Program-made: the position numbers and the translations under genes
The notes under the pieces: model-generated
What the model saw: the letters and a program-made list of their open reading frames with translations, nothing else
Database searches by the model: none
Told to the model about the DNA's origin: nothing
From: Roseimicrobium sp. ORNL1
GTDB taxonomy: Bacteria; Verrucomicrobiota; Verrucomicrobiia; Verrucomicrobiales; Verrucomicrobiaceae
Assembly: GCF_011044495.1 (NCBI RefSeq)
Contig: NZ_CP049143.1
Location: forward strand, 4,340,001-4,404,000
DNA length: 64,000 nt
Direction of reading: 5' to 3'
Part shown: positions 1 to 64,000 of the stretch, one piece after another
How positions within the stretch are numbered: position 1 is the stretch's first letter
Layout: each line of letters begins with the position of its first letter

Positions 1-411
1 CACGCCCTCCAGCAACACATGGCCACCGGAGAAGATGGCAATCAGGGTCTCAGTGAGGAGGTCATCATAGCCCACGATGGCCTTCTGCATTTCCACCTTC
101 AGCTTCTTGAAGACATCGCGGAAGGATTCCAGTTCCTCCTCAAGCGGCTTTTGCGGCAGCGTGCGCACGTCCACATGCTGCGGCTGGGCCGGGTGCGTTT
201 CCACGGGCACCTCTGGCATGGGAGACACATGTTCCGCGACTGCCTCAAGCCCCGATGCAGCGACTTCCGCCGCCGCACTCTCCGTCGCCGAGTCTCCGCC
301 CTTTTTGTTCGCTTTCTTCATGGGACGCTTCTTCGCACTCTTTGCATCCGCTGCAAGTGCGTCCTCATCAAGAGGTGCGGGAGGATAGTCGGGAGTGGTG
401 TCTTCGGACAT
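1..411 (-). CDS. MoxR-family AAA+ ATPase, N-terminal part (cut by window edge)
   Basis: Only the first 137 codons are in the window. Residues 1-75 are a low-complexity Ala/Lys/Pro-rich leader. From about residue 105 the sequence runs into the start of a MoxR AAA domain (FKKLKVEMQKAIVGYDD, then GGHVLLEGV, the strand that leads into Walker A), and the window ends just before the P-loop. MoxR ATPases act as chaperones for assembling or activating metal- or VWA-domain complexes. The gene follows two genes read in the same direction (449-1066 and 1094-3061), an arrangement common in MoxR/DUF58/VWA clusters, so the rest of that cluster probably lies to the left. The family call is sound; the substrate is unknown. 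Confidence 0.85.
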   Translation of the reverse strand, partial: MSEDTTPDYPPAPLDEDALAADAKSAKKRPMKKANKKGGDSATESAAAEVAASGLEAVAEHVSPMPEVPVETHPAQPQHVDVRTLPQKPLEEELESFRDVFKKLKVEMQKAIVGYDDLLTETLIAIFSGGHVLLEGV

Positions 412-448
412 GAGTGTAGAAGCGTTTGGAAATTGATTGAAGGAGGCG

Positions 449-1066
449 CTAGTTGCTGGCGGTTTGCATTTCCTCTGTGCTTGAATCGCCGTCGTTAGAA
501 GGCGCGTAGGGATGTGTAGCGCCATCCCTGTGAAGGGTGGTATGGGCAGGCAGACTTAACTCCAGTTGAGCCACGAAACGGTGATACCAAGCAGCGATAG
601 CATCGCAACCTTGGGGCGGTTCGCACCACCAGGAAAACTCTGCAAAGTTTCCGAATGTCCGCCGCCGTACGCCAAACGTGACTCCATCGAGGCCAATGGA
701 GTTTGAGAGGTTGAACATGGGCAGTGAGAGGCCTGAGAGTTCGTCTATGCCTCCCCTGATTTTGTCTGCCTCCACCACAACGTCCGCACCATAGGTTGTA
801 GGGTTCTCCTGCCTGATTCCTGCCCGCGCTATCTGATAGTCGGCGATCTGCTCCCAGCGAATACGCCGGACGAGACACTTGTCCCGTGACACAGGATAGA
901 CACTCCAACTCGTCATGGGCTTAAATGACGGAGCCACATAAACTTGGACGACCATTTTATGACTCTCCACTTTGGGCAGACCCGGATACTCCGAGGGATC
1001 ATCAAGCCATTGCAACGCCCGACGCTGGTCCTCCCTGGAGTGGTAGTCAAACAAGCGTGCAAACAT
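449..1066 (-). CDS. hypothetical protein in MoxR cluster
   Basis: This 205-residue protein has no family I recognise. It shows no signal peptide or membrane segment. It is a mixed alpha/beta, Trp- and Arg-containing sequence with a charged Ser/Thr/Asp-rich tail. It lies between the 655-residue membrane protein (27 bases upstream) and the MoxR gene (37 bases downstream), all read leftward, so it is probably co-transcribed with them. The shift in frame and the normal amino-acid composition argue that it is real. Its function cannot be assigned from the sequence. Confidence 0.6.
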   Translation of the reverse strand: MFARLFDYHSREDQRRALQWLDDPSEYPGLPKVESHKMVVQVYVAPSFKPMTSWSVYPVSRDKCLVRRIRWEQIADYQIARAGIRQENPTTYGADVVVEADKIRGGIDELSGLSLPMFNLSNSIGLDGVTFGVRRRTFGNFAEFSWWCEPPQGCDAIAAWYHRFVAQLELSLPAHTTLHRDGATHPYAPSNDGDSSTEEMQTASN

Positions 1067-1093
1067 GACTGCGCATTCAGAAATACGAATCCC

Positions 1094-3061
1094 CTATTCC
1101 TTCTCAAACCGCTTCCGCAGCTCCGTAAAATACCGCCTCACCTGCTCCCGCCGCGCGGGCGGCAGTGCGGACTCATCCAGCGCATTCTCTTCCGCCGCGA
1201 TGGCATCCAGCGCTGTCTCTTGGGCACCGCGGCTGGCCTGTTCGGTACGGGCCTGGCCTTCCACGGCGCGTACGGAGGAGGCACCGTCCGCATTGCGTTG
1301 GGCGTTCACCGTGGCCTGCTGGCCAGCCTTGGTTCCCGGTGTGGGTGCATTGCCCATTTGCGTAGTGCCATTGCCTGCCTGCTGGCCGCCCTGGCTCATG
1401 CCGGGAGTCATGCCGAGCATCACGGCACTGGGCTGCTGACCGGGATTGGTCCCGGGAACGGGCGCGATGAGCATGGGCTGACCCGGTTTGGGTGGCTGTC
1501 CCTGACCTGGCTTGCCCATGGCCATGGATTGCTGGTTTTGCTTACCCGAGCCCGGCACGGGGGTCATCATGGGAAGATTCTGCGTGTTCCCCATGCCCTG
1601 CTGTCCCTGCTGCATCTGCGGCGCATTGGACATGCCTGGCATCTGCATGGGAGACATCTGGGGCGCGTTCTGCATGTTCTGCATCTGACCCTGTCCCTGC
1701 CCTTGCTGGCCTTGTTGCCCCTGTTGGTTCTGGCTCTGTTGACTTTGATTGTTGCCTGCAAGCTGTTGCATGCCCTGCGCACCCTGGCCCGCGATGTCAC
1801 TGCCGGACTGGCGAAGCTGCTGGGCGAGCTTCTCAAGCTGCTCGCGCGCCTTCTCCCGCGCGGCGAGGGTGCGCATCTTGTCCGCCAGGTCTTTGAACTC
1901 GCGGCTCGCCTCCTTGGGAAGGGTCTGGGTCATCTGCCGGTCCGCGCCGAGCACGTGCTGGCCCACCGTGCGCTCTTTGTCCTCGGGCTGGCCTTGCTTG
2001 CCGATGTCCCGCAGCGTTTCAGTGAAGCGGTCGCGTGTTTCATTCGTGAGCTTCGCATCCGCCAGCTTCTCCGCGATGTCATCCGCCTGCTTCGCGGTGC
2101 GTTCGGCGGACTTCTCCGCCACCGCATCGCCGAGCTCCGCGGTATCCGCATGCTTGCGCATCTCTGAGACCATCTGCTCAGAGGCCCAAGCAGCATCGCC
2201 GGCTCCGAGCTTCGCAGCGAACCGCTCCGCATCACGCGCCCGCTTCTCCAGTTCAGAGAGCACTTCCCGCGCGGTCTTGCCCTCGCTTTCTTGCAGAGCT
2301 TTCGCGGTGTCCTGAACCTGCTTCTGCAGTTTCTCGATTTCCTTCTTCTCCTCCTCGTTGAGGGACTTCAGCTTGTCCTGATCGAGCTTGGTGTCCGCGA
2401 GCTTCTTGCCCTCCTGCACGGCAAGCTCCTGACCAGTGGTCGTGAGCGGGGTGTCCGGCAGATGGATCACGCCCGTCTCCGGCAGGAAGAGCATGCCCAG
2501 TGCGACGAGGGGGAAAAGCGTCATCCAGCGGGAATCCTTCAGCGGCAGCGGCAGATCCGCGGCGAGCTTGTGCATGGCCGGCGCCAGACTAGGGGTGTGA
2601 CGCGCGAGGTGCATCTGCTGCCCAGCGGTGCGCTTCTCCTCCGGCTGCTGCTCAAACCACCAGGCGTTGGCAAAGGCATCGCCACGGGAGGTCGCACGGT
2701 CCCAGAAGGCCAGCGAATTGTACGACCCAGGTCGCCGCCAGATGGCCCAGCCGAAGCAGCCCGCCGTCCAGAGCGCGATCAAGCCCAACGCAAGCCAGCC
2801 CGAGACCCAATTCATCCCGACAAGCCGGAGTACGAGAAGCAGAGCCAATCCGGCAGCCGCATAGCGCCAGGTGTGAAGTCCCAGCAGCATGCCCTTGCGC
2901 GTGATCAACCGCCGCTCCACCACCTGCGCTGAGACCTCAAAGGCCCGGGCCCGGGCGGCGCAGGGTAGCTTGGCGGAAGATGGTGCCCCATCTGATGAGG
3001 CGGCAGTGATCCCGTCCGGTTTCGAAGCCGGATCAAGTTGAGGTTCAGCGACCGGGGTCAT
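1094..3061 (-). CDS. large membrane protein with coiled coil and Gln/Met-rich tail
   Basis: 655 residues. After a cytosolic leader there are two adjacent membrane segments at about residues 68-110 and a third near 183-198 (WMTLFPLVALGMLFL). A long charged coiled coil follows at about 215-420 (LNEEEKKEIEKLQKQ and similar). Residues about 425-600 are low-complexity sequence made almost wholly of Gln, Met, Pro, Gly and Asn. The C-terminus is a short basic helix (RRYFTELRKRFEKE). The layout resembles the DUF4175-type proteins that accompany MoxR ATPases, but I would not insist on that family. It is the first gene of the leftward cluster that includes MoxR. It probably sits in the inner membrane, with the coil and tail working outside it. 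Confidence 0.75.
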   Translation of the reverse strand: MTPVAEPQLDPASKPDGITAASSDGAPSSAKLPCAARARAFEVSAQVVERRLITRKGMLLGLHTWRYAAAGLALLLVLRLVGMNWVSGWLALGLIALWTAGCFGWAIWRRPGSYNSLAFWDRATSRGDAFANAWWFEQQPEEKRTAGQQMHLARHTPSLAPAMHKLAADLPLPLKDSRWMTLFPLVALGMLFLPETGVIHLPDTPLTTTGQELAVQEGKKLADTKLDQDKLKSLNEEEKKEIEKLQKQVQDTAKALQESEGKTAREVLSELEKRARDAERFAAKLGAGDAAWASEQMVSEMRKHADTAELGDAVAEKSAERTAKQADDIAEKLADAKLTNETRDRFTETLRDIGKQGQPEDKERTVGQHVLGADRQMTQTLPKEASREFKDLADKMRTLAAREKAREQLEKLAQQLRQSGSDIAGQGAQGMQQLAGNNQSQQSQNQQGQQGQQGQGQGQMQNMQNAPQMSPMQMPGMSNAPQMQQGQQGMGNTQNLPMMTPVPGSGKQNQQSMAMGKPGQGQPPKPGQPMLIAPVPGTNPGQQPSAVMLGMTPGMSQGGQQAGNGTTQMGNAPTPGTKAGQQATVNAQRNADGASSVRAVEGQARTEQASRGAQETALDAIAAEENALDESALPPARREQVRRYFTELRKRFEKE

Positions 3062-3221
3062 GCGGAATCGCGAAAGCGGGGCAGATTTTCAGAACAATAT
3101 CCGTACCAGAGTATACGCCCGCCAGACGAATGTCTTGTAAATTGAAACGGCCGTTCCCGTCCTGGAAGTACCGTCCCACACTTCCCCTCGGACCAGCGTC
3201 CCAGCCTGCCTGCGCACCTGC

Positions 3222-4226
3222 CTATTGCGCACCCGCCTGATACTTCCGCGCCACCGTCATCACCGTGCGGAAGATGTAGGCGTCGTTTCTGGGAGAGCGC
3301 TGATTCGCCTCCGACCAGCGGTCATAGCCCAGCTCGTTGAAGGCCACATCATCCGTCTCGCCCAAGGCCATGACGACCTCGCGGATGAACTTCCATCCCT
3401 TGAGTTGTTTGTCCCTCAGCACCTTGCTGCCATCGACATAACTCATCGCAAGCAGTCCTTTCATGGCAGGCGAGTCCGGGAGCGTCTCCCCACATCCATC
3501 CATGCGGGCTAGCATAGGATTCCAAAACTGCTCGGAGGCATCGTAAGTCATGGCAAAAAGCCGCGACGCCCTTTCCTCCGTCGATGGCCATGCGCCCGAC
3601 AACTTCACCGGCCCCAGTGCGCCCCTTCCCATTGCCCTCTCCGCCCACCTCGCTGTACCCTCGGTGTACCACCGGTTCTTGAAATAGCTGAGGCTGCTCT
3701 GGATGAGGTGGAAAAACTCATGCGTGGGGGTGAGTTCCTTGCAGGGGTCCACCGAAGTGGCCACATTGAAGCACATGCTGAGCGTCCCAGCAGGATCCTT
3801 GCGGCGCTTGAAGGATTGCAGCTCATCGAATGCCTCGCCCCTGCGCTTTTTCATCGTGTCCTTGTGCCGCAGTTGGATATCCAGAAAAGACGCCCCGCGG
3901 AAACGCGACGTACTGAAGGGATCCGGAAACCGCAGCACCTCGACGAACAGCGTCTGCGCCGCCAGTGTTTGCGTGAGCACATCCTCCACCTGATCCGGAA
4001 TGCCATTCCTGTTCAGATCCGTGGGGTTCACGGCATGATTTCCCTCGGTGTAATAAAACACACGAATCTTACCCGACTCGTGCACGCGAAGTTTCGGCTC
4101 GCTCGAGACAGCGACCTGCGCCTGGTCAGCCGATGCCTGCAACAACACAAAACATGCTGTGACGGGAAGCATTGCGCGTGTCCGCCATGGGGCTGCTCGG
4201 GGAAGGCAAGCCATGGCGCATATCAT
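3222..4226 (-). CDS. secreted putative zinc metalloprotease (HExxH)
   Basis: 334 residues with a hydrophobic N-terminal export segment at about 19-33. A later Met at residue 19 could also serve as the start. Residues 70-78 form a calcium-loop-like pattern (DLNRNGIPD), as in thrombospondin type 3 or dockerin loops. HEFFH at 169-173 fits the HExxH zinc motif, and Glu189 in WYTEGTARWAE, 16 residues after the motif, is a good third ligand. This supports a secreted or periplasmic gluzincin-like peptidase. I do not recognise the exact family, and activity is inferred from the motif alone. It is a lone gene: the next gene upstream (4464-5870) is separated by its own terminator. Confidence 0.7.
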   Translation of the reverse strand: MICAMACLPRAAPWRTRAMLPVTACFVLLQASADQAQVAVSSEPKLRVHESGKIRVFYYTEGNHAVNPTDLNRNGIPDQVEDVLTQTLAAQTLFVEVLRFPDPFSTSRFRGASFLDIQLRHKDTMKKRRGEAFDELQSFKRRKDPAGTLSMCFNVATSVDPCKELTPTHEFFHLIQSSLSYFKNRWYTEGTARWAERAMGRGALGPVKLSGAWPSTEERASRLFAMTYDASEQFWNPMLARMDGCGETLPDSPAMKGLLAMSYVDGSKVLRDKQLKGWKFIREVVMALGETDDVAFNELGYDRWSEANQRSPRNDAYIFRTVMTVARKYQAGAQ

Positions 4227-4378
4227 GCCGGAAAACCGTATCGATATACAAGCTTAAAGCGCCTGACTTTAGGCAAGCATCACAATTTAAAGTTTGGCTC
4301 AGCCCAACATGAACATGCACACCTAAAGATATAGGTGAAGAAAATGAATACTTTGGCTACATATAAATAACTAAACAA

Positions 4379-4410
4379 GAAGGGCATCCCGCTTTCACGG
4401 GACGCCCTTC
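4379..4410 (-). terminator. rho-independent terminator of the oxidoreductase gene
   Basis: Arms 4379-4391 and 4398-4410 pair over 13 positions with one mismatch around a 6-base loop. Read leftward the hairpin is followed by TTGTTTAG. It lies 54 bases past the stop of the gene at 4464-5870. The near-symmetric stem may also stop transcription from the other side. Confidence 0.75.
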
Positions 4411-4463
4411 GTCTTGCTGGGTATCGAGTTCGATTTGCCCGGGTTTGCTTTGGCTCAGACAGA

Positions 4464-5870
4464 TTAAATCTTGTCTGCGCTGTATTCCCAGCCCTGACGG
4501 ACCGCGGCGCGCTTGAGGAGCTTGTCGACTTCGGCGTCGCCGGTGGCCTGCTTGGCGGTATCCCAGTTGATCACTTTTCCGGGGTTCCGGATCGCAAGGT
4601 TGCCGAACAAGCAAAGCTTCGTGAGCGGCACCGAGTAGTCGAAGTTCGATCCGGCGATCTTGTCCTGCTCGATGGCCTTCACCAGCTCAAGCTGGGGTTT
4701 GCCAGGAGCCAGGGAGCGCTCAAGAGTCTTGGGCGTATCCTTGAAGAACTTCACCAGCTTCTCGCGATTGCCCGCCACCTCGAGGTGCTCGCAGTAGTCA
4801 CCCACGTTGAGGATGGTGTCTTCCTCACCCACGATGTAGAAGCCGCCATTCATCTTGCTCCAGTCGCGGCTGGATTCCAGCTTCGCAGGGCGCTCAGGCT
4901 TGCGGCCGCCTTCGTACCAGTGCAGCTTGATGTCGCCGAACTTGGGATGCTTGAAGTACAGCACCACGTGCGAGGACTTCGGCCATGACACGTCTGTCAG
5001 TTCATCGCACTCCGCTTCCATCTTGTAGGGCTCGCCAAGCTCACAGGCCCAGAAGGGACCGTCCATGATGTGGCAGCCCATGTCGCCCATGGCGCCAGCA
5101 CCGTACTCAAGGTGACCGCGCCAGGCGAAGGGATGCAGGCCATTGGTGAAGGGAATGTCAGGAGTCTGGGCAAGCCAGGCCTGCCAGTTGAGGTCCAGTT
5201 CCTTCTCAATCTGGGCATCCTTGGGTCCGATCTTGACCTTGGGAAGCGGACCGGGAACCATCTTGTTCTTGGCGTCGTTGCCCTGCGGCCAGATGGGGCG
5301 GTTCGTCCACACGTGGATTTCCTTCACATTGCCGATGATGCCGGCATTCATCCACTCCTTGAGCTGACGGATCTGCTCACCGGTGTGACCCTGGTTGCCC
5401 ATGTTGGTCTTCACACCCTTCTTCTTGGCGGCTTCATGAAGCTGGTTGGCCTCCCAGATGCGGTTCACCAGGGGCTTCTGCACGCACACGTGCTTGCCAC
5501 GCTTGATGGCTTCCATGGCAGCGGGGTAGTGCGCATGGTCCGGAGTGGACACGGTCACCATGTCGATCTTGTCGCCCATGGTCTCGAACATCTCGGGGAA
5601 GTTGTCGAAAGTCTTCGCGTTGGGATACTTGGCGGCGGTCTGCTTGAGACGGTCGCGATCCACGTCGCAGATGGCCACGATGTTGGCGCCCTCGGCGGAG
5701 ATGCCGATGTCGGACTCACCTTTGCCCATGGCGCCGATGCCGGCGACGTTCACCTTCTTGCCGCCGCCCTCCTGCGACTTGAGAATGTTGGGCGCGAAGA
5801 AGCTGCCGGCGGCGGCAACAGCGGATTTGCGAATGAAACCGCGGCGGGTGTCTGTGGTATTCGGATTCAT
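4464..5870 (-). CDS. Gfo/Idh/MocA family oxidoreductase, Tat-exported
   Basis: 468 residues from the ATG at 5868-5870. A longer open frame upstream lacks family similarity. The N-terminus carries a twin-arginine signal (RRGFIRK at 9-15, then a hydrophobic stretch). The NAD(P)-binding Rossmann fold has GIGAMGKG at 44-51. QKP at 131-133 takes the place of the usual EKP, keeping the catalytic-type Lys132. The C-terminal half matches the alpha/beta dimer domain of the family (HPFAWRGHLEYGAGAMGDMG). Members act on sugars and inositols. The Verrucomicrobia carry many exported copies, thought to serve periplasmic carbohydrate breakdown. The ThuA-like gene next door is read the same way and supports a role in sugar degradation. 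The substrate is unknown. Confidence 0.92.
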   Translation of the reverse strand: MNPNTTDTRRGFIRKSAVAAAGSFFAPNILKSQEGGGKKVNVAGIGAMGKGESDIGISAEGANIVAICDVDRDRLKQTAAKYPNAKTFDNFPEMFETMGDKIDMVTVSTPDHAHYPAAMEAIKRGKHVCVQKPLVNRIWEANQLHEAAKKKGVKTNMGNQGHTGEQIRQLKEWMNAGIIGNVKEIHVWTNRPIWPQGNDAKNKMVPGPLPKVKIGPKDAQIEKELDLNWQAWLAQTPDIPFTNGLHPFAWRGHLEYGAGAMGDMGCHIMDGPFWACELGEPYKMEAECDELTDVSWPKSSHVVLYFKHPKFGDIKLHWYEGGRKPERPAKLESSRDWSKMNGGFYIVGEEDTILNVGDYCEHLEVAGNREKLVKFFKDTPKTLERSLAPGKPQLELVKAIEQDKIAGSNFDYSVPLTKLCLFGNLAIRNPGKVINWDTAKQATGDAEVDKLLKRAAVRQGWEYSADKI

Positions 5871-6094
5871 GGTTTGGTATGAAGAAAAGAAAAAGCGCTG
5901 AAAAGAGAGTACGCACGGAAACGGACAGTTCCGTCGTCGAGCGACTAGAAACCTTCCGTGGGAGCCATTAAACGTCCCTCCCGCACGCGAGTGGACACGG
6001 GATTCACTCGGTAGGGGTGGAGAAGTGGAGCAATGGAGGGCTGGATTACTGGAAGTTACCCTGGAGTATGGGGACGGCTGGCATCCCCCACCCA

Positions 6095-7060
6095 TCACTT
6101 CACTGCGGCCTTGGGAGCCTCTGCCTTGGCCGGCTTCGGGGCGGCAGGCTTGGGCTCCACATAGGGAGGATTCGTATGAGCTTCGGGGGCCGTTTCCTTC
6201 AGGTTCGGTGTGACGTCTGCCTGCGCCTCGCCAAGAGCCCACTGGATGCCGCCCACCAGAATGTCCTGGAAGATGGGATTGGTCCAGACGTCCTCGCGGT
6301 GGCCCATGGCGGTGTACCACACGCGGCCGTCGCCTTCCTTGCGGGCCCAAGTGATGGGGAAAGGAGGGCGCTTGTACTCATCACCCTTCATGCTGGGGGC
6401 GTCGATTACGCTGATCACGTGGATGTCCGGCGTGAAATCCTTCAGGGAGTACCACTCCTCGGGGAAGCTGTACTCGGGGCCGACCTTCTCAAAGCCGGGG
6501 AACTTCGGGTCCGTCACGCGCACGGTGGCAGGCTGCTGGGCGCCATGCTTGATGAACTCAGCACCAAGGAATCGCACATAGGGATCCGCCTTGTCGCCAT
6601 GGTTCTTGAACCGGTCAGGACCTTTCTTGGATTCGTTGTCCGTGTGGAAGGTATCGCTCGCGGAATGCGTGCCCAGGAACCCCTTGCCACTGCGCACATA
6701 GTCAAAGAGCGCCTGCTTGCCCTCGGCCGTCATCGGCGGCTGGCCGTCGGTGCCTGCCTCAAGGAGATTGCCGGTGGTATAGAAGAAGACCGCGTCGAAC
6801 TGCGAGAGGTAGTCTTTGCTGAACTTGGAGCCGTCCTTGGAGAAGGTGAACTCCCAGTTGTGCTTGTTACCGAGCTCCTGAAGCACCTTCTCCGCCCAGC
6901 TCGGGTTCTCCTTCTTCCAGGAGATGACCGAGTGCTCAAAGCCGCTCGACTTGGTAAAGAAGAGGATCTTTTTCTTCGGCGTAGCGGCGGGTGCAGGGAG
7001 GACGGCAGCCACAGTCACGGCGGCCAGCAGGGCAAGAGGGGCAGCGAGTTTGCGAAACAT
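6095..7060 (-). CDS. ThuA-like domain protein, secreted
   Basis: 321 residues with a clear Sec signal peptide at 1-25. The body is a single ThuA-like domain (class I glutamine amidotransferase fold) covering about residues 28-285: KILFFTKSSGFEHSVI at the first strand, FDAVFFYTTG, the GFLGTHSASDTFH segment, and a C-terminal WYTAMGHREDVW block typical of the family. The tail (about 290-321) is Ala/Pro/Lys-rich and probably unstructured. ThuA proteins are linked to trehalose and other sugar use, and in this phylum they usually accompany Gfo/Idh/MocA enzymes, as here (4464-5870, same strand, 224 bases downstream). The biochemical activity of the family is poorly defined. Confidence 0.9.
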   Translation of the reverse strand: MFRKLAAPLALLAAVTVAAVLPAPAATPKKKILFFTKSSGFEHSVISWKKENPSWAEKVLQELGNKHNWEFTFSKDGSKFSKDYLSQFDAVFFYTTGNLLEAGTDGQPPMTAEGKQALFDYVRSGKGFLGTHSASDTFHTDNESKKGPDRFKNHGDKADPYVRFLGAEFIKHGAQQPATVRVTDPKFPGFEKVGPEYSFPEEWYSLKDFTPDIHVISVIDAPSMKGDEYKRPPFPITWARKEGDGRVWYTAMGHREDVWTNPIFQDILVGGIQWALGEAQADVTPNLKETAPEAHTNPPYVEPKPAAPKPAKAEAPKAAVK

Positions 7061-7222
7061 GGGAGTGCGGTTCTACACGGTCGCGGGCGGCTTGGCGATG
7101 GAAAAGATCCGGGATTGCGGGCAAGGGCGGATGCCCCGGACTGCCGGGTCCGAACAGGCTTGGCACATGATTTTACAGGCCGTTTACCTGACTTTCCCCG
7201 GGCTTGGGGAAACCAATGGCGC

Positions 7223-8035
7223 ATGCACTTGCGCCCTCCTATGCATCCGCCCGCTCGTGGCAGGCGGGTTCTTGGTTTCATCGCAGCAATGCTCTCCGCC
7301 TCCTGCAGCCCGGGCGAGAAGCCAGACATGTCGCCAGAGCCCCCCGGTACACTCACCGCCTCCCCCACCCAGTCTGCTGCTCTTATTCATGAAAAGCGGG
7401 AAGGGTATCGTGAAGCACTCGACCAACTCGCGGGTGTACGCCGGACACTCCAGGACACCTATGCTTCGACCCAAAGCCAGCGGGAGCGGACTCACGCACT
7501 GGAAGAGGCCCGCGCCGCTCTGACACGAACCCTTCTCAACGATATCTTCCCGGCATGGTACGGCACCAAGTGGGACTTTAATGGCATCTCCGAAGTGCCC
7601 GGTGAGGGCGCCATCGCGTGCGGATATTTCGTCACCACCACCTTGCGGGACGCTGGATTCAAACTGCCCAGGATCAAGCTCGCCCAGCAACCCTCACAGA
7701 CCATCATCCGCAGCCTGTGCGATCCGGGCACGATTCGTGTGTACCACGAGAAGCCGCTGGACACCGTGGTGCAGTACCTGAGAGAGCAAGGCCCCGGACT
7801 CTACATCGTGGGCCTCGACTGCCACACCGGCTTTGTGGTGAACGAAGGAACGCAGATGCGTTTTATCCATTCATCCTACTTCCGCCCACCACTCGCGGTC
7901 ATCAGTGAATCTCTCGACAGCGACCATCCTCTGCGCCGGTCCAAGTACCGCATGATTGGAAAACTGCTCGGCAAAGAATCACTCCTCAAGTGGCTGCAGC
8001 AGCAGGACATCCCAATGATCAAACAAGGCTCCTGA
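7223..8035 (+). CDS. lipoprotein with cysteine-peptidase-like (NlpC/P60-like) domain
   Basis: 270 residues from the ATG at 7223, which has GGGGA 12 bases upstream. A Met at 7241 is an alternative. The first 28 residues end in a lipobox-like LSASC, so a lipid anchor at Cys28 is likely. A coiled-coil helix spans about 53-105. The domain from 110 on has WYGTKWDFNG, then Cys133 in IACGYFVTTTLRDAGF and His201 in GLDCHTGFVV. This Cys-at-a-helix-start then His-on-a-strand order is that of papain-like NlpC/P60 amidases. The catalytic assignment is inference from this order. The open frame extends upstream to 6017, but that part is the reverse complement of the ThuA gene and is not coding. Confidence 0.75.
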   Translation: MHLRPPMHPPARGRRVLGFIAAMLSASCSPGEKPDMSPEPPGTLTASPTQSAALIHEKREGYREALDQLAGVRRTLQDTYASTQSQRERTHALEEARAALTRTLLNDIFPAWYGTKWDFNGISEVPGEGAIACGYFVTTTLRDAGFKLPRIKLAQQPSQTIIRSLCDPGTIRVYHEKPLDTVVQYLREQGPGLYIVGLDCHTGFVVNEGTQMRFIHSSYFRPPLAVISESLDSDHPLRRSKYRMIGKLLGKESLLKWLQQQDIPMIKQGS

Positions 8036-8048
8036 CTCCGGCCACTTG

Positions 8049-8120
8049 TCACCTGCCGCGACGGCGTATCCCGAGCAGACCCACCATCGCTCCACCCATC
8101 GACAGCATCGCCCGGGAAAG
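8049..8120 (-). pseudogene. stranded PEP-CTERM tail of the 8121-11183 gene
   Basis: Reading on past the TAG at 8121-8123 in the same frame gives 23 sense codons (LSRAMLSMGGAMVGLLG, then a basic IRRRGR end) and a TGA at 8049-8051. This aligns without a gap to the membrane helix and Arg-rich end of the paralogue at 11504-14692 (SRAVLLMGGVMVGLL then RRRRR). In the paralogue the preceding residues are Val-Pro-Glu-Pro. Here the Pro-Glu-Pro codons read CGG TAG CTT. The tail therefore seems to be a sorting signal cut off by a stop codon at the Glu of the PEP motif. Confidence 0.8.
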
Positions 8121-11100
8121 CTACCGCACCGCCACCACCTGGATGGTACCGCCAGAGTAGAGGTCACTCAAATCCCAACGCAGGCCTGCTTTCAACTTCG
8201 GGAGATCCGTCTCTGGGTTGATGGTGAAGGTCCCGTTCGGAGCCCCAGTCACCCAATCAAAAATCTTCCAGCGATCCCCCGCGGAAAAGGTGGCTGAGTC
8301 CAGTGTGCCAATCGTGCTGATGCTGAGGTGCGCGCCATTGAGGCTGCTGTTCCCAGAAACCAGAAGGCGGTCCGCGCGGGTGCCGTCGGCAGTCTGATTG
8401 CTGCCTGTTCCCGGCGAGGCATCACTCACAATATCCAGCTTGAGATTGCTGGTGTTGTCCGTGAAAACGAGTGCGCCCTTGCCCACAGTGCTGAAGGTGA
8501 GGGCTGCAGCGTTCCCGGTGCCACTCCCGACGGAAAGCGTACCCCACGCCCCGATGGTCACACTGCCGCCTCCTGCGAGGTTAACGTCGCCTCCCCCACC
8601 AAGGGTGCCCCCTGAACCCACGTGATACGAGCTACCGGTAGAGTGAACACCATTCACCAAAAGGGTGCTGCCGTTCACGTTCGTGGCGCCGGTGTAGGTG
8701 TTTGTATTTGCGAATATCACCGCGCCAACTCCAGAGCCGGTGATGGTGACTCCTCGACGCTGCCCGTCATCGCCGATGACGCCTTCGAAGATCGTGTTGC
8801 TGGCACTGCTGTTGGTAAGCACTCGGTCACCTTCCAACAAGGTCACACTGCCCGTGAAGGAACTATTGCTGCCACCAGCGGCAAGGGTCGTGTCCGCCTT
8901 GAAGATGATGTTGTTTCCGAGCGTCCGCGTGCCAATGGCCTGGCTGGTGCGGATGGCGCCGCCTGCGAAGATGAGATTCCTCCTGCCGACCGGCCCCTTG
9001 GTGACAGCTCCTGGAGAGCCCGAGGAACTCGAACTGAATACGGTGGTGCCGCTCAGAATGGTGGTATCTCCCGTGTAAGTGCTTCCAGCGGAGCCTGCCA
9101 CATAGACGCCAGTTCCCGCCACGGTGAGTCCTCCACTGCCAGTGATGGTCGAGGTGATGGTGGAGTTCCCAGAACCGTTCGCATAAATGATGGCTTCGCG
9201 GTAATCAAAGTTGAGCGTGCCTCCAGAAATGGTGTTGGCCTGGGACGCAAAGAGAATGGCTCCGCTGGTCACGGTAAGCACCTGCGAGTTGTCGATGTTG
9301 ATGGTGGTGCCAGTCGGTGCGATAAAGACGAGCGAATTGATCGCCGTTTTCGTCTCCACACTCAGGTTCTGGGTGACGCGTATGTTGTTTCCCGACACCA
9401 TCGCGTTCTGCGTAAACTCATCGATTGGGTTCAGGGGCCGGAATCCTGTCTGCGCGTTGTAGGTCACAAACGTATTCGGCGTAGTCGCCACGGAGCCAGC
9501 GCCGCCAGAGATTTCGTTGGCAGAGCCGACGAAGTAAGAAACAATCCACGTATTCTTCGCGCCAGGATTGATGCCTCTATCCAGGGCCACTGTACCACCC
9601 ACGAGCCGGGGGGTGGTCATCGTGAATAATCTCGATGCGCTCGCCATGCTGGAGGAGTTCACGCCCAGATTCGCACCGGTCAGAAACACCACGCCTCCGC
9701 CAGCATTGCGGGTGATATTGGAAGCCACGAGCGTGGATATATTTGTACCACCGAAAACGACCCGGACGGTCTGAAAGCCCCGATCCAGCACAAGACTGCC
9801 GATGGCTTCCGTGGAATTCACCCCGCTGTCGGCGCTGCCAGTGAATGCGAAGTCTCCACCACGGAAGGTGAACGTCGAGCTGTCGTTGATGCGAGAGTTC
9901 TTGTTGGTGGCAGCAGCACTGTTGTTGATGGAGAACGTCCCACCATTGAGGAAGTAGTCCGTTGTTTCAATCGAACCCTGGAGACCACTGAGTTCCAATG
10001 TCCCTTCGTTCACCGTCGTGGTGCCCGTATAGGTATTGCCGCGGGTGAGTGTGGAGGTCCCACTCCCCTCTTTTACGAGGGACAGGTTTCCTTCAACGAC
10101 CGCCGTACCGTTCACCGTCGTCGTATTGGCCACCGTGAGCACTGCGGTGGTGGTAGAATAGTTCGTGACCACAGCGGGCACATTGTTGTTCACCACGCCG
10201 GTCACGCCCGCCACCCGCTGGTCATAGCCGTTCAAATCGAAGGTGGCAGTTCCCTGTCCTTGGGCATTGCCAAGGTTCACCACCGTAGTGGCAGGCAGCG
10301 CATTGTTCACCCCCGCCTTGAGCACCCCGCCAATGACGGTGGTAGCTCCGAGATAGGCGTTGTTGGAATTGCTCAGCACCACGGTGCCTTCATCATTGTG
10401 GGCGCGAATATTGAGACCATGCCCCGCACCGCCCGAGTCAATGACACCCGTGACTTCCAGCACCCCCTTCGGCTGGGTCGCACCCAGGCGGGAGCCCGAG
10501 CTTCCGATGGTAATGTTTCCCGTCCACACGGATGTACCGCTGCCACTGGCCTTGAGCGCGCCGAAGTTGTCACCCGAGCCGCCACCATTGATCGTGATGG
10601 GCACCCCGGTCACGGTCACACTGGCGAGCCCTATTGAGGCACCCGTGCTGACGCTTGCCCCGGAAGAGAGCGCAAGGGCTGCGCGATTGGTGATCTGCAG
10701 CGTGCCTGCCTCCACCGTGGTGGATCCTGAGTAGGTGTTCGCCCCGCCAAATATCAGATTGGCCACGCCGGCCTTCACAAGGTTCCCACCAGCAATGTTT
10801 TCGTTGATGGTGATGTTTCCTCCCTGGGTGGTGATCCTGCCCTCGCCCATGAGGGTGAGCGCGCCGTCGTTATTGCTGTCCTGAATCGTCCAGCCATTGC
10901 CGTCGAGCATGATGCTGTTGACCGTCACGGTACCGACGATTTCCACCACTTGCGGCGTCCCCCCGAAAGTCGCATTATTTCCGTTCGTCCATGTCGCACG
11001 CCTATCCCAGTTTGGCGCAATCGTGCTCCATTCATTGGAAAGTCCGCGATTCCATGTCTGACTGGTCTGGGCTTGAGCAACGACGGGCAACGCAAGCGCA

Positions 11101-11183
11101 ACAGTCAACGCACGGCAAATTCGCCATAAGCTCTTCTTCGATATGTCATGGACAGCAATGCTTCGGGGGAAAGCTGATATCAT
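8121..11183 (-). CDS. autotransporter-associated beta-strand repeat protein, sorting tail lost
   Basis: 1020 residues from the ATG at 11183, chosen because the upstream layout then matches the paralogue at 11504-14692; a GTG at 11231 also extends the frame. A signal peptide (LWRICRALTVALALPVVAQAQ) precedes a parallel beta-helix built of autotransporter-associated strand repeats: copies of the pattern (T/N)TYTGxTTV and SGxGGLTV(A)GTG recur throughout. The protein is expected to be exported and to form a long fibre at or outside the outer membrane. It is clearly homologous end to end with the neighbour. Unlike the neighbour it stops at a TAG where the PEP motif should be (see 8049-8120), so it is probably secreted rather than sorted by exosortase. 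Confidence 0.88.
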   Translation of the reverse strand: MISAFPRSIAVHDISKKSLWRICRALTVALALPVVAQAQTSQTWNRGLSNEWSTIAPNWDRRATWTNGNNATFGGTPQVVEIVGTVTVNSIMLDGNGWTIQDSNNDGALTLMGEGRITTQGGNITINENIAGGNLVKAGVANLIFGGANTYSGSTTVEAGTLQITNRAALALSSGASVSTGASIGLASVTVTGVPITINGGGSGDNFGALKASGSGTSVWTGNITIGSSGSRLGATQPKGVLEVTGVIDSGGAGHGLNIRAHNDEGTVVLSNSNNAYLGATTVIGGVLKAGVNNALPATTVVNLGNAQGQGTATFDLNGYDQRVAGVTGVVNNNVPAVVTNYSTTTAVLTVANTTTVNGTAVVEGNLSLVKEGSGTSTLTRGNTYTGTTTVNEGTLELSGLQGSIETTDYFLNGGTFSINNSAAATNKNSRINDSSTFTFRGGDFAFTGSADSGVNSTEAIGSLVLDRGFQTVRVVFGGTNISTLVASNITRNAGGGVVFLTGANLGVNSSSMASASRLFTMTTPRLVGGTVALDRGINPGAKNTWIVSYFVGSANEISGGAGSVATTPNTFVTYNAQTGFRPLNPIDEFTQNAMVSGNNIRVTQNLSVETKTAINSLVFIAPTGTTINIDNSQVLTVTSGAILFASQANTISGGTLNFDYREAIIYANGSGNSTITSTITGSGGLTVAGTGVYVAGSAGSTYTGDTTILSGTTVFSSSSSGSPGAVTKGPVGRRNLIFAGGAIRTSQAIGTRTLGNNIIFKADTTLAAGGSNSSFTGSVTLLEGDRVLTNSSASNTIFEGVIGDDGQRRGVTITGSGVGAVIFANTNTYTGATNVNGSTLLVNGVHSTGSSYHVGSGGTLGGGGDVNLAGGGSVTIGAWGTLSVGSGTGNAAALTFSTVGKGALVFTDNTSNLKLDIVSDASPGTGSNQTADGTRADRLLVSGNSSLNGAHLSISTIGTLDSATFSAGDRWKIFDWVTGAPNGTFTINPETDLPKLKAGLRWDLSDLYSGGTIQVVAVR

Positions 11184-11251
11184 GTGTAAGTCAATGGGAG
11201 TAGGGAGAGGTATGCACTGATTGCAGGACACTCAGAAAGGAGCACCGGCTG

Positions 11252-11382
11252 CCCACCATTCTCCTCTTTGATCTGTCCGTTTCCATAGTTTGAAAGGAGG
11301 AACTACGCGCAGGGTCAATGCCATCACTCCAGTGTGGCCGCATATTCACTGTGCCGCGCACCACTTTGAGTGAAACACTTAG
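11252..11382 (-). promoter_or_regulatory. conserved upstream block of repeat-protein gene (copy A)
   Basis: Blocks shared with the region before 14692 in the same order: CCCACCATT at 11252-11260, GTCAATGCCATCA at 11314-11326 and TGAAACACTTAG at 11371-11382. The last two are 57 bases apart (start to start) in both copies. They lie about 70-200 bases upstream of the ATG at 11183 and probably hold the promoter or operator. The rest of 11184-11503 shows no gene. Confidence 0.55.
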
Positions 11383-11503
11383 ACAAATGCTTTATGCAAT
11401 CATTATACACAACACGCATCCAAAAAGGTGGGGCAATATCCGGGCAAAAGCTCAATCCTCCAATGGCTGCTACAGCGAGGCTTCTGACGTCGTCGCCTAT
11501 TGT

Positions 11504-14500
11504 TTAGTTTCTGCGACGGCGCCTCTGAAGCAGGCCGACCATCACACCACCCATCAAGAGCACGGCTCGCGAAGGCTCCGGCACCACCGTCACCGCGATC
11601 GTGCCTCCTGTGTAAAGGTCGCTGTAATCCCACTTCAGGCCGACACCCAAGGTGGGGAGGTCTGTAGCCGGATTGATGGTAAATGCTCCCGTCGGGAACG
11701 CCGTAACCCAGTCGAAAATCTTCCAGCGATCCCCCGCGGAGAAGGTCGTGGCATCCACTGCCGAACCGAGAATGAGGTGTACACCATTGAGATTGGTATT
11801 TCCAGAAACCACGAGGCGATCCGCGCGGGTGGCATCTCCGGACATATCGCTGGCGTTGCCGGCTCCCGACGAGGAATCACTGATAAGGTCCAGCCTCAAG
11901 ATGCTGGAGCTGTCCGCGAACACGAGCGTGCCTCCCGCCGTGGTGGTGATGGCAAGATCTGCGGCATTCGCAGTGCCATCGCCGACGGAGAGTGTGCCCC
12001 CACTTCCAATGGTCACGTTTCCACCTGCTGCGACGCCGATAGTCCCTCCCCCAGTCAGGGTGGCTCCGGACGCGACGCTATACGAGCTGCCGGTGTTGTG
12101 GGTGCCATTCATCATCAGCGTGGCAAGACCGGTCACCTTGGTTTCGCCGGTGTAGGTGTTTGTGCCTGTAAATATGACGGCTCCGGTTCCGGTGGCGGCT
12201 GTGGTGACGGTGAGGCCACGTTTCTGACCGTCCTCTCCAATCGCGCCGGAGAAGGTCGTGGTGTTGAGGGCATTGTTGGTCAGCACCCGGTCGCCCTCCG
12301 TCAAGGTCACACCTCCTGAGAAGTTGATATGGCCAACTGCCGCACCACCGCTGGCAATGGTCGTGTCCGCCTTGAAGATGATGTTGTTTCCGATCGTGCG
12401 AGTACCCGCCGCTACGTTGGTGCGAATGGCGCCTCCTGCGAAGACAAGGTTTCCCCTGCCAAGAGGCCCACTGGTGACAGCGCCAGGAGATCCTGCGGAA
12501 TTTGCAGTGAATACAGTAGTGCCGCTCAGCAGCGTCGTGTCCCCTGTGTAGGTATTGGCACCGGAAAGCACCAGGAGGCCAGTTCCTGCCACAGTGAGTC
12601 CACCACTACCGGTGATCACCGAAGTGATCGTGGAGTTCGAGGAAGCGTTCACATGAAGGATGGCTTCCTGCGCGCCGAATGCGACTGTGCCCCCCTGAAT
12701 GGTGCTTGTGCTGCCAGTGAAGAGGATGGCTCCACTGGTCACGGAAAGTGTCTGGCCACTGCTGATGTTGAGGATGGTAGTACCGGCCGTTGCAGGATCC
12801 TCCATGATCAGCGAATTGATCACCGTGCTGGTGGTCATGTTCAATTGGTTGTTCGTCGTGATGCGTGTGTTGGTCCCGGTCACAAAGGAGTTCTGCGTAA
12901 ACTCATCGGTCAGGTTCAGTGGACGGAATCCAGTGTTCGCGTTGTAGGTCACGAATGTGTTCGCCGTGGTGGACTGGGTGCCGGTTTCTCCGGTATTCGC
13001 CCCGGTAGAGCCAAGAAGGTAAGCCACAATCTTCGTATTCTTCGCGGCAGCGTTGATGCCCGTGTCGAGAGCGTCAGTAGTGCCGATGAGCGTGGGTGCA
13101 TTCGTCACGAAGAACCTCGAGATGCTCGAGGTGCTGGTGGAGTTGGCGCCCAGGTTCGTGCCAGTCAGGAATACCACACCACCCCCGGCGCTGCGCGTGA
13201 TGCCGGACGCAGTGAACGTAGAGACATTGGTGCCTCCGAAAGAAACACGAGCGGTCTGATAGCCCCGGTTCAGGATGATGCCATTGATGTTCTCGCTGGA
13301 GTTCACGCCGGCATCGGCAGTGCCGGTGAATACAAAGCTCCCCCCCCTGAAGGTGAAGTTCGCGGTGTTACTGATGCGATCGCTATTATTGGCGCCGACA
13401 GCGCTGTTGTTGTTGATGGAGAGCGTGCCGCCATTAAGGATGAATTCCTGTCCTGAAGCCGTTCCCAAAAGACCGCTGATCTCCAGCGTGCCCGCGTTTA
13501 CGGTGGTGCTGCCCAAATAGGTGTTGCCGCGGGTAAGCGAGAAGGTCCCCGTCCCCTCCTTCACAAGCGAAAGGTTTCCGGTGATGAACACATTGGCTTC
13601 AACCGCAGCCGCATTTTCCACCGTGAGTACCGAGGCAGTACCTGAAGTATTCGTCACCCAGGTATCAACGTTGTTGTTCACCACCGCGGTGACGCCTGCC
13701 ACCCGCTGGTTAAAGCCATTTAGATCCAACTTGGGGTTCGAGATCTGCCCCTGGGAATTGCCCAACTCCACCAATGTGCCGGTTGGCAACGCATCATCCA
13801 CACCCACTTTGAGCACGCCCCCAATGATGGTGGTCTTTCCCAGATAGGTGTTGTTGGTGTTGCTCAGCAACACCGTACCCCCGTCATTATTTCCGCGGAT
13901 ACTGAGACCATGCGCCACCCCACCCGAATCGATCGCTCCGGAAATTTCCAGCACACTGGTCGCCGTGCTTGCGCCCACTCGAGTGCCCGCACTGCCGATG
14001 GTGACGTTCCCAGTCCACACCGACGTCCCGGCACCACTGGCCTTAAGCGCCCCCATGCTGTCTCCCGAACCGGCACCATTGATCGTGATGGAGACCCCAG
14101 ACACCGTCACGTTGTTGAGCGCCACCGAGCCACCGGGATCGGGAGCGACGGCGGCAAGGACGGTCACATTCGATGTTCCCCCCAAGGCAGCACCGTTGTT
14201 GATCTGCAAAGTGCCCATTTCCACCGTGGTGGTGCCGGTATAGGTATTTGCCGCACTGAGCACAAGCGTTCCAGCGCCACCCTTGATGAGGTTTCCGCCG
14301 GCGATGTTTTCGCTGATCGTGCTTGTCCCTGCGGACGTAGTAATCCTGCCCTGCCCAACGAGGGAGAGCGTACCGTCAGCGTTGCTATCGGCAATCGTCC
14401 AGCCAGTAGTGCCAAACAAAATGCTGTTGACCGTGACCGTACCCGCGATGTCCACGGTTTCAAAAGCTCCAGCGAACGAAGCATCGTTCCCGTTCGTCCA

Positions 14501-14692
14501 CGGCACGGCTGCATCCCAATTCGGAGCAATGGTGCTCCAGTCATTGGAGACGCCAGCATTCAACCACGTCTGGGTGGTCTGCGCTTCAGAAGTGACTGGC
14601 AGGAGAGACATGGCCATCACGCCACACACACTCCACCATAAAAGTTTTAAAGTTCTACGACGAGCAACGGCACACCGGGGGGTAAAAAACAT
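11504..14692 (-). CDS. autotransporter-associated beta-strand repeat protein with PEP-CTERM anchor
   Basis: 1062 residues. The signal peptide spans about 1-38 (LLWWSVCGVMAMSLLPVTSEAQ). The body is a beta-helix of autotransporter-associated repeats (GTLVLSAANTYTGTTTV and about ten related units), interrupted near 520-640 by a less regular segment shared with the paralogue (NTFVTYNANTGFRPLN). The C-terminus is a full PEP-CTERM signal: Val-Pro-Glu-Pro, a hydrophobic helix and an Arg-rich end, which exosortase systems of Gram-negative bacteria recognise. It lies 320 bases upstream of its paralogue (8121-11183), both read leftward. Each has its own conserved upstream block, so they are probably separate transcripts under common control. 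The role is probably in the cell surface or extracellular matrix. Confidence 0.92.
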   Translation of the reverse strand: MFFTPRCAVARRRTLKLLWWSVCGVMAMSLLPVTSEAQTTQTWLNAGVSNDWSTIAPNWDAAVPWTNGNDASFAGAFETVDIAGTVTVNSILFGTTGWTIADSNADGTLSLVGQGRITTSAGTSTISENIAGGNLIKGGAGTLVLSAANTYTGTTTVEMGTLQINNGAALGGTSNVTVLAAVAPDPGGSVALNNVTVSGVSITINGAGSGDSMGALKASGAGTSVWTGNVTIGSAGTRVGASTATSVLEISGAIDSGGVAHGLSIRGNNDGGTVLLSNTNNTYLGKTTIIGGVLKVGVDDALPTGTLVELGNSQGQISNPKLDLNGFNQRVAGVTAVVNNNVDTWVTNTSGTASVLTVENAAAVEANVFITGNLSLVKEGTGTFSLTRGNTYLGSTTVNAGTLEISGLLGTASGQEFILNGGTLSINNNSAVGANNSDRISNTANFTFRGGSFVFTGTADAGVNSSENINGIILNRGYQTARVSFGGTNVSTFTASGITRSAGGGVVFLTGTNLGANSTSTSSISRFFVTNAPTLIGTTDALDTGINAAAKNTKIVAYLLGSTGANTGETGTQSTTANTFVTYNANTGFRPLNLTDEFTQNSFVTGTNTRITTNNQLNMTTSTVINSLIMEDPATAGTTILNISSGQTLSVTSGAILFTGSTSTIQGGTVAFGAQEAILHVNASSNSTITSVITGSGGLTVAGTGLLVLSGANTYTGDTTLLSGTTVFTANSAGSPGAVTSGPLGRGNLVFAGGAIRTNVAAGTRTIGNNIIFKADTTIASGGAAVGHINFSGGVTLTEGDRVLTNNALNTTTFSGAIGEDGQKRGLTVTTAATGTGAVIFTGTNTYTGETKVTGLATLMMNGTHNTGSSYSVASGATLTGGGTIGVAAGGNVTIGSGGTLSVGDGTANAADLAITTTAGGTLVFADSSSILRLDLISDSSSGAGNASDMSGDATRADRLVVSGNTNLNGVHLILGSAVDATTFSAGDRWKIFDWVTAFPTGAFTINPATDLPTLGVGLKWDYSDLYTGGTIAVTVVPEPSRAVLLMGGVMVGLLQRRRRRN

Positions 14693-14752
14693 GAAAGAAC
14701 GGAGGGGGGTAGATTACGACTCGCTGCGCGTCCAAAAGGAAGTGCGAGGTTT

Positions 14753-14875
14753 CCCACCATTCCCTTTGAAATCGCGCCGCATGCTGAAGCCCCAACTGCT
14801 CGCAGAGTCAATGCCATCATATCCAAATGGCTATATTTTCACGAAGATACCATATACTTTAGGTGAAACACTTAG
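14753..14875 (-). promoter_or_regulatory. conserved upstream block of repeat-protein gene (copy B)
   Basis: Counterpart of the block at 11252-11382: CCCACCATT at 14753-14761, GTCAATGCCATCA at 14807-14819 and TGAAACACTTAG at 14864-14875, with the same 57-base spacing between the last two. It lies 60-185 bases before the ATG at 14692. From 14876 to about 15149 I see no gene and nothing else to name. Confidence 0.55.
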
Positions 14876-15149
14876 GTCACAGCTAAGACATTACGACTGC
14901 TATTGCCCGCAATTGACTTCACGTTGCAATCACGGCGAAATGATCCATGCGGCAGAGTGATTTTACTGGGGAGCGACACGGTTTTTGGCGGGTTGCAGAA
15001 AGACGATGCATGTCTTTGTGGCATCTCTTTCGATGCGTAAGAATGGCTTCGCATTGACTCTTCTCGCGCTTTCCCTCGCTATAGAGCTCGCACGGGTCGG
15101 CTCTTATTATTTCTCTACAAATATAATGCCGCATCTTCCTGCGAAAGGA

Positions 15150-15700
15150 ACCACGCGATTTCCGCTTCCACTGGCATGAGTGTCATTCACCAACCTCGAG
15201 TGGGTGTAATTGTTTGTATTAGAAAATATCATGACACCACTGCCGCTGCTCGCCGTCGCTGCTGAAACCGGAGAAGGTGGCGTTCAGCGCTATGGTCTGT
15301 CTGCACTCGGTCACCCGCCGCGAGAATGACACCACCGCTGAAGCTCGAAGCATTTCTCGTGCTGTCAGCTCTGAAGATCACCTTGTTTCCAACAATAATT
15401 GAAGGCTGCCGCGGTTTCGTTGTTGTTTGCATTACCCGGTACATACAGACCATTCTCCGCGAGGATAAGTTCCCCAACGCTGATGATGCAGTTGCGCAAC
15501 CATTCGCATAGGTGACGCCCTCGACAGAGCCGCAGCGCAACGCGCCCGCCCCAGAGGAGAACAGGATGACGCAGCTGTCACCGTGAGCGTTTGCCTGGCC
15601 GCCATGGACAAAGGCAAGCAGCCATCAAACAGCAGCGAATTGCCGCGTCCGAGCTCGGACGTGAGTCGTGTGTTGGCTCCTGTCGGGAGGATGTCCCTAT
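15150..15700 (-). pseudogene. decayed third autotransporter-repeat paralogue (fragment)
   Basis: Read leftward, pieces in shifting frames match one after another the same stretch of the two intact paralogues: LPTGANTRLTSELG (near 15690), RQTLTVTA (near 15590), VILFSSGAGAL, a YANG segment, LILAENGLYVPG, NKVIFRADST with FSGGVILAAGDRV (near 15320-15380), LNATFSGF, and VMIFSNTNNYT with RLVNDTHASGSG (near 15170-15225). At least four frame changes break it. The piece corresponds roughly to residues 620-880 of the intact proteins. Both the N-terminal signal region and the C-terminal sorting region are missing, and it begins directly beside the stop of the M16 gene. Confidence 0.75.
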
Positions 15701-15727
15701 CGGTTCCGGACGGCTGCTGTCTTCACT

Positions 15728-18250
15728 CTACGGCTTCACCCGCACCGTGAAAGCACGTTCCGGCTGGAAGAACCTCGCGGCCACTTCCTTCACCTGAGCC
15801 TCCGTCACGCTCTCCAGGATCTGCGGAAGCTTCGCGTGATGACCGAAGCCGAAGCCATTCAGCTCATCCCAGCCCAACGCATCAGCCATGGCGCCGTTGC
15901 CCTGCTGTTGGCGCAGCCAGGAGGATTTCCAGGTGGTTTTGGCTCGTTGGAACTCGGCACTCTCCAGACCGTTCGCGGCGAGATCGGCAATCTGCTTGAG
16001 CAGTTCCTCCTCCACGAGATCGAGTTTCTTCGGATCGCAGCCGACGTAGAAGTAGAAAGCGCCGGCGCCAAGTGCGTGGAAGGCCTGCGCCCCTACATAA
16101 TAGGCGAGCCCCATTTTCTCACGGATGTGATTGAAGAGGCGTGAGCCCATGTCGCTGCAAGCCTCATCAATGAGATTGAGCGCAGGCACACTCGGATCCT
16201 TGAGTCCTACCGTCGGGAAACCAAGCACCAGCACACCCTGCTCCTTGTCGAGGGTGAGTTCGCGGCGCACCGGGGTCGCTGTTGGAACGAGCGGCTCGAA
16301 TCCCGCCGTGGAACGCGTCCCTTCCGGCAGGCTGGCAAAGTGGCGCTCCACGAGGGCACGCATCTCATCCGCCTTCACATCGCCGAAGACAGAGATGATG
16401 CCATTCCCCGCCGTCACGGACTGCTGCCAAATGGAGCGGCAGTCCTCCACGGAAAGCTTTTCCACTGTTTCCAGCGTTCCCATCGCCGTGCGCTCGTAGG
16501 GCAGCGTGGCAAAGATGTCGCGGCGCGCACAGCGCAGCGCCACGGTGAGCGGGTCTTCCATTTCCTCGCGAATGGCGGCGAGCTGGCGCTTCTTGATCTT
16601 CTTCAGATGTGCCTCGGGGAAGGAAGGAGAAATCAGCAGATCGCCCAACAGCTCCATCGCAATCGCCTCATCGCCTTTCATCACTTCCGCGCCGGCAAAG
16701 AGACGATGGACATCGCCATTGGCCGTGACCGAGCCACCACGATCTTCCAGCAGCGAGCCAATCTGCTCATCGGTGCGCGTCGCCGTGCCCTTCAGCAGCA
16801 TCTGTGCCGCCACCTGGGTGGAGCCGGCGTTCGCCATGGACTCCACCGGCACGCCCGCAAGGAACTGCGCGCGCACGGAAACCAGGGGCAGGCGCGGATT
16901 CTCTCCCACGAGGAGGGTGAGTCCATTGCTGAGCACAAAGCGCTGGGCTTCCTCGCGCTTCACCCCGGAGCCGTTCTTCGAAACCTTCTTCAACGTGCCG
17001 GTGGGATGCAGGGACACGCGGGAGAGCGTGGCTTCGCTGAGGTAGCGGTTGGCGACACCGGTAACATCACCCACCGTGAGTTCGCTGATGCGCTGGAGGA
17101 AGGTCTGATCATAATCAAGATTCCCCACAGCGAGCCAGCTATGCCCCAGGCTGGAGGCCATGCCGCGTGTGGTGCTGCGCAGACGGAGCTGGCCGCTGAG
17201 CGTGGCGTTCACCGCCTTGTCCAGTTCGTCCTTCGTGCAGCCGTCTTCCTTGAACTTCTTCAGCACGCTCTCAATGGCTGCTTCCACCTTGGGCAGATCG
17301 TCACCATCACACTCCGCTTCCAGGGCGAAGACGCCGCGATCGAGCGCGGACCAGGCGCCGGATCCCACCCAGTGGGCCACGCCGAGGCGCTCGCGGAGTT
17401 CCACATTCAGTCGGGAACTGCGACCGCTGCCGAGCACGAAGCCGAGCACGTCCAGCGCGGGCTTGTCTGGATGCGTATCTCCGTGGATGTGCCAGCCCAT
17501 GCTGAGACGCACGATGTCCGTGTTGAACTCATGCTCGGCACGGCGCGGAGCCACCTGCGTGGGTTCCTCCGGCATCATCACCGGCTCGTACGGACGGCGC
17601 TCCCAGGAGCCAAAGTGCTGCTCCACCTGCTGGAGGACCTTTTCGGTGTCCACATCACCCACAATCACGAGGAAGCAGTTGTTCGGCACGTAGTGGCGGT
17701 GCACGAAGTTCAGGAGGTCGTCGCGACCCACCTGATTGAAAATCTGCAGGTGGCCGATGATGGGGTGCCGCAGCGGATGCTCGCGGAACGCCGTGGCCTG
17801 CAGAAGGTGCTGCACCACGGACTGCGGATCATCATTGTCCATGGCGAACTCGCGGCGGATGACCTCCTGCTCCTTGATCAGCTCGTCCGCATGGAAGGTG
17901 GAGCGCCGGGCCATGTCCGAGAGGATATCCAGGTAACCCTCCACGTGCTCGGCCACGCCGTCGATCCAATACACCGTGCGGTTGAAGGTGGTGTAGGCGT
18001 TTACATAACCGCCGCGTGCCTGGATTTCCTGGGCGATGTCCGGGGCCGTACGGCGTTCCGTACCCTTGAAGAACATGTGCTCCACCAAGTGGGCCAGGCC
18101 GGCGCCAGTCCATTTTTCCTCATGGAGGCTTCCTGCCTTCACCCAAAGCTGTACCGCTGCGAGGGGATGGGAGTGATCCTCAAGGATGATGACTTCAAGG
18201 CCATTGGCCAGGGTGCGGAGCTGGGCGGAATTGGGTGGCAGGGTGAACAT
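15728..18250 (-). CDS. M16 family zinc peptidase (insulinase/processing-peptidase type)
   Basis: 840 residues made of two tandem M16 halves. The first half has the inverted zinc motif HLVEH at 54-58, with Glu134 at the expected distance as third ligand, and is the catalytic half. The second half (about 430-840) has the same fold without the motif and presumably closes the chamber. No signal peptide is visible from this start, so a cytosolic location is likely. Bacterial M16 enzymes degrade short peptides or process leaders; the substrate here is unknown. The next gene upstream (18334-18741) is read the same way with an 83-base gap, so the two may form an operon. Confidence 0.93.
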   Translation of the reverse strand: MFTLPPNSAQLRTLANGLEVIILEDHSHPLAAVQLWVKAGSLHEEKWTGAGLAHLVEHMFFKGTERRTAPDIAQEIQARGGYVNAYTTFNRTVYWIDGVAEHVEGYLDILSDMARRSTFHADELIKEQEVIRREFAMDNDDPQSVVQHLLQATAFREHPLRHPIIGHLQIFNQVGRDDLLNFVHRHYVPNNCFLVIVGDVDTEKVLQQVEQHFGSWERRPYEPVMMPEEPTQVAPRRAEHEFNTDIVRLSMGWHIHGDTHPDKPALDVLGFVLGSGRSSRLNVELRERLGVAHWVGSGAWSALDRGVFALEAECDGDDLPKVEAAIESVLKKFKEDGCTKDELDKAVNATLSGQLRLRSTTRGMASSLGHSWLAVGNLDYDQTFLQRISELTVGDVTGVANRYLSEATLSRVSLHPTGTLKKVSKNGSGVKREEAQRFVLSNGLTLLVGENPRLPLVSVRAQFLAGVPVESMANAGSTQVAAQMLLKGTATRTDEQIGSLLEDRGGSVTANGDVHRLFAGAEVMKGDEAIAMELLGDLLISPSFPEAHLKKIKKRQLAAIREEMEDPLTVALRCARRDIFATLPYERTAMGTLETVEKLSVEDCRSIWQQSVTAGNGIISVFGDVKADEMRALVERHFASLPEGTRSTAGFEPLVPTATPVRRELTLDKEQGVLVLGFPTVGLKDPSVPALNLIDEACSDMGSRLFNHIREKMGLAYYVGAQAFHALGAGAFYFYVGCDPKKLDLVEEELLKQIADLAANGLESAEFQRAKTTWKSSWLRQQQGNGAMADALGWDELNGFGFGHHAKLPQILESVTEAQVKEVAARFFQPERAFTVRVKP

Positions 18251-18333
18251 GCGATGCAGCGACAGTGACGAACGAGGCTCTTAAGGAACAGCGATTTGCC
18301 ACATGGAGCAAATCTTCAATGCAATTCCTTCCT

Positions 18334-18741
18334 TCATTCATCGCCACCACCCCCCGTCCGGGCCGGGGTGAAAGGTTTTTTCAGGGCGTTCTGCAGGTCC
18401 ACCCCATCCGAAAAGTCATGGATGCTGTCGTTGTCGTTCTTCTTGAAGTAGCCGATCTCGATGAAGTTGTAGACCATGGCGCCGACGTCTTCGCTCCGGA
18501 CCACCCCCCACTCACACATCACGAACCACGCCATGGGGCCGAACTGCAGCACCGCCAAGTCCCGCCACCCCTGCATCAGTTCCTGCCCGGTGACGTGACG
18601 GCTGTCCTCCTCCGACCGGTCGAGCATCTTCGTCGTGTGCTCCAAGGCCTCACACAAAAAGCCGTAGGCCTGGGGAGAGAACCGCGAGTCCTTCCGGCAA
18701 ACCTCATGCACCGCTAGCTGGAAAGCGAGAAAGTCCTTCAT
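18334..18741 (-). CDS. Minf_1886 family protein (TIGR04138)
   Basis: 135 residues. The sequence matches the family restricted to Verrucomicrobia and Planctomycetes known as Minf_1886 or TIGR04138: an N-terminal helix (FQLAVHEVCRKDSRFSPQAYGFL), a central HVTGQELMQGWRDLAVLQFGPMA block and a VRSEDVGAMVYNFIEIGYFKK segment. The C-terminus ends in Gly/Asp/Glu-rich tail residues. The function is unknown. The family's narrow spread is a main clue to the phylum of this window. It lies just upstream of the M16 peptidase gene on the same strand. Confidence 0.88.
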   Translation of the reverse strand: MKDFLAFQLAVHEVCRKDSRFSPQAYGFLCEALEHTTKMLDRSEEDSRHVTGQELMQGWRDLAVLQFGPMAWFVMCEWGVVRSEDVGAMVYNFIEIGYFKKNDNDSIHDFSDGVDLQNALKKPFTPARTGGGGDE

Positions 18742-19016
18742 TCTTGGGGGCGGTGGGCAAGATGATGCATTTGTGCCTGAGGGTCAATCAATCCTGACCA
18801 TCTTCCGCACTCGGAACGGGCTGGAGGACACTTTCTTTGGATTTCGGAATCTCACTCACAGTGACACGATTGCGACACGATTTCACGACCGCCCCCAACA
18901 CGAGCACCAAAAAAATGGTAATGACCAGATGGCGTTCTTGGCGGGAAAGCATGCAGAGGCGGCAGGGCGCAGTTTCGCCATACTATGGCCGATGGAACGT
19001 GGCAAGCACGCGGAAG

Positions 19017-19568
19017 GGAATGGCCGCAAAAGAACGCAAAAAGGATGCGGGCGGCGTGAGGCCATCCGTGATGGGGCTATTTCAGGTTAACCGCAAAGGA
19101 AGGGAGGGTTGGAATGCTGCGTGAGGTGGCACACCTCGTAGCGGAGGAGGCAGAGACGCGGCGAGGACTTGGGTAAAACGGACGACTTTGAAGTGACCAC
19201 GCGGGCGAACCGACTTGGCTTTGTCGAAAAGCAGCGAAAGCAGCAGAGCAGCCAAGGGTAGGCATTTGGCCCACTACCAGACAGGAAGTCGGGTCTCCTG
19301 ACCGGACAGCGTCCGGCGGGTTTTCCTACCCGCCCAGTCCGCCATGATAAGCACTCGCAGGCAAAAACTTCCCTGCGCGTCTCCGCCTCCTGCGCATCGA
19401 AACGCCGCCACGCCTCCACAATTCGCCCACCCCAGCACCAAACCCTCCCCCACCTCTGCGTCCTTTGCTACTCTGCCCCTTTGCGGTTAACCCGAAGCGA
19501 ACACGCCACGCTCCGCCTCCCACCACCCTCCCCTTTTGCGCCCTTTGCGTTCTTTTGCGGCCATTCCC
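19017..19568. repeat. 550-bp nested inverted-repeat element (family B, composite)
   Basis: Outer arms: GGAATGGCCGCAAAAG followed by AACGCAAA (19017-19043) and its reverse complement (19540-19567). Inner arms: GGTTAACCGCAAAGG near 19085-19099 and CTTTGCGGTTAACCC near 19483-19497. The centre holds the 53-bp repeat listed separately. No open frame inside looks like a protein. The whole gene-free stretch 18742-19632 consists of this element plus about 270 bases on the left in which I see nothing. It is best described as a miniature inverted-repeat element or a stack of such elements. Confidence 0.7.
19282..19334 (+). repeat. 53-bp exact dispersed repeat, copy 1
   Basis: The sequence from CAGGAAGTCGGG to CCTACCCGCC is the perfect reverse complement of 63849-63901. 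It has internal pairing (GGCGGG with CCCGCC, GGACAGC with GCTGTCC-like arms), so it could fold as RNA or DNA hairpins. Confidence 0.85.
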
Positions 19569-19632
19569 AAAAACTCCGTCCTTTCCACCTTCACCGACCG
19601 CGCTAATGTCGTAACCCCTTCCGCCCCATTTC

Positions 19633-21345
<1,713 letters not shown>

Positions 21346-21383
21346 GGCGTTGCATAACGCCTTATCATCTGTTGCATAACGCC
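21346..21383. repeat. 13-bp direct repeats after glnS
   Basis: GTTGCATAACGCC occurs at 21349-21361 and again at 21371-21383, a 22-base period (two helical turns). The first copy is also part of the palindrome GGCGTTGCATAACGCC at 21346-21361, right after the glnS stop. There is no T-run, so a terminator is unlikely. A protein-binding site is possible. Confidence 0.5.
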
Positions 21384-21511
21384 TGAAGTTATAGCCGTAC
21401 GTAAAGATTTTGCTTGTCGTTTAATAAGCTTCAGGAGGAGCTTTTGCCCATCTATCGACTGGAGTACCCATATTGGTTGCGGACGACTAAACCCCTTCCT
21501 AAATTTTCGCC

Positions 21512-21757
21512 ATGCTCAATCCAGACATGGCAGACAACATTGACCTTCATCAGGCGAAGTGGCGCTTGCGCTATGTGCAGGGACTGCTGCGTCATCATAG
21601 GACAAAGCGCCGGCCCCAGAACTTCTCCTGGCGGGTGGAACAAGCGGAACTGCTGGATCGAATCAGCCACGCGCACGTGCATCTTGAGGAAGAACTGAGG
21701 AAAGAATCACCCGGAGCGAAGAAGGGCGGATGCACCCTCCCCTTCCCTGCTTTCTGA
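21512..21757 (+). CDS. small helical protein, tandem paralogue 1
   Basis: 81 residues, no recognised family. The core WRLRYVQGLLRHH, then FSWRVEQAELLDRI and HVHLEEELR, aligns with the next gene (21789-22049) as W-R-(L/I)-R-(Y/F)-V-x2-L-L-x2-H, a spaced F-x-W, and a C-terminal x-L-x-E-x-E helix. The shared pattern between two adjacent genes in different sequence contexts is the main reason to call both real. It is probably a two- or three-helix cytosolic protein. The start at 21512 is the first ATG in frame; no good ribosome binding site is visible. Confidence 0.55.
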   Translation: MLNPDMADNIDLHQAKWRLRYVQGLLRHHRTKRRPQNFSWRVEQAELLDRISHAHVHLEEELRKESPGAKKGGCTLPFPAF

Positions 21758-21788
21758 ATGGGTAGGCATCCCCTCCTCGACGAGTTCC

Positions 21789-22049
21789 ATGCCTATGCAG
21801 CTTTCCTTTCTCCGATCACAACATCTCGAGCATCTGAGATGGCGCATACGTTTCGTCTCCCACCTCCTTGAGGTGCATCAGCGAACGCCCAACGCGGAAT
21901 GCTTCCACTGGCTGGCGCAGGAAACCACTTACCTGCAACACCTCCAAAAGGCGGAGTCAGAACTCAGGGAACACGAACGCACGTCTGGCTACGATCCCTC
22001 GATGGAATGTCACGAGGACTTTACTCCCTCCGGTCACAAGACCACCTGA
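21789..22049 (+). CDS. small helical protein, tandem paralogue 2
   Basis: 86 residues and homologous to the previous gene. LRWRIRFVSHLLEVHQ matches its KWRLRYVQGLLRHH, then CFHWLAQETTYLQHL and AESELREHE continue the alignment. It follows after 31 bases on the same strand, so the pair is probably one transcript and an old duplication. A charged, Ser/Thr-containing tail of about 20 residues differs from the first copy. The function is unknown. The pair lies between glnS and a convergent kinase gene, neither of which gives a clue. Confidence 0.55.
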   Translation: MPMQLSFLRSQHLEHLRWRIRFVSHLLEVHQRTPNAECFHWLAQETTYLQHLQKAESELREHERTSGYDPSMECHEDFTPSGHKTT

Positions 22050-22085
22050 GAGGTGCTGGCTCGTTCTTGACCAAGAGATGTGAGC

Positions 22086-24635
22086 CTACTTCCCAGTCCC
22101 CTCACTCCGCGCCAACACTACGCGGAAGCCAATGTTATCCCGCCGCGTATTCGCCGGCACGGAGAGTCGCGAGGAACTGAGCAATTCATCTGGATTCGAA
22201 CTGCGCCAGCTTCCTCCACGCACGGTCGCCGTGGGAGCATCCTTGTTGGCGGGGTTGGATTCGAAAGGTGTATCGATCCACTCGCTGACATTGCCACCGA
22301 GACCAATGAGGCCCTTGCTGTTGGCCGGAAGAGCTGTCACCGCAGCGAGCGCAGGGAATCGATCATCAAACCCGGGGATCACCGTGGTGAGGCCTCCCAT
22401 GCGAGCGCCGGCGCTGTCGGCGAAGTTATCCGTGCCACGAGGTGGCGGCCATTCATAGCCCCAGGGATAGACACCGCGGATGCGCCCATTGCGTTCAGCG
22501 GGATCCTTGCCTCGCTCCAGGGGCAATCCCACGGCGCGACTCCACTCTTCATCCGTGGGCAGACGGTAGGCATCAGTGGGGCCGATAAGTTTCATGTCCC
22601 GCTCTTTTTTCGTGAGCCAGGCGCAGAAGGCACGGGCTTCATCGCAGTCCACTCCCACCACGGGGAACTGGGCGCTCTTCTGCTGAATCTGGCCGGGATA
22701 GTTCTGCGGGCGGCGCGCATTGGTGGTCTTCGCGTACTCGGCGAAGTCACGCCGCCGCGTTTCCGTGGAGGCCATCAGAACTTCGCCCACGGGGACGAAT
22801 TTCAAGCCCATGGAGTTTCTCCACTCCCTACCAAATACAACTGTGCGACGCTGCACCATGTCCGCGTACAGCTCGAGCATTTCATTTTCCGAGACTTCAC
22901 CGTCGAGCACGAGATCCGTGTAACCTTCCTGACGCAGTTCAAACTCCACCTCGCCAGTCTTCGCGCGAGGAATCTCCAGCGGTGTGATGCCCAACAATTC
23001 GCTGCCCTGGAAGACCTTCACCCCTTCCGGGTCCGTGCGCACGATGACGCTGCCGTACCCCTGACGCGCCACGCGGAGGAAGAACGCCTGCCAGTCACCG
23101 GACTCGGCGCGCTCGTCCGCGGCTCGATCATCGAGCGCCGTGTCATCTGCCGTCTCCGCTTCCATGTAGGGCAGCGTCTCAAGTTCGTAGTGGTGCTCGT
23201 TCGTCAGGAAGCCGGAATCACGATCGCGATCCGCGAGCCAGTAGCGAAAGGCCTCCGCATCACCCGAGGGCACGACCACGATGTAGGCGGGATCCTTGGA
23301 ACCGCGAATCTGATACCGCACCACTCTGCCCTCGAAGGGACGCCCGGTATCCTTCAGGAAGTTGTCGAAGTACTTCATCTCCACCGGGCGCTCGCTGGTG
23401 TGACCAGCCTGCTTGGGCACGAAGGTCATCTGGAGGCTGTTCGTCCAGCGCTCGCCGGGCTGTGGAAGCTTGGAGGGCTCAAGCTTCACTTCGTAAGTCG
23501 CGGGCCGCTTCTTTTCAGCGATGTGCTCGATCTCATGGATGCGGAAACCCGCGAGGCGAATCTGGTAGATGGCCGGAACGCCCTCCACCGGATCCAGCGT
23601 CAGCGGTGTGTTGCCAAGTTTTGCCCCGTTGGAGTAAACCTCTGCCTGCGACGGCTCCGTGCGGATGACGAGCATGGGCTCCGTGCGGTGCAGGGCACTC
23701 TGCGTCTGCACCTGATCCTTGCGGCTGTTCCACAAAAAGGCGCCGAAGACCATCGCCCCAGCGACCACGGCGCCCATCATCACCTTGCGACGCGTGCCGG
23801 CTCGCATGGGCAGTGCATCCCCACGCAAGGCCAGCGCCATCTGGTGGGCATTTTCGAAACGCTCCTTGGCCTTCGGCGCGCAGGCGCGGCAAATGACGTC
23901 ATGCAGGCGGCGCCAGAGCTGGATGCCCTCACCCGAAGCCTCTGCCGAGGAAGGCAGGTCCGGAAAATCGAGCCGGTCCTTTCCGGTGCTGGCTTCATAC
24001 AGCACCATGCCCAGGGAGAAGATGTCTGACTGCGGCGTACCTGGTCCCTCAGGAGCGACGAAACCTTCCGTGCCGACAAAGCTGCGCTGCCCAAGCAACG
24101 CCACGAGACCGATGTCCGCCAGGCGGCAGGTGCCGTCGATGAAGACCAGGTTGGACGGCTTGACATCCCGGTGGATGAGGCCGTTCTCATGCATGAAGTT
24201 GAGGGCCTCTGCCACCGTCACGCCGTGGTGAATGCACTCCTCTGCGCGCAGGCGACCCTGCTTGCGCATGCGGCCCATCATGGTGAGCGGACGGTAGGTC
24301 TCGGGAACGATTTCGCGCCCAGTGTCCACATCATCCGCGAGCTCCATGATGTAGTAATAGAAGCCCTCCTCGTCATTGCGTCCCACCTGGAGGACGGGCA
24401 CGAGACCGGGATGCCTCCGCGACACGGGCTCGTAGCGCTTCAGCGCCTCGAACTCGCGCTCGAAGGCCTCGGGGTAGTCGTAGTCCGCTCGCCACACCAC
24501 CTTCACCGCGCGGAGAGCGCCGGTCACGCTGCGAGCCAGCCACACCTCACCATAGGCCCCCCGACCGATGAGACGCAGGGTCTCATGGTCATGGATGCGA
24601 GGCCGCGTGCGGTCGCTGGATGTAATGGGATTCAC
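22086..24635 (-). CDS. membrane Ser/Thr protein kinase with PEGA and SUMF1/FGE-like domains
   Basis: 849 residues. The N-terminal Hanks-type kinase (about 20-275) has the glycine loop GRGAYG at 24-29, Lys45, the catalytic loop HRDVKPSN at 155-162 and DIG at 174-176 in place of DFG. One membrane helix follows at about 286-302. Outside are two PEGA-like repeats (VIRTEPSQAEVYSNG near 325 and VIVRTDPEGVKVFQG near 520). The C-terminal third is a formylglycine-generating-enzyme/SUMF1-type domain (GGNVSEW, then RGGSWRSS and RDNIGFRVV). In this setting that domain usually acts as a ligand-binding fold, not as an enzyme. It is therefore probably a receptor kinase reading the periplasm. It lies 54 bases after the LolA-like gene in the same direction. 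Confidence 0.9.
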   Translation of the reverse strand: MNPITSSDRTRPRIHDHETLRLIGRGAYGEVWLARSVTGALRAVKVVWRADYDYPEAFEREFEALKRYEPVSRRHPGLVPVLQVGRNDEEGFYYYIMELADDVDTGREIVPETYRPLTMMGRMRKQGRLRAEECIHHGVTVAEALNFMHENGLIHRDVKPSNLVFIDGTCRLADIGLVALLGQRSFVGTEGFVAPEGPGTPQSDIFSLGMVLYEASTGKDRLDFPDLPSSAEASGEGIQLWRRLHDVICRACAPKAKERFENAHQMALALRGDALPMRAGTRRKVMMGAVVAGAMVFGAFLWNSRKDQVQTQSALHRTEPMLVIRTEPSQAEVYSNGAKLGNTPLTLDPVEGVPAIYQIRLAGFRIHEIEHIAEKKRPATYEVKLEPSKLPQPGERWTNSLQMTFVPKQAGHTSERPVEMKYFDNFLKDTGRPFEGRVVRYQIRGSKDPAYIVVVPSGDAEAFRYWLADRDRDSGFLTNEHHYELETLPYMEAETADDTALDDRAADERAESGDWQAFFLRVARQGYGSVIVRTDPEGVKVFQGSELLGITPLEIPRAKTGEVEFELRQEGYTDLVLDGEVSENEMLELYADMVQRRTVVFGREWRNSMGLKFVPVGEVLMASTETRRRDFAEYAKTTNARRPQNYPGQIQQKSAQFPVVGVDCDEARAFCAWLTKKERDMKLIGPTDAYRLPTDEEWSRAVGLPLERGKDPAERNGRIRGVYPWGYEWPPPRGTDNFADSAGARMGGLTTVIPGFDDRFPALAAVTALPANSKGLIGLGGNVSEWIDTPFESNPANKDAPTATVRGGSWRSSNPDELLSSSRLSVPANTRRDNIGFRVVLARSEGTGK

Positions 24636-24689
24636 AGAAAAGAGTCAGGAACGTGAGCGGGGGCTGAGTAAGCCAGCCTCCTTGGACGC

Positions 24690-25415
24690 TCAATCCGGAT
24701 CATCTATTTCCAGATACGTCGTAGCAATCTCTTTTCCTGTATCTGGATCGTAGGAATACACCCGCATTTGTTTCAAGATGTAGGCACCCTTGTACTTTTG
24801 CGCTTTTACCACCTTGAACTGCTTCACCTTCTTCGCCGCGCGGTTCCACGCCTCCATCTTCAACATGGCGCCACTGCCCTTGTCGATCCACACATCCACC
24901 CAGCCGTAGGGGCCGCGGTTGTCGGGATTCTGTGAGCGCACCAGCCAGCATTTCTGCCCGACCACCTTCGCGTCCTCATCCATGATCTTGGAATTGGGCC
25001 AGTAGAGGAAACGCATGGAGAGGTCCTCGTAGTTGATGGCGGTGTTGCGCACATTCTCACCATACAGGGAGGCGGACTTCTCTGCTTTCCCGGAGGCATT
25101 CACACGGGTGAGCGCAGCAGCGTTTTCCTTGAGGTCGAGATTGATCGTCTCACTTGGCGGGTCCGGGAAGACGAAGCGGATGACGCCGTCCGACATGGTC
25201 AGGGTGAGGTTGCTCGTTTTTCCCGTCGATTGATCCCGCAACCTGCCCTGGAGTTGTTTCAGGTCCTGATTGGCCTGGCTCAGGCGCACGAGTTTGAGAA
25301 TGCCGTCCCCCGTGGGCTTCGGCGCAGCTTCCTGGGCCGGAGCCTTGGAAATGGGCAGGAAGGCGGCGCCCACCACGGCGAGGCCCAGAGTCAGGGTGCG
25401 TGAAAGTAAGGTCAT
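24690..25415 (-). CDS. LolA-like outer-membrane lipoprotein-sorting family protein
   Basis: 241 residues from the ATG at 25413-25415, which places a good signal peptide first (LLSRTLTLGLAVVGAAFLP); a longer open frame upstream lacks sense. The mature part resembles the LolA/LolB superfamily half-barrel of the COG2834 type: alternating strands (SNLTLTMSDGVIRFVF), a CWLVRSQNPDNRGPYGWVDVWID segment and MRVYSYDPDTGKEIATTYLEI at the end. It is periplasmic and may carry or sense lipid. It is the first gene of a probable two-gene operon with the receptor kinase at 22086-24635, so it could also supply the kinase with a signal. Confidence 0.75.
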   Translation of the reverse strand: MTLLSRTLTLGLAVVGAAFLPISKAPAQEAAPKPTGDGILKLVRLSQANQDLKQLQGRLRDQSTGKTSNLTLTMSDGVIRFVFPDPPSETINLDLKENAAALTRVNASGKAEKSASLYGENVRNTAINYEDLSMRFLYWPNSKIMDEDAKVVGQKCWLVRSQNPDNRGPYGWVDVWIDKGSGAMLKMEAWNRAAKKVKQFKVVKAQKYKGAYILKQMRVYSYDPDTGKEIATTYLEIDDPD

Positions 25416-25552
25416 GGATCTGAATGTAAATCTGGCTTCGGATGTGAAACTTCTTGGAACGCGGCTTTTGACAGCGGGCTGCAAACATCTACTCAAACAG
25501 GCGCGGCCGTCCACCCCTACCGGTACCCACTACCAGTCTGACTTCGAACTCC

Positions 25553-26611
25553 ATGCACCGCCAACGTTTTCTCCTGCCAGCCCTGGTGGTGCTGACGGTG
25601 GCGCGACTCCTCCTGCTGCCGCAGTCCACGCTCTCCGAGGTGGAGCAGCAGGTGCTGACGCATGCGCGGGAGGGGCATCTGCTGTGGCACGAGGGTCTCG
25701 GGCCGCTGCTGCCGTGGCTGGTAAAGGTGAGCACGTTTGTCTTCGGTGAGGGGGCGTTTGGCGTGCGGTTCTTTGCGCCTCTGCTCATGCTGGGCGCAGG
25801 CTGGCTGCTGTGGATGCTGGTGCGGGGACTCTTCGATGCGACGACGGCTGCATGGGCGCTGCTGGTGTTCCAGATAACGCCCGTGGTGAATCTCGCGGCC
25901 GTAACGATGACGCACACCACCCTGGGCATTGCCCTCTCCGTGGGCGTGATGGCCGCCATGCGGGTGGCGCTGCATCGCGACTACCGCTACTGGCTGCACT
26001 GGTGGTTGCTGGCCGTGGCCTTTGCCGTGGTGTTCCTCGCGGACTGGCGGATGAGCCTGATTTCGGTGGCTGCGGTTGCCGGCATCCTAGTCACCTCACG
26101 CGGACGCCGCGCGTTCCTGAAGTGGCCGGTGATTCCCGTGCTGGTAGCGGCCCTGGCGATCATGCTCGGCTGGTTCCTCTGGTGGAATGGGAAGCACGGC
26201 TGGCCAGCCTTCCAGGAAATGTCTGTAACCGCGCCAAACCCATGGTGGCAGAAGTTGCTCACCGTGCCAGTGGCCTACTCTCCCCTGCTGCTCGCGGCAC
26301 TCGGATGGGCATTGGTGAGAAGCGCGATGCCAAGGCCCATGACTTATGCCGTGGCCACACTACAAGCCTATGCCTGGCCATTGGTCCTGCTGGACGTGCT
26401 CTGCTGGATGTCCTTCCCCTGGCCCTACGCCGGCATGAGTGCGTGGCTCGCGCCCGCCGTGGCACTGCTGGCCCATATGTCAGTGAACTACGATTCGGGT
26501 CCCATGAGGAAAGTGCGCTGGGTGCGAGCTTTGGTGATTGCGGTGGCTGCGCTGCAGTCCCTGTGGCTCATGGGTGGCGGGCTGCAGCGGATGCTGGGAT
26601 TGGCGTGGTGA
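25553..26611 (+). CDS. multi-pass membrane glycosyltransferase, GT39/ArnT-like
   Basis: 352 residues with eight or nine hydrophobic helices (first at 7-22, later ones near 65-95, 100-125, 145-185, 195-210 and 230-330). The first external loop has LSEVEQQVLTHAREGHLLWHEGLGPLLPWLVK, the place where polyprenyl-phosphate-sugar mannosyltransferases carry their acidic catalytic pair; Glu29 and Glu31 are candidates. Such enzymes move sugars from lipid carriers onto lipids or proteins at the periplasmic face. It is shorter than typical ArnT-like proteins (about 500) and lacks a soluble C-terminal domain. It is divergent from the LolA-like gene across a 137-base gap. Confidence 0.7.
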   Translation: MHRQRFLLPALVVLTVARLLLLPQSTLSEVEQQVLTHAREGHLLWHEGLGPLLPWLVKVSTFVFGEGAFGVRFFAPLLMLGAGWLLWMLVRGLFDATTAAWALLVFQITPVVNLAAVTMTHTTLGIALSVGVMAAMRVALHRDYRYWLHWWLLAVAFAVVFLADWRMSLISVAAVAGILVTSRGRRAFLKWPVIPVLVAALAIMLGWFLWWNGKHGWPAFQEMSVTAPNPWWQKLLTVPVAYSPLLLAALGWALVRSAMPRPMTYAVATLQAYAWPLVLLDVLCWMSFPWPYAGMSAWLAPAVALLAHMSVNYDSGPMRKVRWVRALVIAVAALQSLWLMGGGLQRMLGLAW

Positions 26612-26620
26612 GGTAGTGAC

Positions 26621-26777
26621 AGGAGGTTGGACTTTCCAGTCCGACAGTGGGCGTTAGGGCTTCCGCCCTGACAGCAACAACTACAAAGCCCAAGGCACAC
26701 GTCACCACACGAAGACGTCTTTGCTGTCGGGCCGGAAGGCCCAACGCCCACTGTCAGGCCAGAAGGCCTAACCTCCT
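26621..26777. repeat. long inverted-repeat element, family A copy 1
   Basis: It starts AGGAGGTTGG and ends CCTAACCTCCT, and holds nested palindromes of the type GGGCTTCCGCCCTGAC and GGCCGGAAGGCC. It fills the space between two convergent genes, so it may act as a two-way transcription stop. Related copies lie at 34410-34552, 35932-36058 and 37468-37517. Confidence 0.8.
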
Positions 26778-26798
26778 GGACTGACTCGCGAGCTACGT

Positions 26799-28802
26799 TC
26801 ACTTCTTGGGCGCATACGCCTCAAGCTCGGACAGGAAGGCAAAGTCCGCAGGGAACTGATCCTGCTGCGTATGCTGGGCCACGAAGGTGACGCGGATGTA
26901 GCGAGCCTTCTTCGGTGGGAATTTCGCCTGGGCACGACCATCCTTCTTCGGTGCGAAATCATTGCGCCCGACTTCGGTGAAGGTCTTCCCATCCTCGCTG
27001 ATGGAGACGGCCACGGTCTTCGTGGAGCCGACATTCGGAGTGCCATACACGATGGCCTGGATGTCCTGCACTGAGCCAAGGTCCGCCGTCACTGTCTTGG
27101 GGAAGCCGGGCAGTGCGTCGGTGGCGTAGCAGTTGGGTGCGTTATTGCCCCACACGCCATCAGTCAGACCAGCGTCCCAGCCGTAGGTGTTCTTGTGGCT
27201 GGAGGTGTAGGGCTTGTCGCGCAGAATGTTTTCACCCAGCGTCGGGTCCACCGGCCAGTGCGTGTGAAATGCCGCAGCGGGCAGGCCTTCCTTGTTTCTG
27301 AGATTCGGTTCCGCAACCTGCGACCACGCAAAGCGCACGCGATCTGGCTTCGCCACCTTCGGACTGCTGACGATCACCGTCTTGCCATCCTCGGAAATCT
27401 TCGCTTCCGCTTGTTGGAACTGTCCGTCCTCACCGGCGATCTCAAACCAGTTGAGAGCCTTGCCATCGCGAGTCGCGAGGCCGCTGCCCGTGTGCGTGAA
27501 GGAGATCACAACGCCCTGATCCGTGATCTTGAATCCTGCATACAGCGGACCTGAGACGACAGTGTCTTTCTTCCCATACGCATCCGCCATGGCCCACAGC
27601 AGGAGGCGGCGCGCAACTTCCATCTTCTCCTGCGGATGGATGTCCTTGGGATTGCCGATGTCATTCGTCACCGCCATGCCGGTATGCGGGGTCTTCAGGA
27701 TCTGCTGCTGCGCCCACCAGAACTGCGGAACCGTGTGAACCGCGGCTTCGTGGTAGAAGTAGGGCGCGATTTGCACATGGAGGAAGGGAGCCTCAGGCGC
27801 ATTGAACTGCTTCCGCCAGCCAGCGATGAGCGCGTTCTGCTTCGCCGTGTAGGCCATGCCTTCGGCGGAGTTCGACTCGCCTTGATACCAAAGGAAACCT
27901 CGCAGGGCGAAGGGCACCATGGGATGTATCATGGCCTGATACAGACCGGTTTCAGCTTGGAAGCCTGAAGTCAGGACGGCGGGCGCCGCTGGCTGGTCCG
28001 GAACAGGTGCTCCGGCCGCCACCGCCTTGTCTGCCGCATTCGTCCATTCGCGTACACTGGCGATGTACTGCGGCATCTGGGCATCGTATTCGGGGAAGCC
28101 TGGCTGCTTCGTGATGCGCTGCTTGTAGAGACCGGCAAAATCAGGGACCTCCTTCAGCCCTTCATCCGCCCACCAGGGCTCGATGCGCGAGCCACCCCAC
28201 GAGCTGTTGATCACACCCACGGGCACCTTCAACTCTTCCGTCAGCATCTTGCCAAAGAAGAAGCCTACCGCGGAGAAATACTGCGACGTTTCCGGAGTGG
28301 CAGGCATCCACTTTGCGTTCACGGTCTCCTGACGCTTATTGTTGGAACCTTTGGGAATCTGGAAGAGTCGCAGCAGCGGCACCGGACCCTTCGCCGCTTC
28401 CGCCTTGTTGCCCGGCGTGGTGTTGGAAACAGTCCACTCCATGTTGGACTGGCCACTGCAGAGCCACACTTCGCCCACCAGCACGTCCGCGACTTCCTTC
28501 GCGGGGAGCCCCTCTTCCGTGACACTCAAGACCCTGCCCTCGGCGCTGGCGGAAAGTGGATCCAGAGAGACCTGCCAGCGACCGTCGCCGGATGCGGTGG
28601 TCTTCTTGGTCTGGCCAGCGAAGGCGACTGTGACCCACTTGCCAGGAGTCGCCCTACCCCAAACGGGTGCGGGCTTGTCACGCTGAATCACCGCGCCATT
28701 CTGAAACGGCGGTGCGAGGGTGATTTCAGCAGAGAGGGATGACGCGAGGAGCGCGAGGCCGAGGAGCGGAAGAACATTTTTGCACGCCATAGGAGGGAAC
28801 AT
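26799..28802 (-). CDS. sialate O-acetylesterase, secreted
   Basis: 667 residues from the ATG at 28800-28802, which has GGAG about 12 bases upstream; a second Met four residues on is also possible. A signal peptide (NVLPLLGLALLASSLSA) precedes a beta-sandwich with the first SGNH block CSGQSNMEW, so Ser119 is the likely nucleophile. The family segments FFFGKMLTEELKVPVGVINSSWGGSRIEPW and FLWYQGESNS follow. The last 140 residues look like an F5/8 type C (discoidin) carbohydrate-binding domain (TADLGSVQDIQAIVYG, ARYIRVTFVAQ). It removes O-acetyl groups from sialic acids or plant-type glycans outside the cell and fits with the sugar-use genes at 4.4-7 kb. Confidence 0.93.
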   Translation of the reverse strand: MFPPMACKNVLPLLGLALLASSLSAEITLAPPFQNGAVIQRDKPAPVWGRATPGKWVTVAFAGQTKKTTASGDGRWQVSLDPLSASAEGRVLSVTEEGLPAKEVADVLVGEVWLCSGQSNMEWTVSNTTPGNKAEAAKGPVPLLRLFQIPKGSNNKRQETVNAKWMPATPETSQYFSAVGFFFGKMLTEELKVPVGVINSSWGGSRIEPWWADEGLKEVPDFAGLYKQRITKQPGFPEYDAQMPQYIASVREWTNAADKAVAAGAPVPDQPAAPAVLTSGFQAETGLYQAMIHPMVPFALRGFLWYQGESNSAEGMAYTAKQNALIAGWRKQFNAPEAPFLHVQIAPYFYHEAAVHTVPQFWWAQQQILKTPHTGMAVTNDIGNPKDIHPQEKMEVARRLLLWAMADAYGKKDTVVSGPLYAGFKITDQGVVISFTHTGSGLATRDGKALNWFEIAGEDGQFQQAEAKISEDGKTVIVSSPKVAKPDRVRFAWSQVAEPNLRNKEGLPAAAFHTHWPVDPTLGENILRDKPYTSSHKNTYGWDAGLTDGVWGNNAPNCYATDALPGFPKTVTADLGSVQDIQAIVYGTPNVGSTKTVAVSISEDGKTFTEVGRNDFAPKKDGRAQAKFPPKKARYIRVTFVAQHTQQDQFPADFAFLSELEAYAPKK

Positions 28803-28911
28803 CAGAGACGATTTCTCCACGACACGCTATTCCTTTCTTTTTCATCGTCGGCGCCGCGATGAAAAGAAACACCCCTCCCACGTAGAAACGCCTCATGGCG
28901 TTGCGGAACGT

Positions 28912-29035
28912 CAAGGAGTGGGGGCATTCCTGTCCCCATTGCGGTCTATGACGCTCCACTCCGCTTGTGTGCAGAGAGACGCGGTACTACAGCCCAAGCG
29001 ACACTCCATGGGAGCAGGAATGCTCCCACTCCTTG
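28912..29035. repeat. inverted repeat, 25-bp imperfect arms
   Basis: The arm CAAGGAGTGGGGGCATTCC (28912-28930) pairs with GGAATGCTCCCACTCCTTG (29017-29035) around about 85 bases. It lies between the divergently placed esterase start and the guaA stop. A short palindrome AACGCCTCATGGCGTT lies just outside at 28887-28902. No gene fits here. Confidence 0.65.
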
Positions 29036-29060
29036 AGCCTGTTGCCGCGCTGCCCGCCAA

Positions 29061-30584
29061 TCACTCCCACTCAATGCTCGCCGGCGGCTTGGTGCTGATG
29101 TCATACAGCACGCGGTTCACGCCCTTCACGGAGTTAAGGATGCGATTGCTCGTATTGCGCAGCACTTGGTACGGAAGCTCCACCCAGTCGGCGGTCATGG
29201 CGTCTTCGCTGATCACGGCACGCAGGGAGATGGCCTGCTCGTAGCTGCGTTCGTCACCCTTCACACCCACGGTCTTCACGGGAAGCAAAGCAGCGTAGGC
29301 CTGCCAAGTCTTTTCGTACCAACCAGACTTGCGAAGCTCTTCCATGAAGATGGCGTCGGCTTCGCGCGTGGAGGTCAGACGCTCCTCGGTGATCTCTCCG
29401 GGCACACGCACGGCGAGACCAGGTCCGGGGAACGGGTGACGCCACAGGGCGCGGTGCGGGATGCCCAGCTCAGCGCCGAGGGCGCGCACTTCATCCTTGA
29501 AAAGCTCGGCCAGGGGCTCAATCACACGACCGGCTTCCTTGAGCTCCATCACGCGGTCCACGCGATTGTGGTGCGTCTTGATCTTCGATGCGATGGAGCC
29601 GCTCGTGGCGCTCTCGATTACGTCCGGATACAGCGTGCCCTGCGCGAGCAGTTCCACGTGATCCGCCGCGCCGAAGAAGACATCCAGGAAGAGGTTTCCG
29701 ATGATCTTGCGCTTTTGCTCCGGGTCAGTCACGCCCTTGAGCGCGCCGAGGAATTGCTCACTGGCGTCAATGACTTCGATGGGTACACCCACTTCAGCAA
29801 ACTGGGCCACCACGTCCTCGCGCTCGTGTTTGCGGAGCAGGCCGTGGTCCACGAAGATGCAGCGCTGCTTGATGCCCGCTTTGTGCAGGAGCACGGCGAG
29901 CACGGTGGAGTCCACCCCACCCGAGACACCGCAGAGCACTTCGCGACCCGCCACTTCCTTGCGGATCTGCTCGAGCATCTGGTTCTTGAAATCGGTGATG
30001 CTGAACTTCGCCAGCTTGCCCTTGGCCAAGCTGAGGAAGTTCTCCAGAATCTTCGTGCCCTCGTGGGAGTGGGTCACTTCCGGGTGGAACTGGATGCCGT
30101 AGCAGGCCTCGCCCCATTGCAGGGCCACGGGCACGCTGTCTTGATTGGTCGCCACGACCTTGGTGCCCTCAGGGAGGTGCTGCACGGTGTCGCTGTGGCT
30201 CATCCAGATCTGGGAGTCATGGGACAGCCCCTGGAAGAGGGTGCAGGGCTCGCCGGTGATGAGGCGGGCGGGGCCGTACTCCCGGGTCACGCCGGGCTTC
30301 ACGGTGCCGCCGTGCTTGATATTCAGGAGCTGCATGCCGTAGCACACGCCCAGAACAGGCACGCCAAAGGCCTTCAGCTTCTCAAAATCCACGTCTGGCG
30401 CGTCCTTTTCCGAGGTGCTGCGGGGGCCGCCGCTCAGGATGATGGCGCCGGGCGCTTTCAGCTCGCCCAGCCGCTCGGGGGCATACAGGTGGGACACAAA
30501 ACCCAGCTCGCGCACACGGCGCACAATCAGCTGGCTGTACTGGGAGCCGTAATCAAGTACTGCGACTTCGCCTTCGGTGGTCAT
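29061..30584 (-). CDS. guaA: GMP synthase (glutamine-hydrolysing)
   Basis: 507 residues from the ATG at 30582-30584; the open frame runs further upstream without family match. It converts XMP to GMP with ATP and glutamine, the last step of guanine nucleotide synthesis. The class I amidotransferase domain has Cys81 in GVCYGMQLL, and His167 and Glu169 in FHPEVTH complete the triad. The ATP pyrophosphatase P-loop SGGVDS is at 221-226. The C-terminal dimer domain ends in the conserved PPASIEWE. It faces the ParA gene across a 251-base divergent gap that must hold both promoters, though I cannot pick out either. Confidence 0.97.
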   Translation of the reverse strand: MTTEGEVAVLDYGSQYSQLIVRRVRELGFVSHLYAPERLGELKAPGAIILSGGPRSTSEKDAPDVDFEKLKAFGVPVLGVCYGMQLLNIKHGGTVKPGVTREYGPARLITGEPCTLFQGLSHDSQIWMSHSDTVQHLPEGTKVVATNQDSVPVALQWGEACYGIQFHPEVTHSHEGTKILENFLSLAKGKLAKFSITDFKNQMLEQIRKEVAGREVLCGVSGGVDSTVLAVLLHKAGIKQRCIFVDHGLLRKHEREDVVAQFAEVGVPIEVIDASEQFLGALKGVTDPEQKRKIIGNLFLDVFFGAADHVELLAQGTLYPDVIESATSGSIASKIKTHHNRVDRVMELKEAGRVIEPLAELFKDEVRALGAELGIPHRALWRHPFPGPGLAVRVPGEITEERLTSTREADAIFMEELRKSGWYEKTWQAYAALLPVKTVGVKGDERSYEQAISLRAVISEDAMTADWVELPYQVLRNTSNRILNSVKGVNRVLYDISTKPPASIEWE

Positions 30585-30835
30585 AGATGGAAGGCGGAAG
30601 TCATTCGTTCGGATTTGGGCGGTGTCAAAGCGGAATCTTGGGGGAGTGGCCCCGACAACCTGAGGCAGAGAAAGATCGGGAGCTCCGGGAGCCCCTCCGG
30701 AAAACACCCTCTCGAAATTCCAAGGCACCTTAACTACTTAATGATGACTTACCCGCGAATACGCCGCTTCGTTTTTCCGCGCTTGCCAAGGGGGAGTTTT
30801 CTCGTCAGGTTTGGCGAACAGCGGTCCAATTTACC

Positions 30836-31732
30836 ATGGCGGCGAAAGCGATTGCGTTCATCAACTTCAAGGGTGGTGTCGGGAAGACCGCGGCCACCGT
30901 GAACATCGGCGCGTGTCTCGCCTACTACCGGCGGAAGCGGGTGCTCATCGTGGACCTGGATGCCCAGTGCAATTCCAGCTTCTGGCTGATGCCTCCCCTG
31001 CAGTGGAAGGAGCACATCGGCAACGGCGAACGCTCCACATATCAGTTGTTCAGGGATGCCATCATGAACTCGAAAAAGGAGTTCGACTTTGAGAAAGCGG
31101 TGCTGAAGGGGATGCCCCGTGCTGCGGTCCCGCTGATCAAGGATCTTGATCTCCTGCCTGCCGCTGTGGAACTCATCAAGGTGGAGGAACAACTTCAGCA
31201 GAACAAGCACGCGAAGTTCTACGAGATCGTGGCCAAGGCGCTGAAGCCGCAGTACGAGCGGTATGACTACATCCTCTTCGACTGCCCGCCCAACACCTAC
31301 TCGGTGACGAAGAATGCGCTCTTCGCCGCGGACTACTGCGTCATCCCCTACCTGCCGGACTTCCTCTCGCTCTCCGGCTTCCAGATTTTCGCGAAGCTGG
31401 TGGATGACATCAGCGAGCTCTACTCCTGGCAGAAATCCAGTCGGCACAAGACGAGCATCGCCGCGGTGCTGGTGAGCCACTACCGCAGCGGCCTGAAGGA
31501 TCACGACAAGAGTCTCGCGGATCTGCGCATCATGCTCTCCCTGCTGAAATCCCAAGGACTGGTGCATGCCAAGGCGGACCTGCTGGAGCCGCCCATCCGC
31601 CTGAGCAAGGACGTGGCGGAATCTACGAATCAGCACCAGCCCGTCATCCTCACCGCACCGAACAGCATCGGCGCCGCGGACTACCACGATCTCGCCAAGG
31701 CGTTTGACGACCACTTCTCCAACCTGCCATGA
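30836..31732 (+). CDS. ParA/Soj-family ATPase (orphan)
   Basis: 298 residues. Deviant Walker A KGGVGKT at 12-18, with the signature Lys12; Walker A' VDLDAQCNSS with Asp40 and Asp42; Walker B FDCPPN at 148-153. ParA dimers bind DNA or membrane-bound partners and position cargo such as plasmids, chromosome origins or protein clusters. Here no ParB-like gene or clustered centromere-type repeats are seen. The next gene (31729-32358) overlaps its stop by four bases and encodes a Lys-rich helical protein, so that is the likely partner. It is probably a cargo-positioning ParA on the chromosome and not a plasmid remnant, as flanking genes are housekeeping ones. Confidence 0.9.
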   Translation: MAAKAIAFINFKGGVGKTAATVNIGACLAYYRRKRVLIVDLDAQCNSSFWLMPPLQWKEHIGNGERSTYQLFRDAIMNSKKEFDFEKAVLKGMPRAAVPLIKDLDLLPAAVELIKVEEQLQQNKHAKFYEIVAKALKPQYERYDYILFDCPPNTYSVTKNALFAADYCVIPYLPDFLSLSGFQIFAKLVDDISELYSWQKSSRHKTSIAAVLVSHYRSGLKDHDKSLADLRIMLSLLKSQGLVHAKADLLEPPIRLSKDVAESTNQHQPVILTAPNSIGAADYHDLAKAFDDHFSNLP

Positions 31733-32358
31733 ACGATCTCACCGCACGACTGCGCAAGCTTGCCGCGCTGCTGGAAGAAAAAGGCGCGGATTTGGAAGGC
31801 AAAAGCTGGAACACTGCCGTCACCGGCTTCGGCAAAGCGCTGGCCAAATTTGAAGGCTCCGCCGAGGATGCCGCAAAGGGACTCGCTCCCGGCCTGCGGG
31901 ATCTGAGCAAGCTCTTCGAGTCACCCGACAAGAAGCTGCTTGATGATTCCGTGATGAAGAAGCTCTACAAGGAGATTCTCGACGCGAGGGCACCCAAGGA
32001 TGTGACCGCCGCGAAGATGCGTGCGGCGTTCGTCACGGAAGTGAAGAAGCAGGGTGGCACTACGGCGAAGAAGGCGCTGAGCCTGGCGCAGGAGGTGATT
32101 TCAGAACTGAAGACACCCAAGGAGAAACCCTCCAAGGACGCGGACAAGCTTCGCCTGGAACTGCATCGCCTCGGCATGCTGGCGGATGACGACCAGAGGG
32201 AGTACGAACTGGCGAAACGCTTCAGCGACAAAGCGGATCTCAAACGACTGGCGCAAGCCGCCGGCCTGCCGGTAAACAAGGATGCGAAGAAGCCTGCACT
32301 AACGGCCGCCATCCTCACCGCCGCGAAGCGCGTGGCGGCGCATACGGTGCCGGTGTGA
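31729..32358 (+). CDS. charged helical protein coupled to ParA
   Basis: 209 residues, no family I recognise. The start ATG overlaps the ParA stop (ATGA), which implies translational coupling. The protein is Lys/Ala/Leu-rich and predicted helical throughout: a leading helix (LTARLRKLAALLEEKG), a middle LLDDSVMKKLYKEILDARAPKDVTAAKMRAAF block, and a C-terminal KADLKRLAQAAGLPVNKDAKK plus AILTAAKRVAAH that looks like a SAP- or HeH-type helix-extension-helix DNA-binding end. That last point is an impression from spacing only. It could be an adaptor that links ParA to DNA or to cargo. Confidence 0.75.
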   Translation: MNDLTARLRKLAALLEEKGADLEGKSWNTAVTGFGKALAKFEGSAEDAAKGLAPGLRDLSKLFESPDKKLLDDSVMKKLYKEILDARAPKDVTAAKMRAAFVTEVKKQGGTTAKKALSLAQEVISELKTPKEKPSKDADKLRLELHRLGMLADDDQREYELAKRFSDKADLKRLAQAAGLPVNKDAKKPALTAAILTAAKRVAAHTVPV

Positions 32359-32387
32359 GTCCACCAACGAGCGGCGACGCGATTGGA

Positions 32388-32503
32388 TTTCAACACAGAG
32401 TCACGGAGACGCCGAGACACAGAAGGGACGGAATTTTTTGAGTCCCTGGTGTGTTCGTCGGCTTCCCAAAATTCAAAAACTCCTCTGCGTCTCTGTGTTG
32501 AAA
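32388..32503. repeat. inverted repeat with TTTCAACACAGAG arms
   Basis: TTTCAACACAGAG with GGAGACGCC following (32388-32412) pairs with CTCTGCGTCTCTGTGTTGAAAG (32482-32503). It lies after the ParA partner gene and before a convergent gene, and fills most of that gap. Confidence 0.65.
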
Positions 32504-32528
32504 GCCCTGACTCCAAGCCCGACGCCGA

Positions 32529-32900
32529 TCACGTCGTGATCTTGAGCCCCGTGATCTTCCCGTCCGCAATCGTGAGCCGGTGGCTCAACTCAATGGGACT
32601 GCCATCGAAGTTACCATAGACCAGGCCGGTGATCACACACACGGAGCCGCCGTCCTGTTCCTTGTAGCTGTTGGGTTCGAACAGGGGCTGGTATTTGCGG
32701 TGCGCTTCTTCCATCCACGCACGGATGGCAGCAGGCCCATGGTGTTCATGGCCTTCGTCCTGCACCACGGCATCGGGTGCGAAGAGGTTGGCAAAGGCTT
32801 CATATTCCCTCGCATTCATGTGCAGGACATAAGCGGCGGGCAGGGGCAGGAGCGAGAGGGCAGAGAGGAGCATCATGGCGGTATTCCAGTTGGGTTTCAT
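32529..32900 (-). CDS. SnoaL/NTF2-like protein, possibly exported
   Basis: 123 residues. The core AREYEAFANLFAPDAVVQDEGHEHHGPAAIRAWMEEAHRKY is characteristic of small SnoaL-like (NTF2-fold) proteins, which include ketosteroid-isomerase relatives and many of unknown use. Strands GGSVCVITGLVYG and LSHRLTIADGKITGLKI follow. The N-terminus (MKPNWNTAMMLLSALSLLPLPAAYV) reads like a signal peptide, which would cost the fold part of its usual first helix, so either export or a recent N-terminal change is possible. The ligand is unknown. Confidence 0.75.
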   Translation of the reverse strand: MKPNWNTAMMLLSALSLLPLPAAYVLHMNAREYEAFANLFAPDAVVQDEGHEHHGPAAIRAWMEEAHRKYQPLFEPNSYKEQDGGSVCVITGLVYGNFDGSPIELSHRLTIADGKITGLKITT

Positions 32901-32989
32901 GACTTACTTCATGGATTCACAGCCATTCTCGCCCACCCCACTGACAGCCCTATGTCAGGAGGGTTTCAGCTTTTTGCACGACCCCAAAA

Positions 32990-33643
32990 CTATTCGCCAA
33001 TCGACTCCGCCAAATGCAGCCCAAAGGGCAGCGTCACCCCCACTCTACCGTCAGTCTCCAGAGACACGCGGGTCACGGAAACATTCGGAATCTTCGCTGA
33101 TTGTTGCCACGCTCGGAACGCAGGCATGCTGGCGATTGCCTTCTCCAGGGACGGGCAAAAACACCGCCACAGCACCGCACGAATGAAGAACTCATGGCAC
33201 ACCAACACAGCTTTTTGGGCCTGCCGCTGCTGCAGCCATTGCAGGGCAGACTCCACACGCTCCATAAACCCTGCGAACGACTCGGCACCCTCTCCATCAC
33301 AATGGTCGGAACACCCACGACTCCAAAATGCCTCCACGGCATGACGGCGACCATGGGCAGTCGTCCCGCGCCAGCGCTCGGGAGCCAGATAAGTGAACTC
33401 CTGAATGGGCAACGTCACCACCTCCACCTCTGGAAAGCGACGCAACAAAGGGGCAGCCGTCTGCTGCGCGCGATAGAACGGCGATACGGCAATCACGGAA
33501 GGCTCGAAGGGAAAACTCATCCCCAGTTCCTCCGCCTGCTGAAGTCCCAGCTCGGTAAGTGGAATGGAACCCGGATCCTCCGTCACCAAACCCGCATTCC
33601 CCGCGCTCTCCGCGTGTCTGATGAAGAAAGCCTCGAATGCCAT
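32990..33643 (-). CDS. histidine phosphatase (phosphoglycerate mutase-like) family protein
   Basis: 217 residues. The catalytic RHAES at 9-13 varies the family RHGE(T/S), with His10 as the phospho-acceptor. The second arginine lies in SPFYRAQQTAAPLL, the acid in the loop before AQKA, and the second histidine in LVCHEFFIRAVLW. Substrates in this branch range from phosphosugars to nucleotide loops and cannot be told from the sequence. It is read in the same direction as aat, which ends 15 bases upstream, so the two are probably one operon. Confidence 0.88.
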   Translation of the reverse strand: MAFEAFFIRHAESAGNAGLVTEDPGSIPLTELGLQQAEELGMSFPFEPSVIAVSPFYRAQQTAAPLLRRFPEVEVVTLPIQEFTYLAPERWRGTTAHGRRHAVEAFWSRGCSDHCDGEGAESFAGFMERVESALQWLQQRQAQKAVLVCHEFFIRAVLWRCFCPSLEKAIASMPAFRAWQQSAKIPNVSVTRVSLETDGRVGVTLPFGLHLAESIGE

Positions 33644-33658
33644 GCGCAGATGATGAAC

Positions 33659-34264
33659 CTACCCCCCAAACCGCACCTGCATCCCCACGGCCCGCTCCAG
33701 CAGGCGCAGGTATTCGTCCCGGGGAATTTCCCGTCCGCCAAACATGGCGAGGTGGGGTGTGGTCCACTGGGTGTCGTGAAGGATGAATCCCTTTTTCTGG
33801 AGGTGGCCCATGAGCCAGATGAGGGAGGCCTTGGACCCTCCGGTGCGGCGGCTGAACATGGACTCGCCAAAGTACGCTCCGCCGATGGCCACGCCGTACA
33901 GCCCACCGATGAGTTCATCCCCCTCCCAGGTTTCCACGGAGTGGGCGTACCCTAATTTATGCAGGAGCTCGTAGCTCTGCATGATCTCGCGGGTGATCCA
34001 GGTCTCGCGCCGCTGCGCACACCCTTGCAGGACCAGGGAGAAGGCAGTGTTCACCCGGACTTCGAGCTTCCGCTTCGCCAACTCGGTCCGGGTGCTGCGG
34101 GGTACACGGTACTCGTCGATGGGCAGCACCCCCCGGGGGTCTGGAGAGAACCACGACAATCGGCCATTTTCCATCCCCATGGGGAAAATGCCGTTGCAGT
34201 AGGCGCTGATCAGCAGTCGGGGTTCGAGCGCGGACACGTGTGGGTTGGACGGAAAGAGGGACAC
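33659..34264 (-). CDS. aat: leucyl/phenylalanyl-tRNA--protein transferase
   Basis: 201 residues with a GTG start at 34262-34264. The family core is clear: LISAYCNGIFPMG, then SWFSPDPRGVLPID near residue 36-49, the WEGDELIGGLYGVAIGGAYFGESMFS block, SKASLIWLM, and DTQWTTPHLAMFGG. It adds Leu or Phe to N-terminal Arg or Lys of proteins and so marks them for ClpS/ClpAP degradation in the bacterial N-end rule pathway. Only 15 bases separate it from the phosphatase gene downstream. Confidence 0.95.
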   Translation of the reverse strand: MSLFPSNPHVSALEPRLLISAYCNGIFPMGMENGRLSWFSPDPRGVLPIDEYRVPRSTRTELAKRKLEVRVNTAFSLVLQGCAQRRETWITREIMQSYELLHKLGYAHSVETWEGDELIGGLYGVAIGGAYFGESMFSRRTGGSKASLIWLMGHLQKKGFILHDTQWTTPHLAMFGGREIPRDEYLRLLERAVGMQVRFGG

Positions 34265-34370
34265 CTTTGTTTGGTGTCTGGGAGTATGAAGGCGTTGAGT
34301 CGATCCCGCAACTTTCTGGGCGGGATGTGTGGCGAGATTTGGGGTCAGGGGGATTACAGGACTGAATGAT

Positions 34371-34552
34371 TGGCCGCAAAAGAACGCAAAAAACGCAAAG
34401 GGTTCGGTCGGAGGTTAGGGCTTCCGCCCTGACTATGGGCGTTGGGCCTTCCGGCCCGACGGTTTTGTTTTCGAGCTCAGTGCAGAGAATGTCGAGAAAT
34501 GTCAGGCCAGAAGGCCTAACGCCCTCTGTCGGGCCGGAAGGCCCAACCTCCT
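34371..34552. repeat. family B arm plus family A element, copy 2
   Basis: 34371-34402 is a single arm of family B (TGGCCGCAAAAGAACGC and AAAAAACGCAAAGG). Eight bases on, 34410-34552 is a family A inverted repeat (GGAGGTTAGGGCTTCC to GGCCCAACCTCC). Together they fill most of the 365-base gap between the divergent aat and coaD genes. I see nothing definite in 34265-34370 or 34553-34629. Confidence 0.75.
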
Positions 34553-34629
34553 TCTAGAGATTTCCCTTTCCTCTCCCCTGCCGCGCTCTTTACTCTGCTC
34601 CCCAGCACAGCAGCCCATCACCCGTTCCC

Positions 34630-35112
34630 ATGCGCAAAGGCATCTATCCCGGCAGTTTCGATCCCATCACCAATGGTCATCTGGATGTGCTGGCCCGAGC
34701 GGCGCGGCTTTTCGATGAATTGGTGGTCGCCGTGGCGCGAGACAATCAGAAGGCCAGCCTCTTCACCATGGAGGAGCGTGTGGCCATGATCGAGGCCTCG
34801 GCAAGGGAGATGGGTCTGGAAAATGTGCGGGTGACCCTCTTCTCCGGCCTGCTGGTGGAATTTGCCAAGCAGGAGCAGGCCTGCGCTGTAGTCCGTGGTC
34901 TGCGGGCCATCTCGGACTTTGAGTTTGAGTTTCAGATGGCGCTGATGAACCGGAAGCTGGATCCGCAGGTGGAGACGATTTTCCTCACCCCGAGGGAAGA
35001 ATTGACCTACATCAGCTCCCGGATCGTAAAAGAAATAGCAAGACTTGGTGGAGACATCAGCGCCTTTGTGCCCGACAGTGTGGCCAAGGCACTGCGCAAG
35101 AAGCTCGGCTGA
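34630..35112 (+). CDS. coaD: phosphopantetheine adenylyltransferase
   Basis: 160 residues, the normal length. It makes dephospho-CoA from 4'-phosphopantetheine and ATP, the fourth step of CoA synthesis. The nucleotidyltransferase motif GSFDPITNGH is at 8-17 (T/HxGH type). VVRGLRAISDFEFEFQMALMNRKL and the second nucleotide loop YISSRIVKEIARLGGD are present. The start is the ATG directly after an AC-rich leader without a strong ribosome site. yceD follows on the same strand. Confidence 0.97.
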   Translation: MRKGIYPGSFDPITNGHLDVLARAARLFDELVVAVARDNQKASLFTMEERVAMIEASAREMGLENVRVTLFSGLLVEFAKQEQACAVVRGLRAISDFEFEFQMALMNRKLDPQVETIFLTPREELTYISSRIVKEIARLGGDISAFVPDSVAKALRKKLG

Positions 35113-35172
35113 AAAACGCCGCTTCCCGCTCTCTCAGAGACCCTTGCGAATCCCCTACTCTCCCCCTTTCCC

Positions 35173-35664
35173 ATGAGCCTTCAATTTGACCCCGATATCC
35201 TGCCAGCCGACGGCCTGGACCTGCAGGGTAGCCTGCCGCCCAGCTTCTTCGACCTGTCTGAGAAAGACCAGGCGCGTCCCGTGAGCCCCCTGGAGTACAA
35301 CCTTCACGTGTCCAAGGATGACGACGGTGCACTGTTCGTGACCGGGGAAGTCAGCGCCACCTTCGAGCTGGACTGCGGCCGCTGCCTGGAGCCTTTCCAG
35401 CTCCGCATTGAGCAGACTGATTTCGCCCATCAGATTCCTGTCGAAAATGGTACACCAGACTTGACAAACCTTCTAAGGGAAGACATCCTGCTGGCCCTTC
35501 CGACCTATCCTCGCTGTGAAACGGGCAACGTAACACCGCGGGAATGTCCGGCAGAGGGCAGATTCGACTCACCCACGGACCTTTCCGGAGACGAAGCTCC
35601 CGATGCCTCAGGCAAGAATACGTGGGAGGCCCTCGACCAGCTTACGAACCTTAAGAAAAACTAG
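35173..35664 (+). CDS. yceD: YceD family (DUF177) protein
   Basis: 163 residues. ATFELDCGRCLEPFQLRIEQTDFAHQI carries the paired cysteines typical of DUF177, and a second cysteine pair (YPRCETGNVTPRECP) follows, in line with a metal-binding knuckle. The family is almost always directly before rpmF, as here, and is tied to 23S rRNA accumulation in bacteria and plants. It ends three bases before the rpmF start. Confidence 0.93.
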   Translation: MSLQFDPDILPADGLDLQGSLPPSFFDLSEKDQARPVSPLEYNLHVSKDDDGALFVTGEVSATFELDCGRCLEPFQLRIEQTDFAHQIPVENGTPDLTNLLREDILLALPTYPRCETGNVTPRECPAEGRFDSPTDLSGDEAPDASGKNTWEALDQLTNLKKN

Positions 35665-35667
35665 ACC

Positions 35668-35853
35668 ATGGCCTGTCCGAAACGCAGAAAATCCAAGAGC
35701 AAGCAGAAGATGCGCCGCGGCGCCAAGCGCTGGAGCGCTCCCAAACTGCAGTCCTGCTCCTCCTGCGGCACCTCCAAGCCCGGCCACATCGTGTGCCCCT
35801 CGTGCGGCTACTACGGCGATCGCCAGGTCGAGACCATCGAAGCAGCAGCCTAA
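35668..35853 (+). CDS. rpmF: 50S ribosomal protein L32
   Basis: 61 residues. It has the basic start MACPKRRKSKSKQKMRRG, the W-SAPKL segment and a four-cysteine zinc knuckle (CSSCGTSKPGHIVCPSCGYY). This is the zinc-binding (C+) form of L32, a part of the large subunit near the peptidyl-transferase exit. It is the last gene of coaD-yceD-rpmF and is followed by a terminator. The usual next genes (plsX, fabH) are not here; the fab gene in this window lies at 49 kb. Confidence 0.97.
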   Translation: MACPKRRKSKSKQKMRRGAKRWSAPKLQSCSSCGTSKPGHIVCPSCGYYGDRQVETIEAAA

Positions 35854-35883
35854 CTCAGGCTCCCCTTCTCGAACTCCATTTTT

Positions 35884-35919
35884 AATCCCTGCAGTGCCTC
35901 GCGCTGCGGGGATTTTTTG
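35884..35919 (+). terminator. rho-independent terminator after rpmF
   Basis: Stem AATCCCTGCAG with CTGCGGGGATT (11 pairs, one T-G) around a 9-base loop, then TTTTTTG. It lies 31 bases after the rpmF stop. Confidence 0.88.
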
Positions 35920-35931
35920 TTGGCTTCAATC

Positions 35932-36058
35932 GGAGGTTAGGCGTCCTCGCCTGACAGTGGTGGTTGGGCCTCCGGCCTGACCAATCTCACTTGAATACAG
36001 GATGATGGTCAGACCGGAGGTCTAACGCCCGCTGTCAGGCGAGGACGCCTAACCTCCT
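35932..36058. repeat. long inverted-repeat element, family A copy 3
   Basis: It begins GGAGGTTAGGCGTCCTCG and ends CGAGGACGCCTAACCTCC, so the terminal arms are perfect over about 18 bases. Inner palindromes GGGCCTCCGGCC and AGACCGGAGGTCT are also present. Its right end touches the stop codon of the propeller gene at 36057-36059. Confidence 0.85.
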
Positions 36059-37325
36059 ATTTAGTACCAATGCAATACGCATACCGATCCGAGCGCAGGA
36101 AGAGTTGGCCATCTGAGACGGCGGGGCTCGCATTGGATACAGCTTCGTCTCCAGCAATGACATTGGTGGCGAGCACTTCGAACTGCGGCTTCGCAGCGAG
36201 CACGACGGTGCCGGTGGTGCGCCCCACGTAGTAGAGGCGATCTCCCACCAGCAAGGGGGAAGCGTACCAGCGGTCGCGCTTGGTGGGCATGGGCTGCTCG
36301 TAAACCACGTCGCCCGTCTTTGCGTCGAGACAAATGGCAAAGCCCCGTGAGTCATTCACGATGTAGAGATAACCATTGTGATACACCGGGGAGCCCACGT
36401 TGGATCCCTTGGCCTGCTTCCAGAGCACATGCGTGGCAGTGACGTCCCCCTTCCCTCCCGCGCGAATGGCCATGGACTGGCTGTTGGGGCCACCGGAGAT
36501 ATAGATCACGCCGTCATGCGCCACGATGGTGGGGCACAACTCCGCCGCACGAATGGCCTGGCAGGACCAGAGTTCGTCACCTGTCTTGGGATTGAAGGCA
36601 CGCAGCTTCCCGCTGGCATTCACCACGAGCTCATCATGGCCATCCACCTTCACCATGGTGGGAGTGTTCCATGAGGCCGGGAAACCATTCACGCTCCAGA
36701 CGGTCTTGCCGGTGCGGCGGTCGAGAGCGAAGAGCGCGTTGCTTTCGTGAGCTGCATTCACAATCAGGAGATCGCCATACAGGATGGGTGATGTACCCAC
36801 ACCCCAGTCATGCGCCTTCTCCCCGACACTGACTTCCCACACCTTGCGCCCGTCGATCGTGAAGGCATGCACCCCGGCATTTCCAAGGAAGAAGAACACC
36901 CCTTGCCCATCGCTCACTGGCGTGCTCGAAGCGTAACCGTGCATGGTGATGTACTGGCCCTGATAGGGCTTGTCCGGGTACGGGGACTTCACCTCGTGCT
37001 GCCAGAGGATTTTCCCATCGCGCTTGCTGAGGCAGATGGCGTGTCGCTTGAGATTCGCGAGGTCGCCGGGCTCACGCACATCGGTGCCGTAGCCGCTATA
37101 GCTGGTGAGAAAGACACGATCGCCTACCACAATCGGGCTGGAGGAGCCGGGACCGGGCAGTTCGGTCTTCCAGATCATGTTCTCACGCTCGCTCCACTTC
37201 AGGGGCACGTTTGTGTCTGTCACCACTCCATCTCCGGTGGGCCCGCGAAATTGGAGCCAGTTGGCGGCGGGAAGTATGGATAGGGAGACAGAAAGGCTGA
37301 GGAGCGTGAAGAAAGCAGACTTCAT
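36057..37325 (-). CDS. secreted PQQ-like beta-propeller repeat protein
   Basis: 422 residues from the ATG at 37323-37325, giving a signal peptide (FFTLLSLSVSLSILPAA). It has the eight-bladed quinoprotein-type propeller pattern, with repeats such as LSKRDGKILWQHEV, FTIDGRKVWEVSV, LDRRTGKTVWSVNG, FNPKTGDELWSC and LDAKTGDVVYEQ. The opening block NWLQFRGPTGDG is typical of the many such proteins of Verrucomicrobia and Planctomycetes. There is no sign of quinone ligands, so it is probably a binding or scaffold protein and not a dehydrogenase. The stop codon TAG abuts the family A repeat. Confidence 0.92.
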   Translation of the reverse strand: MKSAFFTLLSLSVSLSILPAANWLQFRGPTGDGVVTDTNVPLKWSERENMIWKTELPGPGSSSPIVVGDRVFLTSYSGYGTDVREPGDLANLKRHAICLSKRDGKILWQHEVKSPYPDKPYQGQYITMHGYASSTPVSDGQGVFFFLGNAGVHAFTIDGRKVWEVSVGEKAHDWGVGTSPILYGDLLIVNAAHESNALFALDRRTGKTVWSVNGFPASWNTPTMVKVDGHDELVVNASGKLRAFNPKTGDELWSCQAIRAAELCPTIVAHDGVIYISGGPNSQSMAIRAGGKGDVTATHVLWKQAKGSNVGSPVYHNGYLYIVNDSRGFAICLDAKTGDVVYEQPMPTKRDRWYASPLLVGDRLYYVGRTTGTVVLAAKPQFEVLATNVIAGDEAVSNASPAVSDGQLFLRSDRYAYCIGTK

Positions 37326-37467
37326 GGAGGATGGAGATGCCTTGGTGGGCCACCTCACATAACGCCTGCAATGACGGGAAATTATTACCCCATTGGAATT
37401 ATGCTCGTTTTCTGAAGCAGGTGGCGGTTCACAGGCTGCCGCTTGCGTTCGGGCTTGAATGAGTTCG

Positions 37468-37517
37468 ATCAGGCCGGAGGCCTAACGCCCGCTGTCAGGA
37501 GAGACGCCTAACCTCCT
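37468..37517. repeat. family A element, half copy inside MFS 3' end
   Basis: It corresponds to the right half of the copy at 35932-36058 (AGGCCGGAGGCCTAACGCCCGCTGTCAGG, then GACGCCTAACCTCCT). The stop codon of the MFS gene (37482-37484) and its last eleven codons lie within it. Confidence 0.75.
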
Positions 37518-38837
37518 CACTCGCCACGCGCGGAAGAGGAAATACGCCAGCATGGTTCCTGCGAACCACCACGGCCACCACTTGAGGGCAGCGGCAAAGA
37601 CTTGCGGCTCCTCACTGCCCACGCCCAAGCGGCCGGAGAGGTAGGCGGTCTGCCAGCCGAAGAGTAGCGTCACGGCGCCATACGCGAGATTCATCGTCAT
37701 CCCGCGGAAGCTCAGCACGGTGGCGCGTCGCTCGCTGCTGGTGACTTCATTCAGGTAGTGAGAGAGGAAGAACTGGAAGAAGCGCATGGAGAGCAGCAAC
37801 GGCGCGATGGCCAAAATCCCCCACCAGCCCGGCAGTGGATTCGCCAGCACCACCAGTCCCCATGCCACCATGAGAATGACCAGGGCGAAGTTGAACTTTG
37901 AGGAACGATGCCGCACCAGCCACTCCATCCAGTGCACGGTGAAGAAGGCTGCTAGTGAACTCAGCACCGAGACGACGCCGAAGGAAGCCTCGGTGAGGCC
38001 GATGAGCCGGTAGTAGTTGCTAGCCACGGTGTAGAACAACCTCACGATGCTATCCAGCAAGAACCCCAGCGTCAGCAGCAGCAGCGGCACGGGAGTACGC
38101 CAGATCCATGCGGCCGCTTCCCGAATGCCCCGCAAGCTCGCACGCACGTTTTCACGGAAAGTGGGGTGCACGCGGGCCCCCTGATCCGCTGGCTCTTTCA
38201 TGGCGAGAGTCACCATGAGGCAAAGCACCGCGGTGAGCACACAAAGGTAGATGGGGAACTTGAGCGTGACCTCCTTTGCCAGATCCGCGTGTTCCCAACC
38301 CAGAAACGCCAACGCGCGGTTCACACTCGAAGCATCATACACGAACGCGCCAATGAGCGAGCTGACGATGAAACCCAGCGGCATCCAGCGGCTGAGTCGG
38401 GCCATCACACGCGGCCAGGTGTTGGATTGCTCCGCTTCGGGAATGCTGTCGTACGCCAGCGCTTCATCCGCCCCGCTCGCCATGGCTTCTGCCGAGCCGC
38501 TGATGACTCGGTTCACAATGAATACCCAGAAAACCCACGGCCCGCCCACTGGCAGCATGGCAAACACGAGCATCTCCACCACCATGAGCACCGCGGCGAG
38601 CACCACCATGTTCCGCCGGCCCAACACATCCGCCAGGGCGCCACTCGGGACCTCCAGCAATACAATCGTCACGGCCCAGACGACATTGAGGATCGCGAAC
38701 TGCTCCAGGTTCATCCCGAAGTCGAGGAACAGCACCGTGTAGACGGGATAGTAGAACCGGCAATTGAACAGCAGCCGGAACCAGACAAAGAGGCGGGCAT
38801 TATGAGGCATCGGCAGCAGCAATTCGGGAGAAGACAT
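37482..38837 (-). CDS. MFS transporter
   Basis: 451 residues with twelve hydrophobic segments. The loop after helix 2 reads GALADVLGRRNMVVLAA, the family's G-x3-D-x2-G-R-R motif, which settles the assignment. A soluble cytosolic loop separates the two six-helix halves near residue 205-225 (KEPADQGARVHPTFRENV). The substrate cannot be read from the sequence; the shape recalls drug- or sugar-efflux MFS members. The last residues RRLGVSPDSGR are encoded by a family A repeat, so the original C-terminus has been replaced. It is divergent from the PEP-CTERM gene at 39027. Confidence 0.9.
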   Translation of the reverse strand: MSSPELLLPMPHNARLFVWFRLLFNCRFYYPVYTVLFLDFGMNLEQFAILNVVWAVTIVLLEVPSGALADVLGRRNMVVLAAVLMVVEMLVFAMLPVGGPWVFWVFIVNRVISGSAEAMASGADEALAYDSIPEAEQSNTWPRVMARLSRWMPLGFIVSSLIGAFVYDASSVNRALAFLGWEHADLAKEVTLKFPIYLCVLTAVLCLMVTLAMKEPADQGARVHPTFRENVRASLRGIREAAAWIWRTPVPLLLLTLGFLLDSIVRLFYTVASNYYRLIGLTEASFGVVSVLSSLAAFFTVHWMEWLVRHRSSKFNFALVILMVAWGLVVLANPLPGWWGILAIAPLLLSMRFFQFFLSHYLNEVTSSERRATVLSFRGMTMNLAYGAVTLLFGWQTAYLSGRLGVGSEEPQVFAAALKWWPWWFAGTMLAYFLFRAWRVRRLGVSPDSGR

Positions 38838-39026
38838 GGCGGAGCGGTCTTGGGATTACGTCTGCCAGCGCGCAATGGCAAACAACGTGCGCATCGATGT
38901 GCGCTCTCCATCCGCTAAGTCTTCGCTCAGTCGCTGTTTCGAAACTTTCACCCATGGACACTGTTGTGCTCTCGTGCCTAGTTGCAAAATCCGCACGCAA
39001 AGCTATCTGCCCGGCCTCCCCCGACC

Positions 39027-39923
39027 ATGAGCCCCCTCTCCTCCCGCCTCCATCGTGCTGGCAAACTGATGATGGGACTGCCTGCCCTCACCGCGTTGCT
39101 CATGCTCGCGCCTGTCCAACCGGCGCAGGCGGTGTGGGTGGCAGGATACACCGCGGAGGTAAACAATCGCTTCACCATCTGGAATAGTGATCTGACGCCG
39201 AACACCAGCGCCTCCTTTGCGCTCGCGGGTCTGGACATGACCGGTCTGTTTTGGGATGCCTCGGGCCGCACCTACGCTGCTCTGAGCAATCAGACCTTCA
39301 TCGGCAGCCATGACGCACTCAGTCCCGGCTCTACCATTTCGTACTGGGACGGCACCACCATCGGCACTGCCACCATCGCCAGCATCGCCTTGCTCTCCGC
39401 TCCGGCCAGCTCTCCTTCAGATGCCGAGCTATGCCTCTACACCCTGTCCAGTTCACTGCCGGGCGTGAATCCGCTGCCCATCCTCACTGGCGGAAGCACC
39501 AGCGACTACGAGGGAATGCAGATCGCGATGTTTGGCCACTCGGGGACCGTGGTCATCGAAACATTGGACCTCGTTGGCAGAATCACCTACAGCCCCCTCA
39601 TATTGAGCGAGGCCAATGGCTCCATTCAAAACGGACCTAACGCCGATATCGTCGGCGCGGCACTGGAATATCCGGGACTCTACGAGAGCGGCGACTCCAA
39701 CAGCGCCGTGCTCGGCTTCTGGAACGGCCAGTGGGGCATCCTCGGTTCTGCTTGGGCTGTCACCAGCGATCCAAGATTCAGTCTCTTCAATTTCATGCCG
39801 TCCTATGTGGATGAGCTCCCCAATGGGGTGAACTATTCCGTGATCGTTGTACCCGAACCCGGCCGGGCCCTGCTTCTGATGCTGGGAGCAATCGGCATGG
39901 TCTGTAGGCGCAGACGCAGGTAA
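39027..39923 (+). CDS. PEP-CTERM sorting-domain protein, function unknown
   Basis: 298 residues from the ATG at 39027, which puts the signal peptide first (LMMGLPALTALLMLAPVQPAQA). The body is Ser/Thr/Gly/Asn-rich and looks beta-rich, without a family I recognise (NRFTIWNSDLTPNTSASFALAGLD). The C-terminus is a PEP-CTERM signal: VPEPGRALLLMLGAIGMV then an all-Arg end. The protein is therefore expected to be exported, trimmed by an exosortase and shown at the surface or in the matrix, like the protein at 11504-14692. No exosortase gene lies in this window. Confidence 0.82.
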   Translation: MSPLSSRLHRAGKLMMGLPALTALLMLAPVQPAQAVWVAGYTAEVNNRFTIWNSDLTPNTSASFALAGLDMTGLFWDASGRTYAALSNQTFIGSHDALSPGSTISYWDGTTIGTATIASIALLSAPASSPSDAELCLYTLSSSLPGVNPLPILTGGSTSDYEGMQIAMFGHSGTVVIETLDLVGRITYSPLILSEANGSIQNGPNADIVGAALEYPGLYESGDSNSAVLGFWNGQWGILGSAWAVTSDPRFSLFNFMPSYVDELPNGVNYSVIVVPEPGRALLLMLGAIGMVCRRRRR

Positions 39924-39941
39924 GACGGTGGGCGGCTGAAA

Positions 39942-40113
39942 GGAATGGCCGCAAAAAAACGCAAAAGGTTGGAGCGAAGGACGCGCCATGCCGAAGGGCG
40001 AGCTGTAACGCAAGTGCCCTGGTACCCGTCTACAGGTAAAAATCGCCATTGAGTGCGGACACTACCCTGGCCCCAATCTTTTGCGTTCTCTGCGTTCTTT
40101 TGCTGCCATTCCT
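39942..40113. repeat. family B inverted-repeat element
   Basis: Left arm AGGAATGGCCGCAAAAA (39941-39968) and right arm TTTTGCGTTCTCTGCG with TTCTTTTGCTGCCATTCC (40079-40113) pair around about 110 bases. It fills most of the gap between the PEP-CTERM gene and cysS. The open frame of cysS runs into it, but the enzyme starts downstream. Confidence 0.75.
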
Positions 40114-40199
40114 CAGGATCCCGCTTGCCCACAGCGCGTATCTGCTGGCAATCCATTGCAAATCACGGGCTCCCGCGCATCTTCCGCCCTTTCCTACCC

Positions 40200-41630
40200 A
40201 TGGCCAGCCAGACTCTGCAACTCCACGACACCCTGACCCGCACGACCCGCCCGGTGCAGCCCTCCGATGGCGCCACCCTGCGCTTCTACTGCTGCGGACC
40301 CACGGTGTACGGGCCGGCGCACATTGGGAACTTCCGCACGTTCATCGCGCAGGACGTCTTCCGCCGTGTGGTGGAGCTCAGCGGTCTGAAGACCAAACAC
40401 GTGCGCAACATCACGGATGTGGATGACAAGACGATCCGCGACTCGATTGCGGCGAAGCAGACGCTGACCGAGTTCACCACGTTTTGGACGAAGCAATTCC
40501 ATGGGGACTGCGTTTCGCTGAACCTGCTCACGCCCCACGTGGAGCCGAAGGCCACCGAACACATCCCGCATCAAATCCGGATGATCGAGCAGCTCATTGC
40601 CAAGGGCAATGCATATGCCTCGCCGGATGGCTCGGTGTATTTCCGCGTCGGCTCCTATGCGGAGTACGGACGCCTTTCGCATCTGGACAAACGCGAACTG
40701 CAACTCGGCACCGCCCAGACCACGACGGACAGCGATGAGTACAGCAAGGACTCGCTCGCCGACTTCGTGCTGTGGAAGGCCTACAAGGAATCCGATGGCA
40801 ACAACGCGTGGGACAGCCCGTGGGGCAAGGGGCGCCCCGGCTGGCATCTGGAGTGCAGTGCCATGGCACTGGAGTACCTCGGCGAAGAATTCGACCTTCA
40901 CGGTGGTGGCATGGATTTGATTTTCCCGCACCATGAGAATGAGATGGCGCAGAGCTGCTGCTCCACCGGCGGTCACTTCGCGCGGCTGTGGATGCACTCC
41001 GCCCACCTGATGGTGGATGGAGGAAAAATGAGCAAGAGCCTGGGCAATCTCTACACGCTGGGGGATCTGCGTGACCGCGGCTACACACCGGCGGAAGTGC
41101 GCCATACCTTGATCAGTGGCAACTACCGTCAACCGCTGAACTTCACCTTCCACTCGCTCGATGCATCGCGTCAGGCACTGCAGAAGCTGGCGAAGTTTGA
41201 GAAGGGGCTGAAGGAGCAAGGTGGTGTGTCCAGCACACCCGGCTACGCAGAACTTCTAAAGCACGGCACCGCAGGCATCTTCCAGGCTGCCTGGGAAGAA
41301 CTGCTGCAGGATCTCAACGTCCCCGGCGCGCTCGGTGGCGTCTTCACCGTGGTGAACAAGACCAAGGCACCCACGCTCTCCCCCGTGGAGGCGAAGGCAG
41401 TCTTCCTGGATCTGCATTTCATCCTCACCGCACTCGGCCTCGAACTTCCTCCCGTGAAGGAAGACGAAGTCGCCGATGCTCCTGACGAAGTGAAGGCACT
41501 TGCCGAACAACGCCTGACCGCGAAGAAGGCAAAAGACTTCATCACCGCGGATGATCTGCGCCGCCAAATCGAAGCACTCGGCTGGAGCGTGAAGGACACC
41601 AAGGATGGGTATGTGCTGATTCCGAAGTGA
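40200..41630 (+). CDS. cysS: cysteinyl-tRNA synthetase
   Basis: 476 residues from the ATG at 40200; upstream codons of the open frame belong to the repeat. It has the CysRS zinc-site start FYCCGPTVYGPAHIGN, with HIGN at 41-44 as the class I signature. RPGWHLECSAMA (Cys218) and FPHHENEMAQS (His243, His244, Glu245) complete the zinc site, and KMSKS is at 275-279. The C-terminal helical DALR-type part is present. It charges tRNA-Cys. No operon partner: the next gene is 255 bases on. Confidence 0.97.
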   Translation: MASQTLQLHDTLTRTTRPVQPSDGATLRFYCCGPTVYGPAHIGNFRTFIAQDVFRRVVELSGLKTKHVRNITDVDDKTIRDSIAAKQTLTEFTTFWTKQFHGDCVSLNLLTPHVEPKATEHIPHQIRMIEQLIAKGNAYASPDGSVYFRVGSYAEYGRLSHLDKRELQLGTAQTTTDSDEYSKDSLADFVLWKAYKESDGNNAWDSPWGKGRPGWHLECSAMALEYLGEEFDLHGGGMDLIFPHHENEMAQSCCSTGGHFARLWMHSAHLMVDGGKMSKSLGNLYTLGDLRDRGYTPAEVRHTLISGNYRQPLNFTFHSLDASRQALQKLAKFEKGLKEQGGVSSTPGYAELLKHGTAGIFQAAWEELLQDLNVPGALGGVFTVVNKTKAPTLSPVEAKAVFLDLHFILTALGLELPPVKEDEVADAPDEVKALAEQRLTAKKAKDFITADDLRRQIEALGWSVKDTKDGYVLIPK

Positions 41631-41662
41631 GGGGAACCCCTGCACCTGCGGCGAACTCAAAG

Positions 41663-41787
41663 CAATGCAAAGTGAGAAATGCAAAATGAAAAGTGCAAAG
41701 TGAAGCCGCTCTCAATCACTTTTCATTTTTCACTTTTCAGTTCTCATTTTGCATTCCCAAAGCACGCCGCCGAGGCGGCGGACTACT
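41663..41787. repeat. family C inverted-repeat element, copy 1
   Basis: AATGCAAAGTGAGAAATGC, with AAAATGAAAAGTGC (41664-41700), pairs with GCACTTTTC-like and CTCATTTTGCATTCCC (41718-41757) over an A/T-rich stem. A GC palindrome, GCCGCCGAGGCGGC (41766-41779), follows. The same two parts occur together at 54250-54470. Confidence 0.7.
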
Positions 41788-41885
41788 TTCCTCTGACATC
41801 GCGAGGAGACTGACGAGGTACGTTTTCTGCTCGACGCCTCCGTATTTTATTTAATACTCATCTCACGTTCGTTCCTACGGCAGCC

Positions 41886-42296
41886 ATGTTCGATGCCCTG
41901 ATCAACAAGTATGCGTCCCTGGCCTTCATGGTCGTTGGCAGTGGTCTTTCCATCTTTGCCCTGCGTGCGGTGCGGCGCTGGGTGTTCTGGCTGCTGCTAC
42001 TCGTCGCCATTCCCTGCCTGCTGATTGCCGGGGGGATTTACTGGTATGCCATCAATTTCACAGGTGAACGCGCCGATGATAACTTCCAGGCTGCGCTGAA
42101 GGTGGGCATGACCGAGTCCGACGTGATGGATGCGGTGAACAAGTACTATCCCAGAAGGAGCGCCCACCGACCGGCGGTGATGCAGAATGGCACCGAGCGG
42201 CTGGGCATTTTCATCCCCGGAGGGGAAGGCTCCAAGGAGAAGGTCATTCACCTGCGCTTCGAGAACGGCCGGGTGGCAGAGGTCACAGGCAGGTAA
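41886..42296 (+). CDS. small membrane protein with SmpA/OmlA-like C-terminal domain
   Basis: 136 residues. Two hydrophobic segments (about 11-27 and 33-52) are followed by a soluble part that begins ALKVGMTESDVMDAVNKYYP, the helix pattern of SmpA/BamE-like and related BLIP-fold domains. It closes with two strands (VIHLRFENGRVAEVTG), as in that fold. In BamE the domain works at the outer membrane, but here it is held at the inner membrane by two helices, so the job probably differs. The fold call is from pattern only. Confidence 0.65.
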   Translation: MFDALINKYASLAFMVVGSGLSIFALRAVRRWVFWLLLLVAIPCLLIAGGIYWYAINFTGERADDNFQAALKVGMTESDVMDAVNKYYPRRSAHRPAVMQNGTERLGIFIPGGEGSKEKVIHLRFENGRVAEVTGR

Positions 42297-42407
42297 GAGT
42301 AGAGACGCAGGCTCCCGTGCCGCGCCGCTGCGCACGGTGCAGCTCCTAAATCAATCTACCGGACTTTTTGCTTGCCGGAGGGGGCCTTCCTTCGGCTTAG
42401 TAGGGGC

Positions 42408-43412
42408 ATGCTCGGCTGGCTGAAGAATTTGGCGAAACCAGGTGGTGAGTGGCGGCGCACCGACTTGCCTGAAGCCGAGTTGGAACTGCTGTATCAAGAT
42501 CTGCTCCCGCTGGAAACACTGGAGCCGGGACTTGCGGGTGATCTGATGACGTATGTGGTCACCGGTCAGAATGCAGGCGTGCTCAATCGCGTGGCAGCAC
42601 AGCCAGAGGCAGCACGCCTTCTCGGCCTGCGATGCGAGAAGCATTCGTGGCAACACCGCACGCCCACTGAGCGGGACGCCTTCTTCGCCAGCACCACCAT
42701 CACAGATCCGGCATTTCACCTGCGTCTCGCACTGGTGTATGACGCGCTGCTCAAGCCTGCGGAGAAGCGCCCTGTCTCCCCTGGCATTCCCGCAGGCGCG
42801 GAGTGGCTGGAGATCTATCTGTGGGAGGCCACCCGCACGCCGCCGAATCAATGGCCGCTAGAACCGCAGGAGACGCGGCTGCCATCGCAGGCGCTGGAGT
42901 CCATGCTGAAACTCAGCGGTCACCCTACCACGTGGCTTGCGCGTGCAGCGCTTATCACGGAGCAGTCACGCGCCAAGGTGCAGAAGCACAGCTTTGCCGA
43001 GCTCTTCCTGAAAGTGCCTGAAGCAGCCTCTGCATTCACAGCACATCCCGACACCGTGCGCGAGTGCCTGGCAAACGCGGATCACCGTGGCAAGTCACAC
43101 ATCATCGATGTCCTCCACCGTGCCGGAGTAAGCGCCTCCCTCCTTCCCGTGGAAGCATCCGTCATGGCAGTGACGTCCTCCAAGCAAGTGCGTGAAGCTG
43201 CGGCTTCGTGGATCCTGCTTACACCAGATCTGCTGCTGCCCGAGCTCCAAAAGCTCGCCGTGCAAGGCACCCCGGAGGAACGTGTGCGTGCCGTGAGACT
43301 GCTGGGACAAGCGGGACGTGACATGATGACGCCCTTCCTCATGGAGCGCCTGTCCCGTGATCGTGCGAAGACCGTGGTGAAGATGATCGAGACGGTGCTG
43401 CACCGTCCGTGA
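42408..43412 (+). CDS. HEAT-repeat-like protein of unknown function
   Basis: 334 residues from the ATG at 42408 (TAGGGGC just before it); a TTG at 42372 would add twelve residues. The last third shows HEAT-like helix pairs (QVREAAASWILLTPDLLLPELQKLAVQG, EERVRAVRLLGQAGRDMMTPFLMERLSRDRA). The N-terminal part (WLKNLAKPGGEWRRTDLPEAELELLYQDLL) is helical too. It may be related to the N-terminal helical part of DUF4132-type proteins, but no catalytic region follows. No signal peptide. It ends 24 bases before a convergent gene. Confidence 0.7.
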   Translation: MLGWLKNLAKPGGEWRRTDLPEAELELLYQDLLPLETLEPGLAGDLMTYVVTGQNAGVLNRVAAQPEAARLLGLRCEKHSWQHRTPTERDAFFASTTITDPAFHLRLALVYDALLKPAEKRPVSPGIPAGAEWLEIYLWEATRTPPNQWPLEPQETRLPSQALESMLKLSGHPTTWLARAALITEQSRAKVQKHSFAELFLKVPEAASAFTAHPDTVRECLANADHRGKSHIIDVLHRAGVSASLLPVEASVMAVTSSKQVREAAASWILLTPDLLLPELQKLAVQGTPEERVRAVRLLGQAGRDMMTPFLMERLSRDRAKTVVKMIETVLHRP

Positions 43413-43436
43413 GGCCCGAAGAATCGAGTCGATCAA

Positions 43437-44285
43437 TCAACGGCCCGCGTCTGTAACCTTCTCTGGCTTCTGCATGTCCGGTAGGAACGTGAGCGCCTTC
43501 GTTCCAAGTTCAATCTGCCCGGCAACGATGCTCGGCTTGCCTTCGTGGAGAAGGAAGAAGGCAAGCATCACACCCGGCCCGAACTTCGTCTCACAAGAGA
43601 AAGCGGCAATGAAGAAATCGTCGGTAAGTGATCGAGCTCCGAGAAAGCTGACCTCCGGTCTGAAGCCCAACTGCTTGAGCATTGCATTCGCGCGATTGTT
43701 GAAGTTCTCCCGGCTCGTCAGATCAAGATCAAAGAACGACGGCAGAGGGCCTGCATCGGCAGCGAGGCGTCGGATGTAGCGGTCAAAGATTCCATAATCT
43801 TGCGCGGCCACGGCCTCCTTCAACGCCGCCCCCGTGGTGGCGATCAGGGAAGCATTCATTTCATATTTGGGCAGGAATCGGTAAAATTGTGGCAACTCGC
43901 CAGTCAAAGCGGCAACCTCATTCACGCTGGACACGGAAATGGCAAAAGGAAGCCACTCGCCACCACGCCGTGTGCCTGTGACCACAATGGCATAGGCCAT
44001 TTCGTCGTATTGGACAAAAGCGAATCGAAACTCCACCGGTGCCATGGGGCTCACCACTCGGGAGGTGACCTTCGTCGGTTTACTCCCCCGCAAGCGCTCA
44101 AACTTTTGCGCCATATCAGCCCTGGCCTTTTCATCAAAGACAGAGCTCATTGCCGGATGGTCCATGATGCGTTGCAAAAAGGGCCCCATGCCGTCACGCT
44201 GGATCTCCGCGGCATCACCTTCATCCGCATGAGATCCCGACAGAAGAACCATCCAGGCGGCAAGAAGAAGACACACTCGGTTCAT
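43437..44285 (-). CDS. secreted protein of unknown family, tandem paralogue 2
   Basis: 282 residues from the ATG at 44283-44285 with a signal peptide (VCLLLAAWMVLLSGSHA). I do not recognise the family. It is homologous to the protein at 44332-45177 along its length: a MGPFLQRIMDHP-type N-terminal helix, an EFRFAFVQYDEMAYAIVVTG strand region, PLPSFFDLDL, and the best-kept block LGARSLTDDFFIAAF followed by FLLHEGKPSIVAGQ. It is probably periplasmic. It comes last in a three-gene leftward run of small exported proteins with close spacing. Confidence 0.75.
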   Translation of the reverse strand: MNRVCLLLAAWMVLLSGSHADEGDAAEIQRDGMGPFLQRIMDHPAMSSVFDEKARADMAQKFERLRGSKPTKVTSRVVSPMAPVEFRFAFVQYDEMAYAIVVTGTRRGGEWLPFAISVSSVNEVAALTGELPQFYRFLPKYEMNASLIATTGAALKEAVAAQDYGIFDRYIRRLAADAGPLPSFFDLDLTSRENFNNRANAMLKQLGFRPEVSFLGARSLTDDFFIAAFSCETKFGPGVMLAFFLLHEGKPSIVAGQIELGTKALTFLPDMQKPEKVTDAGR

Positions 44286-44331
44286 AGGTACGGCAGATGG
44301 AGCGCTGGGACGGCTTCTGAGGATAGCTTGA

Positions 44332-45177
44332 CTAGGAACCTTTCGCGGCCTCACTCGGCAGATACAGGAGTGCCGCAGAGGCGTAAGAGAGGAAGGTATC
44401 GACAATGACAGGCTTGCCCTCGTGAAGGTAGGTGATCGCAACCAGCACCCCTGGCAAGGTATTGGTATCCAGTAAAAATACCGAGGCGAACAATTCGTCC
44501 GTGATGGCCTTCGAGCCAAGATGCCTGACCTCAGGACGATGTTCATAAAGCTCCAGCAGCCCCTGACTGAACCCGCAATTCTTCATGACCTGATCGACCC
44601 GTGCCAGGACGTAGGGTGGGAGCCCGTTGGCACGCTCCGCCAGCGCGGCCATCAGATCAATGTAGGGCTGGTTCTTCTTCTTGGCGATGCACTGTTCGAT
44701 TGCAGCCGTGACGTCCTGAATGAATTTCGTGTCGGCGGAATACGGTGGTAACACGGGATAACTCAACTTGATCACCGTATGGCAGCCGGAGGGAAACTCC
44801 ACCACCCTGAAGTCAAAGGGCTGCCATTTGCCATGGTTCGCGGCGTATACCGAGGTAATGATCAGGCCTTTGTCCTTGGCCAGAGCCAGCATGCATCGAG
44901 CCTCGTGAAAGGCGCTCGGCTGGTGAATTTTCACACTGACCCGATTCAGCGGCACATCCTGCCACTTTCCGATCTTCTCCAGCATGTCCAGCCTGCCCCG
45001 GGGATCCGTGAACTGGCCCAACACGGGGTCATTCAGAATTTTTTCCACATAGCCCACTGGTCCCATTTCCTGGATGGCCTTGACCTTCGCCGCATCTTCT
45101 TCCCCACGGAGTGTGCCCCACGAAAAGCAGAACGCTCCCACCAGAGTCGAATGTAACAGGGTGCGCCAGGTCATCAT
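44332..45177 (-). CDS. secreted protein of unknown family, tandem paralogue 1
   Basis: 281 residues from tandem ATGs at 45177/45174, signal peptide LLHSTLVGAFCFSWGTLRG. It is a divergent paralogue of the next gene: MGPVGYVEKILNDPVLGQF and LGSKAITDELFASVFLLD followed by YLHEGKPVIVDTF match blocks there at the same order and spacing. The gap to the paralogue is 46 bases and to the gene before it 13 bases, so all three are probably one transcript. No catalytic motif is apparent. Confidence 0.75.
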   Translation of the reverse strand: MMTWRTLLHSTLVGAFCFSWGTLRGEEDAAKVKAIQEMGPVGYVEKILNDPVLGQFTDPRGRLDMLEKIGKWQDVPLNRVSVKIHQPSAFHEARCMLALAKDKGLIITSVYAANHGKWQPFDFRVVEFPSGCHTVIKLSYPVLPPYSADTKFIQDVTAAIEQCIAKKKNQPYIDLMAALAERANGLPPYVLARVDQVMKNCGFSQGLLELYEHRPEVRHLGSKAITDELFASVFLLDTNTLPGVLVAITYLHEGKPVIVDTFLSYASAALLYLPSEAAKGS

Positions 45178-45190
45178 ACATTCACGCAGT

Positions 45191-45655
45191 TCAGGGATTG
45201 GCGGGCTTCGGTACTGCAGCCTGGATGGTTGCCGCAAGATCCGTGGCTTCTTCCTTGGTCAGGTTTCCCGAGATGCGAAGCGTGCCACCGGTGATGGGCG
45301 AGGTAACGCGGGCCACCACCATCAGCTTCCCATTCGAGAGCACCGCGAGTTGTTCTCCGTTGTGATCTGTGGTGGACTTGGCAAATGCTGCCTTGCCCTT
45401 CTCATTGAATCGCACTTCCACTTCCCAGCGCGGTTCCTTGGCTCCGATGGACAGCACGGCTGCTTCCGCGACAGACTTGTGATCCAGCAGCGACTCCTTC
45501 GCGCAGTAGATCGCCTCATCCTCGCCCCACACCATCTTCACTGCACCGGGCGTTCCAGGTGCGACGACAAGACGAATTTCCAGCGGTGAGTCGGCCAACA
45601 CAAAACCGGGCATCAACACGCAAAAGGCAAAACACAGGAGGGTGGCTAGTTTCAT
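45191..45655 (-). CDS. secreted SecD-head-like domain protein
   Basis: 154 residues from the ATG at 45653-45655, with a signal peptide (TLLCFAFCVLMPGFVLA). The mature protein resembles the head part of the first periplasmic domain of SecD: VEVRFNEKGKAAFAKSTTD, LAVLSNGKLMVVARV, then SPITGGTLRISGNLTKEEATDLAATI, close to the SecD pattern of ITGG followed by ISGNFT and EEA. Here it stands alone without membrane helices, so it cannot be a translocase subunit. Such isolated heads occur as exported proteins of unknown role. It is the first gene of the leftward three-gene run. Confidence 0.8.
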   Translation of the reverse strand: MKLATLLCFAFCVLMPGFVLADSPLEIRLVVAPGTPGAVKMVWGEDEAIYCAKESLLDHKSVAEAAVLSIGAKEPRWEVEVRFNEKGKAAFAKSTTDHNGEQLAVLSNGKLMVVARVTSPITGGTLRISGNLTKEEATDLAATIQAAVPKPANP

Positions 45656-45743
45656 CGGTAGGACAGTGCGCAAGCACTCTGGGGGAAGCCCGACCAATTG
45701 TCCATCTGTAACCAGTTTGTGGGACGCAGCGTCAGTGCTTCTC

Positions 45744-46550
45744 ATGACCCAGAAATTGATCGGTCTCACGATGGCCTTCACGCTGCTCACGCTCATCTTC
45801 TGGGCGGTGGAGTTTTTGTGGCCCAGCATCAAGGGGCAGAAGAAGGTGCGGAAGGGATTTTGGACGGACGTGGTGTACTGGTTTTTCACGCCTCTCATCT
45901 CCAAGTCGATTTCCCAGATGGCTGTGCTCGTCGCTCTCGTGCCGCCACTGCTGCTCATGGGCAGGTCGCTGAACAAGGAAACGATTGCCGCGGGTTATGG
46001 TCCGGTGCTGAGTCTTCCACCGTGGCTGCAGGCGGTGCTCATCCTCGTGATTGGTGACTTCATCGGCTATTGGACACATCGCTGGTTTCACTCGCGACGT
46101 CTGTGGGCCTTTCATGCCGTACATCACAGCGCGAAGGAACTGGACTGGCTCTCCTCTGTGCGGCTGCATCCGGTGAATGACATCGTGTCGCGTGTCTTCC
46201 AGGCGGTGCCGTTTGTGCTGCTGGGCTTTTCACCGGTGGTGATTGCGGCGTATGTGCCCTTCCTCACATTCTATTCCATTTTCATCCATGCGAATGTGTC
46301 ATGGAGCTTTGGGCCGCTCCGTCATGTGATTGCGAGCCCGGCCTTCCATCGCTGGCACCACACGAAGGAGGATGAAGCGATCGACATGAACTTCGCTGGG
46401 CTGCTGCCGGTGTGGGATGTGATCTTCGGTACCTTCTACCTGCCGAGTCACAAACAGCCGACGGAGTTCGGCGTACATGATGATTCCGTGCCGGAGAGCT
46501 TCTGGGGGCAGATGATGTATCCGTTCAGGAAGAGGCCGAGGTCGAGCTGA
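45744..46550 (+). CDS. sterol desaturase / fatty acid hydroxylase family membrane enzyme
   Basis: 268 residues from the ATG at 45744. Four or five membrane helices carry the family's histidine clusters: HRWFH at 112-116, HAVHH at 124-128, His142 in RLHPVND, and FHRWHHTKE near residue 197-205. These bind a di-iron centre for O2-dependent hydroxylation or desaturation of lipids. The substrate in bacteria is often a fatty acid, carotenoid or hopanoid-type lipid and cannot be told here. It meets the AT-richer island gene (46585-47838) tail to tail with a 34-base gap. Confidence 0.92.
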   Translation: MTQKLIGLTMAFTLLTLIFWAVEFLWPSIKGQKKVRKGFWTDVVYWFFTPLISKSISQMAVLVALVPPLLLMGRSLNKETIAAGYGPVLSLPPWLQAVLILVIGDFIGYWTHRWFHSRRLWAFHAVHHSAKELDWLSSVRLHPVNDIVSRVFQAVPFVLLGFSPVVIAAYVPFLTFYSIFIHANVSWSFGPLRHVIASPAFHRWHHTKEDEAIDMNFAGLLPVWDVIFGTFYLPSHKQPTEFGVHDDSVPESFWGQMMYPFRKRPRSS

Positions 46551-46584
46551 GAATACTTTCAACGCAAGTTCTTAAACCCAACCT

Positions 46585-47838
46585 TTATCCCGCTCCACTG
46601 GCGTTCTTGTGAACTAGAAGTCCCCTCCAGAGCACTTTTTTCGAGGCTCCACCACTTATCTCGACTATACCGCTCAAGCGGAGTAGGGGCAACATAGCCT
46701 TTCCCGGGTAACAATCGACCATTGACGTCAGCCCCAACCCCCAGCCTCCCAACCCCACGTTCCTGTCTGGAAATTCAAGACCGTCTTCCTGCTGCTTAAG
46801 GCATGCGCCAATGTCGCGACTGAACTTAACTATTTTCTGAATAAATGAATCTGGATATCCCAGATGCTCAAGCCTCAATTCAAGCTCGGAGAGTCTCCGC
46901 ACACCCTCTCCTTCTTCCTTCACATTTTCGACTACAAAACTTTGAGTAAGGTCAACCTTAACTTCGAACGTCCTGACATTCTTTTTCACCTGATTCAACA
47001 AATTACGCACTCCCCACCGAGTTGCGTGAAGCGGAAACAATTGAACCACCCCGGCGAATTCTCGGCACTCGGCTATAATCACCATCAATTGTTCAAGAGC
47101 CTGTGATCCGCTGTGTAATGAGTCGGTGACCACGTGAACCACCCCACGCTCCGTGTGATGGACCCTTACAAATTCAAGCAAGCGGAGAGGTTCGTGGTCG
47201 CCTCCCAGACAGCTCTGCATCTGCCTAACTATTTCCAAGTCCGAACCGGTGCGAGTCAACACACTATAAGCAATTGTAGGATTCGCAAAAAACTTTCGAA
47301 GCTCTCCTCGATCAATCACTTCTACACAAGATAATATTGCATCGCCGTAGGACAGCACACCAAACGCCCCAAATTGGGCCTTCCACTCCTCGATTTGCGC
47401 ATCCCAAGATGGAACGTCCCCATATGAAGAGGCGAGACTTTCCGTTAGTCTGGATTGAAAGTCCAGCCCAGCTCTCACGATCTCTCTCCTTAAAATCTCC
47501 ACCAACGCTGTAGCCGTTTTTGGCAGCATCACTAACAGCTCAGTACTCGAGATTCTCAATTCCTCGAAACGACTCCAGAGCCTCGGTTCGGTACCCTTGA
47601 GAACAGGGTCGATGAAAATTGAAGCGTCCCTGTAGTTGTAGAGTATATCTGAGACTCTTTCCTCATCGGTCCCTCCGCCTTCAGGGACGGGAAGCACCAC
47701 AATAGCATGCTTTCGGCGCGCATTCCGTCCCCATTGTGGGAGTCCTGTTATTCGATTAATGCGCGTGCTCAAGCTGGAGTAACTTGCCTCATCGCAAACT
47801 ACTACAATTTTTGCAGGACTAATCCCTTCTGTAACCAC
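46585..47838 (-). CDS. phosphoribosyltransferase-like protein (PRTase-CE-like), putative conflict effector
   Basis: 417 residues. The start is a GTG at 47836-47838, the first start after an in-frame TAG at 47845-47847. Residues 233-246 (VVHVVTDSLHSGSQ) have the hydrophobic strand, Asp and Ser-Gly-Ser loop of a PRPP-binding site. The C-terminal block VGLGGWGLGLTSMVDCYP, LPLLRLSG and LWRGLL resembles the closing block of PRTase-CE proteins found in bacterial conflict systems. In the N-terminal part a strand-like KIVVVCDEASYSS and a long charged region have no match I know. The gene is AT-richer than its flanks and follows the LOTUS-like gene by 30 bases in the same frame. The effector role is inference. 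Confidence 0.6.
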   Translation of the reverse strand: MVTEGISPAKIVVVCDEASYSSLSTRINRITGLPQWGRNARRKHAIVVLPVPEGGGTDEERVSDILYNYRDASIFIDPVLKGTEPRLWSRFEELRISSTELLVMLPKTATALVEILRREIVRAGLDFQSRLTESLASSYGDVPSWDAQIEEWKAQFGAFGVLSYGDAILSCVEVIDRGELRKFFANPTIAYSVLTRTGSDLEIVRQMQSCLGGDHEPLRLLEFVRVHHTERGVVHVVTDSLHSGSQALEQLMVIIAECREFAGVVQLFPLHATRWGVRNLLNQVKKNVRTFEVKVDLTQSFVVENVKEEGEGVRRLSELELRLEHLGYPDSFIQKIVKFSRDIGACLKQQEDGLEFPDRNVGLGGWGLGLTSMVDCYPGKAMLPLLRLSGIVEISGGASKKVLWRGLLVHKNASGAG

Positions 47839-47868
47839 GTCGCGCTAATAACTGGATCTTGGCGCAAT

Positions 47869-48678
47869 CTATCGATTTACGCGCATCGCCTCCCAGACTT
47901 TTCCTAATGGAACTTGCAAGCTTCCAAGTTGCTCCTCTGAAAGTCGACTTAGTACTTCCATAGCTAAATCTTGGATTGATGCAATACGTTTTTTCTCCAC
48001 ACCTTGCGCTACTGAGCGCTCACGTTCCGACCTGCCACCTTTCGTCTCCGCGATAGCACGCGTTGTTATTTCATGAATTTTTTCGGCAGAACAGCCCAAA
48101 TCGCGAAGCCTGACTCCCAGCAATTCTCGCTGGCGTTCAAAGCGAAACTTCACCCATTCCTTCTGTAAGCCGGAGACCTTCAAACACTCCACAAAAAGCT
48201 TCCAATAATCTGGAGATTGGGATGATATTGACGCCTCAAACTGCGGTTGCATCTCTGGAGCGACATGCGCGTCCGAAAATTGCTTCATGATGTGGCGCTG
48301 GTCCTCGTGAGTCAGCCTTGGAACCAGCAGGTCCTCTAGACCACATTTGAGTTCACTCTCCGCCGCAACCAAGCTGTTATCCGGCTTTAGAAGCACAGTC
48401 CCATCCAGAATCGGATTGCGAAACACATTCCATCCCGTATTCAGACGACTGGTTGCCACGCTATAAACATCGCCAGTGCTAGGATCCTTTACAATGGTGA
48501 CCTCTGGGACACACGTCGTTACCATCGAGCGAAGGGACGGAAAATCCTTTGCGCTATTCCACTCTGGCAATCGGTCATTCAAGCGCAGCCCCAGTTGACT
48601 CCCCAGAATCGTTCCGCCTACTTCACGGATAATATCGACCACGGTTCGCGCCAAATTGGTATTCTTGATGTTATTCAT
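47869..48678 (-). CDS. OST-HTH/LOTUS-like N-terminal domain protein
   Basis: 269 residues. Residues about 8-76 follow the OST-HTH (LOTUS) pattern: a lead helix ARTVVDIIREVG, GGTILGSQLGLRLNDRLPEW, then SLRSMVTTCVPEVTIVKD and a GDVYSVA strand. LOTUS domains bind RNA, notably G-rich or structured RNA, and in bacteria are often joined to nucleases. Here the remaining 190 residues are helical and highly charged (WVKFRFERQRELLGVRLRDLG, a GGRSERERSV linker), with no nuclease motif. It probably senses RNA or tethers the PRTase-like protein encoded 30 bases downstream. The codon choice is AT-richer than in neighbours, a sign of transfer. A 13-bp hairpin sits 10 bases before its start. Confidence 0.65.
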   Translation of the reverse strand: MNNIKNTNLARTVVDIIREVGGTILGSQLGLRLNDRLPEWNSAKDFPSLRSMVTTCVPEVTIVKDPSTGDVYSVATSRLNTGWNVFRNPILDGTVLLKPDNSLVAAESELKCGLEDLLVPRLTHEDQRHIMKQFSDAHVAPEMQPQFEASISSQSPDYWKLFVECLKVSGLQKEWVKFRFERQRELLGVRLRDLGCSAEKIHEITTRAIAETKGGRSERERSVAQGVEKKRIASIQDLAMEVLSRLSEEQLGSLQVPLGKVWEAMRVNR

Positions 48679-48687
48679 CGCAGAAGA

Positions 48688-48716
48688 AAGCCGGAGGGAA
48701 TACTTCCCTCCGGCTT
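48688..48716 (-). promoter_or_regulatory. 13-bp perfect hairpin before the island's first start codon
   Basis: Arms 48688-48700 (AAGCCGGAGGGAA) and 48704-48716 pair perfectly around a 3-base loop. Read leftward the stem is followed by TCTTCTGCG and then the ATG at 48678. A GC-rich stem in an AT-rich leader, so near the start, could act as an attenuator or as a translation block. It might also be the far terminator of fabG. Confidence 0.6.
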
Positions 48717-49020
48717 ATAAAAAAGGATGTTGCCTTTACATATAGATGATGACGTCCCTTGTATGGCCTACACAAGGTTAGAGTAAGTTCGGCTTACTCC
48801 GTCTACAGTTAATCGAGATTTTTTCAAATCATCGACCGCTCCCGTAAGCGAACCAATTCCTTGATTCAACCGTATCCGTTCCGCAAAACTGCCGTGATTC
48901 AACGCGTCTCGCAAGCAAAAATTTAGAATTCCTCAATAAAATTTTGTTCAAAACCAATTCAATAGCAATGGCTTACTGTTAAAGTTTAGCATGGCCTATC
49001 TTAACTCTTAAGTCGAAAAA
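48717..49020. other. AT-rich gap, no gene seen
   Basis: This 304-base stretch between the fabG stop and the hairpin is clearly AT-richer than the rest of the window. I find no convincing open frame, repeat or RNA gene. It presumably holds the promoter of the two island genes, which I cannot place with confidence. Confidence 0.5.
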
Positions 49021-49767
49021 TCACATCACCATCCCACCATCCACCGCGATCACCTGGCCGGTGATGTAGCGAGCTTCGTCGCTGGCGAGGAAGGCGACGG
49101 TGTTGGCGATGTCCACGGCATCACCGAAGGTGCCGAGGGGAATCTGCTTGAGCACGCCGTCCTTCTGCTGGTCGTTCAGCTCATTCGTCATGTCGGTGAC
49201 GATGAAGCCGGGGGCGATGGCATTCACGGTGACGGCGCGGCCGGCGAACTCGCGGGCGAGCGATTTGGAGAAGCCGATGAGGCCCGCCTTGCTGGCGGCG
49301 TAGTTGCACTGACCGGCATTGCCGATGAGACCGATAACGCTGGCCACATTGAGGATGCGGCCGGTCTTGCTCTTCAGAATGCTGCGCTGGAAGGCTTTCA
49401 CGAGGTTGAAGGCGCCCTTGAGGTTGGTGTCGAGCACCACATCCCAGTCCTCATCGCTCATGCGAAGGGCGAGGCCGTCGCGGGTGACGCCGGCGTTGTT
49501 CACCAGGATGTCCACGCTGCCGAAGTCGGCGAGCACCTGCTTGCCCAAGGCAGCGGTGGCGGTGCTGTCGGACACGTCCACGGCATAGCCTTTGGCGGCT
49601 CCGGGGTGCGCGGCGTTGATGGCCTCGGCGGTGGCGTTGGAATTGGCCTCGGTGCGGGAAACGATGGCGACCTTCGCGCCTTCGGCGGCGAAGCGTTCGG
49701 CAATGGCCTTGCCAATGCCCCGGCCGGCGCCGGTGATGACTGCGGTGCGTCCTGTGAGTCTGCTCAT
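49021..49767 (-). CDS. fabG: 3-oxoacyl-[acyl-carrier-protein] reductase
   Basis: 248 residues, the normal length. It reduces beta-ketoacyl-ACP with NADPH in fatty acid elongation. The short-chain dehydrogenase features are complete: GAGRGIG at 13-19, NNAG at 90-93, Ser143, and the catalytic Tyr156 and Lys160 in NYAASK. The FabG-type end is present (GFIVTDMTNEL, YITGQVIAVDGGMVM). It is not beside other fab genes here, which is a little unusual, but the sequence is closer to FabG than to other SDRs. Confidence 0.92.
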   Translation of the reverse strand: MSRLTGRTAVITGAGRGIGKAIAERFAAEGAKVAIVSRTEANSNATAEAINAAHPGAAKGYAVDVSDSTATAALGKQVLADFGSVDILVNNAGVTRDGLALRMSDEDWDVVLDTNLKGAFNLVKAFQRSILKSKTGRILNVASVIGLIGNAGQCNYAASKAGLIGFSKSLAREFAGRAVTVNAIAPGFIVTDMTNELNDQQKDGVLKQIPLGTFGDAVDIANTVAFLASDEARYITGQVIAVDGGMVM

Positions 49768-49915
49768 GGGACGGGTTGCCTAGTGCAGTGCGACGGGGGA
49801 TGCAAGCGCAAGTGAATGAGGGTGAAAGTCCGCTTCCTCAGGGAGGTGGAGGTCCACCGCCGTAGATTGAGTTTTTGCTCACCGAGCTGGCCTATTCTGC
49901 TTGCGTGGGGGTCAA

Positions 49916-49934
49916 TGTGACACAATCGTCACGC
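49916..49934. promoter_or_regulatory. GTGAC-N6-GTCAC site before phoU
   Basis: GTGACACAATCGTCAC at 49917-49932, 64 bases before the phoU start. With flanks it agrees at 16 of 19 positions with the site before phoB at 53020-53038. It may be a shared operator for the phosphate genes. The position is a fact; the role is inference. Confidence 0.45.
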
Positions 49935-49996
49935 CAGACCAGTAGCTCTATGGGGTGTCGTGATGTTGGGTCCCCTCCTCCACCCCACTCTTCCTG

Positions 49997-50683
49997 ATGC
50001 CTGACGACTCGGAAATGAACGAAAGACACATCCTCTCCAGCTTCGACAACGCTCTTGATCGGCTTCGCCAGAACCTGTTTCACATGGCGAGCCTGACCAC
50101 TCAAAGTTTGAACGACGCCGTACGCGGATTGCTGGAACGGGATGTGATGCTGTGCAATCAGGTGATTGCCGAAGACGAATCGGTCGACCAATTCGAGAAG
50201 CAGATTGACGCTCAAGGCGTTGCGATTCTCACCCGCTTCACCCCGCTGGCCCATGACCTGCGCCGTGTCGTCAGCACGATGAAGGCTTCCAGCAACTTGG
50301 AGCGCATCAGCGACCAGGCGGTCAACATTGCCCGCCGGGCCAAGCGCATTCTCCAGAGTGTGGAGATTCCGGAAACACGTATGGTGGAGCCCATTCACGC
50401 CCAGGCCATGTCCCTGCTGGGAGACGCCATTGAGGCCTTCCGCGACGAGAATGTGGAGCTCGCCACGGGTCTAAAAGCGCGTGATAAAGAACTCAACCGC
50501 ATTCAAAACGAGTTCATTGCGCGCATGACCTCCCGCATGGAGGAAGACACCTCCCGCATCAAGGATTACATCGACCTCGTGTTCGTGGCCCGTTTCCTTG
50601 AGCGCGCCGGTGACCACGCGGTGAACATCGGCGAAGACGCCGTGTACGCCGGTGTCGCGCGTGACATCCGCCACGTGAAGTAA
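49997..50683 (+). CDS. phoU: phosphate signalling complex protein PhoU
   Basis: 228 residues. It has two repeats of the PhoU three-helix unit. LSSFDNALDRLRQNLFHMASLT opens the first, and the metal-type motif of each is seen in VVSTMKASSNLERISDQAVNIARR and VFVARFLERAGDHAVNIGEDAVY, with the E-R-x-x-D-x-A-x-N-I pattern. PhoU damps the PhoR/PhoB response when phosphate is plentiful and links it to the PstSCAB transporter. No pst genes lie in this window. It is convergent with phoR. Confidence 0.95.
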   Translation: MPDDSEMNERHILSSFDNALDRLRQNLFHMASLTTQSLNDAVRGLLERDVMLCNQVIAEDESVDQFEKQIDAQGVAILTRFTPLAHDLRRVVSTMKASSNLERISDQAVNIARRAKRILQSVEIPETRMVEPIHAQAMSLLGDAIEAFRDENVELATGLKARDKELNRIQNEFIARMTSRMEEDTSRIKDYIDLVFVARFLERAGDHAVNIGEDAVYAGVARDIRHVK

Positions 50684-50712
50684 GCACGCGAGGAAGCGAA
50701 ACCTTTTTGACA

Positions 50713-50743
50713 ACGGCGCTGGGATTGTCTCAGCGCCGTTTTT
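50713..50743 (+). terminator. rho-independent terminator after phoU
   Basis: ACGGCGCTG (50713-50721) pairs with CAGCGCCGT (50731-50739), followed by a run of T to 50743. It is 30 bases past the phoU stop. Confidence 0.88.
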
Positions 50744-50771
50744 GCGTCCACGACTCCGTTCGGGTTACTGC

Positions 50772-50988
50772 GGAATGGCCGCAAAAGGCACAAGAGGATG
50801 AGCGGGTAACTGAAAAAACCACCGCGTGACACCACTCCACGCAGCCCACTTTTTGTGCCTTTTGCGTCTTTTTGCGGCTACCTTTCCCGGCTCCCAATCC
50901 ACGTCCGCACTCGGAAACATCCCTACCACTCTGCCACTCCACGCAGGCCGCTTCCTTTGTGCGTTCTCTGCGTTCTTTTGCGGCATTT
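50772..50988. repeat. family B element with a third arm
   Basis: GGAATGGCCGCAAAAGG (50772-50788) pairs with CCTTTTGCGTCTTTTTGCGG (50859-50878). A further right-type arm, TGCGTTCTCTGCGTTC then TTTTGCGGCATTTC, follows at 50960-50989. Together with the terminator it fills the 332 bases between phoU and phoR; no gene is seen there. Confidence 0.75.
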
Positions 50989-51015
50989 CTTCCCGGGCCT
51001 GCAACGCCCCTCGTT

Positions 51016-52230
51016 CTACACCCGCGGCGCTCTCGGCACGCGGATGGTGAAGAGCGTTTCGATGCCGGGACGGCTGTGCACGGTGATGGTGCCTTGATGG
51101 GCCTCCACGGCGCGCTTCACGATGGAGAGGCCCAGGCCGGTGCCCTTGATCTCCTTGGAATGGTGACGCGCCACGCGGTAGAAGCGCTTGAAGACAAAGG
51201 GCAGGTCCGCGTGCGGGATGCCCACACCATTGTCCTTCACCTGGATCTCTGAGGTATCCCCCTCCTGCTTGAGCTGGATGGTCACCTGCAGTCCGCGGGC
51301 CAGATTTTCCTTCAAGGCATTGCTCACCAGATTGAAGAGGATCTGGTCCCAGTAGTACCGATCGCCGTGGATGTAGGGGCTGCAGTTGTCCACCAGCACC
51401 ATCTCCACCTTCGCCTCCTTCGTGGTGATCACGGGTGTGAGACGGTGAATCACATCCAGGGCACAGGCTTTGAAATCAAACTCCTCCACGCGCACGGCTT
51501 CCTGCTCACCGGACTCCATGCGGCTGATGATCAAAAGGTCCTCCACGATCTGCGCAAGGCGATCGCCATGTTTGCGCATGATGCCGAAGGCGCGCTTCGT
51601 TTCGTCCGGCTCACTGATGTCTCCTTCCACCAGGTTCTCCAGGTAGCCATTGATGATGGAAAGTGGCGTTCGCAGTTCGTGAGAGGCATTTGCCACGAAG
51701 TCCTTGCGGATACGCTCGAGCGTGTGCTTCTCCGTCTCATCACGGAGGATCACCAGCACCCCACCTTCCATGCCTCCGGGGGCATCGCCGTTCAGGGGTA
51801 CCGCCTCCACCGAAAAGATGCGATCCTCCACGCCGCTGCCTTCACCGCGGGAGGACACCAGGAACTCCTGCCTCTGCCGCTGCCCGCTCTCCACGCTGCC
51901 CTGTACCATTTCCACGATGCGGTGGTCCCGCACACACTCCAGCAGCGTGCGCCCCACAGGACTGCTGATGGGGGGGAAGAACTTCATGGCCCCGCGATTG
52001 ACGAAGAGGACCGTGAGCCGGCTGCTGATGATGAAGAGGCCGTCTTCGATGCCCTCTACAAGCCGGTGCAACATTTCCGCCCGCTGCCGGGTCCGCTCAT
52101 GGTAGGCAAGTTCCTCGCGATCCTTGATGGCGTGCGCGCGTTTCATCTTCCAGTTCCGCAGCTGAGCCCCCCACCACAACCCGGCGAACACAACTGCCAG
52201 CAAGAGGCTTGCAGTGATGAACAATTCCAT
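51016..52230 (-). CDS. phoR: phosphate regulon sensor histidine kinase PhoR-like
   Basis: 404 residues. One N-terminal membrane helix (3-22), a short basic linker, then a PAS domain at about 50-165 (EGIEDGLFIISSRLTVLFVN). The HisKA dimer domain carries the phospho-accepting His184 in DFVANASHELRTPLS. The ATPase domain has the N box NLVSNALKEN, G1 VKDNGVGIP and G2 GTGLGLSIVKRAVE. The single anchor without a large periplasmic part and the PAS domain match PhoR, which senses phosphate through the Pst-PhoU complex. It lies 29 bases after phoB in the same operon. Confidence 0.9.
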   Translation of the reverse strand: MELFITASLLLAVVFAGLWWGAQLRNWKMKRAHAIKDREELAYHERTRQRAEMLHRLVEGIEDGLFIISSRLTVLFVNRGAMKFFPPISSPVGRTLLECVRDHRIVEMVQGSVESGQRQRQEFLVSSRGEGSGVEDRIFSVEAVPLNGDAPGGMEGGVLVILRDETEKHTLERIRKDFVANASHELRTPLSIINGYLENLVEGDISEPDETKRAFGIMRKHGDRLAQIVEDLLIISRMESGEQEAVRVEEFDFKACALDVIHRLTPVITTKEAKVEMVLVDNCSPYIHGDRYYWDQILFNLVSNALKENLARGLQVTIQLKQEGDTSEIQVKDNGVGIPHADLPFVFKRFYRVARHHSKEIKGTGLGLSIVKRAVEAHQGTITVHSRPGIETLFTIRVPRAPRV

Positions 52231-52259
52231 GATTCGTCAGACGGGAAGCGTGCGGTATA

Positions 52260-52961
52260 TCAGACCGCTACTGCCACAGGGGCGCGAAACACATACCCAA
52301 AGCCACGCGAAGTCTGCAGCCAGTCGGCGTATTCCCCCAGCTTCTCGCGAAGGCGTTTCACATGGGTATCCAGGGTGCGGGTCTGCACATTGCCCGTGTA
52401 GCCCCAGACTTCACGCAGGATGTGGTCCCGCTCCACGACTTCGCCTTTCCGGCTGGCCAGCAGGTGGAGGAGCTTGAACTCAAGCAGGGTGAGTTCCATG
52501 GGGGCGCCATTGATGGTCAGGCGCACGCTGGCGAGGTCAAAGATGAAGGGACCTTCCTTAAGTTCTGTTCCCTCCCCCACCACGGCAGAGCGGCGCAAGA
52601 GCGCCTGCACGCGCAGCACGAGCTCCTTGGGGCTGAAAGGCTTTGCAAGATAGTCGTCCGCGCCCTTCTCCAGTCCGGCGATGCGGTCCAGCGTCTGGCC
52701 CTTTGCCGTGAGCATGATGATGGGGATGCGCAGCGTGCTGTCATCCTCCCGGAGTTCCTGGCAAACCTGCAGCCCGTCGCGGCCCGGCATCATCACGTCC
52801 AGCACGATGGCGTCCGGATGGCGGGCTCTGGTGGCTGTGAGAGCCTGCAGTCCGTCAGCAGCCTCCACGGTCTCGAATCCGGCGCGACGGAGGTTCATTC
52901 CAACGAGTTCGCGGACGTCTTCTTCGTCGTCGGCAATTAAGATGAGAGGTTTGTCAGACAT
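52260..52961 (-). CDS. phoB: phosphate regulon response regulator PhoB-like (OmpR family)
   Basis: 233 residues. The receiver domain has the acidic pair Asp11/Asp12, the phosphoacceptor Asp55 in IVLDVMMPG and the Lys in LAKPFSPKE. A winged-helix OmpR-type DNA-binding domain begins near residue 130 (LTLLEFKLLHLLASRKGEVVERDHILREVWGY, then VQTRTLDTHVKRLREKLG). Context makes it PhoB: it precedes the PhoR-like kinase by 29 bases and faces phoU. It activates phosphate-starvation genes when phosphorylated. A 16-bp palindrome lies 59 bases before its start. Confidence 0.9.
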   Translation of the reverse strand: MSDKPLILIADDEEDVRELVGMNLRRAGFETVEAADGLQALTATRARHPDAIVLDVMMPGRDGLQVCQELREDDSTLRIPIIMLTAKGQTLDRIAGLEKGADDYLAKPFSPKELVLRVQALLRRSAVVGEGTELKEGPFIFDLASVRLTINGAPMELTLLEFKLLHLLASRKGEVVERDHILREVWGYTGNVQTRTLDTHVKRLREKLGEYADWLQTSRGFGYVFRAPVAVAV

Positions 52962-53019
52962 GGGGCTTTAAAGAATGCTCCAATTGTGACGGTTCTGTCG
53001 GACTCAACAAACCAGCCTG

Positions 53020-53038
53020 TGTGACAACATTGTCACGC
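53020..53038. promoter_or_regulatory. GTGACAA-CA-TTGTCAC palindrome before phoB
   Basis: A perfect 7-bp inverted repeat around CA at 53021-53036 lies in the 90-base gap between the glycosyltransferase stop and phoB. A partial copy, TGTGACGGTTCTGTC, lies nearer the gene at 52985-52999. See the matching site before phoU. Confidence 0.5.
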
Positions 53039-53051
53039 TTTACCCTGCGAA

Positions 53052-54173
53052 TCAAGCAGTCTCGGGAGCCACTTCCGCGATGACGTCCAACCACTTGTGC
53101 AGATGTGCCTCCCACGTGAGCGGCACCATCGTCTCCCGCGCGGCCTGTCCCAGGCGCTCCCGACCCTCGTCTCCCATGGCCAAAGCGCGCTTCACCACCT
53201 CAAGCACAGAGGCCGGATTGGTGGGCTCTTTTAGCAGGAAACCGTTCTCTCCATCCCGGATAAAATCGATGGCCCCGTCATTCACCGAAATCAGCCCCGG
53301 CACCCCGGAGGCCATGCTCTGCAGCACGGTATTCGCGCACGCATCATAGAGCGTGGGGTGGATGAACCAGTCCGCCGCCTGATACAGGCCGGACATGTCT
53401 GCCTGCGGCGAAATGGTGCGCACCTTTCCCTGCAGGCGACGGGCTTTGATGATGACCTCGTCCAGGTAGCTGAGAGGCTTCCCCACGATCCAGAGATCCG
53501 CATCCACATCCGCCCACATGTCGAGCAAGACGTCGAGTCCCTTTCGCCGGTGGCTGAGGGAGACAAAAAGGAAGACCGGCCGCTTCGGATCGGTCTTCAG
53601 GAGGTCACACACTTTTTCCCGCAGGATCTCCTTCCGGAAGGAGGGCTGGAAGCGATCCGTGTCCACCGCAGTGTGGATCACCCGGAAGAGACTCTCATCC
53701 GTGCCGTAGTGCTGGTGAATCTGCGCGGCGACCTGGGAGGAATTCACGATGAAGCGCTTCGTGTCCCCTTTGGTGTACAGCTCCTGCTCCAGCTGGAGTT
53801 CCAGAAGGTTTTTCGGTGCCAAACGCTTCCACCAGGGCAGCAGACGGGAGTACACCGCATGGCACCCGCCGCCGGCGCGGTGCAGGTCATGGCTGGTGGT
53901 GCGGCCAAAGCCGATGCTCACGTCCACATCCAGTTCGGACTCGATGCGCCGCGCGGACTGCTCAAACTGCCACAGGCGCAGCAGTGAGGAGCCCTTGACC
54001 AGCGGCACATGATGAATGGTCGCATCCAGGTTGCGCTCAAGCCCCTCTTTCATCTCCGAGCCCACCAAGTGCAGGTCATGCCCTGCGGCGTGCAATCGGG
54101 CGGCAAATTCCAGCAAGTAACCTTCCAGCCCGCCGCGCGGGACAAACTGGTGGTAAATGAGGGCAATTCGCAT
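53052..54173 (-). CDS. glycosyltransferase family 4 protein
   Basis: 373 residues from the ATG at 54171-54173, which starts the first Rossmann strand (MRIALIYHQFVPRGGLEGYL). Two GT-B domains follow. The donor-binding half has KRPVFLFVSLSHRRKGLDVLLD and YQAADWFIHPTLYDACANTVLQSMASGVP, the place of the usual EPFGxxxxE motif, here with Asp-Ala-Cys-Ala in the middle. Overall it is like WaaG-type enzymes that extend lipopolysaccharide core (SIGFGRTTSHDLHRAGGGCHAVY is strongly WaaG-like). It probably works at the cytosolic face of the inner membrane on LPS core sugars. Its next gene is phoB, 90 bases on. Confidence 0.9.
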   Translation of the reverse strand: MRIALIYHQFVPRGGLEGYLLEFAARLHAAGHDLHLVGSEMKEGLERNLDATIHHVPLVKGSSLLRLWQFEQSARRIESELDVDVSIGFGRTTSHDLHRAGGGCHAVYSRLLPWWKRLAPKNLLELQLEQELYTKGDTKRFIVNSSQVAAQIHQHYGTDESLFRVIHTAVDTDRFQPSFRKEILREKVCDLLKTDPKRPVFLFVSLSHRRKGLDVLLDMWADVDADLWIVGKPLSYLDEVIIKARRLQGKVRTISPQADMSGLYQAADWFIHPTLYDACANTVLQSMASGVPGLISVNDGAIDFIRDGENGFLLKEPTNPASVLEVVKRALAMGDEGRERLGQAARETMVPLTWEAHLHKWLDVIAEVAPETA

Positions 54174-54249
54174 TGCAACATCCGTTGAACGGACCGGGTC
54201 AAGAGTCAACGGGCAGTGCCACGAAATGGACACATTCTGAGGTTCGAAA

Positions 54250-54470
54250 GTAGTCCGCCGAGCCTCGGCGGTCAGTGAGGATAGCTGACCCGTGAAGTCC
54301 TATCCCAACGGAAGGTGTGAGCAGCGCCTTCAGGCAATGCAAAATGAGAAAAGAAAAGTGAAAAATGTAAAGTGCCTGAGGGGGCGCTCCAATTTGCACT
54401 TTTCATTTTTCACTTCTCATTTTGCATTCCCCCAAGCACACCGCCGAGGCTCAGCGGGCTACCTCCCCGC
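54250..54470. repeat. family C inverted-repeat element, copy 2
   Basis: A GC part (GTAGTCCGCCGAGCCTCGGCGG, 54251-54272, bracketed by a similar part at 54440-54462) surrounds the A/T-rich stem AATGCAAAATGAGAA (54336-54350) with TTCTCATTTTGCATT (54414-54428). It fills the gap between the glycosyltransferase start and the ROK stop. No gene is seen. Confidence 0.65.
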
Positions 54471-55406
54471 ATACCACGCCGCTCCCGTCGCGCCAGCCCA
54501 CTCACCAAGCGTGGCCAGCACCAGCTTCACCCGGTGGCCGCCCGGCCGCCATTCCATCTGGTCCAGCAATTCCTGCAAAGGATCCGTGAGCAGGCCCGCC
54601 GCGCCGGCCGCGATGCCACCGCCTAGGATGAAGGTCTCCGGGTCAAAGCAATTGATGAGCGAAACCATGCCCGCCGCGAGCGCGTGCACGGAGATATCCC
54701 ACACGCGGTGTGCATCCGCATCGCCGGCTACCACCGCTTCCAGAAGCGCACGAGTGCTGGTGAAGCGGCCCTGCGAACGCGTAGCAACCGTGGCGTTCCC
54801 CACCGCATCCTCCAAGGAACCCGGGGTGCCTGTGATGCCGGGAGAACCATGATGGTCCACCGTGATGTGGCCAAGGTGTCCCGCGCGCCCGAGATGCCCG
54901 GTGAGCAAGCGTCCATCTGAAATCACGGCGCCTCCCACTCCCGTGCCAAGGGTGAGCATCACCGCATCCCGCGCGCCTGCAGCGGCGCCCTGCCATACCT
55001 CACCGAGGATGGCGGCGTGGGCGTCATTGAGCACGCGAGTCGGCCGTTGGAGGAATTCCGCCCACTGAAAGCCTTCCAGGCCATGCATGCGTCCCGGCAT
55101 CCATGAAATGCAGGAGCCATCCCGCGCCGCGAGGCCGGGTGCGGAGATGCCGATGGGGAGAGAGGTGGTACCAGCGCCAACCTGTGCTTCGAATTGCTCC
55201 ACAAGTTTCCTCACGCCGCTGCTCCATGCAGGCAGGTCGCCGTCCTTCTCGCCATCGCGAGTCGGCGTCGTGGCGCGGTCGAGACATTCGCCGGTTGAGG
55301 CATCAAACAAGGCACCTTTGATATTGGTGCCGCCGAGGTCGATGCCGATGAGGTGTTTTGCAGGAGAAGTCAAAGGAGATGGAGTGGGATCGAAGTTAGG
55401 CGTCAC
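54459..55406 (-). CDS. ROK family sugar kinase/regulator, atypical zinc site
   Basis: 315 residues from a GTG at 55404-55406, chosen because AGGAAGGAG lies five bases upstream and the stop of the previous gene overlaps it (GTGA). A frame open to 55463 exists. The ATP-binding phosphate-1 motif IGIDLGGTNIKG is at 20-31, and the second (LTLGTGVGGAVISDGRLLTG) is clear, so ATP binding is likely. The catalytic Asp lies in RVLNDAHAA. The usual CxCGxxGCxE zinc motif is replaced by GITGTPGSLE, with no cysteine. No N-terminal helix-turn-helix, so it is a kinase, probably of glucose or a related sugar, rather than a repressor. Confidence 0.88.
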   Translation of the reverse strand: MTPNFDPTPSPLTSPAKHLIGIDLGGTNIKGALFDASTGECLDRATTPTRDGEKDGDLPAWSSGVRKLVEQFEAQVGAGTTSLPIGISAPGLAARDGSCISWMPGRMHGLEGFQWAEFLQRPTRVLNDAHAAILGEVWQGAAAGARDAVMLTLGTGVGGAVISDGRLLTGHLGRAGHLGHITVDHHGSPGITGTPGSLEDAVGNATVATRSQGRFTSTRALLEAVVAGDADAHRVWDISVHALAAGMVSLINCFDPETFILGGGIAAGAAGLLTDPLQELLDQMEWRPGGHRVKLVLATLGEWAGATGAAWYAGR

Positions 55407-55681
55407 GGCATCTCCTTCCTGAGTGCTCGATAGGACTCCAAGAGTCGCGCCCGATTCCCCCAATCCTCGACCTCGTCTTCCACCTGAGGATGAACAAATG
55501 TTCCATGTTCTGAAATAACCGGGATAGTCTCCAAGCCAGCCTTGGCTGCTGCTGTCTTCTGTTCCTCTGTTTCGCAGCGAATACCAAGCATCTCCTTTGT
55601 GTAGGGCCAGTCCCGGTCAAAGACCTCTTCGAATGCATCAAGGAACGCTCGGACTTTCTCAAGGTCGGGATGTGTGCTCAT
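55403..55681 (-). CDS. small hypothetical protein coupled to the ROK gene
   Basis: 92 residues from the ATG at 55679-55681. A charged helix (HPDLEKVRAFLDAFEEVFDRDWPYTKEMLG) is followed by a beta part (TIPVISEHGTFVHPQVEDEVEDWGN) and a C-terminal helix. I do not recognise it. Its TGA overlaps the ROK GTG start by four bases, next to a strong ribosome site, so the two are translated together. A longer open frame upstream overlaps the SDR gene end and is unlikely. Confidence 0.65.
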   Translation of the reverse strand: MSTHPDLEKVRAFLDAFEEVFDRDWPYTKEMLGIRCETEEQKTAAAKAGLETIPVISEHGTFVHPQVEDEVEDWGNRARLLESYRALRKEMP

Positions 55682-55730
55682 ACGAGGTGATGCCTGGTAT
55701 ACATTTTGAATTCTGACTACTGACTCACCA

Positions 55731-56531
55731 TCACTCCGCATACTGCCCCTCCGAAACCGTCCATCCACCATCCACGGCGAGCACTTGTCCCGTGATGAAA
55801 TGCGCCTGCCTCGAAAGCAAAAATAGCGCGGCACCATCCAAGTCCTCCGGCACGCCTACGCGACCGCCATCGAGCGGCTGCTTCGTGGCGATGAAGCGCA
55901 TGATTTCATCATTACCCACGGCGCGCTTGGACATGGGAGTTTCCACCAATGCAGGGGCGAGGACATTGATGCGGATGTTGTCATCCACATAGTAGCTCGC
56001 GGTCGCCTTGCTGAAGCCGACGATGGCGGACTTCGTGGCGGCATAGGCGTGGCTGGCGAAGTGCACCGGGGAAGGCGACCAGCCGAGCACGCTGCCCATG
56101 TTCAGGATGGTGCCTCCCCCGCCCTGCTTCAGGAACTGGCGCACGGCGGCGCGGTTGGAGTTGAAGAGGCTGGTGAGATTCAGGTCCAGCGTGAACTGCC
56201 AGCCTTCGTCCGTGATTTCATGAAGCGGGCCGTCTCCCTGAGCCCGACCACTGCCGCCGGCCACATGGTACAGGGCATCGATGCGGCCAAACTCGCGCAC
56301 GGCCAATTCCACGGCGTTCTCCGCAGTGGAGGGTTCACACGCATCTCCGGCGAATCCCCGGGCGGAGGCACCCAGCGTGGCCAAGGCGCTGCGCACGCTC
56401 TCTTCACTCCTGCCAAAGACCACGACCTTCGCCCCCTGCTCCACCAGGCGCTGGGCCGCGGACAGGCCCAGCCCCGTCGTCCCTCCTGCGATGACAACCA
56501 CCAAGCCTGCCACATCGTATTGCACTGTCAT
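55731..56531 (-). CDS. short-chain dehydrogenase/reductase (SDR)
   Basis: 266 residues from the ATG at 56529-56531; the open frame reaches 56978 but that part overlaps the lipoprotein gene on the other strand. Classical SDR: AGGTTGLGL at about 15-23 for the cofactor, catalytic Ser147, Tyr163 and Lys167 (HAYAATKSA). The cofactor loop and the end (FITGQVLAVDGGWTV) match. The substrate is not evident. It may belong with the sugar kinase downstream (54459-55406), since the three genes are read the same way with short gaps. Confidence 0.9.
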   Translation of the reverse strand: MTVQYDVAGLVVVIAGGTTGLGLSAAQRLVEQGAKVVVFGRSEESVRSALATLGASARGFAGDACEPSTAENAVELAVREFGRIDALYHVAGGSGRAQGDGPLHEITDEGWQFTLDLNLTSLFNSNRAAVRQFLKQGGGGTILNMGSVLGWSPSPVHFASHAYAATKSAIVGFSKATASYYVDDNIRINVLAPALVETPMSKRAVGNDEIMRFIATKQPLDGGRVGVPEDLDGAALFLLSRQAHFITGQVLAVDGGWTVSEGQYAE

Positions 56532-56672
56532 AGGCTGGCATGCTAGAGGTGCCCACCGCTCGTGACAAGATCCCACACAACGTGATTGTTGCGTAAACGC
56601 GCATACGTTTATCTTATCTTGCTCTCCTCGATCCGTCGCGACACCCTGCATCAACCCAGCATTCCCGAAATC

Positions 56673-57161
56673 ATGCGCCTGCCATCCGCCCTCCTTCGCC
56701 TCTGCAGTGCCCTCGTCCTCGCCACCGCACTCGCCAGTTGTTCGATGGGGTACAACAGGGACTGGAACAAGGCCGCCGCCACGGACGCCACGCAACACCC
56801 GAAGAATCTGGAAGGCGCGTGGGCCGGAACGTGGAAAAGCAACCATGATGGCCACCACGGCCAGCTTAGGGCCATCGTGACGAAACTTCACACAACAGTG
56901 GGCCAGCCGGAGAAGTACTCCTTCCGCTACCACGCCACGTGGGCAAACATCATTTCGGGCGTCATCACGGCGGAGCACGAAGCCATTCCCGCCGGGAAGA
57001 AGAAAGACGGCGTCGTGACTCTGAGCGGTGAGAAGGATCTGGGCAGACTGGGCGGTGTGTACGGCTTCACCGGCGTGGCCTCCCCCATCGAGTTCAAGGC
57101 AGACTACAAGTCGAAGCTGGACAAGGGTGTGTTTGAAATGAAACGGCCTGGCTCACCCTGA
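56673..57161 (+). CDS. lipoprotein of unknown function
   Basis: 162 residues from the ATG at 56673. The signal ends in a lipobox LASC (about residues 20-23), so the mature protein is lipid-anchored at Cys. The rest is a small beta-rich domain (GAWAGTWKSNHDGHHGQLRAIVTKL, YSFRYHATWANIISGVITAEHEA), similar in style to proteins with an up-and-down barrel, but I do not know the family. The pair of His-rich stretches is notable. The next gene (57223) follows after 61 bases on the same strand. Confidence 0.75.
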   Translation: MRLPSALLRLCSALVLATALASCSMGYNRDWNKAAATDATQHPKNLEGAWAGTWKSNHDGHHGQLRAIVTKLHTTVGQPEKYSFRYHATWANIISGVITAEHEAIPAGKKKDGVVTLSGEKDLGRLGGVYGFTGVASPIEFKADYKSKLDKGVFEMKRPGSP

Positions 57162-57222
57162 CCCATCCACAAGAGCATGAGGTCACGATGCGATTGGCAC
57201 AAGGGCACGCGCCCTACCTGCC

Positions 57223-57639
57223 ATGACCCCCGCCAAAAAGAACACGTTCTTCACCAAGTTCGCCAAGTGGACCTCTCGCATCACGGGGCAGCCCAGTGCC
57301 TTTGCCGTGGCTGCCGGCACGCTGGTTGTCTGGGCCATCTCGGGACCCTTTTTCGGATTCAGTGACACCTGGCAGCTCATCATCAACACTGGAACCACCA
57401 TCGTGACGTTCCTGATGGTATTCCTGATTCAGAACACGCAGAACCGCGACTCGGAGGCGCTTCACGTGAAGCTGGATGAACTCATTCGCTCCACGCGCGG
57501 CGCGAACAACCAACTCCTGGATTTGGAGGAGCTTGAAGTGGAGGAACTCGACAAGTTGCGTGATGAGTATGAGGCGCTCGCGGAGAAGGCGCGCACCTCG
57601 CTCAAGAAGGTGAGGTCGAAGCCCAAAGCCGCGAGGTAG
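57223..57639 (+). CDS. low-affinity iron permease family protein
   Basis: 138 residues. It resembles bacterial members of the low-affinity iron permease family (Pfam PF04120, yeast Fet4 related): FAKWTSRITGQPSAFAVAAGTLVVWAISGPFFGFSDTWQLIINTGTTIVTFLMVFLIQNTQNRDSEALHVKLDELI. Two membrane helices (about 25-45 and 52-70) are followed by a helical Glu/Lys-rich tail. Bacterial members are short compared with Fet4, and iron transport has not been shown for most, so the transport role is by family only. Confidence 0.9.
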   Translation: MTPAKKNTFFTKFAKWTSRITGQPSAFAVAAGTLVVWAISGPFFGFSDTWQLIINTGTTIVTFLMVFLIQNTQNRDSEALHVKLDELIRSTRGANNQLLDLEELEVEELDKLRDEYEALAEKARTSLKKVRSKPKAAR

Positions 57640-57653
57640 CGGGATGCTCTTCC

Positions 57654-57772
57654 AACGTAGCTCGCGAGTCCCTTCGCGAGATCAGTCGGGTTGCATCGCT
57701 GCAGAGTGACCAATGCCCCGCGAAGGGACTCGCGGACTACGTTGCGCTTCGCGAGCTACGTTGCGCTGCATT
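57654..57772. repeat. inverted repeat with CGCGAGTCCCTTCGCG arms
   Basis: AACGTAGCTCGCGAGTCC, then CTTCGCG (57654-57678), pairs with CGCGAAGGGACTCGCG, then GACTACGTT (57719-57743). A further half copy ending in GAGCTACGTTGCG follows. It fills the gap before the phosphodiesterase gene. Confidence 0.7.
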
Positions 57773-57824
57773 CCATTCTCGGAATTCTGTGGTATGGATC
57801 ATTCCTCCCAGAGATCCCCCAGCC

Positions 57825-59243
57825 ATGCTGCGTCGCTGCTTCTTCCTTCCCATCTTCCTTGCAACCTTTGGCGCTGTGATGCCCTGTGTATCACGTACCT
57901 TCGCGCAAGCACCCGAGACGACGAACAATCACCCCATCGTCGTGCTGCTGAGCGTCGATGGCCTGGCGAATTTTTATCTCGATGATCCCAAGGCGGAGAT
58001 CCCGCATCTGCGCGCTCTGATGAAGGAAGGCGTGCGTGCGGAGAGCATGAAAGCCTCACTCCCCACCGTGACCTGGCCGAACCACACCACTCTAGTGACC
58101 GGCGTGCAGCCAGGAAAGCACGGCGTGCTGGGCAATCAGGTACTGGATCGTGACACCGGCGAGATCGTGCCCTTCATGATCGATCCGATCTACAACAAGG
58201 AGGACCTCGTCCAGAGTCCCACCATCTATGATGTAGCCAAGGCCGCGGGCATGAAGACAGCGGGACTCATCTGGCCTGCCACACGCGGTGCAAAGACGCT
58301 GGACTGGACGGTGCCAGACGTGGGCAATATCAAGCTGGTAGAGCAGCATGCCACGCCCTCCCTGCTGAAGGAATTCGCTGAAGCCGGCATCCCCTGGGAA
58401 AAGCAGGAGGAATGGTGGGCCACCAAACGCATCCGCGAACGCGACGGCATGTTCGTGCAGATGGCGAAGCATGTCCTGAGCAAACACCAGCCGCGCCTGC
58501 TGCTCATGCATCTGGTCGAAGTGGATCACACGCAGCATGGCAAGGGGCCGAATACGCCCGAAGCCTATGACGCACTCAAGGCGGCAGATGAGCGAGTGGG
58601 TGAAATCTGGGAGTTCCTCAAGACCAACTTCTCCGGACGCGCCACACTCATCGTGGTCTCAGATCACGGCTTCTATCCCTGGCGCCAGGCCATCCTGCCG
58701 AATGTGCTACTGCGCCAGGAAAAGCTGCTTCGCGCCATTGGCGGCAAAATCACCAGCGACAGCAAAGTACGCGCCGTGGATCAGGGCGGCTCGAGTTTTG
58801 TCTACATCCTGGACAAGGAAAACCGTGCCTCAATTGCCGAATCGCTCATCTCCAAGTTCAAGAGTGTGGAAGGCATCGCCGCCGTGCTCACGCCGGAACA
58901 GTTCGCTTCCTATGGCCTGGGCGATCCCGCCACCAATCCCCGCGTCCCTGATCTCGTACTCACCGCAAAGTCCGGCTATGCCTTCTTCGATGTGGCAGGC
59001 GAAAATGCCGTTGTGATGCCTAAGGAAGAACGCCTGCGCGGAACGCATGGCTACAATCCCGATGAACCCGCCATGCAGGCCACGTTCATCGCTGCTGGTC
59101 AAGGCATCCAGCCCGGGTCGAAACTCGGCGCGATTTCCAACACTTCGGTCGCCCCCACCATTGCCACCCTGCTGGGATTGAAGATGCCCAGTGCTGATGG
59201 GCCTGTGCTGCAGGAGATTTTGGAGACGAAGGCGGCGGAGTGA
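57825..59243 (+). CDS. type I phosphodiesterase/nucleotide pyrophosphatase (alkaline phosphatase superfamily), secreted
   Basis: 472 residues from the ATG at 57825 with a signal peptide (CFFLPIFLATFGAVMPCVSRTFAQA). Metal-binding Asp45 in LLSVDGLANF, the nucleophile Thr83 in PTVTWPNHTT, then VVSDHGF for the second metal site and GTHGYNPDEPAMQATFIAAG near the end: the NPP subfamily pattern. It is expected to cleave phosphodiester or pyrophosphate bonds in the periplasm. Its closeness to the Pho genes (3-7 kb away) may be chance. Confidence 0.92.
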   Translation: MLRRCFFLPIFLATFGAVMPCVSRTFAQAPETTNNHPIVVLLSVDGLANFYLDDPKAEIPHLRALMKEGVRAESMKASLPTVTWPNHTTLVTGVQPGKHGVLGNQVLDRDTGEIVPFMIDPIYNKEDLVQSPTIYDVAKAAGMKTAGLIWPATRGAKTLDWTVPDVGNIKLVEQHATPSLLKEFAEAGIPWEKQEEWWATKRIRERDGMFVQMAKHVLSKHQPRLLLMHLVEVDHTQHGKGPNTPEAYDALKAADERVGEIWEFLKTNFSGRATLIVVSDHGFYPWRQAILPNVLLRQEKLLRAIGGKITSDSKVRAVDQGGSSFVYILDKENRASIAESLISKFKSVEGIAAVLTPEQFASYGLGDPATNPRVPDLVLTAKSGYAFFDVAGENAVVMPKEERLRGTHGYNPDEPAMQATFIAAGQGIQPGSKLGAISNTSVAPTIATLLGLKMPSADGPVLQEILETKAAE

Positions 59244-59266
59244 AGGCGATGGAACGCTGATCTTTT

Positions 59267-59393
59267 AGCCGCAAAAAGACGCAAAAGACACAAGAGTCGG
59301 GGCGGATAATCACCTGGCCATCAATCAGACCGCGGCCGTGGCAACCCGCACCAAAGACTCACTTTTTGAGCCTTTTGCGTCTTTTTGCGGCCA
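59267..59393. repeat. family B inverted-repeat element
   Basis: TTAGCCGCAAAAAGACGCAAAAG (59265-59287, core GCCGCAAAAAGACGC) pairs with CTTTTGCGTCTTTTTGCGGC (59372-59391). It fills most of the gap before the helicase gene; the open frame of that gene runs into it. Confidence 0.75.
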
Positions 59394-59471
59394 ATTCATC
59401 AGGGTGCCCAACCCGTACTACTTGCACCGCGCCGCATCCGTGGTTCGTGTGTGGCTGTCACCGCCCAGTTC

Positions 59472-61490
59472 ATGTCCCGCGACTACACGCTTCACACCGC
59501 TCCGACCTCCGCGCACCGCATCAACTACCGGGCGGAGCTCAATGATCAGCAATTCGCTGCCGTCACCTCGCCCCCCGGACAGGCGCTGGTGATCGCGGGT
59601 GCCGGTAGTGGGAAGACGCGCACGCTGACCTACCGCGTGGCCTACCTGCTGGACAATGGCATTCCGCCCGAGAACATCCTGCTCCTGACCTTCACGAACA
59701 AGGCCGCGCGCGAAATGCTGGAACGTGTGCAGGGCTTGGTGCCGGTGGAAACGAACCGCCTCTGGGGCGGCACCTTCCATTCCATCGGCAATCGCCTCCT
59801 GCGAAAGCACGGCGATCGACTGGGGCTCAAGCAGGGATTCTCCATCATGGATCGCGAGGACCAGAAGGACCTCATGGATACCGTGGTGAGCAACGGCGGC
59901 ATCGACACGACCACCTACCGCTTCCCGAAACCGGAGGTGCTGAACGAGATTTTTTCCCTGGCAGACAACACCGGCAAATCCATCCGCGAGATCCTCAGCA
60001 CACGGTATCCCTACTTCGAGCCGGTGACGGATGGCATCCTGAAAGTGCGCGAGCTCTACACGGCGAAGAAGCTGGAGACGAACAACGTGGACTTCGATGA
60101 TCTCCTCACCATGGCCGTGCGCCTGATGAAGGAGAATCCCGACCTGCTGGAGCGCTACCGGCGCACCTTCCAGTTTGTCCTGGTGGATGAGTATCAGGAC
60201 ACGAACCTGCTCCAGTGCGAACTCATCGATCTGCTCTCCGGTGAGCAGGGCAACCTGATGGTGGTGGGCGATGACGCCCAGAGCATCTACTCCTGGCGCG
60301 GAGCGAATGTGAAGAACATCCTCGACTTCCCCAAGCGCTACCCCAAGGCACGCGTACACAAGATCGAGGTGAACTACCGCAGCGTGCCGGAGGTGCTCAC
60401 GCTGGCGAATCACACCATCGAAGGAAATAAGGACCAGTTCCGCAAGGCATTGCAACCCTCCCGCGAAGGGAAGGGCACACTGCCCGCACTCGTGCCGCTG
60501 GACAATGGCAGCTCGCAGGCCGCCTTCGTGGCGCAGCGCATTCTCGAACTCCGCGACGAAGGCATTGAGCTGGATGAGATCGCCATCATCTACCGCGCGC
60601 ACTATCACTCGCTGGAAATCCAGATGGAGCTGACCAATCGCGGCATCCCATTTCAGATCACCAGCGGCCTGCGCTTCTTCGAGCAGGCACATGTGAAGGA
60701 TGTGGCTGCCTTCATGAAGTTCGCGGCGAACCGCCTGGATGAAGTCTCCTTCATGCGCATGGTGCGCCTCGTTCCCGGCATCGGCAGCTCGAGTGCCGCC
60801 AAGATGTGGGAGCACTGGCTGAAGAGCGGTTCCGCGCTCGGCCCTCTCACGCATGAGGAATTTTCGAAGGTACTCCTGGGCATCAAGGTGCCGAAGAAAG
60901 CCGCAAAAACCTGGGAGCAAACCGCCTACACTCTTGCCGAGCTCCTCGACACGGAAGGCAAACTGGTGCCACCACCGGCAATGATCCGCAGCATCATGGA
61001 GGGCGTGTACGAGGACTACATGCGTGCCAAGTTCAAGAACAGCGACCAGCGGAAGCAAGATTTGGAGCAACTGAGCAACTACAGCGCGCGATTCACGGAC
61101 GTGCAGGAATTTCTCAGCCAACTCGCACTCGTCTCTGGAGTGGATACCGACGAACGTCCCGCAGCCTCGCCCGACACCGAGGCCGTCACCCTCACGACCG
61201 CGCACCAGGCGAAAGGCCTGGAGTGGCATACCGTCTTCGCCGTGTGGCTCGCGGAGGGCATGTTCCCCAACAACCGCGTCATCGAAGAAGGTGGCGAGGA
61301 GGGCCTCGAGGAAGAGCGGCGTCTCTTCTATGTCACCGTCACGCGCGCCAAGGACGAACTCTATCTCACCTACCCGGTGATCAATTACCAGGCTCGCGAT
61401 GGCGAGGTGCTGCAGCGTCCCTCGAGATTTTTGCAGGAGCTGCCACAAAACTTGATGGAGAAGTGGAACGTGCGTAGCGTGTTCGCGTGA
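59472..61490 (+). CDS. UvrD/PcrA-type superfamily 1 DNA helicase
   Basis: 672 residues from the ATG at 59472; upstream codons come from the repeat element. Motif Q in LNDQQFAAVTSP, Walker A AGAGSGKT at 42-49, Ia LLLTFTNKAAREM, Walker B/DExx FVLVDEYQDTN, III GDDAQSIYSWRGA, IV NYRSVPEVL, V TTAHQAKGLEWHTVF and VI EERRLFYVTVTRAKD. It unwinds DNA 3' to 5' in repair and in clearing proteins from DNA. It is closer to UvrD/PcrA/Rep than to RecB. The next gene overlaps its stop by four bases. Confidence 0.93.
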   Translation: MSRDYTLHTAPTSAHRINYRAELNDQQFAAVTSPPGQALVIAGAGSGKTRTLTYRVAYLLDNGIPPENILLLTFTNKAAREMLERVQGLVPVETNRLWGGTFHSIGNRLLRKHGDRLGLKQGFSIMDREDQKDLMDTVVSNGGIDTTTYRFPKPEVLNEIFSLADNTGKSIREILSTRYPYFEPVTDGILKVRELYTAKKLETNNVDFDDLLTMAVRLMKENPDLLERYRRTFQFVLVDEYQDTNLLQCELIDLLSGEQGNLMVVGDDAQSIYSWRGANVKNILDFPKRYPKARVHKIEVNYRSVPEVLTLANHTIEGNKDQFRKALQPSREGKGTLPALVPLDNGSSQAAFVAQRILELRDEGIELDEIAIIYRAHYHSLEIQMELTNRGIPFQITSGLRFFEQAHVKDVAAFMKFAANRLDEVSFMRMVRLVPGIGSSSAAKMWEHWLKSGSALGPLTHEEFSKVLLGIKVPKKAAKTWEQTAYTLAELLDTEGKLVPPPAMIRSIMEGVYEDYMRAKFKNSDQRKQDLEQLSNYSARFTDVQEFLSQLALVSGVDTDERPAASPDTEAVTLTTAHQAKGLEWHTVFAVWLAEGMFPNNRVIEEGGEEGLEEERRLFYVTVTRAKDELYLTYPVINYQARDGEVLQRPSRFLQELPQNLMEKWNVRSVFA

Positions 61491-62509
61491 AAAAGGCGGC
61501 GCCCAAACGGAGGAGATCGTTGGCATGGCTGTTGAAGCCACTGGTGCTTCTGTTGCTGGCCGCGGCGCTGCTCCTGATGGTGCTGGATCAGGTCTTCAAC
61601 CTGCAGAGTAATGCCACCTTCCTCGCCTTTCGCGCCTCCACGAAGTCGCTGGAAGTCAAGACAGCCGCGGGCAATTGGAAACCGCTCAACGAGCTGACCA
61701 TAGCCGAACTGGATCGCGCTCTGACCAGGCGAATCGAAACTCCCGGCGCGGTGTGGAAGTCGCTCACCGTGCGGCGGCAGGCGGAAACTTCCACGCAAAA
61801 TCTGGCGCAGGCATTTCTCAGCGCGAAGATCTCCGTCATCGAGCTCTCCCCACAGTACTACACCTTCGCCACGAGCTTCAAAGACAAGTTCGAGCTGACC
61901 ACCGCAAAAGAACGCCTCGAGGCAGAGGACGCGATCTTTTCCATCACCGCGAACTTTCGTGAGCCAAGTGGGAAGCCCCTCGGACTCGTCGTACATGAGG
62001 GGCGTGAGATGAACCGCACTTTCCCGGCATGGACCGGCTACTTTTTTGTGAAGTCCGGCAAGCCCTGGTTCGGTCCGAAGTCGCTTTTCGAGGAAACACC
62101 CGGTGTGCTGGAGGAGGCCTCGCAGGGCTACCCCTCCGTCATGAAAAATCACACCGTCTTCAGCTACGTGGATCTCGCCCCGAGCCGCTATTTCGATGGG
62201 AACAAAATCACCTACCGCTCCCTCGCAGGCATGCGGAAGGATGGCACCATTGTGTTCATCGTTTCCGGGGATGGCGGCGCCATGAATGTGACGGAGGTGG
62301 CCGCGCTCGCCCAGAAGCTCAATGTCCAGCACGCCACGATGCTTGACGGCGGGCGTGCGCTGCAATATTCCCTCCGTCTGGCAGGCCAGACTCATCACTT
62401 CACCGCGTTCAACACCACCATGGACTTCGATTCGCCCTCTCTCGATGCAGAGCGCTCGCCTGTGTTCCTCGTGGTCAGGCCCCGCGCGACTGCTGCCTCT
62501 GCACCATGA
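61487..62509 (+). CDS. phosphodiester glycosidase family protein (NAGPA-like), membrane-anchored
   Basis: 340 residues with a GTG start overlapping the helicase stop (GTGA). One N-terminal membrane helix (about 12-35) follows a basic leader and places the rest in the periplasm. The C-terminal two-thirds has the NAGPA-type core: GLVVHEGREMNRTFPAWTGYFFV, DGTIVFIVSGDGGAMNVTEVA and ATMLDGGRALQYSL, with the DGG motif of the family. Family members uncover phosphodiester-linked N-acetylglucosamine or act on wall polymers in bacteria. The substrate here is unknown. It lies between two DNA/RNA enzymes in the chain, an odd mixture. Confidence 0.88.
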   Translation: MKKAAPKRRRSLAWLLKPLVLLLLAAALLLMVLDQVFNLQSNATFLAFRASTKSLEVKTAAGNWKPLNELTIAELDRALTRRIETPGAVWKSLTVRRQAETSTQNLAQAFLSAKISVIELSPQYYTFATSFKDKFELTTAKERLEAEDAIFSITANFREPSGKPLGLVVHEGREMNRTFPAWTGYFFVKSGKPWFGPKSLFEETPGVLEEASQGYPSVMKNHTVFSYVDLAPSRYFDGNKITYRSLAGMRKDGTIVFIVSGDGGAMNVTEVAALAQKLNVQHATMLDGGRALQYSLRLAGQTHHFTAFNTTMDFDSPSLDAERSPVFLVVRPRATAASAP

Positions 62510-63228
62510 AACTCGAAGTGCAAAGTGCAGGCGAAGGCCCTGTGAAAGTGGATGTGGTGGTGAAGAAATCCCGTCCGCTGCCCACGCGCCCGGGTAAAAA
62601 GCCAACCCTCGCCTATGAACGCTCCTGGATGGAACGTGGCCATGCCCTGGTAGCCGGTGTGGATGAGGCTGGACGTGGACCGCTCGCCGGACCAGTCAGT
62701 GTCGCCGCAGTGATCCTGCCGGAGAGGTTCAAGCACAAGAAGCTGAATGACTCCAAGCAACTCAATCACGAGACCCGCGAAGTCATTTACGAGGAACTTA
62801 TGCAGTGCACTGGACTAGTGTGGTGCCACGTGCTCATCGAGGTGGAGGAGATTGACCGCATCAACATTCTGCAAGCCACGCATCTCGGCATGCGCCGTGC
62901 GACACAGGGTCTCTCCACACAGCCGCACGCGGTGCTCATCGATGGCTCACCCGTGCCGAACTTCCCCTACCCCGGCCAGTCCATCGTGGAGGGAGATGCC
63001 ATCAGTCTGTCGATTGCCGCCGCGAGCATCATTGCGAAGGTGGTGCGCGATCGCCATATGATGGAGGTGGCGCAAGTCTACCCGCAGTATGGCTTCGAGC
63101 GGCACAAGGGCTATGGCACACCGGAGCACCTGAAGGCACTGCGCACGCATGGTCCTTGTCCTTTGCATCGGAAGTCCTTCGCGCCCGTGGCGCAGATGTC
63201 GCTGCCGTTGACGTTTGAAGAATCGTAA
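62506..63228 (+). CDS. rnhB: ribonuclease HII
   Basis: 240 residues; ATG overlaps the previous stop (ATGA). VAGVDEAGRGPLAGPVS holds the first active-site pair Asp53-Glu54; the third Asp is in HAVLIDGSPVP and the fourth in KVVRDRHMMEV. It removes misincorporated ribonucleotides and RNA of RNA-DNA hybrids. An N-terminal extension of about 40 residues (EGPVKVDVVVKKSRPLP, basic) is longer than in most RNase HII. yraN follows 25 bases later, a common neighbour in bacteria. Confidence 0.95.
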   Translation: MKLEVQSAGEGPVKVDVVVKKSRPLPTRPGKKPTLAYERSWMERGHALVAGVDEAGRGPLAGPVSVAAVILPERFKHKKLNDSKQLNHETREVIYEELMQCTGLVWCHVLIEVEEIDRINILQATHLGMRRATQGLSTQPHAVLIDGSPVPNFPYPGQSIVEGDAISLSIAAASIIAKVVRDRHMMEVAQVYPQYGFERHKGYGTPEHLKALRTHGPCPLHRKSFAPVAQMSLPLTFEES

Positions 63229-63253
63229 CCGCGGAGAAGTAGCTGGCTGATAT

Positions 63254-63730
63254 ATGAAGGCGGCAATGCAGTCTCTTGCGACATGGCGGACTGGCCTTCG
63301 AGACTATTTCACCCGCCCCAGCCTGCGCACGCGCATGCGTCTCGCCAAGGCGGACGGCACTCGATTCGACAACGCCACGCTTGGCAACTGGGGAGAGCAT
63401 CTCGCGGCCCAATGGCTGCGCCGTCATGGGCGGAAGGTGCTCTACCGGAACTACCGCGCCGGTGGTGGTGGCGAGGTGGACATCGTGGCGCGCCACGGGA
63501 AGATGCTCACCTTTGTGGAAGTGAAAACCCGCACCTCGACGGAACGCGGACGTCCTGCGGAAGCAGTGAATAAGGCGAAGGAAAAACTCATCCTGCGCGG
63601 CATGCAGGGCTGGCTGCGCATGCTGCAGGATGCGCAGAACATCCCGAGAAGATGCGATATCGTGGAAGTGGTGCTGCGCGAAGGCGAGCGACCGGAGATT
63701 TCCATTCTGGAAGGGGCGCTGAAGGCGTAG
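63254..63730 (+). CDS. yraN: YraN family (UPF0102) nuclease-fold protein
   Basis: 158 residues. Restriction-endonuclease-like core: GNWGEHLAAQWLRRHGRKVLYRNYRAGGGGEVDIVARHGKMLTFVEVKTR, with the E, D and ExK residues of the fold. A C-terminal helix (NKAKEKLILRGMQGWLR) is conserved in the family. The first 40 residues (MQSLATWRTGLRDYF) are longer than usual. It sits with rnhB as in many bacteria; a role in DNA recombination or Holliday-junction metabolism is suspected but not settled. Confidence 0.93.
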   Translation: MKAAMQSLATWRTGLRDYFTRPSLRTRMRLAKADGTRFDNATLGNWGEHLAAQWLRRHGRKVLYRNYRAGGGGEVDIVARHGKMLTFVEVKTRTSTERGRPAEAVNKAKEKLILRGMQGWLRMLQDAQNIPRRCDIVEVVLREGERPEISILEGALKA

Positions 63731-63741
63731 CGGAGTACTGA

Positions 63742-63901
63742 GGAATGGCCGCAAAAGAACGCAGAGAACGCAAAAGTTTGGGTTGTAGGAGATGGTGCGT
63801 TGGAGGGATCGTTTGAGGGTGGTGTGCAGGGATTGATTCGTTTGTAGAGGCGGGTAGGAAAACCCGCCGGACGCTGTCCGGTCAGGAGACCCGACTTCCT
63901 G
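63742..63901. repeat. family B arm followed by 53-bp repeat, copy 2
   Basis: 63742-63777 is a left arm of family B (AGGAATGGCCGCAAAAGAAC and onward). 63849-63901 is the exact reverse complement of 19282-19334. The order (arm, then 53-bp core) matches half of the composite at 19017-19568; the other half would lie beyond the window. In 63902-64000 I see no gene. Confidence 0.8.
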
Positions 63902-64000
63902 GAGTTGCTGCTTTGCGACCAAACCTACCAGCATGTGGCCCCACGCCGCCGTGTCATATCAGCCTGCGCGTCTCTGCCGCCTCTGCTTCGAAGCGCACCA

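Follow-up and report, generated by a model that had tools for sequence, protein, structure and literature searches.

Probable loss of a PEP-CTERM sorting signal by point mutation from one of two tandem repeat-protein genes in Roseimicrobium sp. ORNL1

Homologous pairs in which one protein carries a PEP-CTERM sorting signal and the other does not were already noted by Haft et al. (2006; PMC1569441), and in internalin A of Listeria natural premature stops remove the C-terminal sorting signal, the protein then being exported unanchored (PMC6558679). In the MYXO-CTERM system, proteins whose signal cysteines had been altered were processed, appeared in the medium and were impaired in surface location (PMC11980579). 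Two PEP-CTERM proteins of one cyanobacterium are reported to be abundant in the periplasm (PMC12188702), and PepA, a further PEP-CTERM protein, has been tied to exopolysaccharide binding in flocs (PMC9850573). The stop site considered here was not found described in that part of the open-licence PEP-CTERM/exosortase literature which was covered.

The genes in question, A and its tandem paralogue B, lie in a window (the whole stretch of DNA that was analysed) of 64,000 nucleotides from Roseimicrobium sp. ORNL1 (Table 1). The product of gene A begins with what appears, by eye only, to be a Sec-type signal sequence (approximately the first 39 residues) and contains repeats that score above the curated cut-offs of both the PATR model PF12951 (60.4 bits, cut-off 27) and TIGR02601 (60 bits, cut-off 19.85); the C-terminal beta-barrel of the classical type V autotransporters (PF03797) is absent from both A and B. 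At its 3′ end gene A reads ...VVAVR and terminates with TAG at 8121-8123, the minus-strand letters around the stop being GTG CGG TAG CTT TCC. Pro-Glu-Pro is not present in the translated C-terminus, and the transmembrane helix and basic cluster are encoded only 3′ of the stop, where the same frame continues as LSRAMLSMGGAMVGLLGIRRRGR and closes with TGA at 8049-8051. No promoter- or terminator-like site was found at 7900-8300, and no Rfam family at 7000-16500.

Table 1. Positions in the window of genes A and B, their C-terminal tails and the third copy
Feature	Positions	Strand	Basis or remark
Gene A	8121..11183	minus	open frame, 1020 residues, ends TAG
Former Pro-Glu-Pro motif of A, now CGG TAG CTT (Arg-stop-Leu)	8118..8126	minus	codon alignment with B
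PEP-CTERM helix and Arg tail remnant of A, 23 codons	8052..8120	minus	15/23 identical to B tail
Gene B, tandem paralogue with intact PEP-CTERM	11504..14692	minus	62% identity to A, ends TAA
Intact PEP-CTERM tail of B, 25 codons	11507..11581	minus	sequence and TIGR02595 match
Third A/B-family copy, remnant broken across frames	15128..15393	minus	two tblastn pieces, different frames

Gene B ends in ...VTVVPEPSRAVLLMGGVMVGLLQRRRRRN, and its tail scores 17.8 bits against TIGR02595 (PEP_CTERM; cut-off 16) and 18.1 bits against PF07589, which is under the cut-off of 20.7; no PEP-CTERM model matched A or the remnant by itself, and B was matched by TIGR02595. The bodies of A and B share 62% identity over 1015 aligned residues (NG86 dN 0.278, dS 0.97). 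The stretches upstream of the two genes have only 7-8-base matches in common among the matches listed. The third copy was found by tblastn with E about 1e-9 to 3e-10, and the gene adjoining it is one that we take to be an M16-type peptidase.

The tail beyond the stop of A aligns without gaps to that of B, and the interval from the shared GGTI segment to Ser-Arg-Ala measures eight codons in each copy, as the preliminary description of this locus had stated. Its placing of the TAG at the glutamate of a PEP-CTERM motif with 23 codons beyond is likewise borne out by the sequence. The emphasis which it laid on the stop is only half of the matter, since B reads CCG GAG CCT at the motif where A reads CGG TAG CTT: the stop does stand at the glutamate, but all three codons have changed, and with both prolines replaced (by Arg and Leu) the motif is missing whatever the base at the stop. 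This bears directly on the suggestion that the stop is a sequencing or assembly error, which the preliminary description had wished to see excluded and which is highly improbable. The genome is in one contig and 99.79% complete, and an error of one base would still leave no PEP, the two altered prolines being unexplained.

The likeness between the remnant and the tail of B exceeds chance. Over the 15-residue hydrophobic core A matches B at 12 of the 15 positions, whereas for 1278 of the 1485 pairs among intact tails the number of shared positions is 3-8, and the A core shares no more than 8/15 with any intact tail other than that of B. The yardstick here is a set of 55 tails made up of B together with tails from this genome, from relatives and from a few more distant records; two PEPA-type tails from this genome, which are unusual, were left out, as were two spurious frames. 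Measured between A and B, remnant dN (0.266) is close to body dN (0.278), and the 15/23 identity of the remnant is likewise similar to the 62% of the body. Some signs of drift are visible: A has Ser at a site which is Leu in 42 of the 55 tails, and the remnant core has a hydropathy of 1.76, where the median is 2.49 and only one of the 55 tails is lower. The profile score of the remnant is ordinary, 15 of the 55 intact tails scoring below it. The untranslated tail of A would seem to be drifting at present.

Homologues were sought in order to read the ancestral state, and among 67 further genomes from the family 14 gave matches to A at E <= 1e-30. One of the 14 is the sole other genome of the same genus that was compared (the sister species, G001), in which the match is to a different, longer frame (43%). 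The remaining 13 all come from one other genus, and in 12 of them an in-frame PEP-CTERM was read at the C-terminus; the evidence from two of these is weaker, as the match in G019 spans only residues 811-1017 and in G037 a second match (34%), located on a different contig, supplied the frame read, the best match there running off the stretch. In the thirteenth genome (G035; L051) the main frame ends early and a PEP-CTERM tail like that of G022 lies in another frame, a break which we read as a frameshift or a draft-assembly error.

Within the genome itself, 36 PATR open frames were grouped by hand from at least 151 PATR repeats (the best 150 of 451 candidates being scored), and 31 of these frames, B among them, end in PEP-CTERM; the others are three with an autotransporter barrel, one with neither end type, and A. 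The frame with neither (L094) encodes 2269 residues, the last 767 of which give no Pfam hit at E 0.01 and contain neither PEP-CTERM nor barrel. Three exosortase-family genes are present, all above the cut-offs of PF09721 and TIGR04178 and one above that of TIGR02602. A search of the genome with a profile made from 34 intact tails returned at least 45 matches, of which 43 had E < 1e-4 (the best 150 of 165 candidates being scored). No stop was found inside the tail among the 45 matches listed, but the remnant of A was itself missed by this profile, which consequently gives no base rate for such remnants. With PF07589 at E up to 10 there were 37 matches in the genome, none with an internal stop and 14 above the cut-off; at this threshold 13 of 14 control genomes also match, none of them above the cut-off. 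A scan of genome contigs gave 10 loci, all distant.

Because the homologues in the other genus and most PATR frames of this genome end in PEP-CTERM, A most likely had an ancestor with a tail and lost it. The loss of the anchor asserted in the preliminary description agrees with both the aligned remnant and these homologues, and the same two observations contradict the alternative of a paralogue without a tail from the start.

The timing of the loss was considered with the divergence of the A and B bodies as the yardstick. Had the tail been unconstrained over the whole branch of A, approximately 15 of 23 residues would be expected to differ, and 8 do so (P=0.002); for a tail unconstrained over half of the branch P is 0.05, and over a quarter 0.18. 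Since the whole-branch case is rejected, the loss is younger than the A/B duplication, and it is in this sense that the earlier term 'recent' holds. A rough yardstick is also provided by intact pairs at body identity 0.58-0.64, whose 18-residue tail pieces are 0.33-0.72 identical; A and B, at 0.72, stand at the highest value, showing no excess divergence for A. This remnant identity and the ordinary profile score would also fit a tail that is still in use or was lost very lately.

A tail still in use might be reached by programmed or leaky read-through of the TAG, giving a small full-length fraction, as was proposed when the stop was first described. The 23 codons past the stop are open and still encode a helix-like stretch together with an Arg cluster, and the base which follows the stop is C, a leaky context. 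However, the product of read-through would have Arg-X-Leu in place of Pro-Glu-Pro at the processing site, and hence would not restore the sorting signal. Nor was a CUA anticodon found among 61 distinct tRNAs from ARAGORN and a further 7 found by Rfam only, which were read by eye; an odd CUA tRNA could have been missed, because in one of the searches the best 150 of 202 candidates were scored. The 85 bases 3′ of the stop fold at an unremarkable z = -1.24, with 24 of 200 shuffles equally stable. TAG is moreover an everyday stop in this genome, terminating 12 of 39 frames assigned a PEP-CTERM end by script and, among 25 long frames of the window with third-position GC >0.6, 11 (A included). Read-through, and with it the earlier idea of a low-level route to sorting, is scarcely credible as an explanation. 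The tRNA genes of this genome include a dense array of approximately 20, several of them found by Rfam only and none with a CUA anticodon (L144:1056-4988; G000:C1:6363055-6366987); dense tRNA arrays are known from mobile elements.

In the sister species the genes that flank A and B are only approximately 640 bases apart and no trace of A or B lies between them, the whole block of A, B and the third-copy remnant (about 8036-15727) being missing; this difference may be either a gain here or a loss there. In a more distant relative (G067) the peptidase-like flank was found, and A and B were absent from the 17.5 kb read.

This absence from between the same flanks would suit the view that A has lately become a pseudogene, with no part of it under selection any longer and the tail loss as its first visible lesion, and with the third copy further along the same path; the cluster is evidently unstable, given that its third copy is a broken remnant. 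However, the frame of A is intact, with no additional stop in 1020 codons. Supposing that the loss preceded the changes at three further conserved sites, namely both prolines and a Leu, an unconstrained body would have remained without nonsense with p 0.011-0.014, as counted over 30 nt chosen by hand as conserved. This probability depends upon the sites which are counted: it becomes 0.095-0.11 over 78 nt and 0.11-0.33 if only one of the three sites came later, and ranges over 0.03-0.33 under looser site choices overall. The argument from nonsense thus weakly favours a body of A that has been kept, and lends equally modest weight to the suggestion, made when the locus was first described, that the loss of the anchor is 'kept on purpose'. 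Taking both sides together, we regard the pseudogene as unlikely.

The explanation which we favour, and which is probably correct, is that A arose by tandem duplication of a gene for a PEP-CTERM surface-repeat protein, has lost its sorting signal through point mutation and now encodes an untagged exported protein. Under this explanation, a paralogue which the sister species does not have would have had its sorting signal abolished by point mutations. The product of A would still be exported by the Sec pathway but would stop short of the helix and Arg cluster, and so would be neither held in the inner membrane nor handled by exosortase. It is predicted to be soluble, either remaining in the periplasm or being released, and could get as far as the medium; since it has no autotransporter barrel, retention in the periplasm is possible. 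Free secretion, as suggested in the preliminary description, is one of these two candidate outcomes. By the established PEP-CTERM model, B would be held by its helix, processed by exosortase and displayed on the surface. The stop in A could also be a rare variant, one strain having been seen. A further step, that the duplication and a selected loss of the tag have produced a kept pair in which the repeat protein exists both bound to the surface and in solution, is doubtful; were it true, a single adhesin or matrix protein would be divided between two compartments in this species. Whichever holds, A and B form a natural pair, with and without the tag, in tandem and in one strain, in which the role of the PEP-CTERM tag can be tested, and with which sorting could readily be examined in this group.

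As an evolutionary event the loss of a tag is ordinary, such losses being already known. With respect to the PEP-CTERM/exosortase system (TIGR02595, PF07589), B and the majority of the PATR frames of this genome carry the tag, whereas A ends before it, with a remnant that is still readable beyond its end. Internalin A resembles A in that a premature stop costs the protein its sorting signal, but it differs in being a wall-anchored protein of a Gram-positive bacterium that is reported to be secreted when truncated, one example being a far shorter product of 325 residues (PMC6558679). MYXO-CTERM and myxosortase share with PEP-CTERM a C-terminal tag of the same three-part plan; they differ from the case of A in the cysteine signature, in the protease, and in that the variants were made in the laboratory and did not arise from a natural stop (PMC11980579). 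On the final place of an untagged A, the cyanobacterial and MYXO-CTERM reports point different ways. A is a further example of a lost sorting signal, here in a Gram-negative system and with the fossil tail still readable.
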